42,884 nucleotides of DNA from Candidatus Stahliibacteriota bacterium. Its GTDB lineage: Bacteria > Hydrothermota > Tepidihabitantia > SM23-42. Below the pieces are notes generated by a model, which was not told the DNA's origin, did no database searches, and saw only the letters and a program-made list of their open reading frames with translations. The translations under genes were made by a program, and so were the position numbers. The stretch's first letter is position 1, and each line of letters begins with the position of its first letter. Positions 1 to 42,884 of the stretch are shown here, one piece after another. Location: the NCBI GenBank assembly GCA_030602565.1, contig JAUVZL010000018.1, positions 1 through 42,884 of the forward strand. Reading direction: 5' to 3'.

Positions 1-318
1 AATAATACTTTCAACAACATGCATGATTATTTCCATATCGCTTGCAGATTCACTTATTTCTCGAGCTTGGAAATAACATGCAGCAGACTTGTTGTTTTGA
101 GCTAACAACCTAAAGTACATAAGCAGACAGCTTTTTCCTGAACCCCATCCACCATTTATGATGTAGTGGTTCGTCTTTCCTGTTTTGGCTTCGTCTATTT
201 TCTTTAAGAAAAGACCTATTTCTTTGTCTCTATCGATAAAGACTTTGGGTTCTTGACCTGATTTTGGACTGAAGGGATTAGGTTTTATCATTTCAATCAT
301 CTCTTTAATGTTAGTCAA
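1..318 (-). CDS. P-loop ATPase, N-terminal part (runs off the left edge)
   Basis: The 106 visible codons are the N-terminus; the rest lies outside the window. After about 45 residues there is a Walker A motif, GGWGSGKS, preceded by an 'FIDRDKEIGLFLKKID' segment. A conserved R-D-x-E stretch before the P-loop is typical of AAA_16/archaeal-type ATPases related to ORC/STAND proteins. No Walker B is visible. The start chosen is TTG at 318, with an AAGGAGGAG Shine-Dalgarno just upstream; no ATG gives as good a fit. The family assignment is tentative because the sensor and effector regions are missing. It could be a KAP, STAND or transposition-type ATPase. Confidence 0.65.
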   Translation of the reverse strand, partial: MTNIKEMIEMIKPNPFSPKSGQEPKVFIDRDKEIGLFLKKIDEAKTGKTNHYIINGGWGSGKSCLLMYFRLLAQNNKSAACYFQAREISESASDMEIIMHVVESII

Positions 319-335
319 TTCAGCTCCTCCTTCAT
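315..335 (-). other. Six-codon upstream ORF overlapping the ATPase start
   Basis: ATG at 335 opens the peptide MKEELN and stops with TGA at 315-317, which overlaps the TTG start of the ATPase. The Shine-Dalgarno of the ATPase lies inside this ORF. The arrangement would allow translational coupling. Function is inferred from layout only. Confidence 0.35.
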
Positions 336-349
336 TACACTTATGTTCT

Positions 350-377
350 ATTATGCCCTAAAATCCAGGAAAGTCAA
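350..377 (-). promoter_or_regulatory. Promoter of the ATPase gene
   Basis: On the minus strand TTGACT (372-377), 16 bp, CATAAT (350-355). It is followed 14 nt later by the ATG of the upstream mini-ORF. Confidence 0.6.
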
Positions 378-509
378 GATTTTCAAAGAGTTTCAAAATT
401 CACTCTGTTAAAGCCTGTTAGATACCATAAGGCTTCATACAATGATGACACTGATGCTTTGCTGAGCTTCGTAAAGTTCTCGACGGGCTCGAACAATAAG
501 CGCCTTACT

Positions 510-545
510 CCCCTCACCTTAATCCTCTCCCCAAAGGGGCGAGGA
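510..545. repeat. CCCTCACC-type palindromic repeat
   Basis: CCCTCACC followed by CCTCTCCCC AAA GGGGCGAGG, forming a hairpin. Relatives lie at 2346-2382, 3937-4002 and 12649-12690. Confidence 0.65.
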
Positions 546-608
546 AGTTAGGGAATAGGGATCAGGAAACAGTAACCCCTCACCCCTGAAACAATACTGC
601 CCTGAAGA

Positions 609-633
609 GATTCTGAACCAAGTTCAGAATGAC
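609..633 (+). repeat. GAT...ATGAC hairpin repeat, copy 1
   Basis: Stem TTCTGAAC / GTTCAGAA with loop CAA, bounded by GA and TGAC. It is the most divergent member of the family at 719, 2885, 3050 and 3086. Confidence 0.6.
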
Positions 634-718
634 ACTTTCAGGGTTCAGGGCAGGCTTAGAGACATAAGAATTAAAGCATAGGATGTAGTAAGTCGTAGGG
701 CCTAAGAACGAAAAGACT

Positions 719-746
719 GGATCGTCCGATCTGGTCGGACGATGAC
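719..746 (+). repeat. GGAT...ATGAC hairpin repeat, copy 2
   Basis: GG, stem ATCGTCCGA, loop TCTGG, stem TCGGACGAT, GAC. The stem sequence differs from the other copies but pairing is kept. Confidence 0.65.
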
Positions 747-912
747 CCCGATATAATAGCTTTGCCATTATACGGGCAGGCGGGATAAATAAGGCGAAAA
801 GACTGGGAAGCAGAGGGGGTCAGGTCTTCTTGACATTCTACAAATAAGCAGTCATCCAAAGGGTTTCGTCCCGCGGTAATGTCCCTTTTTTGTCTATATT
901 TCCCTTTATTAT

Positions 913-1548
913 TCACCATGACTTCGGCTTATATATTTCTTTTCCAGCTTTTAGCACTGCGGGATTTGGGAATTGATGTTTTATATACTGTTTTTTACTG
1001 ATTGAGAAAGATCCAGGTGCGAGGGAAGCTAATTCTTTGTTTTTTCTCGCGTAAGGAAAGCAAAAGACGATCTTTTTCGCGGGGAACAAATTCTTGCATT
1101 TTCTTATTGCAGGTGAAAGATCTGTATCACCCGACACAATAACAGCGGTATCGCATTCATCTTTCAGGAAAATTTCTACGACTTTGATGGCAATAGTAAC
1201 ATCTGTTTCTTTTTCTTCATGTTTTAAAACCATGCTCTTGCATTTGTCGCAATATACATATTTAACCTTAAAGCGCCCAAGTTCAACGTTTATCCCCGAT
1301 GATTCTAAACAGCTAATATAATCTTTATGGCGCTGGATTTTTCTTGGATCTTGCGCACTCAGGTAATAAGGGATAGCTGAAAAATAATGGATTGCTTGGA
1401 CTTGTGCGTCTTTACCAAAAAGATGGATATATGATTTCATCAAAGAAGCAAGATCTAACCATTTTGTGCAATAGCCGGTATGACGCCTGAGCTCTAATGT
1501 TGAATGGTAGATATTAAATCCGTCAATTAGGAAGATTACTCTATTCAT
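913..1548 (-). CDS. NYN-domain (LabA/DUF88-like) putative ribonuclease
   Basis: A 211-residue protein with the PIN-like NYN fold signature. Asp9 sits in 'VIFLIDGFNIYHS', Asp116 in 'KETDVTIA', and Asp141 and Asp143 in 'VSGDTDLSPAI'. In the family these acidic residues coordinate metal for RNA cleavage. Cys100 and Cys103 (CDKC) suggest half of a zinc site. The tail is basic and Pro-rich ('KAGKEIYKPKSW'), possibly RNA-binding. The protein is complete for a stand-alone NYN protein, predicted cytosolic. It lies alone, facing left. The ATG at 1548 has its GGAGG 11 nt upstream inside a hairpin, so expression is probably controlled at the leader. The target RNA is unknown. Confidence 0.85.
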   Translation of the reverse strand: MNRVIFLIDGFNIYHSTLELRRHTGYCTKWLDLASLMKSYIHLFGKDAQVQAIHYFSAIPYYLSAQDPRKIQRHKDYISCLESSGINVELGRFKVKYVYCDKCKSMVLKHEEKETDVTIAIKVVEIFLKDECDTAVIVSGDTDLSPAIRKCKNLFPAKKIVFCFPYARKNKELASLAPGSFSISKKQYIKHQFPNPAVLKAGKEIYKPKSW

Positions 1549-1553
1549 GGCAA

Positions 1554-1606
1554 GAAAAACCTCCGGATCGTAACCCGGAGGTGGCTAGTGAGCCGTAGCT
1601 CACTAG
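1554..1606 (-). promoter_or_regulatory. Double-hairpin leader that encloses the NYN ribosome-binding site
   Basis: On the transcript, hairpin 1 pairs CTAGTGAGC with GCTCACTAG around a 4-nt TACG loop (1585-1606). Hairpin 2 pairs CCGGAGG (1560-1566) with CCTCCGG (1575-1581) around an 8-nt loop. Hairpin 2 is followed by five T, so it looks like a terminator, yet its 3' arm is also the only Shine-Dalgarno (GGAGG) for the gene. It could act as an attenuator, a sequestered ribosome site or an autoregulatory cleavage site. Confidence 0.6.
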
Positions 1607-1622
1607 GGATGATTACATTATA

Positions 1623-1650
1623 ATTATATTGCATTTTAGCATTTTGTCAA
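1623..1650 (-). promoter_or_regulatory. Promoter of the NYN gene
   Basis: TTGACA (1645-1650), 16 bp, TATAAT (1623-1628) on the minus strand. Four nt later comes ATG directly followed by TAA (1613-1618), a minimal start-stop at the predicted RNA 5' end. Confidence 0.75.
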
Positions 1651-1982
1651 GGTAGCAAAATCATATACTGCCAAATCTCCTACATAATAATAATCAATAT
1701 GTGCGAAAAATCAAGGGTTTTGTATATTCAAGAAAACCACTCTTAGTAATCCGCAGCTTGATCGCACAAAGGCAAGAAGAGAGAAAAGGAATTAGAGTTG
1801 GTAACTATTAACTAACCTCTTCCATATTTGAATATTCCGTACGATTGGTATTTGGTTGAGCGGATGAGTATTCTGTTCACTCGAACAATAAAACGCGGAG
1901 CAAGCTCCGCCACTACGATATTTATTTGAAGAACAGTATGTAGTTTTGTACTTGCCTGCACTCTGAATCTGCCCTACCATTA
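1651..1982. other. Spacer without a recognisable gene
   Basis: AT-rich. The only structure noted is a short CGGAGC/GCTCCG palindrome near 1895-1908. A 62-codon reading frame on the minus strand has no Shine-Dalgarno and low-complexity content. Confidence 0.5.
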
Positions 1983-2010
1983 TTGACTAAATCACAAAAT
2001 TCACTATAAT
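1983..2010 (+). promoter_or_regulatory. Promoter upstream of tRNA-Arg
   Basis: TTGACT (1983-1988), 16 bp, TATAAT (2005-2010). It reads toward tRNA-Arg at 2100 and may continue into tadA. Unlike the mRNA promoters, no ATG follows the -10. Confidence 0.7.
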
Positions 2011-2099
2011 ACGACAGCAGTGAACAGTGATTAGTAATCAGGATACCGAAGGTTTTTAATTCTTTCTCTTTCGCTTAGTGCTCAGTGTTTATTGAAAAA

Positions 2100-2173
2100 G
2101 CGCCCGTGGCTCAATTGGATAGAGCAGCGGACTACGGATCCGCAGATTAGGCGTTCGAGTCGCCTCGGGCGTA
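2100..2173 (+). tRNA. tRNA-Arg (ACG)
   Basis: The cloverleaf can be drawn by eye: acceptor GCGCCCG with CGGGCGT, anticodon stem GCGGA/TCCGC around loop CTACGGA (anticodon ACG), and T arm AGGCG-TTCGAGT-CGCCT. CCA is not encoded. A34 is expected to be deaminated to inosine, presumably by the product of tadA, which lies next downstream. Confidence 0.95.
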
Positions 2174-2215
2174 TGCGAATTCTACTCGCATTTGTTGTTT
2201 AATGCGAATGAAGAA

Positions 2216-2335
2216 TTCAGCATCCCGCATCTGCCATTAGAGAATGGCAGAAAGGGGTTACATTATCTTTGGATTTGGCTACAAAGTTCAGCATCCCGCA
2301 TCTGCCATTAGGGAATGGCGGAAAGGGATTACATT
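2216..2335. repeat. Direct repeat of a 49-nt hairpin unit
   Basis: Two nearly identical 49-nt copies (2216-2264 and 2287-2335), 71 nt apart. Each holds CTGCCATT-loop-AATGGCAG (second copy AATGGCGG, still pairing through G-U). They sit between tRNA-Arg and tadA. Confidence 0.8.
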
Positions 2336-2345
2336 GATGTTATTT

Positions 2346-2382
2346 CCCCTCACCCTAGCCCTCTCCCCAAAGGGGAGAGGGG
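2346..2382. repeat. CCCTCACC-type palindromic repeat
   Basis: CCCCTCACC, then CCTCTCCCC AAA GGGGAGAGG. It lies just ahead of tadA and accounts for the spurious N-terminal extension open in the tadA frame. Confidence 0.7.
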
Positions 2383-2410
2383 CTATAGGTGTAGGATTTT
2401 GGAGTCAGAA

Positions 2411-2911
2411 ATGAACGATGAGTTCTATATGAACGAGGCGCTTAAAGAAGCTCAAAAGGCATACGAAGCAGATGAGGTGCCGATCGGTGCGGTTGCCGTG
2501 TATAAGAATCAGATTATTGGACGGGGACACAATCGAACCGAACATTTGCATGACCCAACTGCGCATGCTGAGATCATCGCGATAACTGCAGCCGCGAATG
2601 CACTCGGCTCTTGGCGCTTAGAAAATGTTGATATTTATACAACGGTTGAACCTTGTATTATGTGTGCAGGCGCATTGGTTTTAGCACGTGTGAAGCGCAT
2701 CATATTTGGCGCACGCGATGAGAAATTTGGTGGTTGTGGTTCAATTTTTAATATTGTTAATGAGCAGAAACTCAATCATCAAATCGAAGTCGTTGAGGGT
2801 TTGCTGAAAGAACAAGCCGTTTCTTTGATGAAAGAATTTTTTGAAAAAAAGAGAAAAAAAGGCGATAGCAATCCGGATTCTGCTGGATTCCCCGGTCAAG
2901 CCGGGGAATGA
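2411..2911 (+). CDS. tadA: tRNA(Arg) adenosine-34 deaminase
   Basis: A zinc-dependent deaminase that turns A34 into inosine in tRNA-Arg(ACG). The motif 'TAHAEI' gives the zinc ligand His52 and the catalytic Glu54. 'PCIMCAGA' supplies Cys82 and Cys85. The ATG at 2411 is preferred over the open frame from 2315 because it has GGAG seven nt upstream and the extra residues come from a repeat. The last dozen residues (NPDSAGFPGQAGE) are encoded by an intergenic GGAT...ATGAC repeat, which has replaced the normal stop. The substrate tRNA gene lies 240 nt upstream. Identification is firm. Confidence 0.95.
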   Translation: MNDEFYMNEALKEAQKAYEADEVPIGAVAVYKNQIIGRGHNRTEHLHDPTAHAEIIAITAAANALGSWRLENVDIYTTVEPCIMCAGALVLARVKRIIFGARDEKFGGCGSIFNIVNEQKLNHQIEVVEGLLKEQAVSLMKEFFEKKRKKGDSNPDSAGFPGQAGE

Positions 2912-2912
2912 C
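2885..2912 (+). repeat. GGAT...ATGAC hairpin repeat, copy 3 (inside the tadA 3' end)
   Basis: GGAT, stem TCCCCGG, loop TCAAG, stem CCGGGGA, ATGAC. The tadA stop codon is inside its last bases. Confidence 0.75.
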
Positions 2913-2985
2913 AATGTGAGACTCCGGGGAATGACAATGTGAGACTCCGGGGAATGACAATGTGAGACTCCGGGGAATGACCCCG
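2901..2985. repeat. 23-nt tandem repeat
   Basis: Three identical 23-nt units starting CCGGGGAATGAC and ending GTGAGACT (2901-2923, 2924-2946, 2947-2969) plus a partial fourth. Further partial copies lie at about 3124-3157. The unit begins with the 3' half of hairpin copy 3, so the array seems to have grown from it. Confidence 0.85.
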
Positions 2986-3049
2986 TACAACTTCGTTTTA
3001 CGGGGTAGGCATAAGGGGGAGTCGAACAACGAACGTCATAAGTTCAAGT

Positions 3050-3077
3050 GTCATCATCCGGTTTAACCGGATGATCC
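3050..3077 (-). repeat. GGAT...ATGAC hairpin repeat, copy 5 (minus strand)
   Basis: Read on the minus strand: GGAT, stem CATCCGG, loop TTAAA, stem CCGGATG, ATGAC. Same flanks as the other copies with a different, fully paired stem. Confidence 0.65.
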
Positions 3078-3085
3078 AGGAATTT

Positions 3086-3113
3086 GGATTGCCCGATCGA
3101 GTCGGGCAATGAC
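3086..3113 (+). repeat. GGAT...ATGAC hairpin repeat, copy 4
   Basis: GGAT, stem TGCCCGA, loop TCGAG, stem TCGGGCA, ATGAC. Confidence 0.7.
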
Positions 3114-3237
3114 CGAGGGGGAGGCCGGGGAATGACAATGTGAGACTCCGGGGAATGGTTGGTCGATTGATTATTAAATGTTATGTAATTGATCAATGGT
3201 TAATTTTGACCAAACTGACTTTATGGTTTTTTAATTT

Positions 3238-3265
3238 GCAATAAGCCATAAGCAATTAGCGATTA
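3238..3265. repeat. Heptamer repeat, four units
   Basis: GCAATAA, GCCATAA, GCAATTA, GCGATTA. Same period and GC-start as the large array at 9225-9420. Confidence 0.6.
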
Positions 3266-3291
3266 GCCGTGCCACACAGAGTGTGGCACAT

Positions 3292-3378
3292 GGAGAGATG
3301 GCCGAGTGGACGAAGGCGCGCGATTCGAAATCGTGTATCCGTTAACGCGGATCGGGGGTTCAAATCCCTCTCTCTCCG
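3292..3378 (+). tRNA. tRNA-Ser (CGA)
   Basis: Acceptor GGAGAGA pairs with TCTCTCC. The anticodon stem is CGCGA/TCGTG around TTCGAAA (anticodon CGA). There is a long class II variable arm and a T arm GGGGG-TTCAAAT-CCCTC. Discriminator G; CCA is not encoded. Length 87 nt, normal for serine tRNA. Its 3' end is duplicated at 3793-3810. Confidence 0.95.
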
Positions 3379-3399
3379 TGCGTCATCAGAGATGACGCT

Positions 3400-3427
3400 G
3401 CTTATAGCGAATAGCAGATAGCATATA
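3400..3427. repeat. Heptamer repeat, four units
   Basis: GCTTATA, GCGAATA, GCAGATA, GCATATA. Confidence 0.65.
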
Positions 3428-3792
3428 AAAATATGCAACGAGAGGACTCGTTGCACTCCATAGATGACACCATCTTCGATGGCGTCGATTACCCCGTACG
3501 TTTGACAACTTACGGGGCAGGCAGTGATAGCAGAAAGATTATCCCGAATTTTCCTATTTTGTTATTTAATAATGGTAATTCGTTTACCCCGTAGTTCGCA
3601 GAACAGCGGGGAGGATCCCGTTTTACGGGACACAGATGTTAATTTTTCCGCCATCAGAGTCTACTTCAGCCGTAGGATCAAGGTAATTCAAGGTCGGGGG
3701 TTTCCCGTTTCTATCATTAGGAAAGAAAAGGATATTTTAAGGAAACGGGATCCCGATTCCTTGGAATTAAAAGATTTAATGTAGAATCGGGA

Positions 3793-3810
3793 CAAATCCC
3801 TCTCTCTCCG
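3793..3810 (+). repeat. Second copy of the tRNA-Ser 3' end (possible attachment-site remnant)
   Basis: CAAATCCCTCTCTCTCCG is identical to the last 18 nt of tRNA-Ser (3361-3378). It is preceded by ATCGGG as in the tRNA, with a 3-nt difference. A duplicated tRNA 3' end is the classical mark of site-specific integration, but no integrase lies between the copies. Confidence 0.5.
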
Positions 3811-3891
3811 CCACCTTCGGTGGCGTCGATTACACAGATTAACAGATTAGATTTCACGGATATTATTATTTCCGTCATCAGAGATGACGCT

Positions 3892-3919
3892 GCTTATGGC
3901 TTATAGCGAATAGCGTATA
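3892..3919. repeat. Heptamer repeat, four units
   Basis: GCTTATG, GCTTATA, GCGAATA, GCGTATA. Confidence 0.65.
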
Positions 3920-3936
3920 ACAGGGATATTGTTACA

Positions 3937-4002
3937 CCCTCACCCCCGTATCAAGTACGGGGCAGGCTCTTGCCCTCTCCCGTCAAGGGAGAGGGCAAGA
4001 GG
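3937..4002. repeat. CCCTCACC-type palindromic repeat, expanded copy
   Basis: CCCTCACC, a short insertion with a GTACGGGGCAGG motif, then TTGCCCTCTCCC GTCAA GGGAGAGGGCAA as a hairpin. Confidence 0.65.
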
Positions 4003-4080
4003 GAATATTTTTAGTATAACTTAGTAATTTCTTTTTGCAACGAGAGGGCTCGTTGCACTCCATAGATGTAATAACGGATA

Positions 4081-4109
4081 AAAAAAAGGCGGGCAGAGCC
4101 CGCCTTTTT
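4081..4109. terminator. Bidirectional intrinsic terminator
   Basis: GGCGGGC (4088-4094), AGA, GCCCGCC (4098-4104), flanked by A7 on the left and T5 on the right. It ends the leftward outer-membrane gene at 4131. Confidence 0.85.
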
Positions 4110-4130
4110 GAATTCAGCTTAATGGTCTGT

Positions 4131-4628
4131 TTACAATCCAAGTGGAAATGTCACACCGAGTTGGGCGTAGATGGCAGTGGTCATTTCATCTGGCTCACGG
4201 TCTTTCTGGAAATCCAGGTTATGGAGACCACCTTCTAAATAGGCATTAAAACCGCCAAAGCCCATTTCTCCGCCGAGACCACCCTTTAGTTCAAGACCCA
4301 TAGTTGAAGGATCTTCAAGTCCTAGGTCGAACCTCAAACCGAATACTAAATAAGGTTGGAACGAAGCGGGCATTGGAAATTTAATAAGTAGGTCTGTTTC
4401 CATGCCTGTGCCAAATAAAATCCCTTTGGCATTTTCTCTAAGACTTACATCCAATAGACCAACGCGTAAATCAAGGACTGGAAGAATCGGAATACGTGCA
4501 TCACCTTTGATGCAAAGATAACGAGTGGAATCTGCGACATCCTCATACGCAACGCCTAAACCAAGCGTAAGACCATACAAACCACTTAACATTGAAGCAG
4601 CTATTGCTATAGCAAAAAGCTTTTTCAT
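4131..4628 (-). CDS. Small exported beta-barrel-like outer-membrane protein
   Basis: A 165-residue protein with a clear signal peptide (MKKLFAIAIAASMLSGLYG) followed by alternating hydrophobic/polar strands rich in Gly and aromatics ('YLVFGLRFDLGLED', 'GGLGGEMGFGGFNAYLEGG'). It ends in a strand-like 'IYAQLGVTFPLGL'. This fits an eight-stranded outer-membrane barrel, but no named family is recognised. The start at 4628 is preferred over an ATG eight codons upstream because it has AGGAGG with 4-nt spacing and a standard signal peptide. It is monocistronic, with its own promoter and terminator. Confidence 0.75.
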   Translation of the reverse strand: MKKLFAIAIAASMLSGLYGLTLGLGVAYEDVADSTRYLCIKGDARIPILPVLDLRVGLLDVSLRENAKGILFGTGMETDLLIKFPMPASFQPYLVFGLRFDLGLEDPSTMGLELKGGLGGEMGFGGFNAYLEGGLHNLDFQKDREPDEMTTAIYAQLGVTFPLGL

Positions 4629-4645
4629 CTTACCTCCTTTTCCAT
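4625..4645 (-). other. Six-codon upstream ORF coupled to the outer-membrane gene
   Basis: ATG at 4645, 6 nt after the -10, opens MEKEVR. Its TGA (4625-4627) overlaps the downstream ATG as ATGA. The AGGAGG used by the main gene lies within it. Confidence 0.4.
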
Positions 4646-4651
4646 TTTGCA

Positions 4652-4679
4652 ATTATATATATAATTAAAAGTTTGTCAA
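4652..4679 (-). promoter_or_regulatory. Promoter of the outer-membrane gene
   Basis: TTGACA (4674-4679), 16 bp, TATAAT (4652-4657), minus strand. Confidence 0.8.
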
Positions 4680-5024
4680 GAGGTAATTTGCATACACCGA
4701 CGGATTTAAGTCTCATCAGATTCGACGGGGCTATCAAATTATTACGGAGAACATGAAATAGTTCTCATTTTGGGTAATGGATATAGGAACTGTAGGAATC
4801 GGGCATTAATAATTGGACTGCCTGATAAACCCCGCTTCTTCATAAGGGGCGTGGGTAAATCACCTGTCTGCCTCAGGCGGAGGCGACTACATCATTAAGG
4901 AACTTCTCGACTCCCCCGCACTTTTGTAAAAGTACGGGGTCGCTCGAAGAGTAAAGAGTTACTGTTCGGGATTTGTCGAGAACATACATTTCGTGGATGA
5001 TCTGAGAACTATTTTATGTTCTTC
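4680..5024. other. Spacer with no gene seen
   Basis: Contains short fragments of dispersed repeats ('GTACGGGG'-type, 'CCTGTCTGCC'-type) only. No tRNA, promoter or plausible ORF was found. Confidence 0.5.
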
Positions 5025-6227
5025 TCAGTAATTCTTGGCGGCGATTTTCTTTTCTATCTTGGCGGCGAGAATATCGGCTGAAACAGGGTTATTAAGATCG
5101 ATATAATACAGACGCCATCTTTTCTTTATTTTTCTTGCCACGGCAATTTTTGTGCCATCTGCAGAAAGCCTTGGATTCCAATCAGGCACCGAATTATAAG
5201 TGAGCCGGAATAATTTTTTACTTTTCAAATCGAAACGGTATATTTCCCATTTACCCTCGCGGTTTGACTTGAAAAACAGGGCTTGGTCTAATAATAGTGG
5301 ATCATTGTCATCAGCATCGCTTTCATAGAGTACTTTTTCCCTACCACCGTTTTTCTTCATTATATATATATTCTCGCTGCCATTTCTTTTAGAAGAAAAT
5401 ACGATTGATTTACCATCTGATGAAAACTTAGGGAACCCATCCCAGTAATTATTTTTTGTTAGCCGCTTTATTTTCTTGTTTTCGATATTCACTTTGTAGA
5501 TTTCCCACTTGTAAGGATCGTCCATGTTTGATACAAATACGACTTCCTTACCATCTGGAGAAAAGGCAGGAGAGAAATCTTGTGCTGTGTTGTCGGTTAT
5601 TTGTTTTACATTTTTGCTTTTTATATCGTAGATATACAACTCATCGTCGCCATCAGCATTGGACACAAAAATGATGCTGTCACCAGTGGGCGAGAAATCA
5701 GGATCAGTATTCATGCCGCTTGAGGTTATTTTCTTAATGACTTTACCGTTGAGTTTGGTTAAATAGATGTTTGCCATGTCTCTTTTTGCTGCGGCGATTG
5801 CGATTGTTTTACCGTCCGGGCTAAGCGCACCTTTGAACTGATTCATTTTTTTCATCGGGATTGATTTCCATACATACGGGTCTATTTTCAAAGAGGTTGC
5901 TAACATTTCTCTTAAGGGGACATTGTTCTTGAAACTTGAAGTCGTGTCGAGCTGGAATACTTTTAGATAATGAACGAAAGATTTTTGGATTGAGTCGAGG
6001 TGTGCGTAGCTAAGGCTCAAACTAAAATGCACTTCAGGATTCAAAGAATCAGTCTTCAATGAGGTCTGCAAAGATTTGACCGCTGCTGCATAGTCGCCTT
6101 TTTCAATTGCCGTAATCCCTTTTTGCAATTCATCTTTGCGTGAACAAAATACCGCTAACATAATTATAAAGGCAAACCCCAGTTTACAAGTGTATCTAAT
6201 CATCGATGTTTTTGTATTTTTGATCAT
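5025..6227 (-). CDS. Exported TPR plus TolB-like beta-propeller protein
   Basis: About 400 residues. The N-terminus has a hydrophobic export signal ending 'IIMLAVFCSRK', which may be a loose lipobox with Cys as the lipidated residue. Residues ~35-100 look like two TPR-type helical hairpins ('GDYAAAVKSLQTSLKTD'). The rest is five or six PD40/TolB blades, each with a 'SPDGKxIxFxS' core followed by 'xxIYxxD'. Such proteins sit in the periplasm or cell surface and bind partners; no catalytic residues are seen. Start is uncertain: ATG 6227 has GGAG only 2 nt upstream, and ATG 6203 lacks a Shine-Dalgarno but gives a cleaner signal. The 5' end overlaps pdxA by 32 nt, so translation is likely coupled. 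Confidence 0.75.
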   Translation of the reverse strand: MIKNTKTSMIRYTCKLGFAFIIMLAVFCSRKDELQKGITAIEKGDYAAAVKSLQTSLKTDSLNPEVHFSLSLSYAHLDSIQKSFVHYLKVFQLDTTSSFKNNVPLREMLATSLKIDPYVWKSIPMKKMNQFKGALSPDGKTIAIAAAKRDMANIYLTKLNGKVIKKITSSGMNTDPDFSPTGDSIIFVSNADGDDELYIYDIKSKNVKQITDNTAQDFSPAFSPDGKEVVFVSNMDDPYKWEIYKVNIENKKIKRLTKNNYWDGFPKFSSDGKSIVFSSKRNGSENIYIMKKNGGREKVLYESDADDNDPLLLDQALFFKSNREGKWEIYRFDLKSKKLFRLTYNSVPDWNPRLSADGTKIAVARKIKKRWRLYYIDLNNPVSADILAAKIEKKIAAKNY

Positions 6228-7134
6228 ATCTCCTCTTATTCTTGTATAGCCTGACACCAGCCTTGATCGCCGCGGTCAATCCTGACGCTTCGGCGCGATT
6301 TTTTCCAGCGATATCCAATGCTGCACCATATAATGGTGACAGGCGTATTATAGGTAAACCGAGAGTGAAGTTCAAGCCATCTTTCTTTGATTTTAAATAG
6401 ATCATTGCCTGATCATGAAACATGGTTAGAAAGCCATCAAATTTTCGATTGAAAAGGGAGTCAGCCGGGTACGGACCATGGCAATTGATATGCCTTTTCT
6501 GCGCTGCTTTTACCGCTTGTTCTATCTTTTCATCTTCACCGAGGCTAAATTCGTGCGCGTGAGGGTTGAGCGAACTGACGCCAATATGGGGGTGGAGAAC
6601 ACCAAAGTATTGCCTTAGCCCGCGTTCAAGGAGGATGATTTTGTACAAGACTGTTTTGGGCGTGATTTTTGAAAAGATACGACGCAGAGGTAAGTGAGTT
6701 GTTGTAAGCATGATCCTTTTGTTGTGCCACACGCCAACCATGGCAAACTCTTTGGCTTGGAAAAAGCTGGCAAGGTATTCAGTATGACCGGTAAAGTCAG
6801 GAAGGAATTGACGGATCACATCTTTTACTATCGGTGGGGTTATGAGTATATCAGGGTTACTATTTAGCGCACAATCCAGTGATTGCATTGCTACTTGTCC
6901 GGTTTTCACGGTTGGGTTTCCATATTTGCATTGCACAGTGTTTGTGCAGTCACAGATCATATTACTGATGAGTCGGTACTTGTTTGACGCACGCATATCC
7001 TGTGCGGTTTTCTTAAGTATTTGTTTATTCCCGAAAATCCGGATATCTTTTTGATACCGTGATCGAGGTATGCTTTTTATAATTATTTCTGGGCCGATGC
7101 CGGCTGGATCACCGAGTGTAATGCCTATTTTCAT
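6196..7134 (-). CDS. pdxA: 4-hydroxythreonine-4-phosphate dehydrogenase
   Basis: Acts in the DXP-dependent route to pyridoxal phosphate, oxidising 4-phosphohydroxy-threonine for condensation by PdxJ. The N-terminus 'MKIGITLGDPAGIGPEI' is diagnostic. 'GHTEYLA' and 'TMFHDQAMIYLKS' carry metal-binding His residues, and 'IAGKNRAEASGLTAAI' matches the conserved C-terminal segment. At 312 residues it is slightly shorter than the usual ~330. It is the second gene of a leftward operon, 2 nt after the S4 gene. pdxJ is 21 kb away in this window, so both committed enzymes are present. Confidence 0.95.
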   Translation of the reverse strand: MKIGITLGDPAGIGPEIIIKSIPRSRYQKDIRIFGNKQILKKTAQDMRASNKYRLISNMICDCTNTVQCKYGNPTVKTGQVAMQSLDCALNSNPDILITPPIVKDVIRQFLPDFTGHTEYLASFFQAKEFAMVGVWHNKRIMLTTTHLPLRRIFSKITPKTVLYKIILLERGLRQYFGVLHPHIGVSSLNPHAHEFSLGEDEKIEQAVKAAQKRHINCHGPYPADSLFNRKFDGFLTMFHDQAMIYLKSKKDGLNFTLGLPIIRLSPLYGAALDIAGKNRAEASGLTAAIKAGVRLYKNKRRYDQKYKNIDD

Positions 7135-7136
7135 CG

Positions 7137-7379
7137 CTAAATCTCTTCATAGTACTGACTCTTATCTTGCTTGGATATATTGCCTCTTGGTATTTGGAGT
7201 ACTCTTATCTTACGTATACCTTGAGTTGTTTCAATCTCTATAATATCACCCTCCTGGATTTTCTTCGAGGGTTTTATATATTGACCATTGACCTTTATTA
7301 AATTATTAAGACACATCTCTTTCGCCTCATTTCTTTTCTTGAAGATCAACATATTCTTGAAAAGAAGATCAATGCGCAT
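7137..7379 (-). CDS. Small S4-domain RNA-binding protein
   Basis: An 80-residue protein made almost only of an S4 fold: 'MRIDLLFKNMLIFKKRNEAKEMCLNNLIKVNG' is the helical RNA-binding part, followed by 'GDIIEIE' and a short basic tail. This matches the Hsp15/RqcP/YbcJ class of stand-alone S4 proteins that bind rRNA or peptidyl-tRNA on the large subunit. Which of these it is cannot be told by eye. It is first in the operon with pdxA. The ATG lies 5 nt after the -10, so the mRNA should be leaderless. Confidence 0.8.
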   Translation of the reverse strand: MRIDLLFKNMLIFKKRNEAKEMCLNNLIKVNGQYIKPSKKIQEGDIIEIETTQGIRKIRVLQIPRGNISKQDKSQYYEEI

Positions 7380-7384
7380 AATTA

Positions 7385-7412
7385 ATTATAGGAAATAATA
7401 TGTAAAAGTCAA
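7385..7412 (-). promoter_or_regulatory. Promoter of the S4/pdxA operon (leaderless)
   Basis: TTGACT (7407-7412), 16 bp, TATAAT (7385-7390), then 5 nt and ATG. Confidence 0.8.
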
Positions 7413-7539
7413 TTCCCAATTTCGTATTTTCCCATCTTCTTAACTTCTTTTTTATTCTATCTTCTCATTTTCTTAATTTCTTACTTCTGAAATTGAGTAG
7501 GAGTAATTATTCAATTTTCGGTGGAAACTTGTAGTTGCG

Positions 7540-7627
7540 CCTGTCTGCGTCTACCTGTGCCGTTGGCACGCCTGCCTGTCGCGTTGGCGACGCAGACAGG
7601 GCAGACAGGTGCGACGCACAGGCAGGC
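7540..7627. repeat. CTGTCTGCG-type palindromic repeat
   Basis: CCTGTCTGCG...CGCAGACAGG encloses smaller nested hairpins (GTGCC/GGCAC; GTCGC/GCGAC). Close copies lie at 24344-24430 (inside the MITE-like element) and 27526-27580. Confidence 0.8.
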
Positions 7628-7710
7628 CATTTATGCCTGTCCTGAATTTATTGAAGGGGCGCATACGACAACACATTAGCAAGCTAATGAACTCCTATAT
7701 TTTGCACGAT

Positions 7711-7753
7711 GAATCCCGCAATTCTATTTATAGAATTATAATACGAAGCGGGA
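7711..7753. repeat. TCCCGC...GCGGGA hairpin unit
   Basis: Outer stem TCCCGC/GCGGGA with an inner near-palindrome AATTCTATTTATAGAATT. Homologous units occur twice in tandem at 27751-27837. Confidence 0.75.
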
Positions 7754-7842
7754 TGAATCGTGCGACTACACCCCGCCCTTTTGTAAAAGAGCGGGGTACA
7801 TTAGTCCACTGAGTTTTGAACAATTACGAGTAGAATTCCCTC

Positions 7843-7870
7843 TTGACAGATTTCCAATATAGGATATAAT
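7843..7870 (+). promoter_or_regulatory. Promoter of the glycosyltransferase gene
   Basis: TTGACA (7843-7848), 16 bp, TATAAT (7865-7870). A leader of about 37 nt with GAGGAGG (7882-7888) follows. Confidence 0.85.
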
Positions 7871-7913
7871 GACGGGTTCTCGAGGAGGTTTTTAACGATA
7901 CTTACGATGTTTG

Positions 7914-9221
7914 ATGTCCCGTCGAAATGAATTAATCTTCACGATTTTTGGTGATGCGGCAGTTTTATCCGTGGTCTATTTCATTAGCTGGAAGGCGTCG
8001 GCGATCAATGCCTCATTAACCAGCTGGCACGCGCTGCTCGGTAATTTAATCGTAGTGATCTTCTGGCTTTTTCTTTTCCAGACTTTTGATCTGTACGAGT
8101 CCCGCCACAAAATCCAGATAATAAGTGAACTCTTCAAGCTATTTAAAGTTTTCTGTATAGGATTATTGATAATTTTTGGTTTGGCATATTTGGTCAACAT
8201 CGATTTCATGAAGGCGCATGGGTTCGTACCGTCATATTTGGTGATGCTGCCATCAATTTTGATTTGGCGGTTTTTCTGGCGTGGTCTGATTGGTGAATAT
8301 GTGAAAACGCTGCCGGAAAAAGTTCTGATCTTCCAGAATGGAGATTCCCTCGATAGCTACAATCATTTTAATGTGGTCAAGAAAATAAAACTTGACAAAG
8401 TAAATCCGACTATTTCTGAAGCTGTTTTAAACTACGATAATGTTGAAGGTATAATTATTGAAAGCAATGGCAGCGACAAGAAGAATATTTTGAGTGTAAT
8501 ATCCAGACTTGCCAATACAAAATTCGAAATATTTATTTCACCAAAACTCTACCCCGTGATCTATCAATATTTCCTTGTACAGAAGATACCTGATTCACCA
8601 TTTTTAAAAGTTATCTTCCATCCTCTATCAAGCTGGGATCAGTTTTTGAAAAAGGTGGTGGATATTATTCTTTCATTAGTTACATTGTTTATTTTAGCAC
8701 CTTTTTTAATGTTAACTGCTTTGCTTATAAGAATCGATTCTAAAGGTCCTATTCTCTATAAACAAAGAAGGTCGGGGTTCCGTGGTAAGGAGTTTATTCT
8801 GTACAAGTTTCGCTCCATGATTAGCGATGCAGAAAAACATACTGGACCGGTATGGGCTGAGAAGAACGACCAAAGAATCACCCGGATGGGGCGGATATTA
8901 AGACCTTTGAGAATAGACGAATTGCCTCAGTTGCTTAATGTTCTTAGAGGGGATATGAGCTTTGTTGGTCCCCGTCCTGAAAGACCGGCATTTGTTGAAC
9001 AGCTAAGAGAGGTTATTCCATTATACACTCTGAGATTGACGGTTCATCCAGGCATTACTGGTTTGGCGCAAGTCCAACATGCCTATGATGTGTCAGTCGA
9101 ACACGTTAAGCGTAAACTTGAATATGACCTGCGGTACATAAATAATATGTCATTGAGGCTTGACCTCAAGATCTTCTTAAAAACTGTGCTCACGGTAATC
9201 AAAAAAGAAGGGGCACACTGA
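7914..9221 (+). CDS. Exopolysaccharide polyprenyl-phosphate sugar-1-phosphate transferase
   Basis: A membrane enzyme that starts a glycan by moving a sugar phosphate onto the undecaprenyl carrier. Residues ~1-125 form four or five membrane helices, followed by a Rossmann-like segment. The C-terminal ~190 residues are the bacterial sugar transferase domain: a re-entrant helix 'VVDIILSLVTLFILAPFLM', 'GPILYKQRRSGFRGKEF', 'YKFRSM', 'LRPLRIDELPQLLNVLRGD' and 'VGPRPERP'. This large five-helix form is the WbaP/CpsE type. GAGGAGG lies about 25 nt upstream of the ATG, which is unusually far; a TTG at 7911 is an alternative. A short ORF (7907-7930, MFDVPSK) overlaps the start. No other glycan genes adjoin it. 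Confidence 0.9.
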   Translation: MSRRNELIFTIFGDAAVLSVVYFISWKASAINASLTSWHALLGNLIVVIFWLFLFQTFDLYESRHKIQIISELFKLFKVFCIGLLIIFGLAYLVNIDFMKAHGFVPSYLVMLPSILIWRFFWRGLIGEYVKTLPEKVLIFQNGDSLDSYNHFNVVKKIKLDKVNPTISEAVLNYDNVEGIIIESNGSDKKNILSVISRLANTKFEIFISPKLYPVIYQYFLVQKIPDSPFLKVIFHPLSSWDQFLKKVVDIILSLVTLFILAPFLMLTALLIRIDSKGPILYKQRRSGFRGKEFILYKFRSMISDAEKHTGPVWAEKNDQRITRMGRILRPLRIDELPQLLNVLRGDMSFVGPRPERPAFVEQLREVIPLYTLRLTVHPGITGLAQVQHAYDVSVEHVKRKLEYDLRYINNMSLRLDLKIFLKTVLTVIKKEGAH

Positions 9222-9224
9222 AGA

Positions 9225-9420
9225 GCAAAGGGCGAATGGCTTATGGCGGATAGCGTATAGCTAATGGCGGATAGCCTATAGCGAATGGCGGATAGCGGAT
9301 AGCGAATGGCTAATGGCGGATAGCGGATAGCGGATAGCGAATGGCATAGGGCATAGGGCATAGGGCATAGGGCAAAGGGCAAAGGGCAAATGGCGGATAG
9401 CCTATAGCGAATGGCGTATA
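9225..9420. repeat. Heptanucleotide array, 28 uninterrupted units
   Basis: Exactly 28 consecutive 7-mers, all starting GC: mainly GCGGATA, GCGAATG, GCCTATA, GCTAATG, GCATAGG (four in a row) and GCAAAGG. The array fills the space between the glycosyltransferase stop and the next promoter, whose -35 starts 5 nt after the last unit. The mix of clustered identical and variant units indicates growth by slippage. It resembles the heptameric STRR repeats described in cyanobacteria in form, not in sequence. Confidence 0.95.
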
Positions 9421-9424
9421 GATG

Positions 9425-9452
9425 TTGACTTCCATACAAGTTACAGTATAAT
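9425..9452 (+). promoter_or_regulatory. Promoter of the gene at 9459 (leaderless)
   Basis: TTGACT (9425-9430), 16 bp, TATAAT (9447-9452), then 6 nt and ATG. Confidence 0.75.
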
Positions 9453-9458
9453 CCATGA

Positions 9459-10124
9459 ATGATTAAGATAATACCTGTTATCATTATATTATCAAGCAAT
9501 ACTCTATTTTGTCAACATCTTCCTCTTGAGTGGTCGCAGTCGTATTGCACATATGATATTGCTGAGGTACATAGACCGGGTGAGTATTCACTGGGGTTCG
9601 CGATTGATAACTTTGCACTTTACGGTGGTGCATCTGATTCAACCGCCTATGACACCCGAAGGTTTGACATGTTTGCCAAACTTGGTATATTCAGAAATGC
9701 TGAGGTTGAAATCAAATTTTCGTCTCCAACATCGGGTGTGATTGCGGGTAAATACAAATGCTATGCAGGGGTTATCAATGCAGCAGTTAAGATGGGTTTT
9801 GGTTATATGAAGGGCACACGGGTCGGTTTTATTACCGATTATGTTTTTGATTTCTATCCAACATTAATTTTTAGCAAGCAGATTTTCAAGAACGTCAGGG
9901 TCTATTACGCACCTAAGATAATCTATTCTATACACCCGAGGGACCGTCAGGAGCATTCGACGCGCGAACCGCGTCAGATATTTCAGTACGGCCATGGTAT
10001 TGGTCTGTCTTTTGGAGACGATTTCACAATTATGCCTGAGGGCAATTGGCTCTTTGGTGATAATGAAGGGATCAAGTATACGGTGAATCAATTCGGTGTT
10101 GCGGTTAACTTAAGAATACACTGA
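9459..10124 (+). CDS. Exported barrel-like protein of unknown function
   Basis: 221 residues. The N-terminus MIKIIPVIIILSSNTLFC is a signal peptide, possibly of lipoprotein type (Cys18). The remainder is beta-rich with alternating patterns ('YSLGFAIDNFALYGG', 'AAVKMGFGYMKGTRVGF') and ends in 'NQFGVAVNLRIH', as in outer-membrane barrels whose last strand ends with an aromatic residue. No named family is recognised. There is no Shine-Dalgarno. The ATG lies 6 nt after a TATAAT, so the mRNA should be leaderless. The preceding heptamer array could vary its promoter context. Confidence 0.65.
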   Translation: MIKIIPVIIILSSNTLFCQHLPLEWSQSYCTYDIAEVHRPGEYSLGFAIDNFALYGGASDSTAYDTRRFDMFAKLGIFRNAEVEIKFSSPTSGVIAGKYKCYAGVINAAVKMGFGYMKGTRVGFITDYVFDFYPTLIFSKQIFKNVRVYYAPKIIYSIHPRDRQEHSTREPRQIFQYGHGIGLSFGDDFTIMPEGNWLFGDNEGIKYTVNQFGVAVNLRIH

Positions 10125-10144
10125 AGGCGCTGAATATCCGCCGA

Positions 10145-11362
10145 TTATCCCGGAGTTCTCCTTAAATGAAATTTTATTAGTAATGCCCTTATTGCTTTGT
10201 TCAATGCTTTTTTTCTCAAAAAAATGTTAATCGATAATTCGGAAGTTGTGATGAGCTCGATATGTGTTTTTGTCTTTGCTAAGGTATTGAAAGTCGCAGA
10301 AAGTATTTCGTGGTTCGAGCCAACGCCTCGACCGATTACACTGAGCGAACAGATATCCAGAGCTTCCTCAATGTGATCTACTCCAATTCGCTTAATTGCT
10401 TTATTGAGGATCGTTTTAATTTGTTCGCATTCATTGAGCGGGGTGATAAAAGAAAGATCGAATTTTTTTGCATGGGAAACGCCGTGGAAGAAGAACTTTA
10501 AATGCACGCCTTCATTGGTCAGTTCAGTCAAAATTTGTGAGACATAATGAGGTTTCCTTGGCACCTGAACCAGGGTTACCAGGTAGAGAGATTTACTGTG
10601 GGTAATGGCTTTTGGTCTTGGTTTTTCAATATCTTCAAGATCAGTGATGAGAGTACCTGATTTATTGTTGAGACTGTTACGTATCTCAACCGGAATTTTG
10701 TACTTCGCCGCAATACACGAGGCGCGCGGGTGGAGAACCTGAGCCCCGCGGCTCGACAGCTCTAACATTTCATTATAAGACAACCGGTTTATTTTCTTTG
10801 CACCCGGGAATTCATTGGGGTCTTCTGCAAAGACGCCGTCGACATCTGTATAAATCATACATTTTTCGGCTTTTAACGCCGCGCTCAAAGCAAGTGCCGT
10901 GGTGTCAGAGCCGCCGCGTCCCAGGGTCGTTATTTCTTTGTCCTGACTCACGCCCTGGAATCCACAAACCACGGGTATTTTCTTGTCGGCAAGAGCTTTT
11001 TTTATCCGATCACCCTTTATTTTCAGAATCCGTGCATTAGTATGTTTATTATCAGTAATGATACCGACTTGCGAACCTGTATAGGATGCAGCTTCAAGGT
11101 TAAGTCGACCAAGCGCCATGGATAGTAGGGCGACTGAGATTCTTTCACCAGCAGTGAGAAGCATGTCGGTTTCACGGGCTTTTGGTTTCACGTTTATTTT
11201 TTTTGACATTGAGAAGAGCTTATCAGTTGTTTTACCCATTGCCGATACAACGACTATAATATCGTTCTTTTTTCTTGCACGGGCAACTTTTCTCGCAGCG
11301 TTGAGCAGCAACTCAGGCGTGGCTAAAGAGGTTCCACCAAACTTCATAACAATAAGAGACAT
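10145..11362 (-). CDS. lysC: Aspartate kinase
   Basis: Phosphorylates aspartate, the first step toward lysine, threonine and methionine. The N-terminal motif 'MKFGGTSLATPE' binds ATP. 'TLGRGGSDTTALALSAAL' and 'YTDVDGVFAEDP' are the catalytic and substrate-binding segments, and 'RGAQVLHPRA' is conserved. After residue ~260 there are two ACT domains ('LVTLVQVPRKPHYVSQILTE', 'LSVIGRGVGSNHEILSATF') for feedback control. At 405 residues it is a normal monofunctional enzyme. It is monocistronic. The ATG lies 5 nt after the -10, so it should be leaderless. The C-terminus 'KFHLRRTPG' is slightly ragged. Confidence 0.95.
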   Translation of the reverse strand: MSLIVMKFGGTSLATPELLLNAARKVARARKKNDIIVVVSAMGKTTDKLFSMSKKINVKPKARETDMLLTAGERISVALLSMALGRLNLEAASYTGSQVGIITDNKHTNARILKIKGDRIKKALADKKIPVVCGFQGVSQDKEITTLGRGGSDTTALALSAALKAEKCMIYTDVDGVFAEDPNEFPGAKKINRLSYNEMLELSSRGAQVLHPRASCIAAKYKIPVEIRNSLNNKSGTLITDLEDIEKPRPKAITHSKSLYLVTLVQVPRKPHYVSQILTELTNEGVHLKFFFHGVSHAKKFDLSFITPLNECEQIKTILNKAIKRIGVDHIEEALDICSLSVIGRGVGSNHEILSATFNTLAKTKTHIELITTSELSINIFLRKKALNKAIRALLIKFHLRRTPG

Positions 11363-11367
11363 GGGGG

Positions 11368-11395
11368 ATTATAACAATAATGTGCGGGAAATCAA
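11368..11395 (-). promoter_or_regulatory. Promoter of lysC (leaderless)
   Basis: TTGATT (11390-11395), 16 bp, TATAAT (11368-11373), CCCCC, ATG. Confidence 0.8.
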
Positions 11396-11406
11396 GGGGC
11401 AAGTGC

Positions 11407-11599
11407 TTGACAGGGTGACCGAGAATGCCGGAATTTGTAGGAGTAGAGCCTTCAGGCTCGTTAAATGTGGAGTGCAACGAGTCCCCCTCGTTGCATGCAA
11501 TGTCAGGAGACATTGCACTCCAAAATACGGGCGTAAACGCCTGCCTGTGCGTCGCACGCAAACAGGTCCTACTCCTAATTCTCGGTCACCCTGTTGACA
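11407..11599 (+). mobile_element. MITE-like non-coding element A
   Basis: 193 bp bounded by inverted repeats: left TTGACAGGGTGACCGAGAAT, right ATTCTCGGTCACCCTGTTGA. Inside are a hairpin GGAGTGCAACGAG...CTCGTTGC, a hairpin GCAATGTC...GACATTGC and a CTGCCTGTGCGTCGCAC segment. The same order of modules occurs in reverse in element B (24301-24639). No coding capacity. It fills the divergent spacer between lysC and the next gene and provides that gene's -35. Confidence 0.75.
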
Positions 11600-11621
11600 G
11601 CTAATCATATGCAGATATAAT
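11594..11621 (+). promoter_or_regulatory. Promoter of the gene at 11627, -35 inside the MITE terminus
   Basis: TTGACA (11594-11599) is the last part of the element's right inverted repeat. 16 bp later is TATAAT (11616-11621), then 5 nt and ATG. Confidence 0.8.
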
Positions 11622-11626
11622 TGTTT

Positions 11627-12610
11627 ATGAAAGTAATAAAGTATGTGATTATCCTAAGTATAATGTGTTCGTTTCTCGCGGCCCAGGATCCTGTTGAACC
11701 ACTTGCTGAAAAGATAAAAAAGATCAGCGAAGGTTTGCTTGAAGGTTATGCTCAACCACTGGTTACGGCTTTTGGTACGGGCGTTTCAACCGGTCTTTTC
11801 CACAGTGCGTACAGCCATGAATTTCTGGGTTTTGATCTGAGTGTCCGGGCTATGTATATTCAAATACCAAACTCGGCAAAATACTATAGTGATGCGGCGG
11901 TCATTTGTTCGCTTGCCAATGGTCAATTAGTATCATATGAGGTAAACCTGGACAGCATTGGGACGATATTTGGTCCTGAAGAACAGCCTGATATCCCGGC
12001 GTCTGGGAATGCAGTTGGTATTCCACCTTATATCCCGGCTGGTTTTGATGTATCTGGGGTGCCGTTTGTTATGCCGCAATTGAATGTTGGACTTGTTATG
12101 GGTTCAGAGCTTGTCATAAGGTTCATACCGTTTTCATATAAGGGATCGAGTATGAGATTCCTTGGCATCGGTGCGAAGCAGGAAATAAACAAACTTCCTT
12201 TTATGAAAAATGTGCCTTTACCTGTAGCGATTGCAATAGGCGGTGCGTTTCAGACTTTTGGCATCAAAAATTCGATTGGTGAGCAGATAGTGAACACTCG
12301 TAACTGGTGCGTGCAGTTTCTTGTTTCAAAACGCCTGGGACCATTTGAACCAGTCATTGGCGCAGGTCTTGAAGGTACCAAGGTGTATTTTCATTATCAG
12401 TTTGAGTATGAAATCCCTGATACAATAAACAATATTCCTGAAAATCGCATTTCGGAAATCAGCGATATTAAGGTGGAATTGAAAGCTAAGAACCACAACA
12501 GAATCATGGTTGGCTTCAATTTTAAACTCGGGTTTTTATACGTGCACTATGATTATAATATCTCGCCGTATAAAACGCACAACGCGATTGTCGGGTTTAC
12601 GATACGGTGA
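11627..12610 (+). CDS. Exported outer-membrane barrel-like protein (DUF6588-like)
   Basis: 327 residues. The signal peptide MKVIKYVIILSIMCSFLAA is followed by a helical stretch and then a long beta-rich part ('FLGFDLSVRAMYIQIP', 'GSELVIRFIPFSYKG', 'AIAIGGAFQTFGI', 'MVGFNFKLGFLYVHYDYNI'). It ends in a final strand 'HNAIVGFTIR'. The order 'GLF/HSAYSH/FLGFDL/VRA' reminds me of DUF6588-type proteins of Bacteroidota-like phyla, but this is a by-eye match. It is predicted to sit in the outer membrane. No Shine-Dalgarno; leaderless mRNA expected. A terminator follows 50 nt after the stop. Confidence 0.7.
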   Translation: MKVIKYVIILSIMCSFLAAQDPVEPLAEKIKKISEGLLEGYAQPLVTAFGTGVSTGLFHSAYSHEFLGFDLSVRAMYIQIPNSAKYYSDAAVICSLANGQLVSYEVNLDSIGTIFGPEEQPDIPASGNAVGIPPYIPAGFDVSGVPFVMPQLNVGLVMGSELVIRFIPFSYKGSSMRFLGIGAKQEINKLPFMKNVPLPVAIAIGGAFQTFGIKNSIGEQIVNTRNWCVQFLVSKRLGPFEPVIGAGLEGTKVYFHYQFEYEIPDTINNIPENRISEISDIKVELKAKNHNRIMVGFNFKLGFLYVHYDYNISPYKTHNAIVGFTIR

Positions 12611-12660
12611 TGTTTATAGGGAATTCTGCAGCAGCCTAATTTCGTACCCCTCACCTTTTT

Positions 12661-12690
12661 CCTCTCCCCCTTAGGGGAGAGGATTTTTTT
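12661..12690 (+). terminator. Intrinsic terminator built from a CCCTCACC-type repeat
   Basis: CCTCTCCCC (12661-12669), CTTA, GGGGAGAGG (12674-12682), then A and seven T. The repeat family is recognisable by the preceding CCCCTCACC at 12649. Confidence 0.8.
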
Positions 12691-12820
12691 GTGACGTAAT
12701 GATAAGTGCAAACCTAATGTCTTGAATGATCTAAATATTATCGATAGCTCAATAAATTGAGCAACTACAATTTGTGCACAGTTTCGTTGTTGTAAGTTCT
12801 TAGTGCCTTATTCCTGCTTC

Positions 12821-14662
12821 TTAGTGTATCAAAAGCAGAAGTGATTCGAGGAGCAAGACAAATAGAGCGAACAGAAGTAGAGCTGTAGACATGTCGTCTT
12901 GCTTGAAGTCCTTTTCTAAGTCGATCACCTCAATATGCATAGTTTTTGCGGCTTTACTGCCCAGCATTTTTAAATTACCTTCAGCCGCGATTACGTTGAC
13001 TCCAAGCGTATCCTGCGCCGTCGTATAGAACCCGGGTTTTAGGAGCACTTGTTCTGGTAAGATGTATTCACCAGTCGGTGCTTTTAACTTGCCAAATTGG
13101 AGAGCTTGATCACCCACGTACAATTCGTGGTCGTGTGATGGGTGTGCTGTATTTACAATGAGGCGATGGATAAGGGGCACGAATGCAGTCTTGTACACGA
13201 TGTCAGTATACTGGGGCAAGAACTGTGTTGCCACAACTGAGAGCCCGCTGTCGAGGACAATAAATGGGTTGTTTCCAGTTAGCTTTGCAATAACATTCTT
13301 ACGGGCATCGAGCTTATGAAAACTGTGAAACTTAATGTTTTTAAGTACTGCAGTATGTTCAAAAACCTCAAAAATAGGATGGTCGTAATCCACCCAATCC
13401 AGGGTGACATAACCTTTGGCAGAGACGTATTCTTCAGCACGACAGCATCGGTTGATAAAACTGTTGAGGTTGTCGCCAACTGCTTGACCCAGAAAACACA
13501 GAACACCTTTATTTTTTTTCATTAAGAAAGTTTCGAGTTTTATCTTATCGTGCTTTGAAATTTCATCGATGCCATTGAGAATTACTAAGCCATAACGCTG
13601 GAGATTGGCACTGCCGATGCTTTCAAGGGCATCGAATGAAAAAGGTCCCTCAACTTCATTGGTCGGGTTTAGTCCTGAGCCCAGAAAGCGTTTCGTTCCA
13701 ATAATCAGTATTTTCATCTTTTCAGGCAATGATTTTGAGAAATAGTAGATATTATCAGGTAATAAGCTATCATCATAGAGGTGGACTGTGCCGTGGTTTA
13801 AGGCGATCGGTAAAGTGAAGTTCAGGATTTTTTCATTAGCCGGTCGGATTTCACATTCTTGTTCCCGTACATAGTTCTCAGCTTGCAGAGTAATCTTACC
13901 CTGCCACATATCTAATCCATAATTTTTAACGGTGACACTTAGAACATAGTTATCGAGTGAAATGGCAATAGGGTCTTTTAAAGACACCTTGGTGATCCCA
14001 AGATTATTACCCATTGGGATTTTTACCCAATAGAAATTCTCTTCAATGGTCAATTCCTGCGGCAAATCAGCAAACACGTTTTCTTGTCCATCTCCGACAT
14101 AGATATACTCCACTGGATATTTGGCTTTGTCCATTACAAAATAGGGAAATAGCGCCCTAATCGTACCCGTCTTATTGGCTACATTGATTTGGTGAATCTG
14201 CTCGATGGCTGATTTTTTGTTTACCCATGATGTCTGATTAACGCGAGAAGCACCCTGGGTTCGGCATAGTGACAGGACCGAGAATTCTGATTTTGATGAA
14301 TACCGGGAAAAGAGTTTCAGGGCACTCGTTTTAGCTATCTCAAAATTATTACCGTAAGCCATGGAATATGAATTGTCAAAGATCACAACGACGGAAGCCA
14401 AATGTCCTGATCTGAGAAACCCGGCTTTGAACTGCGGTCTCGCCAGGCTCAGAAAGATGAGAGCAATGAGTATACAGCGAAGGACAAGCACGATAATTTC
14501 TCTGATTCTTAACCAACCGAAGCGCCTTGCTTCTGATTTTTTCAAAAATTTCAAGGTGGAGAAAGGTATTTTGTCTAATTTCTTTCGGAACCAAAGGTGG
14601 ATGATAATTGGTACCGCGGTAAGGGCTAATCCGATGAGATAAATCGGCTGTAGAAAGATCAT
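12821..14662 (-). CDS. BatA/aerotolerance-type membrane protein with vWA domain
   Basis: 613 residues. The N-terminus 'MIFLQPIYLIGLALTAVPIIIHLWFRKK' is the double-transmembrane domain typical of BatA-like proteins, with the second helix at ~60-78. A von Willebrand A domain follows, with a MIDAS-like 'VVIFDNSYSMAYG'. The middle is beta-rich periplasmic sequence, and the C-terminus is a membrane helix ('ALLLFALFVLLLESLLLLIH'). Such proteins work with DUF58 and MoxR ATPases, probably in metal insertion or chaperoning of exported complexes. The DUF58 partner is directly upstream and overlaps by 4 nt; no MoxR gene is in the window. Confidence 0.85.
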   Translation of the reverse strand: MIFLQPIYLIGLALTAVPIIIHLWFRKKLDKIPFSTLKFLKKSEARRFGWLRIREIIVLVLRCILIALIFLSLARPQFKAGFLRSGHLASVVVIFDNSYSMAYGNNFEIAKTSALKLFSRYSSKSEFSVLSLCRTQGASRVNQTSWVNKKSAIEQIHQINVANKTGTIRALFPYFVMDKAKYPVEYIYVGDGQENVFADLPQELTIEENFYWVKIPMGNNLGITKVSLKDPIAISLDNYVLSVTVKNYGLDMWQGKITLQAENYVREQECEIRPANEKILNFTLPIALNHGTVHLYDDSLLPDNIYYFSKSLPEKMKILIIGTKRFLGSGLNPTNEVEGPFSFDALESIGSANLQRYGLVILNGIDEISKHDKIKLETFLMKKNKGVLCFLGQAVGDNLNSFINRCCRAEEYVSAKGYVTLDWVDYDHPIFEVFEHTAVLKNIKFHSFHKLDARKNVIAKLTGNNPFIVLDSGLSVVATQFLPQYTDIVYKTAFVPLIHRLIVNTAHPSHDHELYVGDQALQFGKLKAPTGEYILPEQVLLKPGFYTTAQDTLGVNVIAAEGNLKMLGSKAAKTMHIEVIDLEKDFKQDDMSTALLLFALFVLLLESLLLLIH

Positions 14663-15549
14663 ATCAGGCGACCTCTTTTCTGCAGGTATGAAAACAAAGC
14701 ACGATCGTACGGTGTTGTTGTGAATATGGTTTCGTAGTCAATGTGCGATTCAAGTAGCTGCTGACGATAAAACTGTAATAAGTGTTTGAATTTTCTTTGA
14801 TATGAAGTACGGATCATACTTGGTTCTATTACCATCTCACTATGATCTTCGAGGTCGTGAAATAATGCGGCTTTGTCAAAAGAGAACTCGTATTCTTTCT
14901 TATCAATAATATGGAAGACAAGTATTTCATGTTTGCGATATCTAAACGACCGCAGCGCTTTGATCACAACCGAAGGGTCATCAAGCAAATCCGAAATAAT
15001 GATAATCAACCCTCGTTTCTTCGTCTTCTGAGCTAATTGGTAGAGCATATTTGAGAGCGATGTTTCACCGCTCGGAGTCGCTTTATCAATGATCTTCAAG
15101 ATCTCTATGAAGTTACTTTTTCTAACTGAAGGCGGGATGATTTCTTCTATTTTTTCATCAAACGTCGCGATGCCAACACTATCTTTTTGTTTGATTAACA
15201 TATACGCCAAGCTCGCGCTCAGATATTTTGCATACTCGAGTTTACTGATTTTTTCTCCGAACCCCATAGAGCCGCTTTTGTCTAACAAGATATAACAACG
15301 CAGGTTTGTTTCTTCCTGGTACTCTTTTATATAGAAACGGTCGTTTCGTCCGTAAACCTTCCAGTCAATACGCTTGGGTTCATCGCCAGGCATGTACTGA
15401 CGGTAATCAGCAAACTCTTGAGAAAATCCTTTATAAGGGCTTGAGTGCAAGCCACTCATAAAGCCTTCAACCACAAGTCGTGCTTTGATGTCTAACCTTG
15501 AAAGTCGGGCGAGAACTTCAGGGTCAAGATATTTCTTGGAAATACTCAA
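14659..15549 (-). CDS. DUF58 domain protein
   Basis: 296 residues, cytosolic. The signature 'GLHSSPYKGFSQEFADYRQYMPGDEPKRIDWKVYGR' region (positions ~35-70) is that of DUF58, followed by a vWA-like part with 'ILLDKSGSMGFGE'. The usual role is as partner of a MoxR AAA+ ATPase and BatA-type proteins. The start is TTG at 15549, without a visible Shine-Dalgarno. It lies within the last codons of the epimerase gene (26-nt overlap), so translation probably depends on ribosomes finishing the upstream gene. Confidence 0.88.
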   Translation of the reverse strand: MSISKKYLDPEVLARLSRLDIKARLVVEGFMSGLHSSPYKGFSQEFADYRQYMPGDEPKRIDWKVYGRNDRFYIKEYQEETNLRCYILLDKSGSMGFGEKISKLEYAKYLSASLAYMLIKQKDSVGIATFDEKIEEIIPPSVRKSNFIEILKIIDKATPSGETSLSNMLYQLAQKTKKRGLIIIISDLLDDPSVVIKALRSFRYRKHEILVFHIIDKKEYEFSFDKAALFHDLEDHSEMVIEPSMIRTSYQRKFKHLLQFYRQQLLESHIDYETIFTTTPYDRALFSYLQKRGRLI

Positions 15550-16441
15550 GTGTTTTTCTGATGCCTTGCTTTAAAGACATCCCTGGTTGCCACTTGATAG
15601 CGGATCTTGCTTTGGTGTTGTCCAGGACATTCCTGAGAACCTCACCGGACCGCGGTTCATCGTGTTCATGGACTATATCATGATTTGTGATATCAGCCAA
15701 GATGTTTAGTAAGTCGTTAACCTTGGTTTCAATGCCGGTGCCGATATTGAAAATATCAGCTTTACAGTTTAATGCCGCAGTATTTGCTGCGACTACATCT
15801 TTAACATAAACATAATCCCGAGTTTGATTGCCGTCACCAAAAACTGTACATTTCTCACGCCTCAAGATCTGTTCGATGAAGATAGAGATCACCCCGGCTT
15901 CGCTCTTGCTTATTTGGCGTGGTCCATACACATTGCTGTAGCGCAATATGACATAGTTAAAATTGTGCATATTGGCATAGAGGGTTAGATATTTTTCAGT
16001 AGTTGCCTTGGATATACCATAGGGAGACGACGGATTTATTGGAAATTCCTCAGTTATCGGCAATCGGGTAGGTTCTCCATACACTGTACCCCCGCTTGAG
16101 GCGAAGATAAATCGTTTAACGTGGTATTTTACCGCGAGGGTGAGCAGGTTAAGCGACCCTAAAATATTAACCTTGGCATCAAATACCGGGTCGCTCACTG
16201 ATGTTCGTACGTTGATCTGAGCGGCATGGTGATTGATGGCGTTAAACTTTACCGGTCTGAAGATCTTTTCGATATTGGGGTCAGTAATGTCTGTTTCAAT
16301 AAATTCTGCCTTTGGGTTGAGGTTCTTAATAGCGCCAGTTGAAAGATTATCGATTACCCATACGCTATGCCCCAAATCAATATAGGCATCAACGATATGT
16401 GAACCAATAAAACCACAGCCACCGGTTACGAGAATGTTCAT
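15524..16441 (-). CDS. NAD-dependent nucleotide-sugar epimerase/dehydratase (UDP-glucose 4-epimerase type)
   Basis: 305 residues, extended short-chain dehydrogenase fold. 'LVTGGCGFIGSHIVDAY' is the NAD-binding glycine motif, 'ASSGGTVYGEP' holds the catalytic Ser, and 'SSPYGISKATTEKY' holds the YxxxK pair. 'RYSNVYGPRQ', 'VFGDGNQTRDYVYVKDVV' and 'NIGTG' are conserved substrate-side motifs. It most likely interconverts UDP-glucose and UDP-galactose or their N-acetyl forms; the exact sugar cannot be fixed. It is first in the operon with DUF58 and BatA genes. The ATG is 6 nt after the -10 (leaderless). Confidence 0.88.
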   Translation of the reverse strand: MNILVTGGCGFIGSHIVDAYIDLGHSVWVIDNLSTGAIKNLNPKAEFIETDITDPNIEKIFRPVKFNAINHHAAQINVRTSVSDPVFDAKVNILGSLNLLTLAVKYHVKRFIFASSGGTVYGEPTRLPITEEFPINPSSPYGISKATTEKYLTLYANMHNFNYVILRYSNVYGPRQISKSEAGVISIFIEQILRREKCTVFGDGNQTRDYVYVKDVVAANTAALNCKADIFNIGTGIETKVNDLLNILADITNHDIVHEHDEPRSGEVLRNVLDNTKARSAIKWQPGMSLKQGIRKTLEYFQEIS

Positions 16442-16447
16442 TGATTC

Positions 16448-16475
16448 AGTATACTCATAAAAACCCGATCGTCAA
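16448..16475 (-). promoter_or_regulatory. Promoter of the epimerase operon (leaderless)
   Basis: TTGACG (16470-16475), 16 bp, TATACT (16448-16453), 6 nt, ATG. Confidence 0.8.
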
Positions 16476-16486
16476 CGACCAGTGAG

Positions 16487-16522
16487 AGTAGTAGGGACAC
16501 GCCATGGCGTGTCCCTACTACT
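16487..16522. repeat. Perfect 36-nt palindrome between divergent promoters
   Basis: Each half reads AGTAGTAGGGACACGCCA; the centre is GCCATGGC. It lies between the -35 boxes of the epimerase and ribBA promoters. It may be a REP-like repeat (similar GTAGGGACACG palindromes are common in bacterial genomes) or an operator acting on both. Confidence 0.9.
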
Positions 16523-16528
16523 ATTCCC

Positions 16529-16556
16529 TTGACTTTTCCATCAATTTTAATAGAAT
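16529..16556 (+). promoter_or_regulatory. Promoter of ribBA (leaderless)
   Basis: TTGACT (16529-16534), 16 bp, TAGAAT (16551-16556), 7 nt, ATG at 16564. There is no room for an FMN riboswitch. Confidence 0.78.
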
Positions 16557-16563
16557 ATTATCT

Positions 16564-17835
16564 ATGATATCAACTATTGAGCAGGGTATTGAGGATATAA
16601 AAAAGGGCAAGGTAGTTATTGTTGTTGACGATGAAAAGCGCGAAAATGAGGGTGATTTCATCGCTGCGGCGCAGAGGATTACACCAAAACTTATAAATTT
16701 TATGGCGCGACATGGCCGGGGTCTTATCTGCGTGCCGCTTAGACAAGAACGGCTTCAAGAACTCAATATTCCGATAATGGTCCAGGATAACACGGCGCTT
16801 CATGGTACGCCATTTACAATAAGCGTGGATGCAAAAAAAGGTACGACAACTGGTATTTCAGCGTTTGACCGAGCTGCTACGGTCAAAGCATTGATCAATC
16901 CAGAGACCAACCCCAGTGATCTTGCACGACCTGGTCATATATTCCCTTTGCGTGCAGTAAAAGGTGGTGTTTTGCGCCGGACTGGTCATACTGAGGCGAG
17001 TGTTGATTTAGCTAAGCTTGCTGGTTTTTACCCGGCTGGCGTGCTCTGTGAGATTATGGATTCTGACGGAAAAATGGCTCGTCTTGCAAAACTGGTAAAA
17101 ATCGCACGCCGTTTTAACCTAAAAATAATAACAATAAAAGATATGATTAAGTACCGACGTCAAAAAGAGCGTTTGATCGAACGCATCCTTGAAACCAAAC
17201 TGCCCACGAAATATGCTGAGTTCTGTCTTATTTTGTATGAAGACACGGTTACTAAAGATCACCATATCGCCCTGGTCCTTGGTGATGTGCAAAGCGGAAA
17301 GGATATTTTGGTCCGGGTTCATTCTCAGTGTCTCACCGGTGATGTATTTCATTCACTGCGGTGTGATTGCGGTGATCAGATGGATGCTGCTTTGAAACTC
17401 ATTGCAAAACGTAAGCAAGGGGTGTTCCTGTACATGCGCCAAGAGGGCAGAGGGATTGGTCTTAAGAACAAGCTAAGGGCATATACCTTGCAAGATAAAG
17501 GCCTTGATACAGTTGAGGCTAACCTGGCGTTGGGTTTTCCTGCTGATTTAAGAGACTATGGTATTGGTGCGCAAATACTTGTGGATCTGGGTTTATCAAC
17601 GGTCCAGCTTTTGACGAATAATCCCAAGAAAATTATTGGTTTAGAAGGTTATGGTCTGGAAATCACCAAGCAAATTCCGATCTACAGAGCACATAAGAAA
17701 AATGTTCAGTATTTGAGAACCAAGCGAGAAAAACTCGGTCATTTGATACCAGATTCAATACTTGATAGTGTTATGTACCAGGAACGAAAGAAAAAAATCC
17801 CAAAGAGAAAAACAAAAGGGAGGAAAAGCACATGA
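16564..17835 (+). CDS. ribBA: Bifunctional DHBP synthase / GTP cyclohydrolase II
   Basis: Makes both riboflavin precursors. Residues ~1-200 are 3,4-dihydroxy-2-butanone-4-phosphate synthase ('DDEKRENEGDFIAAAQ', 'RTGHTEASVDLAKLAG'). From ~205 on is GTP cyclohydrolase II with zinc ligands in 'CLTGDVFHSLRCDCG' and the catalytic segment 'MRQEGRGIGLKNKLRAY'. At 423 residues it is full length. The start MISTIEQGI is chosen because an open frame 20 codons upstream is formed by the palindrome and promoter. It is followed by ribH with an ATGA overlap. ribD and ribE are not in the window. Confidence 0.96.
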   Translation: MISTIEQGIEDIKKGKVVIVVDDEKRENEGDFIAAAQRITPKLINFMARHGRGLICVPLRQERLQELNIPIMVQDNTALHGTPFTISVDAKKGTTTGISAFDRAATVKALINPETNPSDLARPGHIFPLRAVKGGVLRRTGHTEASVDLAKLAGFYPAGVLCEIMDSDGKMARLAKLVKIARRFNLKIITIKDMIKYRRQKERLIERILETKLPTKYAEFCLILYEDTVTKDHHIALVLGDVQSGKDILVRVHSQCLTGDVFHSLRCDCGDQMDAALKLIAKRKQGVFLYMRQEGRGIGLKNKLRAYTLQDKGLDTVEANLALGFPADLRDYGIGAQILVDLGLSTVQLLTNNPKKIIGLEGYGLEITKQIPIYRAHKKNVQYLRTKREKLGHLIPDSILDSVMYQERKKKIPKRKTKGRKST

Positions 17836-18299
17836 AAGAAATTAAAGGCAATCTTGTTGGTAAAGGTAAGAAATTCGCGATAATCGTTTCCCGTTTTAAC
17901 GAATTCGTCTCAATACGATTACTCGGCGGTGCAGTCGATTGTCTCATGCGACATGGCGTTGACACGCAGAATATTACAGTCTATTGGACCCCGGGTTGCT
18001 TTGAAATCCCGGGCGTGGCGCGTAGGCTGAAGGACATTAAATATGATTGCGTCTTGTGTCTCGGCGCAGTTATAAGAGGGGACACGCCTCATTTTGAGTA
18101 CATTACGAGTGAGGTAACCAAAGGTATTGCTGCCCTTAATCTGGAGAAAGGACTGCCGTTTGTGTACGGCATTATTACTGCAGATACCACTGATCAGGCG
18201 GTTGAGCGAGCCGGTACAAAGCGGGGGAATAGAGGTTGGGATGCTGCAATGACCGGGCTGGAACTTGCCGACCTTTATGCGAAGATAAAACCCCGTTAG
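17832..18299 (+). CDS. ribH: 6,7-dimethyl-8-ribityllumazine synthase
   Basis: Condenses the ribBA product DHBP with the ribitylamino-pyrimidine to give lumazine. 155 residues, the usual length. 'IIVSRFNEFVSIRLLGGA', 'TPGCFEIPGVARRL' and 'CLGAVIRGDTPHFEYI' are the conserved substrate-binding segments, and His in the last is the catalytic base. 'YGIITADTTDQAVERAG' is also typical. The ATG overlaps the ribBA stop and has GGGAGG upstream inside ribBA. It likely forms a hollow oligomer like family members. Confidence 0.97.
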   Translation: MKEIKGNLVGKGKKFAIIVSRFNEFVSIRLLGGAVDCLMRHGVDTQNITVYWTPGCFEIPGVARRLKDIKYDCVLCLGAVIRGDTPHFEYITSEVTKGIAALNLEKGLPFVYGIITADTTDQAVERAGTKRGNRGWDAAMTGLELADLYAKIKPR

Positions 18300-18361
18300 A
18301 AAACGTGGATAAAACGTTATATTATGATCAGACTGTGGGATTTTCTAACCGGGTTAGATAG

Positions 18362-18778
18362 ATGGGTCGTAGATTGGCACGCGAACTTGCTATGAAGATC
18401 CTTTATCGCTACGAAGAGGGCGATACTGATTTGCCGGTGGCTATTTATAGTGTTTTTGAAGGAAAAAAATATGCTGCTAAGGATAAGGCTTTCTGTCAGA
18501 CCTTGGTTGATACGACAATGAACAACTTACCTGAAATCGACCGAGAGATTGCAAGGGTATTGAAAAATTGGTCCATCAAGCGGATTTCAGTTGTTGACAG
18601 GACAATTCTTCGCTTAGGTACTTGTGAAGTACTTTTTCTTGAGGACATACCGCCCCAGGTTTCGATAAATGAGGCGATTGAGATTGGTAAGAAATACGGT
18701 GGTAAAGACTCTGGTCGATTCATTAACGGTATACTCGATGCCGTGAAGAGGAACAATGAAAGCCGCGATAATCAGTGA
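18362..18778 (+). CDS. nusB: Transcription antitermination factor NusB
   Basis: 138 residues, all-helical. 'RRLARELAMKILYRYEEGD' is the basic N-terminal RNA-binding helix, and 'VDRTILRLGTCEVLFLEDIPPQVSINEAIEIGKKYGGKDSG' (about residues 80-120) is the family core; 'FINGILDAV' closes it. It binds boxA of rRNA leaders with NusE. It lies 62 nt after ribH, the common bacterial ribH-nusB order. No strong Shine-Dalgarno and no consensus promoter are seen, so it is probably in the rib operon. The 3' end overlaps the next gene by 23 nt. Confidence 0.95.
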   Translation: MGRRLARELAMKILYRYEEGDTDLPVAIYSVFEGKKYAAKDKAFCQTLVDTTMNNLPEIDREIARVLKNWSIKRISVVDRTILRLGTCEVLFLEDIPPQVSINEAIEIGKKYGGKDSGRFINGILDAVKRNNESRDNQ

Positions 18779-19484
18779 TATTCACTCAAACTTAGAAGCG
18801 TTACAAACGGTCATTAAAGACATCAAGAAAAGACGCATAAAGAGAATTTTTTGTCTTGGGGACCTTGTGGGTTACGGCGCTAACCCTAATGAATGTATTG
18901 TGATGTGCCTATCCGAAGCGAAAATTATCATTGCGGGAAATCACGATTGGGCAGCAGTTGAGAAAACCGATATTTCAGTGTTTAACCCGGTTGCTGCCGA
19001 GGCAATTCAATGGACACAAAAGCAGTTAAATAAAGGGAATTTTGGCAAACTGCAGCGTCTTAAGTTAACCGGTAGTATCGAGGATATGTTTTTAGTCCAT
19101 GCTTCACCTAATAAACCTGAGCAATGGGAATATTTATTTTCTCTTGACGAAGCAAAATGTCAATTCGGATTCTTCAAGACCCAAGTATGTTTTGTTGGTC
19201 ATACCCATGTACCAAGTGTTATCTATCAGGATGCGAATGGTTATGCTGATTTCATCGGTGATAATCCTTTTCCATTGATTGAAGGTCGGCGCTACATTAT
19301 TAACACCGGCAGTATTGGTCAACCGAGAGATTTCGATCCAAGAGCGAGTTACGCAATATATGACGGTAATTGCAGGTCAGTTGAAATCGTCCGATTGGAC
19401 TACAATATTCCACTTGCCCAACAGAAGATAATCGACGCTGGGTTACCTGAGGTGCTTGCTGATCGGCTATTGGCTGGACGCTGA
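18756..19484 (+). CDS. Calcineurin-like metallophosphoesterase (YfcE/MJ0936-like)
   Basis: 242 residues. Metal-binding motifs are in order: 'ISDIHSN' (D-x-H), 'LGDLVGYGANP' (GD), 'AGNHDWA' (GNHD), 'LVHASP' and 'VGHTHVPSV' (GHTH). The fold is complete, with a C-terminal 'NTGSIGQPRDFDPRASYAIYD' strand pair. It probably hydrolyses phosphodiesters; the substrate is unknown. The ATG lies inside the 3' end of nusB (23-nt overlap), so translation is coupled. An inverted repeat and the grpE gene follow. Confidence 0.9.
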   Translation: MKAAIISDIHSNLEALQTVIKDIKKRRIKRIFCLGDLVGYGANPNECIVMCLSEAKIIIAGNHDWAAVEKTDISVFNPVAAEAIQWTQKQLNKGNFGKLQRLKLTGSIEDMFLVHASPNKPEQWEYLFSLDEAKCQFGFFKTQVCFVGHTHVPSVIYQDANGYADFIGDNPFPLIEGRRYIINTGSIGQPRDFDPRASYAIYDGNCRSVEIVRLDYNIPLAQQKIIDAGLPEVLADRLLAGR

Positions 19485-19498
19485 GATTGTTATTAACA

Positions 19499-19543
19499 GC
19501 TGAGGGGGAGGATATATCCAGCCCCTCAGCGAGGGGCTGGATA
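19499..19543. promoter_or_regulatory. Overlapping inverted repeats upstream of grpE
   Basis: TATCCAGCCCCTC (19515-19527), AGC, GAGGGGCTGGATA (19531-19543) is a perfect 13-bp inverted repeat. Its left arm can instead pair upstream: GCTGAGGGG (19499-19507) with CCCCTCAGC (19522-19530). A TATAAT lies at 19556-19561 with no matching -35; the repeat sits where the -35 would be. It could be a heat-shock operator, an RNA switch from read-through, or a terminator for the upstream gene (no T-run follows). It is not CIRCE. Confidence 0.6.
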
Positions 19544-19609
19544 AACTTTGACTTATATAATGATGTCTAAATTGCAGAATAGATTTATGGTTTGTTCAGG
19601 AGAAAAACA

Positions 19610-20134
19610 ATGAAGAGAAAAGGGCCGGTGACGAAGTTAAAAGAGGAAATCGAAGCAAAAGAACAACAGATCAAGGAATTCAATGACAAATACCTGAGGG
19701 CACTCGCTGAGTTAGAGAACAGTCGTAAATTAATGTACAAGGAGATGGAAAACCATCGACTGTTGATAAAGGCTGAATTTTTCAACAAAGTTATACCAGT
19801 CCTTGACAGTTTTGACCGAGCATTGAGTGGCGCCGAGCTCAACGAGAATTTCAAGAGATTTTACAAAGGCATTGAGATAATCCATCGACAGTTGAAGGAT
19901 GCTCTTAAATCACTTGGTCTGGTGGAATTTTCTGGACTTGGTGAAGTTTTTGATCCTAGTCGGCATGAAGCCGTGGGAACCGTGCCAATAGATGGTATTC
20001 AAGCTGAAGATATCGTTGTTGAGGAAATTAGCAAGGGTTACATTGTTAGCGATCGTGTAGTTAAACCGGCTAAGGTTCTCGTTTCCAAACAGAAAGAAGG
20101 AGGTCAAGAAAATGGCGAAAATAATAGGGATTGA
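19610..20134 (+). CDS. grpE: Nucleotide exchange factor GrpE
   Basis: 174 residues. It releases ADP from DnaK. Residues ~1-60 are a charged coiled coil ('[20 protein letters not shown]', '[17 protein letters not shown]'), followed by '[16 protein letters not shown]', a helical pair, and the beta domain '[13 protein letters not shown]', ending in '[11 protein letters not shown]'. The ATG at 19610 has AGGAG 8 nt upstream and is preferred to a TTG six codons earlier. It is first of grpE-dnaK-dnaJ; hrcA is absent. It overlaps dnaK by 23 nt. Confidence 0.95.
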
Positions 20135-22052
20135 TTTAGGAACCACAAATTCGTGTGTTGCCGTGATGGAAGGCGGTCAGCCAATCGTCATCCCTAACCC
20201 AGAGGGTGGTAGAACAACACCTTCCGTGGTTGCTTTCACAAAGACGGGTGAAAGGTTGGTCGGTCCCCTTGCCAAAAGGCAGGCAATTACCAATCCCCAA
20301 AATACAGTTAGTTCAATAAAACGTTTTATGGGTAGAAGATTCGGCGAGATAGAGAAAGAAATCGCGCGTTTCCCCTTTAAAATTATAGAAAATGAAAATG
20401 GTGACGCTTGGGTTGATGCTGGTGGCAAAAAATATTCACCGCCTGAGATATCCGCGATGATGCTGCAATACCTTAAGCAGTCAGCCGAAGCTTATTTGGG
20501 TGAGAAGGTTTCCAGGGCGGTTATCACGGTGCCGGCATATTTCAATGATTCACAACGTCAAGCGACCAAAGATGCAGGTAGAATTGCTGGTCTTGATGTG
20601 TTGCGTATTATTAATGAACCTACTGCATCTTCACTTGCCTATGGGCTTGAGAAAAAGAAGAGTGAAAAAATAGCCGTCTATGATTTTGGTGGAGGAACTT
20701 TCGATATTTCAATACTTGAAATCGGTGAGGGGGTTTTTGAGGTTAAATCCACAAATGGCGATACGCACTTAGGTGGTGATGATTTGGATGAACGGGTAAT
20801 GAATGACCTTGCCGAAGAATTCATGAAGGAACACGATATCGATTTACGTAAGGACCTTACCGCGTTGCAAAGGCTAAAAGAGGCGGCTGAAAAAGCAAAA
20901 TGCGAACTTTCCACACTCATGGAAACAACGATAAGTTTGCCGTTTATCGCTTCAGACAAAGACAAGACACCATTACATCTTGAAATGAAGTTGACCCGGG
21001 CGAAATTCGAAGCATTGGTTGAAGATTTGGTAAAACGTTCTATACCGCCGTGTAAACAAGCACTTATGGACGCCAAATTTAGTCCTCAGGATATAGATGA
21101 GATTGTGCTCGTCGGCGGTCAAACAAGGATGCCCAAGATTCAGCAACTAGTCAAAGATGTCTTTGGCAAAGAACCGCATAAAGGCATTAACCCTGACGAG
21201 GTTGTGGCAATTGGTGCGGCAATCCAGGGTGCCGTGCTGAGCGGCGACAAGAAGGACATCCTGCTTCTTGATATTACACCGTTGACCCTCGGACTTGAGA
21301 CGCTTGGCTCGGTCATGACATCGATTATTCCACGTAACACGACCATCCCAACCAAGAAGTCACAGATATTTACAACTGCTGAGGATAACCAGACTGCGGT
21401 TACTGTTCATGTTCTTCAGGGCGAGAGACCCATGGCTGTACAAAACAGAACACTCGGTAAGTTTGACCTGTATGGAATACCACCAGCGCCGCGCGGCATA
21501 CCGCAGATCGAGGTTGCTTTTGATATAGATGTTGATGGCATTCTACACGTTTCGGCAAAGGATATGGGCACTGGTAAAGAGCAGAAGATAAGGATTACTG
21601 CTTCGAGCGGATTATCAAAAGATGAAGTGGACCGCATGGTTAACCAGGCTAAAGAACACGCTGCAGAAGATAGGAAGCAAAAGGAACTGATTGATATTAG
21701 AAATCAGGCAGATGCGGCTATTTATTCAGTAGAGAAAACCCTCAAGGATTATGGTGAAAAGATATCATTTGAGGACCGAGGTGAAATCAGCAAAAAACTT
21801 GATGCGCTGAAAGAGAAGAAGAACACAACAGATACGGGTGGTATCAAGCAAGCCATAGACGATTTACAGCAGTCAGTATATAAATTGTCTGAGGCAGTGT
21901 ATAGAGATGCTGCACAGACGCAGGCCGAGGCTCCAGCAGCACCTCCGGAAACACCCCAGGAACCGCCTAAACAAGAACCCCAGGATCAAAAAGAGGAAGC
22001 AGGTGGATCTGAGTATAGAATAGTGGATGAAGAAGAAGAGAAGGAAGAGTAA
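20112..22052 (+). CDS. dnaK: Hsp70 chaperone DnaK
   Basis: 646 residues. '[14 protein letters not shown]' (phosphate 1), '[14 protein letters not shown]' (phosphate 2) and '[13 protein letters not shown]' (adenosine) mark the ATPase domain. '[16 protein letters not shown]' starts the substrate-binding domain. The helical lid is followed by a Pro/Gln/Glu-rich tail ('[16 protein letters not shown]') ending in acidic 'DEEEEKEE', rather like the EEVD-type ends. The ATG lies within the grpE 3' end, with AAGGAGG upstream inside grpE. The dnaJ gene follows after 74 nt. Confidence 0.98.
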
Positions 22053-22126
22053 CGAGTAAGGAAATTTCAAATAACAAATGATAAATTCCAAATGAATGAC
22101 AAAATTCAAATACTTAATACTACATC

Positions 22127-23233
22127 ATGAAAAAAGATTATTACGAAGTACTCGGTGTTTCAAAAGGTGCAAGCCCTGATGAAATAAAAAGGGCGTATCG
22201 GGAATTAGCAAAGCAGTACCACCCTGATATGAATCCCGAGAACAAAAAAGCAGCTGGGGAGAAATTCAAGGAAGTTTCCGAAGCTTATGAAGTTCTCGTG
22301 GACCCCAAGAAAAAGCAACTCTATGATCAGTATGGGCATGCCGGTGTATCACAGACATTTCGTGGCGGTGGTTTTTCCTGGGATGACTTTCACCATTTTG
22401 ATGATCTCCAGGATATTTTAGGCAATCTATTTGGCGGTTCTGTTTTTGAGGACTTATTCGGCATGTCGAGGCGATCCACAAGACAACGGGCAAGACGCGG
22501 TGGTGATATTCATGTCATATTGAAAGTAAGCCTGGAAGATATTGTCACAAGGGCTAAAAAGAAGTTCAGAATCAATCGCCATGAAGCCTGTTCAGCGTGT
22601 GGCGGATTGGGCGGTCATGATATAATGGCCTGTTTGCAATGCGCCGGACGTGGTCAAGTTCAAACACAAACACGTAGCATCTTTGGAACGTTCACGAGCG
22701 TCTCAACCTGTCCAAAATGTCAAGGAAAAGGCCAGGTTGTAAAAAACCCCTGCACCAAATGTCACGGCGCCGGAAAAATAAAAAAGGCAAGGTCTATTGA
22801 AATACAAATACCACAAGGCGTAGCCCATGGGCAGTATATTGTTTTAAATGGTGAGGGGCATTATGCCAACGGCGGCAAAGGTAGTATCATTGTCGAGTTT
22901 GAGGAGAAGCCTCATGAATATTATGAGCGAAGAAAATACGACCTGTACATCAAGGTCAATGTCCCATATTCGACATTAATCAATGGTGGTGCAGTGAATG
23001 TTCCTGGTTTAAATGGCAAGAAAGAGACTGTCAAGATAAGAAAAGGTAGTGGTGCACCGGAAATCGTGCGGGCACGCGGTAAAGGCATGCTGCGTCCTGA
23101 TGGTGGTCGGGGTGATCTGTATGTAGAGCTTAACCTTATGCCCCTTAAAACAAAGAACAAACAGGTGCAGAAAATAATCGAGGAACTCAAGGAATTTGAA
23201 GGTTCGTCAGTCCCGATCAAAAAGAGAAATTAG
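22127..23233 (+). CDS. dnaJ: Co-chaperone DnaJ (Hsp40)
   Basis: 368 residues. The J domain (1-70) has the HPD motif in '[15 protein letters not shown]'. A Gly/Phe segment follows ('[14 protein letters not shown]'). The zinc domain has four repeats, 'CSACGGLGG', 'CLQCAGRGQ', 'CPKCQGKGQ' and 'CTKCHGAGK'; the first two deviate slightly from CxxCxGxG but keep all Cys. C-terminal substrate domains follow. It stimulates DnaK ATP hydrolysis. No Shine-Dalgarno is evident before the ATG, and the preceding 70 nt are AT-rich with short near-repeats of AAATTC. Confidence 0.97.
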
Positions 23234-23273
23234 AAAAGCCTGTTATTAATACACTCCAAGTATGGAGAATAGT

Positions 23274-23984
23274 ATGCACAACCTTTTCTATGCTTCGTCC
23301 CACAAGATCAAAGGCGACAAAATCACCATTGATAGAGAGGAGCTTCACCATGTAAGAAATGTCTTAAGGGTAAGACAAGGCGATATAGTGTGGATAACTG
23401 ATGGTTCTGGAAACCGCTATCAAACCAAAATCACAGAGCTTGGAAAGATCAAATTAACCGCTCATATCCTTGAGAAAACATACGTGAAACGACTAAGTAC
23501 GGTTAACCTTGAACTGGCATTTGTTCCTTTGAAAAGCTCGCGTAATGATATCATAATTGAGAAATGTACAGAGCTCAGTGTTTCAAAATTCCATCCATTC
23601 ATATCTAAATATTCTGTTGTCCCTCAAATGACTGAACAAAAAGCAGGACGTCTTCAGAGAATTGCGGTGAGTGCAATGCTTCAGTCCCAACAATACTACC
23701 TGCCAGACATTATCGTTAGTGAGAATGTCGATGCTCTGTTTGAGGCGTGTTCTGATTTTGACCTGGTTCTTGTGGCTAATCGCAAAGGCTCTTTGCAAGT
23801 ACCCAGGGGAGCTGGTTCAGTGCTTTACATAGTGGGTCCAGAAGGGGGGTTTGATGATGCCGAGCTCGAGAAATTTCAAGGCAATGGTGCGCAGTTATTA
23901 TCGCTCGGTCAAAATCGCTTACGCAGCGAAACAGCAGCGATCGTTGGGATTTCCAAAATACTCGCTGCGTATGGGGCAATATAG
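23274..23984 (+). CDS. rsmE: 16S rRNA (uracil-1498-N3)-methyltransferase
   Basis: 236 residues, SPOUT family. The N-terminal PUA-like part has 'IDREELHHVRNVLRVRQGD'. The SPOUT part carries 'LAFVPLKSSRNDIIIEKCTELSV', 'YIVGPEGGFDDAELE' (SAM-binding knot) and 'LSLGQNRLRSETAAIVGIS', all diagnostic. It methylates U1498 of 16S rRNA using SAM. The ATG at 23274 is preferred to 23262 because GGAG lies 6 nt upstream of it. It follows dnaJ by 40 nt, a common neighbour pair. Confidence 0.95.
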   Translation: MHNLFYASSHKIKGDKITIDREELHHVRNVLRVRQGDIVWITDGSGNRYQTKITELGKIKLTAHILEKTYVKRLSTVNLELAFVPLKSSRNDIIIEKCTELSVSKFHPFISKYSVVPQMTEQKAGRLQRIAVSAMLQSQQYYLPDIIVSENVDALFEACSDFDLVLVANRKGSLQVPRGAGSVLYIVGPEGGFDDAELEKFQGNGAQLLSLGQNRLRSETAAIVGISKILAAYGAI

Positions 23985-24141
23985 TAATGGTTAGTAGGTT
24001 TGGGTATGCCTGCTCTCGGAGAACGAGGTTCTTCGGAGGATGCTGGAATTAGTTTGTGATTTGGTGCTTGTCCCGATTTATCATTTTGGATTATAATATA
24101 TAGGAAAATCGTGGATCCCGCAAAGCGGGAGAATTTGTAAC

Positions 24142-24171
24142 TTGGGCGGAAAGTTTTAGCTTTCCGCCCAA
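24142..24171 (-). terminator. Hairpin after the initiator tRNA (probable terminator)
   Basis: TTGGGCGGAAAG, a 6-nt loop, CTTTCCGCCCAA: 12 paired bases starting 2 nt after the tRNA 3' end. It lacks a good T-run, so it could also be a processing site. Confidence 0.55.
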
Positions 24172-24172
24172 A

Positions 24173-24244
24173 TAGCGGGGGCTGGATTCGAACCAGCGAC
24201 CTTTGGGTTATGAGCCCAATGAGCTACCGCTGCTCCACCCCGCG
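24173..24244 (-). tRNA. Initiator tRNA-Met (CAT)
   Basis: The anticodon stem TTGGG/CCCAA around CTCATAA gives anticodon CAT and the three consecutive G-C pairs of an initiator. The first acceptor position (C1 opposite T72) is unpaired, another initiator mark. T arm GCTGG-TTCGAAT-CCAGC. 72 nt, CCA not encoded. Promoter at 24255-24282. Confidence 0.93.
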
Positions 24245-24254
24245 ATCGTCAGTT

Positions 24255-24282
24255 ATTATATCCAATAGAACTGTTTTGTCAA
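24255..24282 (-). promoter_or_regulatory. Promoter of initiator tRNA
   Basis: TTGACA (24277-24282), 16 bp, TATAAT (24255-24260), minus strand. No ATG follows the -10, unlike most mRNA promoters here. Confidence 0.85.
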
Positions 24283-24300
24283 TACACATCACACATCATT

Positions 24301-24639
24301 GGGGTCAAATCTCGACAGGCGGGCCGAGAATAAGGAGTAGGGTCTGTCTGCGTCTACCTGTGCCGGTGGCACGCCTGCCTGTCGCGTTGGCGACGCAGAC
24401 AGGGCAGACAGGTGCGACGCACAGGCAGGCGTTTACGCCCGTATTTTGGAGTGCAATGTCTCCTGACATTGCATGCAACGAGGGGACTCGTTGCACTCCA
24501 CATTTAACGAGCCCCGTTTAAATACTAATTCCAATATACCAAAAACATTTTTCTATACCTTTATTTAACGGGGCGAGCCTAAAAGGCTCTACTCCAAGAA
24601 ATTTCGACATTCTCGGTCACCCTGTCGAGATTTGACCCC
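24301..24639 (-). mobile_element. MITE-like non-coding element B
   Basis: 339 bp with perfect 19-nt terminal inverted repeats (GGGGTCAAATCTCGACAGG and its complement); imperfect pairing continues to the CGAGAAT motif. Read on the minus strand it has the same modules as element A in the same order. It also has two additions: an AT-rich block near 24515-24565 and a CTGTCTGCG palindrome (24344-24430). No ORF is plausible. No clear target-site duplication is visible. Confidence 0.78.
24344..24430. repeat. CTGTCTGCG-type palindromic repeat nested in element B
   Basis: Nearly identical to 7540-7627; one arm joins directly to the MITE core. It suggests the palindrome was either inserted in the element or derived from it. 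Confidence 0.8.
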
Positions 24640-24657
24640 ACACGCTACATCATCTCT

Positions 24658-25674
24658 TTAGTCTTCTAATCTTTGATTCCTGCGGATATCCAACCTCATG
24701 CCGTGGTCATCAGTAATACCATCAGTAGGGAAGAAGTCCATATGGACAACCGCGGATTTGTAAATGAGTGCTGACCCCTTACCAAAATCAGATTCAATCT
24801 TTACTAATTTACCAAGTCCCGGTGTACCAGTTGACACATAATTTACTTGCTCGAGCGCCTCAATAAAATTTTCTATGTCATCCTTTTCAATTGTTCCTTT
24901 TTCACTGGATATTGCATCCATGGCATAGGACTTTATCAATTTTTTCCAGAGTTTGCTGAGTAATCCGTTATTTGCAAACATATCAAGGCAGATTATTCTA
25001 TTGCCAGTAGTAACCACAACGCCAATACATGATTTTGAAACCGACGGAACCTCTTTGAATTTTTTAGCATATTCATCAACTTTATCCTTAACATCCTTAT
25101 CTTCATAGTTTGCAATTGCTGTACCAGTTCCAGATGCAATGCCCAATCTATCCTGACTGGCTGCAATTTCATCCCATACTTCTGCTTGACTCTCATGTAT
25201 TTTTGCCTTTGATCGTACTGCATTGGGCACGAGCAGTTCTCCAGATTTGAATTCGGATGAGACTGATACCCATCTGCCGTGTTCCACACAGTATACAGGA
25301 ATCCTGACCCAACCGCTTTTCGGAGGTAGCAGGACATCTTGATTGAGCATGCGATCCTGCTTGGCGCCGGTTATCATTTCGCCAGTCATGGCAAAAACCG
25401 GTTGGTTACCAGCGTTCTTTATCTCGACCGCATTAACCTGACCCGAACCGATTTCCTTTATCTTTAACCAACCTTTATCTGATGCTTGATCCAGAGTTAC
25501 GTAATTCTGTGTGGACAAAACCTTGGTGCTGATTATCGGAAAGATCTTCAGGTTTTTGTATTCAACCGCATTGCCGACTTTTACTTTAGCGAGATATTTC
25601 TCAACAACTTCTTCTTTGCCTTGTGAATAAAGGCACAATGTTATTGCAAGGAAAATAAGCAAGAGTTTGTTCAT
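24658..25674 (-). CDS. Exported ARPP-1 domain (DUF6569-like) protein
   Basis: 338 residues with signal peptide MNKLLLIFLAITLCLYSQG. The body matches my recollection of the ARPP-1/DUF6569 group: 'VEYKNLKIFPI', 'YVTLDQASDKGWLKIKEIG', 'NQPVFAMTGEMITGAKQDRMLNQDVLLPPKSG', 'IPVYCVEHGRW', and a late 'GKGSALIYKSAVVHMDFFP'. Family function is not established. An extracytoplasmic place is inferred from the signal. The ATG at 25674 has GAGGAGG upstream and is preferred over 25701. It lies back-to-back with the T9SS cargo gene. Confidence 0.8.
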   Translation of the reverse strand: MNKLLLIFLAITLCLYSQGKEEVVEKYLAKVKVGNAVEYKNLKIFPIISTKVLSTQNYVTLDQASDKGWLKIKEIGSGQVNAVEIKNAGNQPVFAMTGEMITGAKQDRMLNQDVLLPPKSGWVRIPVYCVEHGRWVSVSSEFKSGELLVPNAVRSKAKIHESQAEVWDEIAASQDRLGIASGTGTAIANYEDKDVKDKVDEYAKKFKEVPSVSKSCIGVVVTTGNRIICLDMFANNGLLSKLWKKLIKSYAMDAISSEKGTIEKDDIENFIEALEQVNYVSTGTPGLGKLVKIESDFGKGSALIYKSAVVHMDFFPTDGITDDHGMRLDIRRNQRLED

Positions 25675-25736
25675 TTTTGCCTCCTCTATTAGATTACACA
25701 TATTAGCATGAAATATTCCCGCAAAAATGGTAGGTT

Positions 25737-25764
25737 TTGACGACGGGCGTTTTTTTGCTATAAT
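25737..25764 (+). promoter_or_regulatory. Promoter of the split T9SS cargo gene
   Basis: TTGACG (25737-25742), 16 bp, TATAAT (25759-25764). Seven nt later is ATG-TGA (25772-25777). A GTG at 25774 is in frame with the main gene. Confidence 0.75.
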
Positions 25765-25827
25765 TTTTCAGATGTGAGGCGTTCCAATGGAGCTTTGAGA
25801 ACTTACATCAGAACAGAAGGAGGTAAT

Positions 25828-26352
25828 ATGATACAACAAAAACATATATACAAAACCATCATCATGGTTGCCTTGGTTGCTGGAATCTGCTTTGCAACTG
25901 GCGTAAAAATCGCCGACCCTGAACCATGTATAGGTATTATTGGCGACGAGCAACTGGTGACCAGAAAAGGTGTCCCTTATCTTGGCGGCCGTGGTCCAGG
26001 TGATCAGATTGGGATTACATGGTACGATTACCAAGCTAATGGAGGTTATGGTCAGAGGATTCTAGTTGACGACAATGGTCAAGCTCATATCGACTGGATG
26101 AAAATGGATGCTGCCCAAACGAACCGATACTGTGCCTGGAACTTCCGTTATATTGATGGTTCATATTATGGTGAGACTCAGGCTTCAAATTCCTGGTCAG
26201 GTTATGTTCAGGTTGATATAACCCAGGACGCCGATCCTGATTCTCAGAGAACCGTGATTTGCTATCACTTCAACCCCGGTGCTGGTTACTATTCCTGGGT
26301 TGATGTAGATGGTGGGCAGGGGTGGCGCGTGGTCCGAGGTTTTCAGTGTTGA
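25828..26352 (+). CDS. T9SS cargo protein, 5' part of a frameshifted gene
   Basis: 174 codons up to a premature TGA. Signal peptide MIQQKHIYKTIIMVALVAGICFATG, then repeated Trp/Tyr/Gly-rich sequence ('GITWYDYQANGGYGQRI', 'WNFRYIDGSYYGET') as in BNR/sialidase-like or propeller exoproteins. The ATG has GAAGGAGG upstream at ideal spacing. Around 26319-26322 the reading frame should move by +1. Removing one G from the GGGG run joins 'WVDVDGGQG' to 'GAWSEVFSVDS' and restores a single ORF with the next entry. The cause could be a sequencing error, an inactivating mutation or a programmed +1 shift. Confidence 0.75.
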   Translation: MIQQKHIYKTIIMVALVAGICFATGVKIADPEPCIGIIGDEQLVTRKGVPYLGGRGPGDQIGITWYDYQANGGYGQRILVDDNGQAHIDWMKMDAAQTNRYCAWNFRYIDGSYYGETQASNSWSGYVQVDITQDADPDSQRTVICYHFNPGAGYYSWVDVDGGQGWRVVRGFQC

Positions 26353-27439
26353 TTCCTGCGCTACGATATCGCAGTTTGTCCGTGCTTCACGTAATTCCGG
26401 TTCAGACAAGGTTGTATTTTGCTGGACCAAGTTCATTACCGATTCAGTAGTTGGAGGTCAAAAAGATAATAATGTTTGGTATCTGCTGTCCACTGACAAT
26501 GGTTTGAACTGGGGATCACCAGTTAATGTGACCAGTTATCAGCCGTCTGATACAGTACGTGCTTATAATAATGTCAATGCGATATTTGATAATAATGATA
26601 ACCTGCATATAGTATGGACTGGTCGCAAGGTCACTGATAATTACTATGAGGCATCAAATATCTTTCACTGGGACGAGGTTTCTGGTAATATTACGAAAGT
26701 TAATAGCCCGAGTATTTTTTATACGGATCCTTGGTGGATTGAAGCTACTGGTGGTGGTGATTATGGTGGTTGGCGTTTGCCCGCAGACCAGCCGCAATTG
26801 ATTGTTGATGCGAATGATGATTTGTATTGTTTGTGGTGTGGTAATGATGATTACAATGACTATGCCGCAGATGGTTATATCAACGGAGAGATTTACGGTG
26901 CGATTTCGTATGACAATGGTGGGACCTGGACCGACTATCGTAATTTGACCGGTACGCGTTCGCCGGGTGCTGGTCCTGGTGCGTGTGATGATGAGGATTA
27001 CATGACCGCGTGTCCCAAGGTTGTGAATGATTCGATCTTTGTGACTTATGTAGAGGACAAGGATGCTGGTGCTGGTATACAGACTCCACCTGAAGGTGTA
27101 TTGACTGAGAATCCAGTGCGTTGTTGGGTGTTTCACAAGAGCTGGGTAGGTATTGAAGAGGGTCAGACTGAGTTAGTGCAAGGTACGAGCTTGAGTTTGT
27201 ATCCGAATCCGTCTGTGCACAGTACAGAGATGAGTTATGCGTTAGTGCATGCGGGAGATGTGAGCGTGGGGCTTTTTGATGCGGCGGGTCGTTTAGTCCG
27301 GGTTTTAGATTGTGGTTATCGTGCGTCAGGTGTGTATACATTGGATATTAATACGAGTGAGCTTGCAAATGGTACGTATTTCGTTATTTTGGACACACCC
27401 ATTGATAAGGTTTCGCGTTCATTAGTGATCATACGGTAA
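26309..27439 (+). CDS. T9SS cargo protein, 3' part with C-terminal sorting domain
   Basis: 376 codons in the shifted frame. The body has several propeller/BNR-like segments ('VVFCWTKF', 'VWYLLSTDNGLNWGSPVNV', 'HIVWTGRK', 'LYCLWCGNDD', 'GAISYDNGGTWTDYRNLTG'). These are typical of sialidase-like beta-propellers without visible catalytic residues. The last ~80 residues are a type A sorting domain: 'SLSLYPNPSVHSTEMSYAL', 'VGLFDAAGRLVRVLD', 'ANGTYFVILDT' and a final 'SRSLVIIR'. The mature protein should be exported by Sec and then type IX secretion. The ATG at 26309 is unlikely to be a true start; codon use continues the upstream part. Confidence 0.8.
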   Translation: MVGRGGAWSEVFSVDSCATISQFVRASRNSGSDKVVFCWTKFITDSVVGGQKDNNVWYLLSTDNGLNWGSPVNVTSYQPSDTVRAYNNVNAIFDNNDNLHIVWTGRKVTDNYYEASNIFHWDEVSGNITKVNSPSIFYTDPWWIEATGGGDYGGWRLPADQPQLIVDANDDLYCLWCGNDDYNDYAADGYINGEIYGAISYDNGGTWTDYRNLTGTRSPGAGPGACDDEDYMTACPKVVNDSIFVTYVEDKDAGAGIQTPPEGVLTENPVRCWVFHKSWVGIEEGQTELVQGTSLSLYPNPSVHSTEMSYALVHAGDVSVGLFDAAGRLVRVLDCGYRASGVYTLDINTSELANGTYFVILDTPIDKVSRSLVIIR

Positions 27440-27525
27440 GGCATAAAGTTCCAAGTGTAGTTGCCCGATTCATCCACGCCCCTTATGAAGGAGCGGGATT
27501 CATCGGGCATTGTCTGATAAATCAC

Positions 27526-27580
27526 CTGTCTGCGTCTACCTGTGCCGTTGGCACGGCAGACAGGTGCGACGCACAGGCAG
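27526..27580. repeat. CTGTCTGCG-type repeat, shortened copy
   Basis: CTGTCTGCGTC...GTGCGACGCACAGGCAG; lacks the middle of the copy at 7540. Confidence 0.7.
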
Positions 27581-27612
27581 AGACGACTACATTTTTTGTT
27601 TCCCTCAAGGTA

Positions 27613-27645
27613 GAAAAAGGGCGGCTTAATCCCCGCCCTTTTTTT
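27613..27645. terminator. Intrinsic terminator downstream of the T9SS cargo gene
   Basis: GGGCGG (27619-27624), 8-nt loop, CCGCCC (27633-27638), seven T; A5 precedes, so it may work in both directions. Confidence 0.75.
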
Positions 27646-27750
27646 GGTGATTAACTCCGTATTCGTAATTCGTTTTTCGTACTCGTAATATTGGATTCTA
27701 ACGAATACGGTTTGTCCCGATTTTTCATATTGATACATATAATGATCGGT

Positions 27751-27837
27751 AAATCCCGCAATTCTATGTATAGTATTATAATACGAAGCGGGATAAATCC
27801 CGCAGTCCTATTCATAACATCATGATACGAAGCGGGA
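27751..27837. repeat. Two tandem TCCCGC...GCGGGA hairpin units
   Basis: Units of 43-44 nt, both ending ATACGAAGCGGGA; homologous to 7711-7753. Confidence 0.75.
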
Positions 27838-27916
27838 TAAATCGAGTCCCGTTCCGTGGATTCTCGGTCCACCGGAAGATCCCGCTTTGCGGGACAAAAC
27901 ACGATTACGAACTATG

Positions 27917-27944
27917 TTGACACGCTGATTTTTCTGACTATAAT
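27917..27944 (+). promoter_or_regulatory. Promoter of the pdxJ-sec operon (leaderless)
   Basis: TTGACA (27917-27922), 16 bp, TATAAT (27939-27944), AGCCA, ATG. Confidence 0.85.
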
Positions 27945-27949
27945 AGCCA

Positions 27950-28666
27950 ATGGAACTTTCCGTAAATATTGATCATATTGCGACGCTCCGAGAGGCAAGA
28001 AGGGAAGATTTCCCTGACCCCATCTATGCAGCCATCGAGGCCGAAATGGGTGGTGCTGATGGTATAACTGTTCATCTGCGGGGCGACCGGAGACATATCA
28101 AAGAGCGTGATTTGGAATTGCTGAGACAGATCATCAAAACTGAATTAACCCTTGAGATGGCAGCAACTCAATCCATGGCAAATATCGCGGTACGCGTTAA
28201 ACCCCATTGTGTAACCCTGGTGCCGGAGTCGCCTGGTGAAGTGACAACCCAGGGTGGGTTGAACCTTTTGGGGGTCAAAGAAGATCTTAAACTATATATT
28301 TCAAACCTTAAAGAAAATGGTATTATGCTGGGGATTTTTGTGGACCCAGATGTCGAACAGGTGAAGGAAGCAGCGCGCATAGGAGCGCAATATGTAGAAA
28401 TTAATACGACTGAATACTCTAAATTGGACTTAAAAAATGTGAAGAATGGAATTATCCAAATCGCGCGTGTTGCCAAAGCAGCCAAACGTGAAAATATTGC
28501 AGTACATGCTGGTCATGACCTTGGTTATCGTAATATCCAGGCTTTGTTGTCAGTTACTGAAATCAGCGTTTTCTCCATTGGGTTTGCAATAGTCGCCCGC
28601 GCGGTTTTTGTTGGTTTTAGGCAAGCAACAAACGAGATGGTGAGTATTATAAAAGGAGTGAAATGA
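27950..28666 (+). CDS. pdxJ: Pyridoxine 5'-phosphate synthase
   Basis: 238 residues, TIM barrel. It joins the PdxA product with 1-deoxyxylulose 5-phosphate to give PNP. 'LSVNIDHIATLREARR' with the conserved His, 'ITVHLRGDRRHI', 'VTLVPE', 'FVDPD' and 'HAGHDLGYRNI' are all diagnostic. It is first in an operon with secD, which overlaps as ATGA. The pairing of a vitamin gene with Sec genes is a genomic convenience rather than a known functional link. Confidence 0.97.
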   Translation: MELSVNIDHIATLREARREDFPDPIYAAIEAEMGGADGITVHLRGDRRHIKERDLELLRQIIKTELTLEMAATQSMANIAVRVKPHCVTLVPESPGEVTTQGGLNLLGVKEDLKLYISNLKENGIMLGIFVDPDVEQVKEAARIGAQYVEINTTEYSKLDLKNVKNGIIQIARVAKAAKRENIAVHAGHDLGYRNIQALLSVTEISVFSIGFAIVARAVFVGFRQATNEMVSIIKGVK

Positions 28667-30177
28667 GGAATATCGGTTTGAGGATCGGTATTGTGATCTT
28701 TGTCCTTGTGCTGGGCATTATTGCGATCTATCCGACAATCCGATTGTATACTGATGAGAATTTATCTAAAGAAAATGAGCTAGCACTGTCTAAGAAGGCA
28801 ATGCATCTTGGTCTGGACCTAAAAGGGGGGATGCATCTTGTTCTGGAAATAGACACAACCGGTTTTACTGAAAGTGCTGGAGACCTGAGAGACCGCGCCT
28901 ATGAAATCATCCAGAATCGTATCGATGAATTTGGCGTTTATGAACCGATCATTGAAAAACAATCAGGTGGCAGGATTCTGGTTCAGTTACCCGGGGTTGA
29001 TCGGGATCGGGCAATAGATCTGATTGAGAAGGTTGCCCATCTGGAATTTATCCTTGTTGCTGAGGATAAGATTGAGGAGGTTTTAGGTCAAATCGACAAA
29101 TACCTTCAAGCCGCGGACACGTTTGCCTTTGAGGAGCCATTCAGGTCGTATCTTATTCCTGTAGAGCAAGATATGGGGATTGATGTGCGGGATGAGGATT
29201 CAGTGCGCGCGATACTTATTCAGGTTGAGGATGTGATACCCGTAGACCTGCAGATTCTCTTCGGTCCCAGGGAACCGCACCAGGGTCGCGAGGTGAGACG
29301 GTTGTATGTGCTAAAGAAAGAAGCTGAGTTGACCGGTGAAGTAATTCGTGATGCCAAGCACGAACCAGCTCAAAGCCAGGACCTTCAGCACTTAGGTTCA
29401 TGGCAGGTAAGTATTGAGTTTAAGCGCGAAGCTGCCCGCAGATTCGCCACGCTCACTGGTAAGAACATAAACAAGCGATTAGCTATTGTGCTCGATGGTA
29501 TTGTCCAGTCAGCGCCTGAGATTGTTCAGCGAATACCTGGTGGCAAAGCCATGATTACGGGTCGATTCACTGCTGAGCAGGCAAGGGATTTGGCGATCAT
29601 ACTCAGGGCTGGTGCTTTACCCGCACCTTTAAAGATTGTTGAGGAAAGAACTGTTGGTCCCAGCTTGGGCAAGGATTCCATAAGGAGCGGGATTCGAGCC
29701 GTCGTTATTGCCGGTGTATTGGTGATAGTATTCATGCTTATCTATTACTCATTGTCTGGTTTTGTTGCTGATATTACTTTATTTTTGAACCTTTTTTTTC
29801 TGATTGCCATCTTAAGTGCATTCCGCGGGTCCTTGACTATGCCTGGCATTGCGGGGATTGCTTTGACTATTGGTATGGCAGTAGATGCTAATGTCTTGAT
29901 ATTTGAACGGATAAGGGAAGAATTGAATATCGGCAAGACGACTAGAACGGCTATTGATCAGGGATTTGCCCGCGCCTGGATCACGATATTTGATTCAAAC
30001 GTAACGACCATCATCATTGGTGTCATACTTTTCATCTTTGGCAGTGGTCCAATCAAAGGTTTTGCCCTAATACTGACGATTGGTTTGGTATCTAATTTAT
30101 TCTGCGCGGTTTTTGTCAGTAAAGTCATCTTTAACTACTTCACATTCAAATTTGATGTGCGAAAATTGAGGATATAG
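28663..30177 (+). CDS. secD: Sec translocon accessory protein SecD
   Basis: 504 residues. It uses the proton gradient to pull proteins through SecYEG. One N-terminal helix (~7-27), then a large periplasmic domain with 'KKAMHLGLDLKGGMHLVLEID' and 'RAYEIIQNRIDEFGVYEPII', and 'QLPGV'. After 'AGALPAPLKIVEERTVGPSLGKDSI' come five helices, including 'GIALTIGMAVDANVLIFERIREEL' with the conserved Asp. Complete; overlaps pdxJ by 4 nt and precedes secF by 2 nt. Confidence 0.97.
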   Translation: MRNIGLRIGIVIFVLVLGIIAIYPTIRLYTDENLSKENELALSKKAMHLGLDLKGGMHLVLEIDTTGFTESAGDLRDRAYEIIQNRIDEFGVYEPIIEKQSGGRILVQLPGVDRDRAIDLIEKVAHLEFILVAEDKIEEVLGQIDKYLQAADTFAFEEPFRSYLIPVEQDMGIDVRDEDSVRAILIQVEDVIPVDLQILFGPREPHQGREVRRLYVLKKEAELTGEVIRDAKHEPAQSQDLQHLGSWQVSIEFKREAARRFATLTGKNINKRLAIVLDGIVQSAPEIVQRIPGGKAMITGRFTAEQARDLAIILRAGALPAPLKIVEERTVGPSLGKDSIRSGIRAVVIAGVLVIVFMLIYYSLSGFVADITLFLNLFFLIAILSAFRGSLTMPGIAGIALTIGMAVDANVLIFERIREELNIGKTTRTAIDQGFARAWITIFDSNVTTIIIGVILFIFGSGPIKGFALILTIGLVSNLFCAVFVSKVIFNYFTFKFDVRKLRI

Positions 30178-30179
30178 AG

Positions 30180-31079
30180 ATGATTGAAATTATCAAGGGT
30201 ACGAATATTGACTTTACAGGAAAAAGGAAATACGGTTTCGGGTTTTCTGCGGTTATTATCTTTTTATCACTTATTCTGATTTTTGCAAAAGGTCCGAATT
30301 TCGGGATTGACTTCACTGGTGGTGCATTGCTGCAGATACGGTTTTCCGAGCCGATTACAACGAACGAGCTTAGGAACACACTGAGTAAAGTTGGCAAAGA
30401 GCAGGCACTAATCCAAGCTTTGGGTGATGAAGGTAGAGAATACATAATCAGGGCAGCCGATGAGAAACCAGTAGAATTTTCTAAATCAGTAAAGGAAATT
30501 CTGTCGGTAGATTTTCCTGATAATGACCGGGAGATTTTAAGAGAGGAAACTGTTGAACCAAAGATCGGCAAGGAATTACTTACCAAGACACTTTGGGCAA
30601 TATTTCTTGCTTTGGTTTTGATTTTTGGCTATGTCTCATTTCGGTTTGATTACCGTTTTGGTATTGCCGCAGTTATTGCCTTATTCCACGATGCTATATT
30701 CACTATCGGTGTTCTTGTTCTTACCCAGAGGGAGTTTTCAATTGTTGTTGTCGGTGCATTGTTGACAATAATCGGTTATTCGATAAATGATTCAATCGTC
30801 ATTTCTGATAGGATTAGGGAAAAATACAAAAAGATGCGCAAGGAACCGTACGATGTTATTTTGAATACCGGATTGAATGAGACACTACCCCGGACAATAT
30901 TGACAAGCAGCACAACACTTTTGGCAGTTGTCGCACTTTTAATCTTTGGTGGAACAGTGATTGCAGACTTTGCCTTTACCCTGCTCATTGGTTTTGTTAT
31001 TGGTACTTATTCTTCGATTTTTATCCTCGCTAACATTGTTTCGATCTGGGAAGAGAGATTTCCGAAAAAGAAAAAATAA
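30180..31079 (+). CDS. secF: Sec translocon accessory protein SecF
   Basis: 299 residues, partner of SecD. The first helix is followed by 'KGPNFGIDFTGGALLQI', a short periplasmic domain, then five helices with 'LLTIIGYSINDSIVISDRIRE' and 'TILTSSTTLLAVVALLIFGG'. The C-terminus is Lys-rich ('ERFPKKKK'). yajC is not in the window. The stop TAA overlaps what seems to be the first codon of pgpA. Confidence 0.97.
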   Translation: MIEIIKGTNIDFTGKRKYGFGFSAVIIFLSLILIFAKGPNFGIDFTGGALLQIRFSEPITTNELRNTLSKVGKEQALIQALGDEGREYIIRAADEKPVEFSKSVKEILSVDFPDNDREILREETVEPKIGKELLTKTLWAIFLALVLIFGYVSFRFDYRFGIAAVIALFHDAIFTIGVLVLTQREFSIVVVGALLTIIGYSINDSIVISDRIREKYKKMRKEPYDVILNTGLNETLPRTILTSSTTLLAVVALLIFGGTVIADFAFTLLIGFVIGTYSSIFILANIVSIWEERFPKKKK

Positions 31080-31522
31080 GCAGCATAAAAAAGATAATTG
31101 CGACCGGTTTTTTTCTTGGCTACATACCAGTAGCGCCGGCAACTTTCTCATGTATTATAAGCATTATTATTTGGTATTTTCTCCGGGCGTATCCGATAAT
31201 TTATGTTGCGTTCACCATCGGGCTCGTTGCGCTTGGTATTGCGATTTCAAATGACCTAACAAAAATCTGGGGTAAAGACCCACACCAGATCGTTATTGAC
31301 GAATACGCTTGTTTGTTAATCCCTTTATATTTTACACCGCACAGGATATTGCCGCTGGCCATTACGTTTGTGTTATTCAGAATTTTTGATATCATAAAAC
31401 CACCGCCCCTCAAAAAATTGGAAGATTTACCAGGTGGCTGGGGTGTAATGCTTGATGATCTCGGCGCGGCAGTGTATACTACAGTTGTGCTATTGACTTT
31501 GAGAATTGTCGTTGGTTTATGA
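31076..31522 (+). CDS. pgpA: Phosphatidylglycerophosphatase A, apparent AUA start
   Basis: 148 residues that clearly match PgpA: 'IKKIIATGFFLGYIPVAPATF', 'TKIWGKDPHQIVIDE', 'FRIFDIIKPPPLKKLE' and 'LPGGWGVMLDDLGAAVY', with four hydrophobic helices. It dephosphorylates phosphatidylglycerol phosphate at the inner membrane. The frame is open from 31034 but offers no ATG, GTG or TTG before the conserved region. The best-placed codon is ATA at 31076, which gives the family's usual eight residues before 'ATGF' and overlaps the secF stop as ATAA, analogous to ATGA. ATT 31058 and CTG 31046 are alternatives. A sequence error cannot be excluded. Confidence 0.85.
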   Translation: MSSIKKIIATGFFLGYIPVAPATFSCIISIIIWYFLRAYPIIYVAFTIGLVALGIAISNDLTKIWGKDPHQIVIDEYACLLIPLYFTPHRILPLAITFVLFRIFDIIKPPPLKKLEDLPGGWGVMLDDLGAAVYTTVVLLTLRIVVGL

Positions 31523-31625
31523 AAATAGGACAATAGAAAAGAGTTTCTGAAAAATGCGTTACTTAAGTGTTTCAAATATATTTCGGTACGGTTTCGATGT
31601 GCCATGAAGAAAAGCGGGTGCTTAT

Positions 31626-31710
31626 CTGTCTTTGCGAGCGAATGAAATGAGCGAAGCAATCTCAGTATCCGAGATTACCACGCCCGCTTGCAGCGGACTC
31701 GTAATGACAG
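31626..31710. repeat. 85-bp inverted-end repeat
   Basis: Ends CTGTCTTTGCGAG and CTCGTAATGACAG are imperfect inverted repeats. The inner part has GAAGCAATCTC and CCGAGATTACC. It is of the TTGCGAGCGAAGCAATCTC type common in many bacterial intergenic regions. It lies just upstream of pncC. Confidence 0.7.
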
Positions 31711-31747
31711 AATGACAGAAAAACAGTGAACCTTTACAGAGTTTTTA

Positions 31748-32218
31748 ATGACTAAATTACAAAAGAACATTGCTGAAAGTTTGACCAGGAAGAAGCTGAG
31801 CTTGAGTGTCTGTGAATCCTGCACTGGAGGTATGCTGGGAAATATCATTACTCAGATTCCGGGGAGTTCAAAATATTTTCTCGGTGGGATTATTGCTTAC
31901 TCAAATGAGGTAAAGCAAAGAATCGTCGGGGTTAGACAAGTGACGCTAAAAAGATTTGGTGCAGTGAGTGCTGAGGTTGTTAGGGAAATGGCACAGGGTG
32001 TGCGCAAAAGGTTCAAATCTGATATTGGTATTGGCATTACGGGGATTGCTGGTCCAGCCGGTGGTTCAAAGAGGAAACCGGTTGGCTTAGTCTTTATAAG
32101 TTTATCATATAATAAGATGATTTTTGTTGAGAAGTATTTATTTAAAGGGAACCGCGACCGCATTAGAAAAAAGGCATGTAAACAAACATTGGTACTTTTG
32201 AATCATCTACTTACATGA
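31748..32218 (+). CDS. pncC: Nicotinamide-nucleotide amidohydrolase (CinA C-terminal type)
   Basis: 156 residues, the stand-alone CinA C-terminal domain. It deamidates NMN to nicotinate mononucleotide. 'SLSVCESCTGGMLGNIIT' holds the catalytic Ser24 within CES, 'FLGGIIAYSNEVKQRI' is the next conserved stretch, and 'GITGIAGPAGGSKRKPVGLVFI' is diagnostic. Full length for this form. No Shine-Dalgarno and no consensus promoter are visible; an inverted-end repeat lies 38 nt upstream. Confidence 0.93.
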   Translation: MTKLQKNIAESLTRKKLSLSVCESCTGGMLGNIITQIPGSSKYFLGGIIAYSNEVKQRIVGVRQVTLKRFGAVSAEVVREMAQGVRKRFKSDIGIGITGIAGPAGGSKRKPVGLVFISLSYNKMIFVEKYLFKGNRDRIRKKACKQTLVLLNHLLT

Positions 32219-32311
32219 AGAAAATCGAGCCGAATTTGGCTTAAAAATGATAAGAGATAAACTAAAAAAATCTGCCATTAAATCATTCAAATCCCTTTCC
32301 CAGTATAAATC

Positions 32312-32339
32312 TTGATATTACCCATATTTTTGCTATAAT
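32312..32339 (+). promoter_or_regulatory. Promoter of the 32426-thpR operon
   Basis: TTGATA (32312-32317), 16 bp, TATAAT (32334-32339), 6 nt, then a short ORF. Confidence 0.75.
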
Positions 32340-32345
32340 TATAAA

Positions 32346-32366
32346 ATGAACCCTGGAATTTCATAA
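32346..32366 (+). other. Six-codon ORF at the predicted 5' end of the mRNA
   Basis: ATG 6 nt after the -10 opens MNPGIS and a TAA. The main gene begins 60 nt later with its own AAGGAGG. Confidence 0.3.
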
Positions 32367-32425
32367 TACTAATTTTTAGGATAAAAATGATATAAAACAA
32401 AGGTTAATAATAATAAGGAGGAAAC

Positions 32426-33130
32426 ATGAAGCCCCATAGTTTAATTACCCTGATTTTAGGGATAATCCTTGCACTTCTTGGAGCAGTAGCTCTTTTGTTT
32501 GGTGGCAATGTTGGCGGAGTAATTTTACTGCTCATTGGTGTTTCACTTTGTTATTTAGGTTGGCGAGGTGGTCGCAAAGCCCTTATTGTTTTCGGTCATG
32601 CCTGCATTGTAGTTGGCTGTATTTTGATTACCTGGGGTATATACCTTTTACCATACAGTAAACCTACTCTATTACATGTTTTTACCCGTCCGTTGTTCTG
32701 GGGACTTTTCTGCTTGCTGGGTGGCATCTGTCTGGAATTCTATGATGCATTTTTAAATTATGCAAAAAGATTAAGAAAAAAGAGAAAGAAATTAATAATC
32801 TGCGGTGATGTTAATACTGCCCACACTGAAATTGACCTGGCACGACCAAAGCAAAATCAAAAGACTTCTGGATTTCTGCCTGAAGAAAGGACATGGATAG
32901 ACAAATTTCTCGCGCACGGTTTTACAGATACATTCAGGGTTTTTAATAAAGAGGGTGGGAATTATACCTGGTGGGATGTAAAGAGCAGGGCAAGGGAAAG
33001 GAATGTTGGCTGGAGAATAGATTACTTTTTTATAAGTGATAATTTAAAGAAGAATCTAAAATCAGGGTTTATAATGCCGGAAACTATGGGTTCTGATCAC
33101 TGCCCATTAGGTATTGATATTGAAATTTAG
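32426..33130 (+). CDS. Chimera: four-helix membrane domain fused to the C-terminal half of exonuclease III
   Basis: 234 residues. Residues 1-115 are four hydrophobic helices ('LITLILGIILALLGAVALLF', 'GVILLLIGVSLCYLGW', 'ALIVFGHACIVVGCILITWG', 'PLFWGLFCLLGGICLEF'), DUF308-like in look. From ~116 the sequence is exonuclease III: 'LIICGDVNTAHTEIDLARP' (Asp128, Asn130), 'KTSGFLPEERTWIDKF', 'YTWWDVKSRARERNVGWRID' (Asp199) and 'MGSDHCPLGI' (Asp224, His225). The N-terminal half of XthA is missing, with its Asn7, metal-binding Glu34 and Tyr109 equivalents, so nuclease activity is doubtful. The join falls at a Lys/Arg-rich 'RLRKKRKK'. AAGGAGG lies before the ATG. thpR follows after 15 nt. Confidence 0.85.
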   Translation: MKPHSLITLILGIILALLGAVALLFGGNVGGVILLLIGVSLCYLGWRGGRKALIVFGHACIVVGCILITWGIYLLPYSKPTLLHVFTRPLFWGLFCLLGGICLEFYDAFLNYAKRLRKKRKKLIICGDVNTAHTEIDLARPKQNQKTSGFLPEERTWIDKFLAHGFTDTFRVFNKEGGNYTWWDVKSRARERNVGWRIDYFFISDNLKKNLKSGFIMPETMGSDHCPLGIDIEI

Positions 33131-33145
33131 GAGGGAGTAGAAGCA

Positions 33146-33685
33146 ATGAGGACATTTTTAGCGGTTGAAATACCCAGACAAATAAGAAAAAAGATTAATA
33201 ATTTCATTGAGGAAGAAAAAAGCAAAGGTTTGCCGATTAAGTGGGTGAAGTTTGAAAATTTGCACATTACCCTGAAATTTTTGGGTGAGATTGATGAAAA
33301 CAAAAAAGAAGAGATAACACCAGCAATAAAAGAATTGTGTAAAAAATATGTGCGGTTCAATATGAATTTACAAGGATTGGGATGTTTTCCTGATCCGGGA
33401 AATCCGAGGGTTCTATGGATAGGTGTACAACTGGGGCATGAATTGCTAATTGATATTGCCGGTGAATTAGAAGAAAAGCTTAGCCAGTTTGGATTCAAAA
33501 TGGAAAAACGATTTCATGGACATCTGACAATCGGTAGGATAAAGAAATTCTGCAGGGTGGACGACATCCTGGCAAGATCATTCAAGTCGGAGATCTTTTC
33601 AGCTACCGCAATTACCCTTTTTAAATCAAGCCTAACTCCACAAGGTCCAATATACGAAGCTTTAGAGAAATTTAATTTGGGATAA
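33146..33685 (+). CDS. thpR: RNA 2',3'-cyclic phosphodiesterase (LigT/2H family)
   Basis: 179 residues. The two catalytic H-x-T motifs are at His40-Thr42 ('NLHITLKFLGEID') and His126-Thr128 ('FHGHLTIGRIKK'), with the characteristic 'FPDPGNPRVLWIGV' between. It opens 2',3'-cyclic phosphates on RNA and can ligate tRNA halves in vitro. GGAGGG lies before the ATG. Second gene after the exonuclease III chimera. Confidence 0.95.
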   Translation: MRTFLAVEIPRQIRKKINNFIEEEKSKGLPIKWVKFENLHITLKFLGEIDENKKEEITPAIKELCKKYVRFNMNLQGLGCFPDPGNPRVLWIGVQLGHELLIDIAGELEEKLSQFGFKMEKRFHGHLTIGRIKKFCRVDDILARSFKSEIFSATAITLFKSSLTPQGPIYEALEKFNLG

Positions 33686-33807
33686 CATAAAGACGATTCT
33701 ACAAGGCTGAAGCCTTGCCCTACAGTCCGACAATTTTATTTGGGATTCGGAGCTTAGAATTTAGATTTCTGGGATTTTAGGTATTTTGGATTTTTAGGCA
33801 TTTATTA

Positions 33808-34542
33808 CTATGGCATATACGATTTTTTTACGTGAAATATTGCACGGAAGATATTTTTATACACATCAGGATTCTCCTTTCTTATTCCTTCTAAGAAATT
33901 TCTGATCATTTCACGTTTTGAATCCTGATAATAAGGACAGATATTTTTGCGGCGGGGCAGTTCATATATTTGGGCGACCCGCTCGATTTCCTCTTTTGAC
34001 AAGTAATATAGCGGTCGTATGAAAAAGAACCTTCCCTGAATAACTGCTTGTTTTGGGACGAGCGTTGACAGCTCACCGTTATAAATCATATTGAGCAGTA
34101 GTGTTTCCACTGCGTCCTGGGTATGGTGGGCGAGCGCAATCTGGAAGATGCTGGATTTATCAGCTACTTCCAAGAGTGTTTTTCTCCTTTCTCTTGAACA
34201 GGGGTAACATCTGTTTTTTGTCTTTTTTATTTTCTCACCGATGCTTTTTTTTATTATCGTGCGAGGTACTTGGTGTGCAATGAGGAGTTCTTTTACGAAC
34301 TTTTTGTTTGACTGCGAGAAGTTGGCATCAACATAGCAGGCATGTATTTCCCAATTTCGTGCGAACTGTTTATTGTATTCCAATAGAAGCAGAAGTAGTA
34401 CTGAGCTGTCCACACCGCCTGAAACACCAACGAGCACGCGTGAATTCTTAGCCAGAAATTCATGCCGCTCAATTGCCTGTCTCATTAGTGAAAGACAATT
34501 ATTGACCAGCCGGTGACCTTGTTCCTGTCTATTAAGCGGCAA
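33808..34542 (-). CDS. TtcA-like PP-loop tRNA thiolation enzyme
   Basis: 244 residues. The PP-loop 'VGVSGGVDSSVLL' (from Ser41) activates tRNA with ATP. Cys112 and Cys115 ('RCYPCSRERRKTL') plus Cys202 ('RRKNICPYYQ') are placed as in TtcA for a 4Fe-4S cluster. 'IALAHHTQDAVETLLLNM' and 'FIRPLYYLSKEEIERVA' are TtcA/TilS-superfamily motifs. It probably 2-thiolates C32 in tRNA; a TtuA/NcsA-like role is possible. The start is TTG directly after the TAA of the upstream gene, with no Shine-Dalgarno, so it likely relies on termination-reinitiation. Confidence 0.88.
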   Translation of the reverse strand: MPLNRQEQGHRLVNNCLSLMRQAIERHEFLAKNSRVLVGVSGGVDSSVLLLLLLEYNKQFARNWEIHACYVDANFSQSNKKFVKELLIAHQVPRTIIKKSIGEKIKKTKNRCYPCSRERRKTLLEVADKSSIFQIALAHHTQDAVETLLLNMIYNGELSTLVPKQAVIQGRFFFIRPLYYLSKEEIERVAQIYELPRRKNICPYYQDSKREMIRNFLEGIRKENPDVYKNIFRAIFHVKKSYMP

Positions 34543-35643
34543 TTATCTCAACACAGTTAGTTGTTTTATCGCAACACCCTTTTTCGATTCAAGCCGGTAA
34601 AAGTAGATACCGTTGGGCACAAAACTACCCCTTTCATCCACGGCATGCCAGATTACTTTGTGAGCACCTTTTGGAAAACGTCCTTTGGCGATTACCTTGA
34701 TCGGTTCACCGATAAGGTTATACACGGTTATTGTTAAGTCAAGGAATTGACCGATCGAGAATTCGATTTCAGTATAATTATCAACTGGATTAGGATGGTT
34801 GTTCTTAAGGGTGATGATATCTTCCGGCTGGCTCTGTTCTATCCCGGCAAGTGTTTTTAAAGACTTATGTGCGTGATTATAGATGACAACATTATTATTG
34901 CTCAGGGTGGTTAATATCTTTGAACCCGGAGGTACATTGTGGATATTAACCTTATTCTTGTAAGAACCATCAGTATCAAGCACAACAACTGAATCCGAGA
35001 AAAGGACAAAGAGATTTCCATTTTTATCAGTGCTGAAGTCGAGTATCTTGTGCGAAGCACTATATAATACTTTTTTCTGATAATTCATTGGGTTGTCTAC
35101 GGTAGCACCAGTCCAGGCATAGATCCTATTATTCGCAAGTGTGAAAAGAGGCGTATTGATATCTTCATAATCAGCGGTCGGGATAATACTGAAGTGTTCT
35201 GTGTTCGTGCTAATAAAACCAAGTAGTTTCTCGCAATCAGTGAATACCAGGCGATCCGGTTCTCGTATAATGAGTATCGGCTTGCCATCAAGTTTTGCAT
35301 GGGTAATTTGAGTTGGGGAATTGAAGATAAGATTACCCGATGTTATTAAACCGTCTCTCGTAAGATCTAAACTGAGTAGCCGGTTACTCTTGTCAATAAC
35401 ATAGACAACCTCATCAATGACCGTCAGCGCTTTGCCATTGGCAATTTCCTGGATCAGAAAGGGTTTTTTGGCTGCCCTTTCATATTTCAGTATTGATGAA
35501 GCGGAGAGAACCCAGAGCTCTCCTAAATTATTGATTACCAGGTCATTGACCTGAATTCCCTTGGGTAAGGCTATTTCGTCGCTTTGCTGCCATTGTCCAA
35601 GGGCGCTGCAGATAAGAAAAAATATCACGGTTAATTTTTTCAT
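34543..35643 (-). CDS. Exported protein with C-terminal T9SS sorting domain
   Basis: 366 residues. Signal peptide MKKLTVIFFLICSALG, then a beta-rich body that looks like an irregular propeller ('VNDLVINNLGELWVLSAS', 'GNLFVLFSDSVVVLDTDG'). The last ~80 residues are a Por/FlgD-like sorting domain: 'LKNNHPNPVDNYTEIEFSI', 'LTITVYNLIGEPIKVIAKG', 'VPNGIYFYRLES' and a final 'IKQLTVLR'. It should pass Sec and then the type IX system to the surface. AAGGAGG precedes the ATG. The gene shares an operon with a tRNA modification gene, which has no obvious functional sense. Confidence 0.85.
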   Translation of the reverse strand: MKKLTVIFFLICSALGQWQQSDEIALPKGIQVNDLVINNLGELWVLSASSILKYERAAKKPFLIQEIANGKALTVIDEVVYVIDKSNRLLSLDLTRDGLITSGNLIFNSPTQITHAKLDGKPILIIREPDRLVFTDCEKLLGFISTNTEHFSIIPTADYEDINTPLFTLANNRIYAWTGATVDNPMNYQKKVLYSASHKILDFSTDKNGNLFVLFSDSVVVLDTDGSYKNKVNIHNVPPGSKILTTLSNNNVVIYNHAHKSLKTLAGIEQSQPEDIITLKNNHPNPVDNYTEIEFSIGQFLDLTITVYNLIGEPIKVIAKGRFPKGAHKVIWHAVDERGSFVPNGIYFYRLESKKGVAIKQLTVLR

Positions 35644-35687
35644 GAACCTCCTTGTTAGTTGTTAATATCATTATCTCCATACATAAA

Positions 35688-35715
35688 ATTATATACAAAT
35701 TGTAAAAGATGTCAA
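35688..35715 (-). promoter_or_regulatory. Promoter of the Por-tailed gene
   Basis: TTGACA (35710-35715), 16 bp, TATAAT (35688-35693). ATG triplets lie 3 and 7 nt after the -10, upstream of the real start. Back-to-back with the hslV promoter, with 25 bp between the -35 boxes. Confidence 0.82.
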
Positions 35716-35740
35716 GACCTAAATTACATTCTTTTTCTAT

Positions 35741-35768
35741 TTGACAATCTTCTATTTTTAAGTATAAT
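35741..35768 (+). promoter_or_regulatory. Promoter of hslV (leaderless)
   Basis: TTGACA (35741-35746), 16 bp, TATAAT (35763-35768), 7 nt, ATG at 35776. Confidence 0.85.
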
Positions 35769-35775
35769 GGTTTTC

Positions 35776-36300
35776 ATGAGAAGTACAACGATTATTGGCC
35801 TGAAACACAAAGGAAAAGTGGCAATAGGGTGTGATGGCCAGGTTACTACTGGTGAAGCGATAATGAAGCATACGGCGCGCAAGATACGCAAGTTGTATAA
35901 CAACAAAATCCTTGTTGGATTTGCCGGTTCAACCGCGGATGCCTTGACCCTTTTTGAGCGTTTTGAATCGAAACTTGATGAATATGGCGGTAATCTACCG
36001 CGCAGTGTTGTTGAACTCGCCAAAGACTGGCGTCAGGACAAGGTTCTGCGTCGTCTTGAGGCTTTGTTGGCAATTCTTGATGAAGACCATGCATATATTG
36101 TTTCTGGATCAGGTGATATCATTGAACCGGATGACGGTGTAGTTGCAATCGGCTCAGGAGGTTCCTATGCTCTTGCTGCGTGTCGTGCAATGCTTGTTCA
36201 TGCGAACATCTCCGCCAAAGAAGTTGTTAAGGAGTCGATAAAAATCGCCGCTGATATTTGCATCTACACAAACAAAGAGATTTTTATTGAAGAGCTCTGA
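35776..36300 (+). CDS. hslV: ATP-dependent protease subunit HslV (ClpQ)
   Basis: 174 residues, proteasome-like peptidase. The start [11 protein letters not shown] gives a three-residue propeptide before the catalytic N-terminal Thr, as in several non-enterobacterial HslV. '[25 protein letters not shown]', '[18 protein letters not shown]', '[21 protein letters not shown]' and '[15 protein letters not shown]' are diagnostic. It works with the HslU ATPase, which is not adjacent or anywhere in the window. The longer open frame upstream runs through the promoter and is not coding. It converges on the sigma-factor gene 26 nt away. Confidence 0.95.
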
Positions 36301-36326
36301 ATTTCACCGATGTGCAGAAAACTGAT

Positions 36327-37160
36327 TTAAGTCCGGCGACGGGTCAGAACGATTTTCAATTTCCGAAGTGCATTCTCTTTGATTTGCCTTACGCGCTCGC
36401 GTGTAATATTCATTGTTCGGCTGATATCTTCCAGACTATGGATTTCAAATTCATCCAATCCGAAGTTCATTTTTAGTATTTCCTGTTCTCTCGTTTCTAA
36501 TTTACTCAGTGCATTAATAAGTTTTTCTTTTTGTATTTTCTTTTTGAAAATCACATCAGGGGGTGGTGAAAGGAGGTTATCAGCCCCTGCTATGTCGAGA
36601 CGCACAGATTCTATGTAAGGGTTCTCCGAATCCTCAAAGGTTTCATCGAGCGAGTAGGGCGGGATCAATTCGCCCAATGCAAGAGATACAGCACCTTCGT
36701 CGACGTTCAGATTTTTGGCGAGATCCCCAACCGTCGGCTCACACCCGTTGCGTTGAATAAATTTCTTTATTTCTCGTTGAATTCTTTTTGCCAGATGACT
36801 TTTCCGTACGAGACCGTACTCAGCATTGATGGCGTTATAAATAGCTCTTTTTATCCACCAGACTGAGTAGGTGTTGAAGCGGTAGCCTTTTCTCTCATCG
36901 TATTTGCTGACGGCGTGTATTAAGCCTTCATTGCCGGCATTTATTAGTTCAGAAAGAGTAAGCCCTTGCTTTTGATATTTCTTCGCGATGAAGACGACAA
37001 TCCTCAGGTTTGAACAAATAAGTTTTTCTTGTGCGTCTTCGTCTTTTTTTGATCTTATTTTTTTGGCTAGATTGAATTCTTGTTTTTTGGTAAGGAGGAG
37101 ATATTGACTTATTTCTTCAAGGTATTGTTTCAACTTCCGGTCAGTTATAGATCTTAACAT
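36327..37160 (-). CDS. RNA polymerase sigma factor of the sigma-70 (RpoD/RpoS-like) family
   Basis: 277 residues. Region 2 is complete: 'NLRIVVFIAKKYQKQGLTLSELINAGNEGLIHAVSKYDERKGYRFNTYSVWW' area (about 48-100) and 'IKRAIYNAI'. Region 3 has 'GCEPTVGDLAKNLNVDEGAV'. Region 4 has 'LETREQEILKMNFGLDEFE' and the helix-turn-helix 'SLEDISRTMNITRERVRQIKENALRKLK'. Region 1.1 is missing and the protein is short, so it is either the compact primary sigma of this lineage or a group 2 factor. No Shine-Dalgarno or consensus promoter is visible; it lies 48 nt after htrA and may share its transcript. Confidence 0.92.
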   Translation of the reverse strand: MLRSITDRKLKQYLEEISQYLLLTKKQEFNLAKKIRSKKDEDAQEKLICSNLRIVVFIAKKYQKQGLTLSELINAGNEGLIHAVSKYDERKGYRFNTYSVWWIKRAIYNAINAEYGLVRKSHLAKRIQREIKKFIQRNGCEPTVGDLAKNLNVDEGAVSLALGELIPPYSLDETFEDSENPYIESVRLDIAGADNLLSPPPDVIFKKKIQKEKLINALSKLETREQEILKMNFGLDEFEIHSLEDISRTMNITRERVRQIKENALRKLKIVLTRRRT

Positions 37161-37208
37161 AAATCGTCAATCAAAATTGCCAAGGCGACCTAATTACAGG
37201 GAATTTGA

Positions 37209-38711
37209 TTAGGGCGTTACCGCGACGTATAATTTCCTCTCTTTCCTCTGAATATGGAAAATAACTGGTTTTCCCGTTTTTAATTTGGCAATAGTTGTTC
37301 GGTAAGTATTGACATTATCAATGGTCTTTTTTCCAATGGCTAAGATGACGTCGCCAATTGAAACACCGGCATCTACAGCTGGTGAATCAGGTTTTACTTC
37401 AATGACCACAACGCCGGTTGTTGCTTCAAGATTGAACCGCTGCGCCTGAGCGTCGGTTACGTTTATTACTTTCAAACCCAGTTCACTTTTCTTGTCGTTT
37501 TCGATCCCTGCATTACTTAGTTGGTCTGGCAATTCTCCGATTTTGACCTCGAGAGTTTTTTCCTTACCATCCCGCAGGACTTTCAGAGTTACTTTCTTAC
37601 CAACCGCGGTTGACGCCACTTGCATTCTGAATGACTGCAGATCCTCGACTTTCTTGCCGTTGAATTCCATAACAACATCGCCATTTTCTAAACCTGCTTT
37701 GCTCGCTGGTGTGTTGTCCATTACTTCGCTGATCAAAACGCCTTCCAAAGAAGGAAGATCAAGGGCTTCCTTTAGATCCTCAGTGATTTCCTGGAGGTAG
37801 ACGCCGAGGTAGCCACGTGTCACCTTGCCTTCTGCTATTAATTCATCTATTATATGTCTAGCAAGGTTTGCGGGTATGGCAAACCCGATACCTACGTTAC
37901 CGCCAGTTGGTGTTGTAATAGCTGCATTAATGCCGATAACTTCACCCCGTATATTGACTAATGGACCTCCTGAATTACCTGGGTTTATTGCCGCATCAGT
38001 TTGCAAGAAGCTTTGGAAATCTGGACCTTCGGGGAGTGGGATATTGGTCCTTCCTAATGCTGAGATAACACCAACCGTAACCGTGCCTTCAAGATGAAAC
38101 GGATTGCCCACTGCGATTGCCCAATCGCCAACTTTCACCTTATCTGAATCACCAAATTTCAGATAGGGTAGTCGTTTATCGCTTTCTATCTTCAGCAAAG
38201 CGATGTCGGTTCGTCTATCAGTGCCGATAATTTTTATTTTGTCGCCTTTGAATTCTTTTTTATTGATCAACTTCACCTCAATATCAGCGGCTGATGCGCC
38301 CTTTATCACGTGATAATTGGTGACAATATAGCCGTCTTCTGAGAGTATGAAACCCGAACCCAGAGTCTGAGTTTTTCTTTCATGCTTTGGGTAGTCTCTG
38401 AAAAAGTCTCTAAAGAAGTCATCGAACGGCCCCTCAAAGTACCACTCAAAACCAGGTGCTTGTCTGGTTACAGTTTTCTGTGCGGAAATATTGACCACTG
38501 AGGGGGATACTTTTTCAGCTATTTTGGTGAAGGGACTTTCACCAGCATCATTGACTAGTGGTACTGGCAGTTCGTAGTGGTCATTACTCGCTTCGCTTCT
38601 ACTGGGTATGGTCGGCAGACTGGTCGTAATGATTATCCCAAAAAGAAAAGCAAAAACCGCCGCTGCTCCAGCAATAATGCCGGTCATAAGCAGAGGAATC
38701 TTTTTCATCAT
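37209..38711 (-). CDS. Periplasmic serine protease of the DegP/HtrA family
   Basis: 500 residues. An N-terminal membrane anchor or signal (residues 5-29) is followed by a trypsin-like domain with the triad His134 ('VTNYHVIKGAS'), Asp169 ('RRTDIALLKI') and Ser247 ('NPGNSGGPLV'). Two PDZ domains follow: one around 'YLGVYLQEITEDLKEAL...GDVVMEFNGKKV', the other at the C-terminus with 'GVSIGDVILAIGKKTI'. It degrades or refolds damaged envelope proteins. AGGAGG precedes the ATG. The sigma-factor gene follows on the same strand, which hints at joint stress control but does not prove it. Confidence 0.95.
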   Translation of the reverse strand: MMKKIPLLMTGIIAGAAAVFAFLFGIIITTSLPTIPSRSEASNDHYELPVPLVNDAGESPFTKIAEKVSPSVVNISAQKTVTRQAPGFEWYFEGPFDDFFRDFFRDYPKHERKTQTLGSGFILSEDGYIVTNYHVIKGASAADIEVKLINKKEFKGDKIKIIGTDRRTDIALLKIESDKRLPYLKFGDSDKVKVGDWAIAVGNPFHLEGTVTVGVISALGRTNIPLPEGPDFQSFLQTDAAINPGNSGGPLVNIRGEVIGINAAITTPTGGNVGIGFAIPANLARHIIDELIAEGKVTRGYLGVYLQEITEDLKEALDLPSLEGVLISEVMDNTPASKAGLENGDVVMEFNGKKVEDLQSFRMQVASTAVGKKVTLKVLRDGKEKTLEVKIGELPDQLSNAGIENDKKSELGLKVINVTDAQAQRFNLEATTGVVVIEVKPDSPAVDAGVSIGDVILAIGKKTIDNVNTYRTTIAKLKTGKPVIFHIQRKERKLYVAVTP

Positions 38712-38840
38712 ATTAGCCTCCTTTTTGCAATTCCCTCCATTAATTTGATCTCGTGCTACTGGTTAAACAAAAAAAGTGTGTCGTATAGATTGTTCATTTT
38801 GTTGCTACCCATGTTCGTGGCACGTGCAAGAGGTTGAAAC

Positions 38841-39161
38841 CTACTTCTTCTTGCTCTTTTTTGTTTTTACCCCAACTTTCTTATATTCTTGTTGTTTCTT
38901 TTTTAACTTTGTCCGTAGGCGCTTTATTTTCGCAACTAATCCCCTGGTTTTTTGTTTTTTCTGCCAGGTTCTACTCTTTTTTACAAACACCTCTTCGAAA
39001 ACCAGATTGCCGAGGTCGATATAGTACTCCCTAAGCTTTCTATTTAGCTCAAAAATCTCGACCTTTAAACGACCTTTAAGAGTAAGATCGCCGGCTTCTT
39101 TTCCAACGACCTTTGAAACATCATCCAACCATTTTGTTACATCGTACCAGAGATTGGGCAT
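38841..39161 (-). CDS. Small Lys-rich coiled-coil protein of unknown function
   Basis: 106 residues. The N-terminal half ('MPNLWYDVTKWLDDVSKVVGKEAGDLTLKGRL') looks helical. Next is 'KVEIFELNRKLREYYIDLGNLVFEEV', a heptad-like helix seen in small proteins with an 'xLG.LVYE' element. The last 40 residues are extremely basic ('KKKQQEYKKVGVKTKKSKKK'). It may bind nucleic acid or ribosomes; I do not recognise the family. The ATG at 39161 has GGAGG 4 nt upstream and is preferred over one 13 codons earlier. It sits between frr and htrA on the same strand. Confidence 0.7.
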   Translation of the reverse strand: MPNLWYDVTKWLDDVSKVVGKEAGDLTLKGRLKVEIFELNRKLREYYIDLGNLVFEEVFVKKSRTWQKKQKTRGLVAKIKRLRTKLKKKQQEYKKVGVKTKKSKKK

Positions 39162-39240
39162 TTTTCCTCCTTTCAAAATTTTAGACAAATGTTTCAACAA
39201 AATAGTTTATTATAATCCTTCTCCTGCCCGCACGGTTCAA

Positions 39241-39798
39241 TTATGTTTCTCTTATTTCTTTTTCTTTCTTTCCGAGAATCTCATCTACTTTTTTCGTGAA
39301 TTCGTTGGTGATTTTTTGTACTTCCTCCTGAGTTTGAAAAGATGTATCCTCGGACATATTTTTGTTTTTTTCTTCTTTTTTTATTTCAGTATTTGCCTCT
39401 CGACGGACATTACGGATAGCTACCTTGGTGTCTTCGCCTAGTTTCTGGGTGAGTTTTACGAGTTCTTCACGGCGTTCAGTTGTGAGTGGCGGTATTGACA
39501 GACGGATCACATTGCCGTCATTGTTAGGCGTTAAACCGATGGCTGATTTGTGGATTGCTTTTTCAATTTCACCGAGGTTGGTTTTGTCCCAAGGCTGGAT
39601 AATAATCAAACGAGGTTCGGGAATGCTGACTGTAGCGACTTGGTTGAGCGGTAATGTGCTTCCGTAGTAATCAACTTTGACACCATCTAAGAGCGCAGGT
39701 GAAGCCCGACCCGTTCTGAGTTTTGCAAGTTCTTGCGCTAAAAGCGATACAGATTTATCCATTTTTGTTCGGGCATTTTCTTTGATTTTTTCAGTCAT
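39241..39798 (-). CDS. frr: Ribosome recycling factor
   Basis: 185 residues, the usual size. It splits post-termination ribosomes with EF-G. 'MDKSVSLLAQELAKLRTGRASPALLDGVKVDYYG' area, 'LNQVATVSIPEPRLIIIQPWD', 'GLTPNNDGNVIRLSIPPLTTERREELVKL' and 'VAIRNVRREANTEIKKEEKN' are all diagnostic. Last gene of the rplM-rpsI-rpsB-tsf-pyrH-frr series, starting 1 nt after the pyrH stop. Confidence 0.97.
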   Translation of the reverse strand: MTEKIKENARTKMDKSVSLLAQELAKLRTGRASPALLDGVKVDYYGSTLPLNQVATVSIPEPRLIIIQPWDKTNLGEIEKAIHKSAIGLTPNNDGNVIRLSIPPLTTERREELVKLTQKLGEDTKVAIRNVRREANTEIKKEEKNKNMSEDTSFQTQEEVQKITNEFTKKVDEILGKKEKEIRET

Positions 39799-39799
39799 A

Positions 39800-40567
39800 T
39801 CAAACTCCGTTCGTTATCAGGGTGCCGATGTTCTCACCTTTGATCACCCTCGACAACGAATACTTCATCAGATTATAGACATTAATCGGAATGTTGCTCT
39901 CCCGACATATATTAAAGGCAGCTAAATCCATTATGCCGAGTTTTTTCGCAATCGCCTTTTGAAACGTCAATCTCTCGTAGAATTCTACTTTGCTGTTCTT
40001 TTCTGGATCTGCAGAATATACACCTTCTACTTTGGTAGCTTTGACCAGGATATCTGCATTGAATTCAGCGGCACGCAGGGCAGCTGCAGTATCTGTAGTG
40101 AATAAGGGGTTGCCGATACCTCCGACAAAAACAAGGACGCCACCCGAATCGTAGAAAGCTAAGTTCTCGAATTTATTACAGCGGTCAACAACGCCGTGTA
40201 CTTCCAAGCCACTACTCAGCTTAGCAGGGATGTCGTTTTTTCGTAACTGAGAGTGAATGATAATACCGTTGATGATTGTCGCCAGCATGCCGCATACGTC
40301 AGCATCGATTTTGTTTAACCAGCCTGCTTCGCGGCCTCTTATTATATTGCCACCACCAATGACAATGCCAATTTTTGCTCCTAGGCGACTTGCATCAATT
40401 ATTTGTTTGGTTATATAATCAAATGTTTGCTGTCTGAACAAATTTTTATCGGCACCCAGGATTTCGCCAGAGATCTTTAAAATTAGCCTTTCATATTTTA
40501 AACTTTGTGTTTTTCTTAAATCTGTGTCAGCGGTGTTTTGTTTCAGCGTAATCTGTGTTCTCTTCAT
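39800..40567 (-). CDS. pyrH: Uridylate kinase
   Basis: 255 residues. It phosphorylates UMP. 'YERLILKISGEILG' is the N-terminal lysine loop, 'IGIVIGGGNIIRGREA', 'LVFVGGIGNPLFTTDTAAALRA' and 'GVYSADPEKNSKVEFY' are conserved. The ORF begins at the ATG overlapping the tsf stop (ATGA) and carries about 22 extra residues ('MKRTQITLKQNTADTDLRKT') before the usual start. That extension is encoded by an ACACAGATTA-type intergenic repeat, and no other ATG, GTG or TTG is available nearer. The repeat seems to have been captured as coding sequence. Confidence 0.95.
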   Translation of the reverse strand: MKRTQITLKQNTADTDLRKTQSLKYERLILKISGEILGADKNLFRQQTFDYITKQIIDASRLGAKIGIVIGGGNIIRGREAGWLNKIDADVCGMLATIINGIIIHSQLRKNDIPAKLSSGLEVHGVVDRCNKFENLAFYDSGGVLVFVGGIGNPLFTTDTAAALRAAEFNADILVKATKVEGVYSADPEKNSKVEFYERLTFQKAIAKKLGIMDLAAFNICRESNIPINVYNLMKYSLSRVIKGENIGTLITNGV

Positions 40568-41151
40568 TCACCCAGGCGAAAACGCACAAAACGACGCACG
40601 ACGACGTTTTCACCGAATTTCGCTATTTGTTCTTTGATATACTCGCCCACCGTTTTTTCAGGAATTTTCACGAAGGGTTGCTCCAACAAACAAACATCCG
40701 AATAGAATTTCTCCAGTTTGCCGTTGACAATTTTTTCAATAATCTCAGGTGGTTTTTTTGAGTCTTCCACCATACTTGCATAGATTTCCTTTTCTCGTTC
40801 TATGACTTCAGAGGATAATTCTTCACGGCCGACCGCGATCGGCTCGCTGGCAGCGATTTGGAGGGCAATATCACGCACAAATCTTTTAAATTCCTGAGTT
40901 CTGGCTACAAAGTCAGTTTCACAGTTGATTTCAAGCAGAACCCCAAGTCTGTCGCCCGGATGGATGTATGCATCAATAACCCCCTCTTGGGTAATACGAC
41001 CGACCTTTTTGGCGGCTAATGCTAGACCTTTTTTCCTGAGAATATCTACTGCTTTTTCGATATCATCAACGGCTTCAGTAAGAGCATTCTTGCATTCAAC
41101 GATACCGGCACCGGTTCTTGCTCTCAACTCTCTAACTTTTTCCAGATCCAT
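40564..41151 (-). CDS. tsf: Translation elongation factor Ts, short form
   Basis: 195 residues, the short type known from Thermus-like bacteria rather than the ~280-residue E. coli type. It recycles EF-Tu. The N-terminal 'VRELRARTGAGIVECKNALTEAV' and 'LRKKGLALAAKK' are the UBA-like and exchange segments; 'VLLEINCETDFVART' is diagnostic; a coiled-coil-like part follows. The start MDLEKVREL at 41151 has GAAGGAAG upstream and matches the family; it overlaps rpsB by 20 nt. Confidence 0.96.
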   Translation of the reverse strand: MDLEKVRELRARTGAGIVECKNALTEAVDDIEKAVDILRKKGLALAAKKVGRITQEGVIDAYIHPGDRLGVLLEINCETDFVARTQEFKRFVRDIALQIAASEPIAVGREELSSEVIEREKEIYASMVEDSKKPPEIIEKIVNGKLEKFYSDVCLLEQPFVKIPEKTVGEYIKEQIAKFGENVVVRRFVRFRLGE

Positions 41152-41863
41152 ATTCTTCCTTCTCTTCCTCTTCGGTTTCAAACCCTTTTCTTCCTTCGAT
41201 TACCGCGTCCGTAACGATCCTTGTGATAATAGCTATTGACCTGATCGAATCATCATTCGCTGGGATTGGGTACGTGACATCAGTAGGGTCAACATTAGTG
41301 TCAACGATTGCAACAATTGGAATATTCTTTCGCTTGGCCTCTCTCAGCGCGGTTACATCTTTTTTGATATCTATTATGAATACTAACCCAGGCAGACGAT
41401 CCATCTCTTTTATTCCATGTAGATATTTGTGTAGTTTGCTGTATACTCTTTCTGTTCTGGACATCTCCTTTTTCGGAAGCATAGCCCATTGACCATCTTC
41501 TTTCATTTGTTCAAACTCGCGCAGACGATGGATTCGTTGGTTTATTATATCAAAATTGGTCAGTAGACCACCCAACCATCTTTCGGTAATATGAAATATT
41601 TCACCGCGCGCGGCCTCGTCCTTTATAATATCCTTTGCCTGTTTCTTGGTGCCGACAAACAATATACCTTTACCCTGTTCAGCGATGTGGACGATGGCTT
41701 CGTGCGCACGCTTCAGTGTTTCCTGTGTTTTGCGTAAATCGATGATATGTATATTATTTCGTTTACCAAAGATGTACTTATCCATTTTTGGATTCCAGCG
41801 TTTTGTCCGATGCCCGAAATGTACACCTGCAGTTATTAGATCTTCGATTTTCACCAGTTCCAA
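41132..41863 (-). CDS. rpsB: Ribosomal protein uS2
   Basis: 243 residues. 'DLITAGVHFGHRTKRWNPKMDKYIFGKRN' area, 'GKGILFVGTKKQAKDIIKDEA', 'ERWLGGLLTNFDIINQRI', 'VFIIDIKKDVTALREAKRKNIPIVAIVDTNVDP' area and 'NDDSIRSIAII' match S2 throughout. The acidic C-terminal tail 'ETEEEEKEEYGSG' covers the start of tsf. Confidence 0.98.
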   Translation of the reverse strand: MELVKIEDLITAGVHFGHRTKRWNPKMDKYIFGKRNNIHIIDLRKTQETLKRAHEAIVHIAEQGKGILFVGTKKQAKDIIKDEAARGEIFHITERWLGGLLTNFDIINQRIHRLREFEQMKEDGQWAMLPKKEMSRTERVYSKLHKYLHGIKEMDRLPGLVFIIDIKKDVTALREAKRKNIPIVAIVDTNVDPTDVTYPIPANDDSIRSIAIITRIVTDAVIEGRKGFETEEEEKEEYGSGKS

Positions 41864-41872
41864 AAAACCTCC

Positions 41873-42256
41873 TTATCGCTTGGAGAATTGGAAGCGCTTT
41901 CTTCTTTTTGCCAAACCGTATTTCATTCGTTCTTTTTCACGTGGGTCTCGTTTGAGCAAACCAGCACTCTTTAAAGGTGATTTCAGGTCTGGATTGAATT
42001 TGATCAGGGATTTGGCAATGCCGTGACAGATCGCACCTGCCTGTCCTGATATGCCGCCGCCCAACACCTTTGCTTTAATATCGACACTACCCATGAGGCC
42101 GGCTGTTTTGAGCGGTAAATGAACAAGATCAACGAGGTCCTGTCGACCGAAATATTTCAGAGGGTCGCAACTATTTATTTTGATAATACCACTACCTGTT
42201 TTCAGCATCACTTTTGCCCTTGCTCTTTTTCGTGAACCAGTTATGATTTCAGCCAT
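41873..42256 (-). CDS. rpsI: Ribosomal protein uS9
   Basis: 127 residues. 'GSRKRARAKVMLKTGSGIIKIN', 'GGGISGQAGAICHGIAKSLI', and the C-terminal 'LKRDPREKERMKYGLAKRRKRFQFSKR' area ending in the Lys-Arg that contacts P-site tRNA. 30 nt downstream of rplM, the usual pair. Confidence 0.98.
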   Translation of the reverse strand: MAEIITGSRKRARAKVMLKTGSGIIKINSCDPLKYFGRQDLVDLVHLPLKTAGLMGSVDIKAKVLGGGISGQAGAICHGIAKSLIKFNPDLKSPLKSAGLLKRDPREKERMKYGLAKRRKRFQFSKR

Positions 42257-42286
42257 TAAGTGATTCCTCCTTGCAATTTGCCTTGA

Positions 42287-42715
42287 TCATGGCTCAACCT
42301 TTGTCGGCGCTTGTGCTTTATGAGGATGATCAGGGGAAGTATATATCTTTAACCTTTTCAACCGTTTAGCCCTTAATCGATTCTTGGGCAGCATACCGCT
42401 TACTGCGTGGTATATCGCCCTCCCGGGGTGCTTCTTGAGCATATTTTCAAGGTTGATCTGCTTTAGCCCACCAGGGAAAAATGAATGAGAATAATATATT
42501 TTGTCCTTCAGTTTCTTGCCGGTAACGCGGAATTTGTCGGCATTGATAATGACAACAAAGTCCCCACAATCCAAATGGGGTGTGTACTGTGCTTTATTTT
42601 TTCCGATTAGAATTCGAGCTATCCTTGAAGCAAACCTGCCCAATACCTTGTCAGCAGCGTCAACCACGTACCAGGTTCGCCTCACTTCATCTTTTTTCAA
42701 AACTTTCGTTTTCAT
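42287..42715 (-). CDS. rplM: Ribosomal protein uL13
   Basis: 142 residues. 'WYVVDAADKVLGRFASRIARILIGKNK', 'HLDCGDFVVIINADKFRVTGKK', 'YYSHSFFPGGLK' and 'HAVSGMLPKNRLRAKRLKRLKIY' are the family blocks. First gene of the translation operon. The ATG is 8 nt after a TATAAT and has no Shine-Dalgarno, so it should be leaderless or nearly so. Confidence 0.98.
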   Translation of the reverse strand: MKTKVLKKDEVRRTWYVVDAADKVLGRFASRIARILIGKNKAQYTPHLDCGDFVVIINADKFRVTGKKLKDKIYYSHSFFPGGLKQINLENMLKKHPGRAIYHAVSGMLPKNRLRAKRLKRLKIYTSPDHPHKAQAPTKVEP

Positions 42716-42723
42716 AGACTATT

Positions 42724-42751
42724 ATTATAGATACTTTCCGAGAAATGTCAA
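42724..42751 (-). promoter_or_regulatory. Promoter of the rplM operon (leaderless)
   Basis: TTGACA (42746-42751), 16 bp, TATAAT (42724-42729), 8 nt, ATG. Confidence 0.85.
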
Positions 42752-42884
42752 CCCCGTTTGCAGAGTATCGGGGAAACGGAGACGGGGAGAAAAGGAGACA
42801 ATACAACCGTTATCGCGACTGGAAAGTCGCTCCCACCTTACATTGGGATTATTACTGCAGGGGAGGTTTCGAAACCTCGATTGA
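42752..42884. other. Right-edge spacer
   Basis: No gene. Holds a CGACTGGAAAGTCG palindrome (around 42819) and a GGTTTCGAAACC palindrome near the edge, both of dispersed-repeat type. Confidence 0.5.

What the first reader, a model, noticed from the sequence alone, without database searches (positions are those of the whole stretch)
1554..1606. Terminator-like hairpin that also hides the ribosome site of an NYN ribonuclease
The leader has two tight hairpins. The second ends in CCGGAGG and five T, so it looks like a terminator, yet its 3' arm is the gene's only Shine-Dalgarno. Both loops contain TACG. A nuclease made from an mRNA with such a leader invites an autoregulation model: the NYN protein may cut its own hairpin. 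The two loops could also bind a ligand or protein.
Basis: partly seen in the sequence, partly recalled or inferred. Interest (0 to 1): 0.58.

Follow-up and report, generated by a model that had tools for sequence, protein, structure and literature searches.

The report
Hairpin RNA partner of NYN nuclease
The two hairpins in front of this nuclease gene are a small RNA that travels with the nuclease across many bacterial phyla, sometimes pointing the opposite way, so it looks like the RNA half of a two-part RNA-and-nuclease system, probably an RNA antitoxin of a phage-defence type, not just a switch on the gene's own message.

Summary
The two hairpins are real (minus strand, 1606-1559) and lie between a 12-of-12 sigma-70 promoter (1650-1623) and an NYN nuclease start codon (1548). 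They form a conserved RNA, absent from Rfam at gathering score, with strong covariation (A-type 93.5% of pair cells paired; B-type 93.9%). Covariance models find it next to the nuclease in 66 of 80 homologous loci from many phyla (49 of the 66 trained the models) and in 22 of 59 independent viral-contig loci. A model-free detector finds two hairpins plus a T run upstream of 53 of 80 nuclease genes and 0 of 91 control ORFs. In 26 of the 66 loci the RNA is transcribed away from the nuclease, and a protein tree needs at least 4 orientation switches. Several loci hold tandem arrays of 2-3 units. Hiding the Shine-Dalgarno is therefore incidental. The protein matches PADLOC's candidate defence family HEC-09. 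Best reading: a short RNA, terminated at hairpin 2, acts in trans on the nuclease, most likely as an RNA antitoxin, with layout like type III toxin-antitoxin and AbiF-RCd22 but a different toxin fold and a new RNA. RNA-protein binding, toxicity and phage defence are untested.

The parts
1623..1650 (-). sigma-70 promoter TTGACA-16-TATAAT, 12 of 12 matches; start of transcription expected near 1616
   Evidence: the same kind of promoter lies at this place in related loci
1553..1616 (-). predicted small RNA of about 60 nt (ends inferred, not mapped): 5' CAUCCC, hairpin 1, CC linker, hairpin 2, U tract
   Evidence: (model R1 74.9 bits, E 1e-18, but the window is a training row)
1585..1606 (-). hairpin 1, 9 bp, loop TACG
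   Evidence: 8 of 9 pairs of this helix show changes on both sides across relatives
1559..1582 (-). hairpin 2, terminator-like, apical GGGUUACGAUCC; its 3' arm holds GGAGG (1564-1560)
   Evidence: (6 of 10 pairs with changes on both sides)
1555..1559 (-). run of five T after hairpin 2
913..1548 (-). NYN-domain nuclease, 211 aa, PADLOC HEC-09 family
   Evidence: Pfam PF01936 E 5.8e-11; PADLOC PDLC04163 E 1.5e-50 over 1-211; invariant D9, N12, D116, D141, D143 in 35 homologues; AlphaFold2 mean pLDDT 96.3; Foldseek best hit 2qip E 3.5e-8

Best explanation
The hairpin pair is the gene of a short structured RNA that is a dedicated, trans-acting partner of the adjacent NYN nuclease. A strong promoter makes mainly the ~60-nt two-hairpin RNA, stopping at hairpin 2; where the RNA lies in front of the nuclease (window), occasional read-through gives the nuclease mRNA. 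The RNA most likely binds the nuclease and keeps it inactive, as an RNA antitoxin; when RNA synthesis stops or the RNA is destroyed, for example during phage infection, the nuclease is freed and cuts RNA. Shown here: the conserved RNA, its promoter, its tie to the nuclease, both orientations, tandem arrays, the protein family. Inferred: termination, binding, inhibition, toxicity, defence.
For: Covariation: A-type RNAs 93.5% of cells paired, score 0.565 against 0.229 shuffled and <=0.144 slid; B-type 93.9%, 0.507 against 0.200 and <=0.138. Tie to the nuclease: 66 of 80 loci at E<=0.01 (49 of the 66 trained the models); 22 of 59 independent viral-contig loci, every such hit just upstream of the NYN gene, many near copies; model-free detector 53 of 80 against 0 of 91 control ORFs. 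Whole genomes: 24 of 26 R2 hits in 37 genomes lie at NYN loci; in 297 genomes of the family of G175 (Arenimonas) all 6 with a strong HEC-09 hit (>300 bits) have the RNA beside it. Orientation: 40 co-directional, 26 divergent; own promoter score >=9 of 12 in 17 of 23 A and 17 of 25 B RNAs; at least 4 switches on the tree, 3 without the broken L097, one shown by L254 with an intact NYN. Tandem units in L079, L081, L087, L092 and, by eye, in viral loci such as L202 and L203. Known parallel: AbiF-RCd22 (PMC12373285).
Against: No expression, binding or toxicity data. Orphan RNAs exist: two of the eight genomes with a strong R2 hit (G280, G452) have no HEC-09 hit there, and in G491 three of seven strong R1 copies are not clearly next to an NYN gene. 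14 of 80 loci do not match the models (most show two hairpins by eye; L055, L066 and L085 do not clearly). R1 and R2 recognise each other's loci only weakly, so their common origin is likely, not proven. Orphan RNA without toxin fits an antitoxin, but would also fit other RNA roles. The defence label rests on a PADLOC candidate; the one paper found that names HEC-09 correlates it with phage susceptibility (PMC12447246, one passage).
Confidence: 0.6

Rival explanations
1. Activating or guiding RNA: the RNA is a cofactor, precursor or sensor that the nuclease needs or processes (sensing phage RNA or an RNA-cleaving phage enzyme), not an inhibitor.
For: The same linkage, orientation and array data; stems differ from unit to unit within one array while the layout is kept, as a bait or sensor might; a CRISPR-associated NYN protein is reported to trim crRNA intermediates (PMC11346440, abstract).
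Against: Terminator-limited read-through in the co-directional loci fits tight repression of a dangerous protein better, 59 the RNA occurs without HEC-09 twice, strong HEC-09 without RNA never.
Confidence: 0.2
2. One reading: a cis leader. Hairpin 2 ends transcription and hides the ribosome site; the NYN protein binds or cuts its own leader to regulate itself.
For: In the window the only GGAGG is in the 3' arm and paired; a co-directional layout in 40 of 66 loci; [quoted passage not shown]
Against: Divergent RNAs in 26 of 66 loci; variable distance to the start codon and free Shine-Dalgarno in several relatives; tandem arrays.
Confidence: 0.13
3. Plain attenuator or insulating terminator with no partner, only lowering expression of a risky gene.
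For: Hairpin 2 is terminator-like.
Against: Conserved loop, linker and 5' sequence, two covarying helices, inversion relative to the gene.
Confidence: 0.05
4. Dispersed palindromic repeats that happen to sit before the gene.
For: The window is rich in hairpins.
Against: The leader and stem 1 are unique in the own genome; model hits are confined almost wholly to NYN loci.
Confidence: 0.02

Closest known systems
Type III toxin-antitoxin systems (ToxIN; CptIN seen in a search listing only; TenpIN recalled)
   Same: Promoter, structured RNA (repeats in some loci), short terminator hairpin, then a nuclease gene; PMC8860590 passages list promoter, repeat array, terminator and toxin ORF as the search criteria.
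   Different: Nuclease is NYN, not ToxN; RNA units are two plain hairpins, no pseudoknot shown; often one unit; the RNA can be divergent.
AbiF with ncRNA RCd22 (PMC12373285; abstract, section 7 and part 1 of section 13 read)
   Same: SigA promoter, ~100-nt RNA carrying two copies of a motif, Rho-independent terminator, read-through into the toxin gene; the RNA acts in cis and in trans by direct binding.
   Different: AbiF is a HEPN protein; its RNA motif is RF03085, which did not match here.
PADLOC HEC-09 (candidate defence gene)
   Same: The window protein matches full length, E 1.5e-50.
   Different: The PADLOC entry is a protein model only; no RNA partner came up in the searches.
DUF3800-associated RNA motifs in Rfam (e.g. 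RF02968 DUF3800-IX)
   Same: As recalled, small RNAs linked to one protein family; one member lies in locus L097.
   Different: Different protein; no match to the RNA described here.
CRISPR-associated NYN ribonuclease of Bacteroides fragilis (PMC11346440, abstract)
   Same: NYN ribonuclease in a defence setting; Mn-dependent ssRNA cleavage.
   Different: Part of a type III CRISPR system; no hairpin RNA gene described in the abstract.

Membership tests
PADLOC HEC-09 | Full-length match to the HEC-09 protein model | tested here: met
   PDLC04163 E 1.5e-50, residues 1-211, profile 1-202 of 203
PADLOC HEC-09 | Anti-phage activity | not testable with these tools
   no experiment; PADLOC-DB holds models of known and candidate systems
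NYN nuclease (PF01936) | NYN domain with conserved acidic residues | tested here: met
   43.5 bits against cut-off 24.2; D9, N12, D116, D141, D143 invariant in 35 rows; that these are the catalytic residues is recalled
Type III toxin-antitoxin | Promoter, RNA, terminator hairpin, then nuclease ORF on one strand | tested here: met
   met in the window and co-directional loci; not met in the 26 divergent loci
Type III toxin-antitoxin | Tandem array of RNA repeats | tested here: inconclusive
   one unit in the window; 2-3 units in L079, L081, L087, L092 and by eye in L202, L203
Type III toxin-antitoxin | ToxN/AbiQ-type toxin fold and pseudoknot RNA | tested here: not met
   protein is NYN; RNA modelled as two hairpins, and pseudoknots were not searched for
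Type III toxin-antitoxin | RNA binds and inhibits the toxin | not testable with these tools
   needs experiment
AbiF-RCd22 | AbiF RNA motif RF03085 and HEPN protein | tested here: not met
   no RF03085 hit; protein is NYN
[quoted passage not shown]
   26 of 66 RNAs are on the opposite strand, pointing away
Rfam families | Match to a known RNA family | tested here: not met
   no gathering-level hit at the leader in the window; none at the RNA in the 26 other loci scanned

The most novel reading that the evidence does not exclude
HEC-09-type NYN nucleases form a large, mobile family of RNA-controlled defence modules, in which each nuclease lineage carries its own cognate hairpin RNA (this two-hairpin RNA, longer RNAs on small enterobacterial plasmids, terminator-hairpin RNAs of other NYN lineages). 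The RNA array, with a conserved layout but diverse stems, would be both antitoxin and infection sensor: a second, independent origin of type III-like immunity built on the NYN fold.
Probability: 0.38. Interest if true: 0.87.

Novelty: new variant of a known kind. Interest (0 to 1): 0.74.

Why it matters
It gives a candidate defence gene so far listed as a lone protein an RNA partner with strong covariation and a direct test. It would widen RNA-antitoxin systems beyond the ToxN-type and HEPN toxins compared here to the NYN fold, and it explains why a terminator-like hairpin stands just before these genes. Members occur in named isolates and plasmids (Thermus oshimai, Arenimonas, Salinivenus; a relative with a different RNA on small E. 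coli plasmids), so it can be tested in laboratory strains.

Tried and rejected
SD-hiding thermometer or riboswitch: rejected as the general function, because distances and free Shine-Dalgarnos vary and 26 of 66 RNAs are divergent. Alternative pairing between the two hairpins: none suggested by the fold of the window transcript. T-loop mimicry of tRNA by GGGUUACGAUCC: considered by eye and rejected, because columns 58-65 and 59-64 pair with changes, giving a tetraloop. Dispersed repeat: rejected. Rfam: no hit at the RNA. R1 over 147 genomes of the phylum: 6 genomes at E<=0.01; apart from the window, G073 lies at an NYN gene, and the weak hits in G033, G089, G115, G117 (24-25 bits) are not near that genome's NYN hit and are taken as chance. 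Literature: ten answered searches (two searches returned nothing) showed no paper on an RNA partner of NYN/HEC-09 in their listings; the library holds open-licence PMC papers only, and the 2017 paper on DUF3800 motifs (recalled) was not held.

Full report
OBSERVATION. A 12-of-12 sigma-70 promoter stands at 1650-1623. The gene is an NYN-domain protein, full-length PADLOC HEC-09, with a confident model (mean pLDDT 96.3) whose best solved match is 2qip, an uncharacterised Vibrio protein. It was not found in the 3 same-genus or 19 same-family genomes searched; 12 of 100 genomes (own included) have a match, the best relatives at 33-37% identity, while homologues with 65-73% identity sit in records titled Omnitrophota, Nitrospiraceae and Deltaproteobacteria. 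That is the pattern of a horizontally moved gene.

CONSERVED RNA. Upstream of the close homologues the same layout recurs: CAUCCC, hairpin 1, CC, hairpin 2 with GGGUUACGAUCC, U tract, start codon. In an alignment of 25 (A-type), 14 of 19 pairs show changes on both sides, and the covariation score is 0.565 against 0.229 for shuffles and at most 0.144 for slid pairings. More distant homologues carry the reverse-complement layout: read away from the nuclease, xACCCC, hairpin 1, CC, hairpin 2, U-rich tail. In an alignment of 26 of these (B-type; 25 divergent, L097 co-directional), 14 of 18 pairs show changes on both sides, score 0.507 against 0.200. Rows for both alignments were picked because the layout was visible, so the covariation shows what these rows share, not how common the RNA is.

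HOW OFTEN. Over the 80 loci L018-L097, models R1 and R2 together hit 66 at E<=0.01, 40 co-directional and 26 divergent (counted by hand from the tables); 49 of the 66 trained the models. Of the other 14 loci (L047, L055, L062, L065, L066, L070, L076, L082, L083, L085, L090, L093, L094, L096), most show two adjacent hairpins by eye; L055, L066 and L085 do not clearly. Independent test: in 59 viral-contig loci, R1 hits 21 and R2 hits 1 at E<=0.01, all immediately upstream of the NYN gene, many of them near copies. A detector that knows only 'two adjacent hairpins plus a T run' fires upstream of 53 of 80 NYN genes and 0 of 91 control ORFs (score >=20).

SPECIFICITY. In 37 whole genomes R2 gives 26 hits, 24 at NYN loci; the two others score 38.8 and 28.5 bits. 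In 38 genomes R1 gives 48 hits; of the 38 above 40 bits, 32 are the query loci (matched by bit score), and 6 are extra copies in G491, three of which adjoin an NYN gene or remnant and three of which do not clearly (one of those three sits before an HTH plus PIN_3 pair; the HTH label is by eye). In 297 genomes of the family of G175, 8 have R2 above 50 bits; 6 genomes have HEC-09 above 300 bits, all 6 among the 8; the other two, G280 and G452, have orphan RNAs, the latter beside a gene with a NOV_C domain. The weaker HEC-09 hits in that set have other NYN proteins and another hairpin.

TRANS, NOT ONLY CIS. B-type RNAs have their own promoter reading away from the nuclease: promoter score >=9 of 12 in 17 of 25, against 17 of 23 for A-type; mean best scores 9.3 and 9.7 against 6.4 and 7.2 for shuffles. 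On a careful tree of 51 proteins the orientation needs at least 4 changes, 3 without L097, whose NYN has an in-frame stop. L254, a Streptomyces plasmid with an intact NYN, has a B-type RNA in the co-directional sense (38.1 bits, E 3.4e-10) and is sister to the divergent L056 (100/91). Thermus oshimai plasmid NC_019387 has the divergent form at 60.2 bits, next to a helicase-related gene. An element that stays with its gene through inversion is best read as a separate RNA that meets the protein.

ARRAYS. L079, L081, L087 and L092 have two to three units at ~60-nt spacing. Viral-contig loci L202 and L203, and less clearly L199, L200 and L210, have arrays of hairpin pairs with different stems, the last pair before the U run (by eye).

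WHY NOT SD-HIDING. Among 25 A-type loci examined, a start codon was found in 23, 8-46 nt after hairpin 2; L018, L025, L027 and L044 have a free Shine-Dalgarno by eye. In the window itself GGAGG is sequestered, so cis repression may add to the control there.

MECHANISM. The layout (promoter, structured RNA, terminator, nuclease reached by read-through) equals that of type III toxin-antitoxin loci (PMC8860590, passages) and of AbiF-RCd22, where the RNA was shown to work in cis and in trans by direct binding (PMC12373285; abstract, section 7 and part of the Discussion). I therefore take RNA inhibition of the nuclease as most likely (0.6), an activating, guiding or sensing RNA as the main rival (0.2) and a pure cis leader third (0.13). 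Nothing here shows toxicity, binding or defence. The only paper found naming HEC-09 reports a correlation with phage susceptibility in Pseudomonas (PMC12447246, one passage), which is against a strong defence claim.

MEMBERSHIP. It works like a type III system but is not filed as one: the toxin family differs, no pseudoknot was shown, and the RNA may be divergent.

NOVELTY. No Rfam family and no paper in the listed searches describes it; the library lacks most subscription papers and preprints.

Noticed in passing
L181 2785-3453, L183 2582-3307, L251 1260-1985, L252 2301-3026 (small E. coli, Klebsiella and Salmonella plasmids): HEC-09-like NYN genes (E 1.7e-50 and 4.8e-49 for L181 and L183) preceded by a different, longer structured leader that ends in a strong terminator hairpin; 29 plasmid records at E<=1e-20.
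   Followed up: partly
L159-L166, L168, L169, upstream of the NYN gene: A different NYN lineage in genomes of the family of G175 has a recurrent terminator hairpin (GAAAAAACCGCC, loop, GGCGGTTTTTTC) just before the gene in most of these loci.
   Followed up: no
L007, L008, L009, L010, L011, L013, L016: Another NYN group has a single recurrent hairpin (CCCCGC...GCGGGG) between promoter and gene.
   Followed up: no
L097 3057-3140: DUF3800-IX RNA (RF02968, 58 bits) near a HEC-09 locus.
   Followed up: no
L187 1567-1627 and 421-975; genome G491: One genome has 8 R1 hits; one lies before a gene pair ending in a PIN_3 protein instead of an NYN gene.
   Followed up: partly
window 3434-3455, 4036-4057, 11473-11517, 24452-24495: Repeated palindrome TGCAACGAG....CTCGTTGCA, twice paired with a second palindrome TGCAATGTC....GACATTGCA.
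   Followed up: no
window 721-743, 2887-2909, 3053-3075, 3088-3110: Short palindromes of the type ATTCCCCGG...CCGGGGAAT, scattered in intergenic DNA.
   Followed up: no
window 1-318 minus strand: Partial P-loop ATPase downstream of the NYN gene, weak matches to BrxC_BrxD and KAP_NTPase.
   Followed up: no
L038, L043, L072, L084, L097: NYN genes with in-frame stop codons while the RNA is still recognisable.
   Followed up: no
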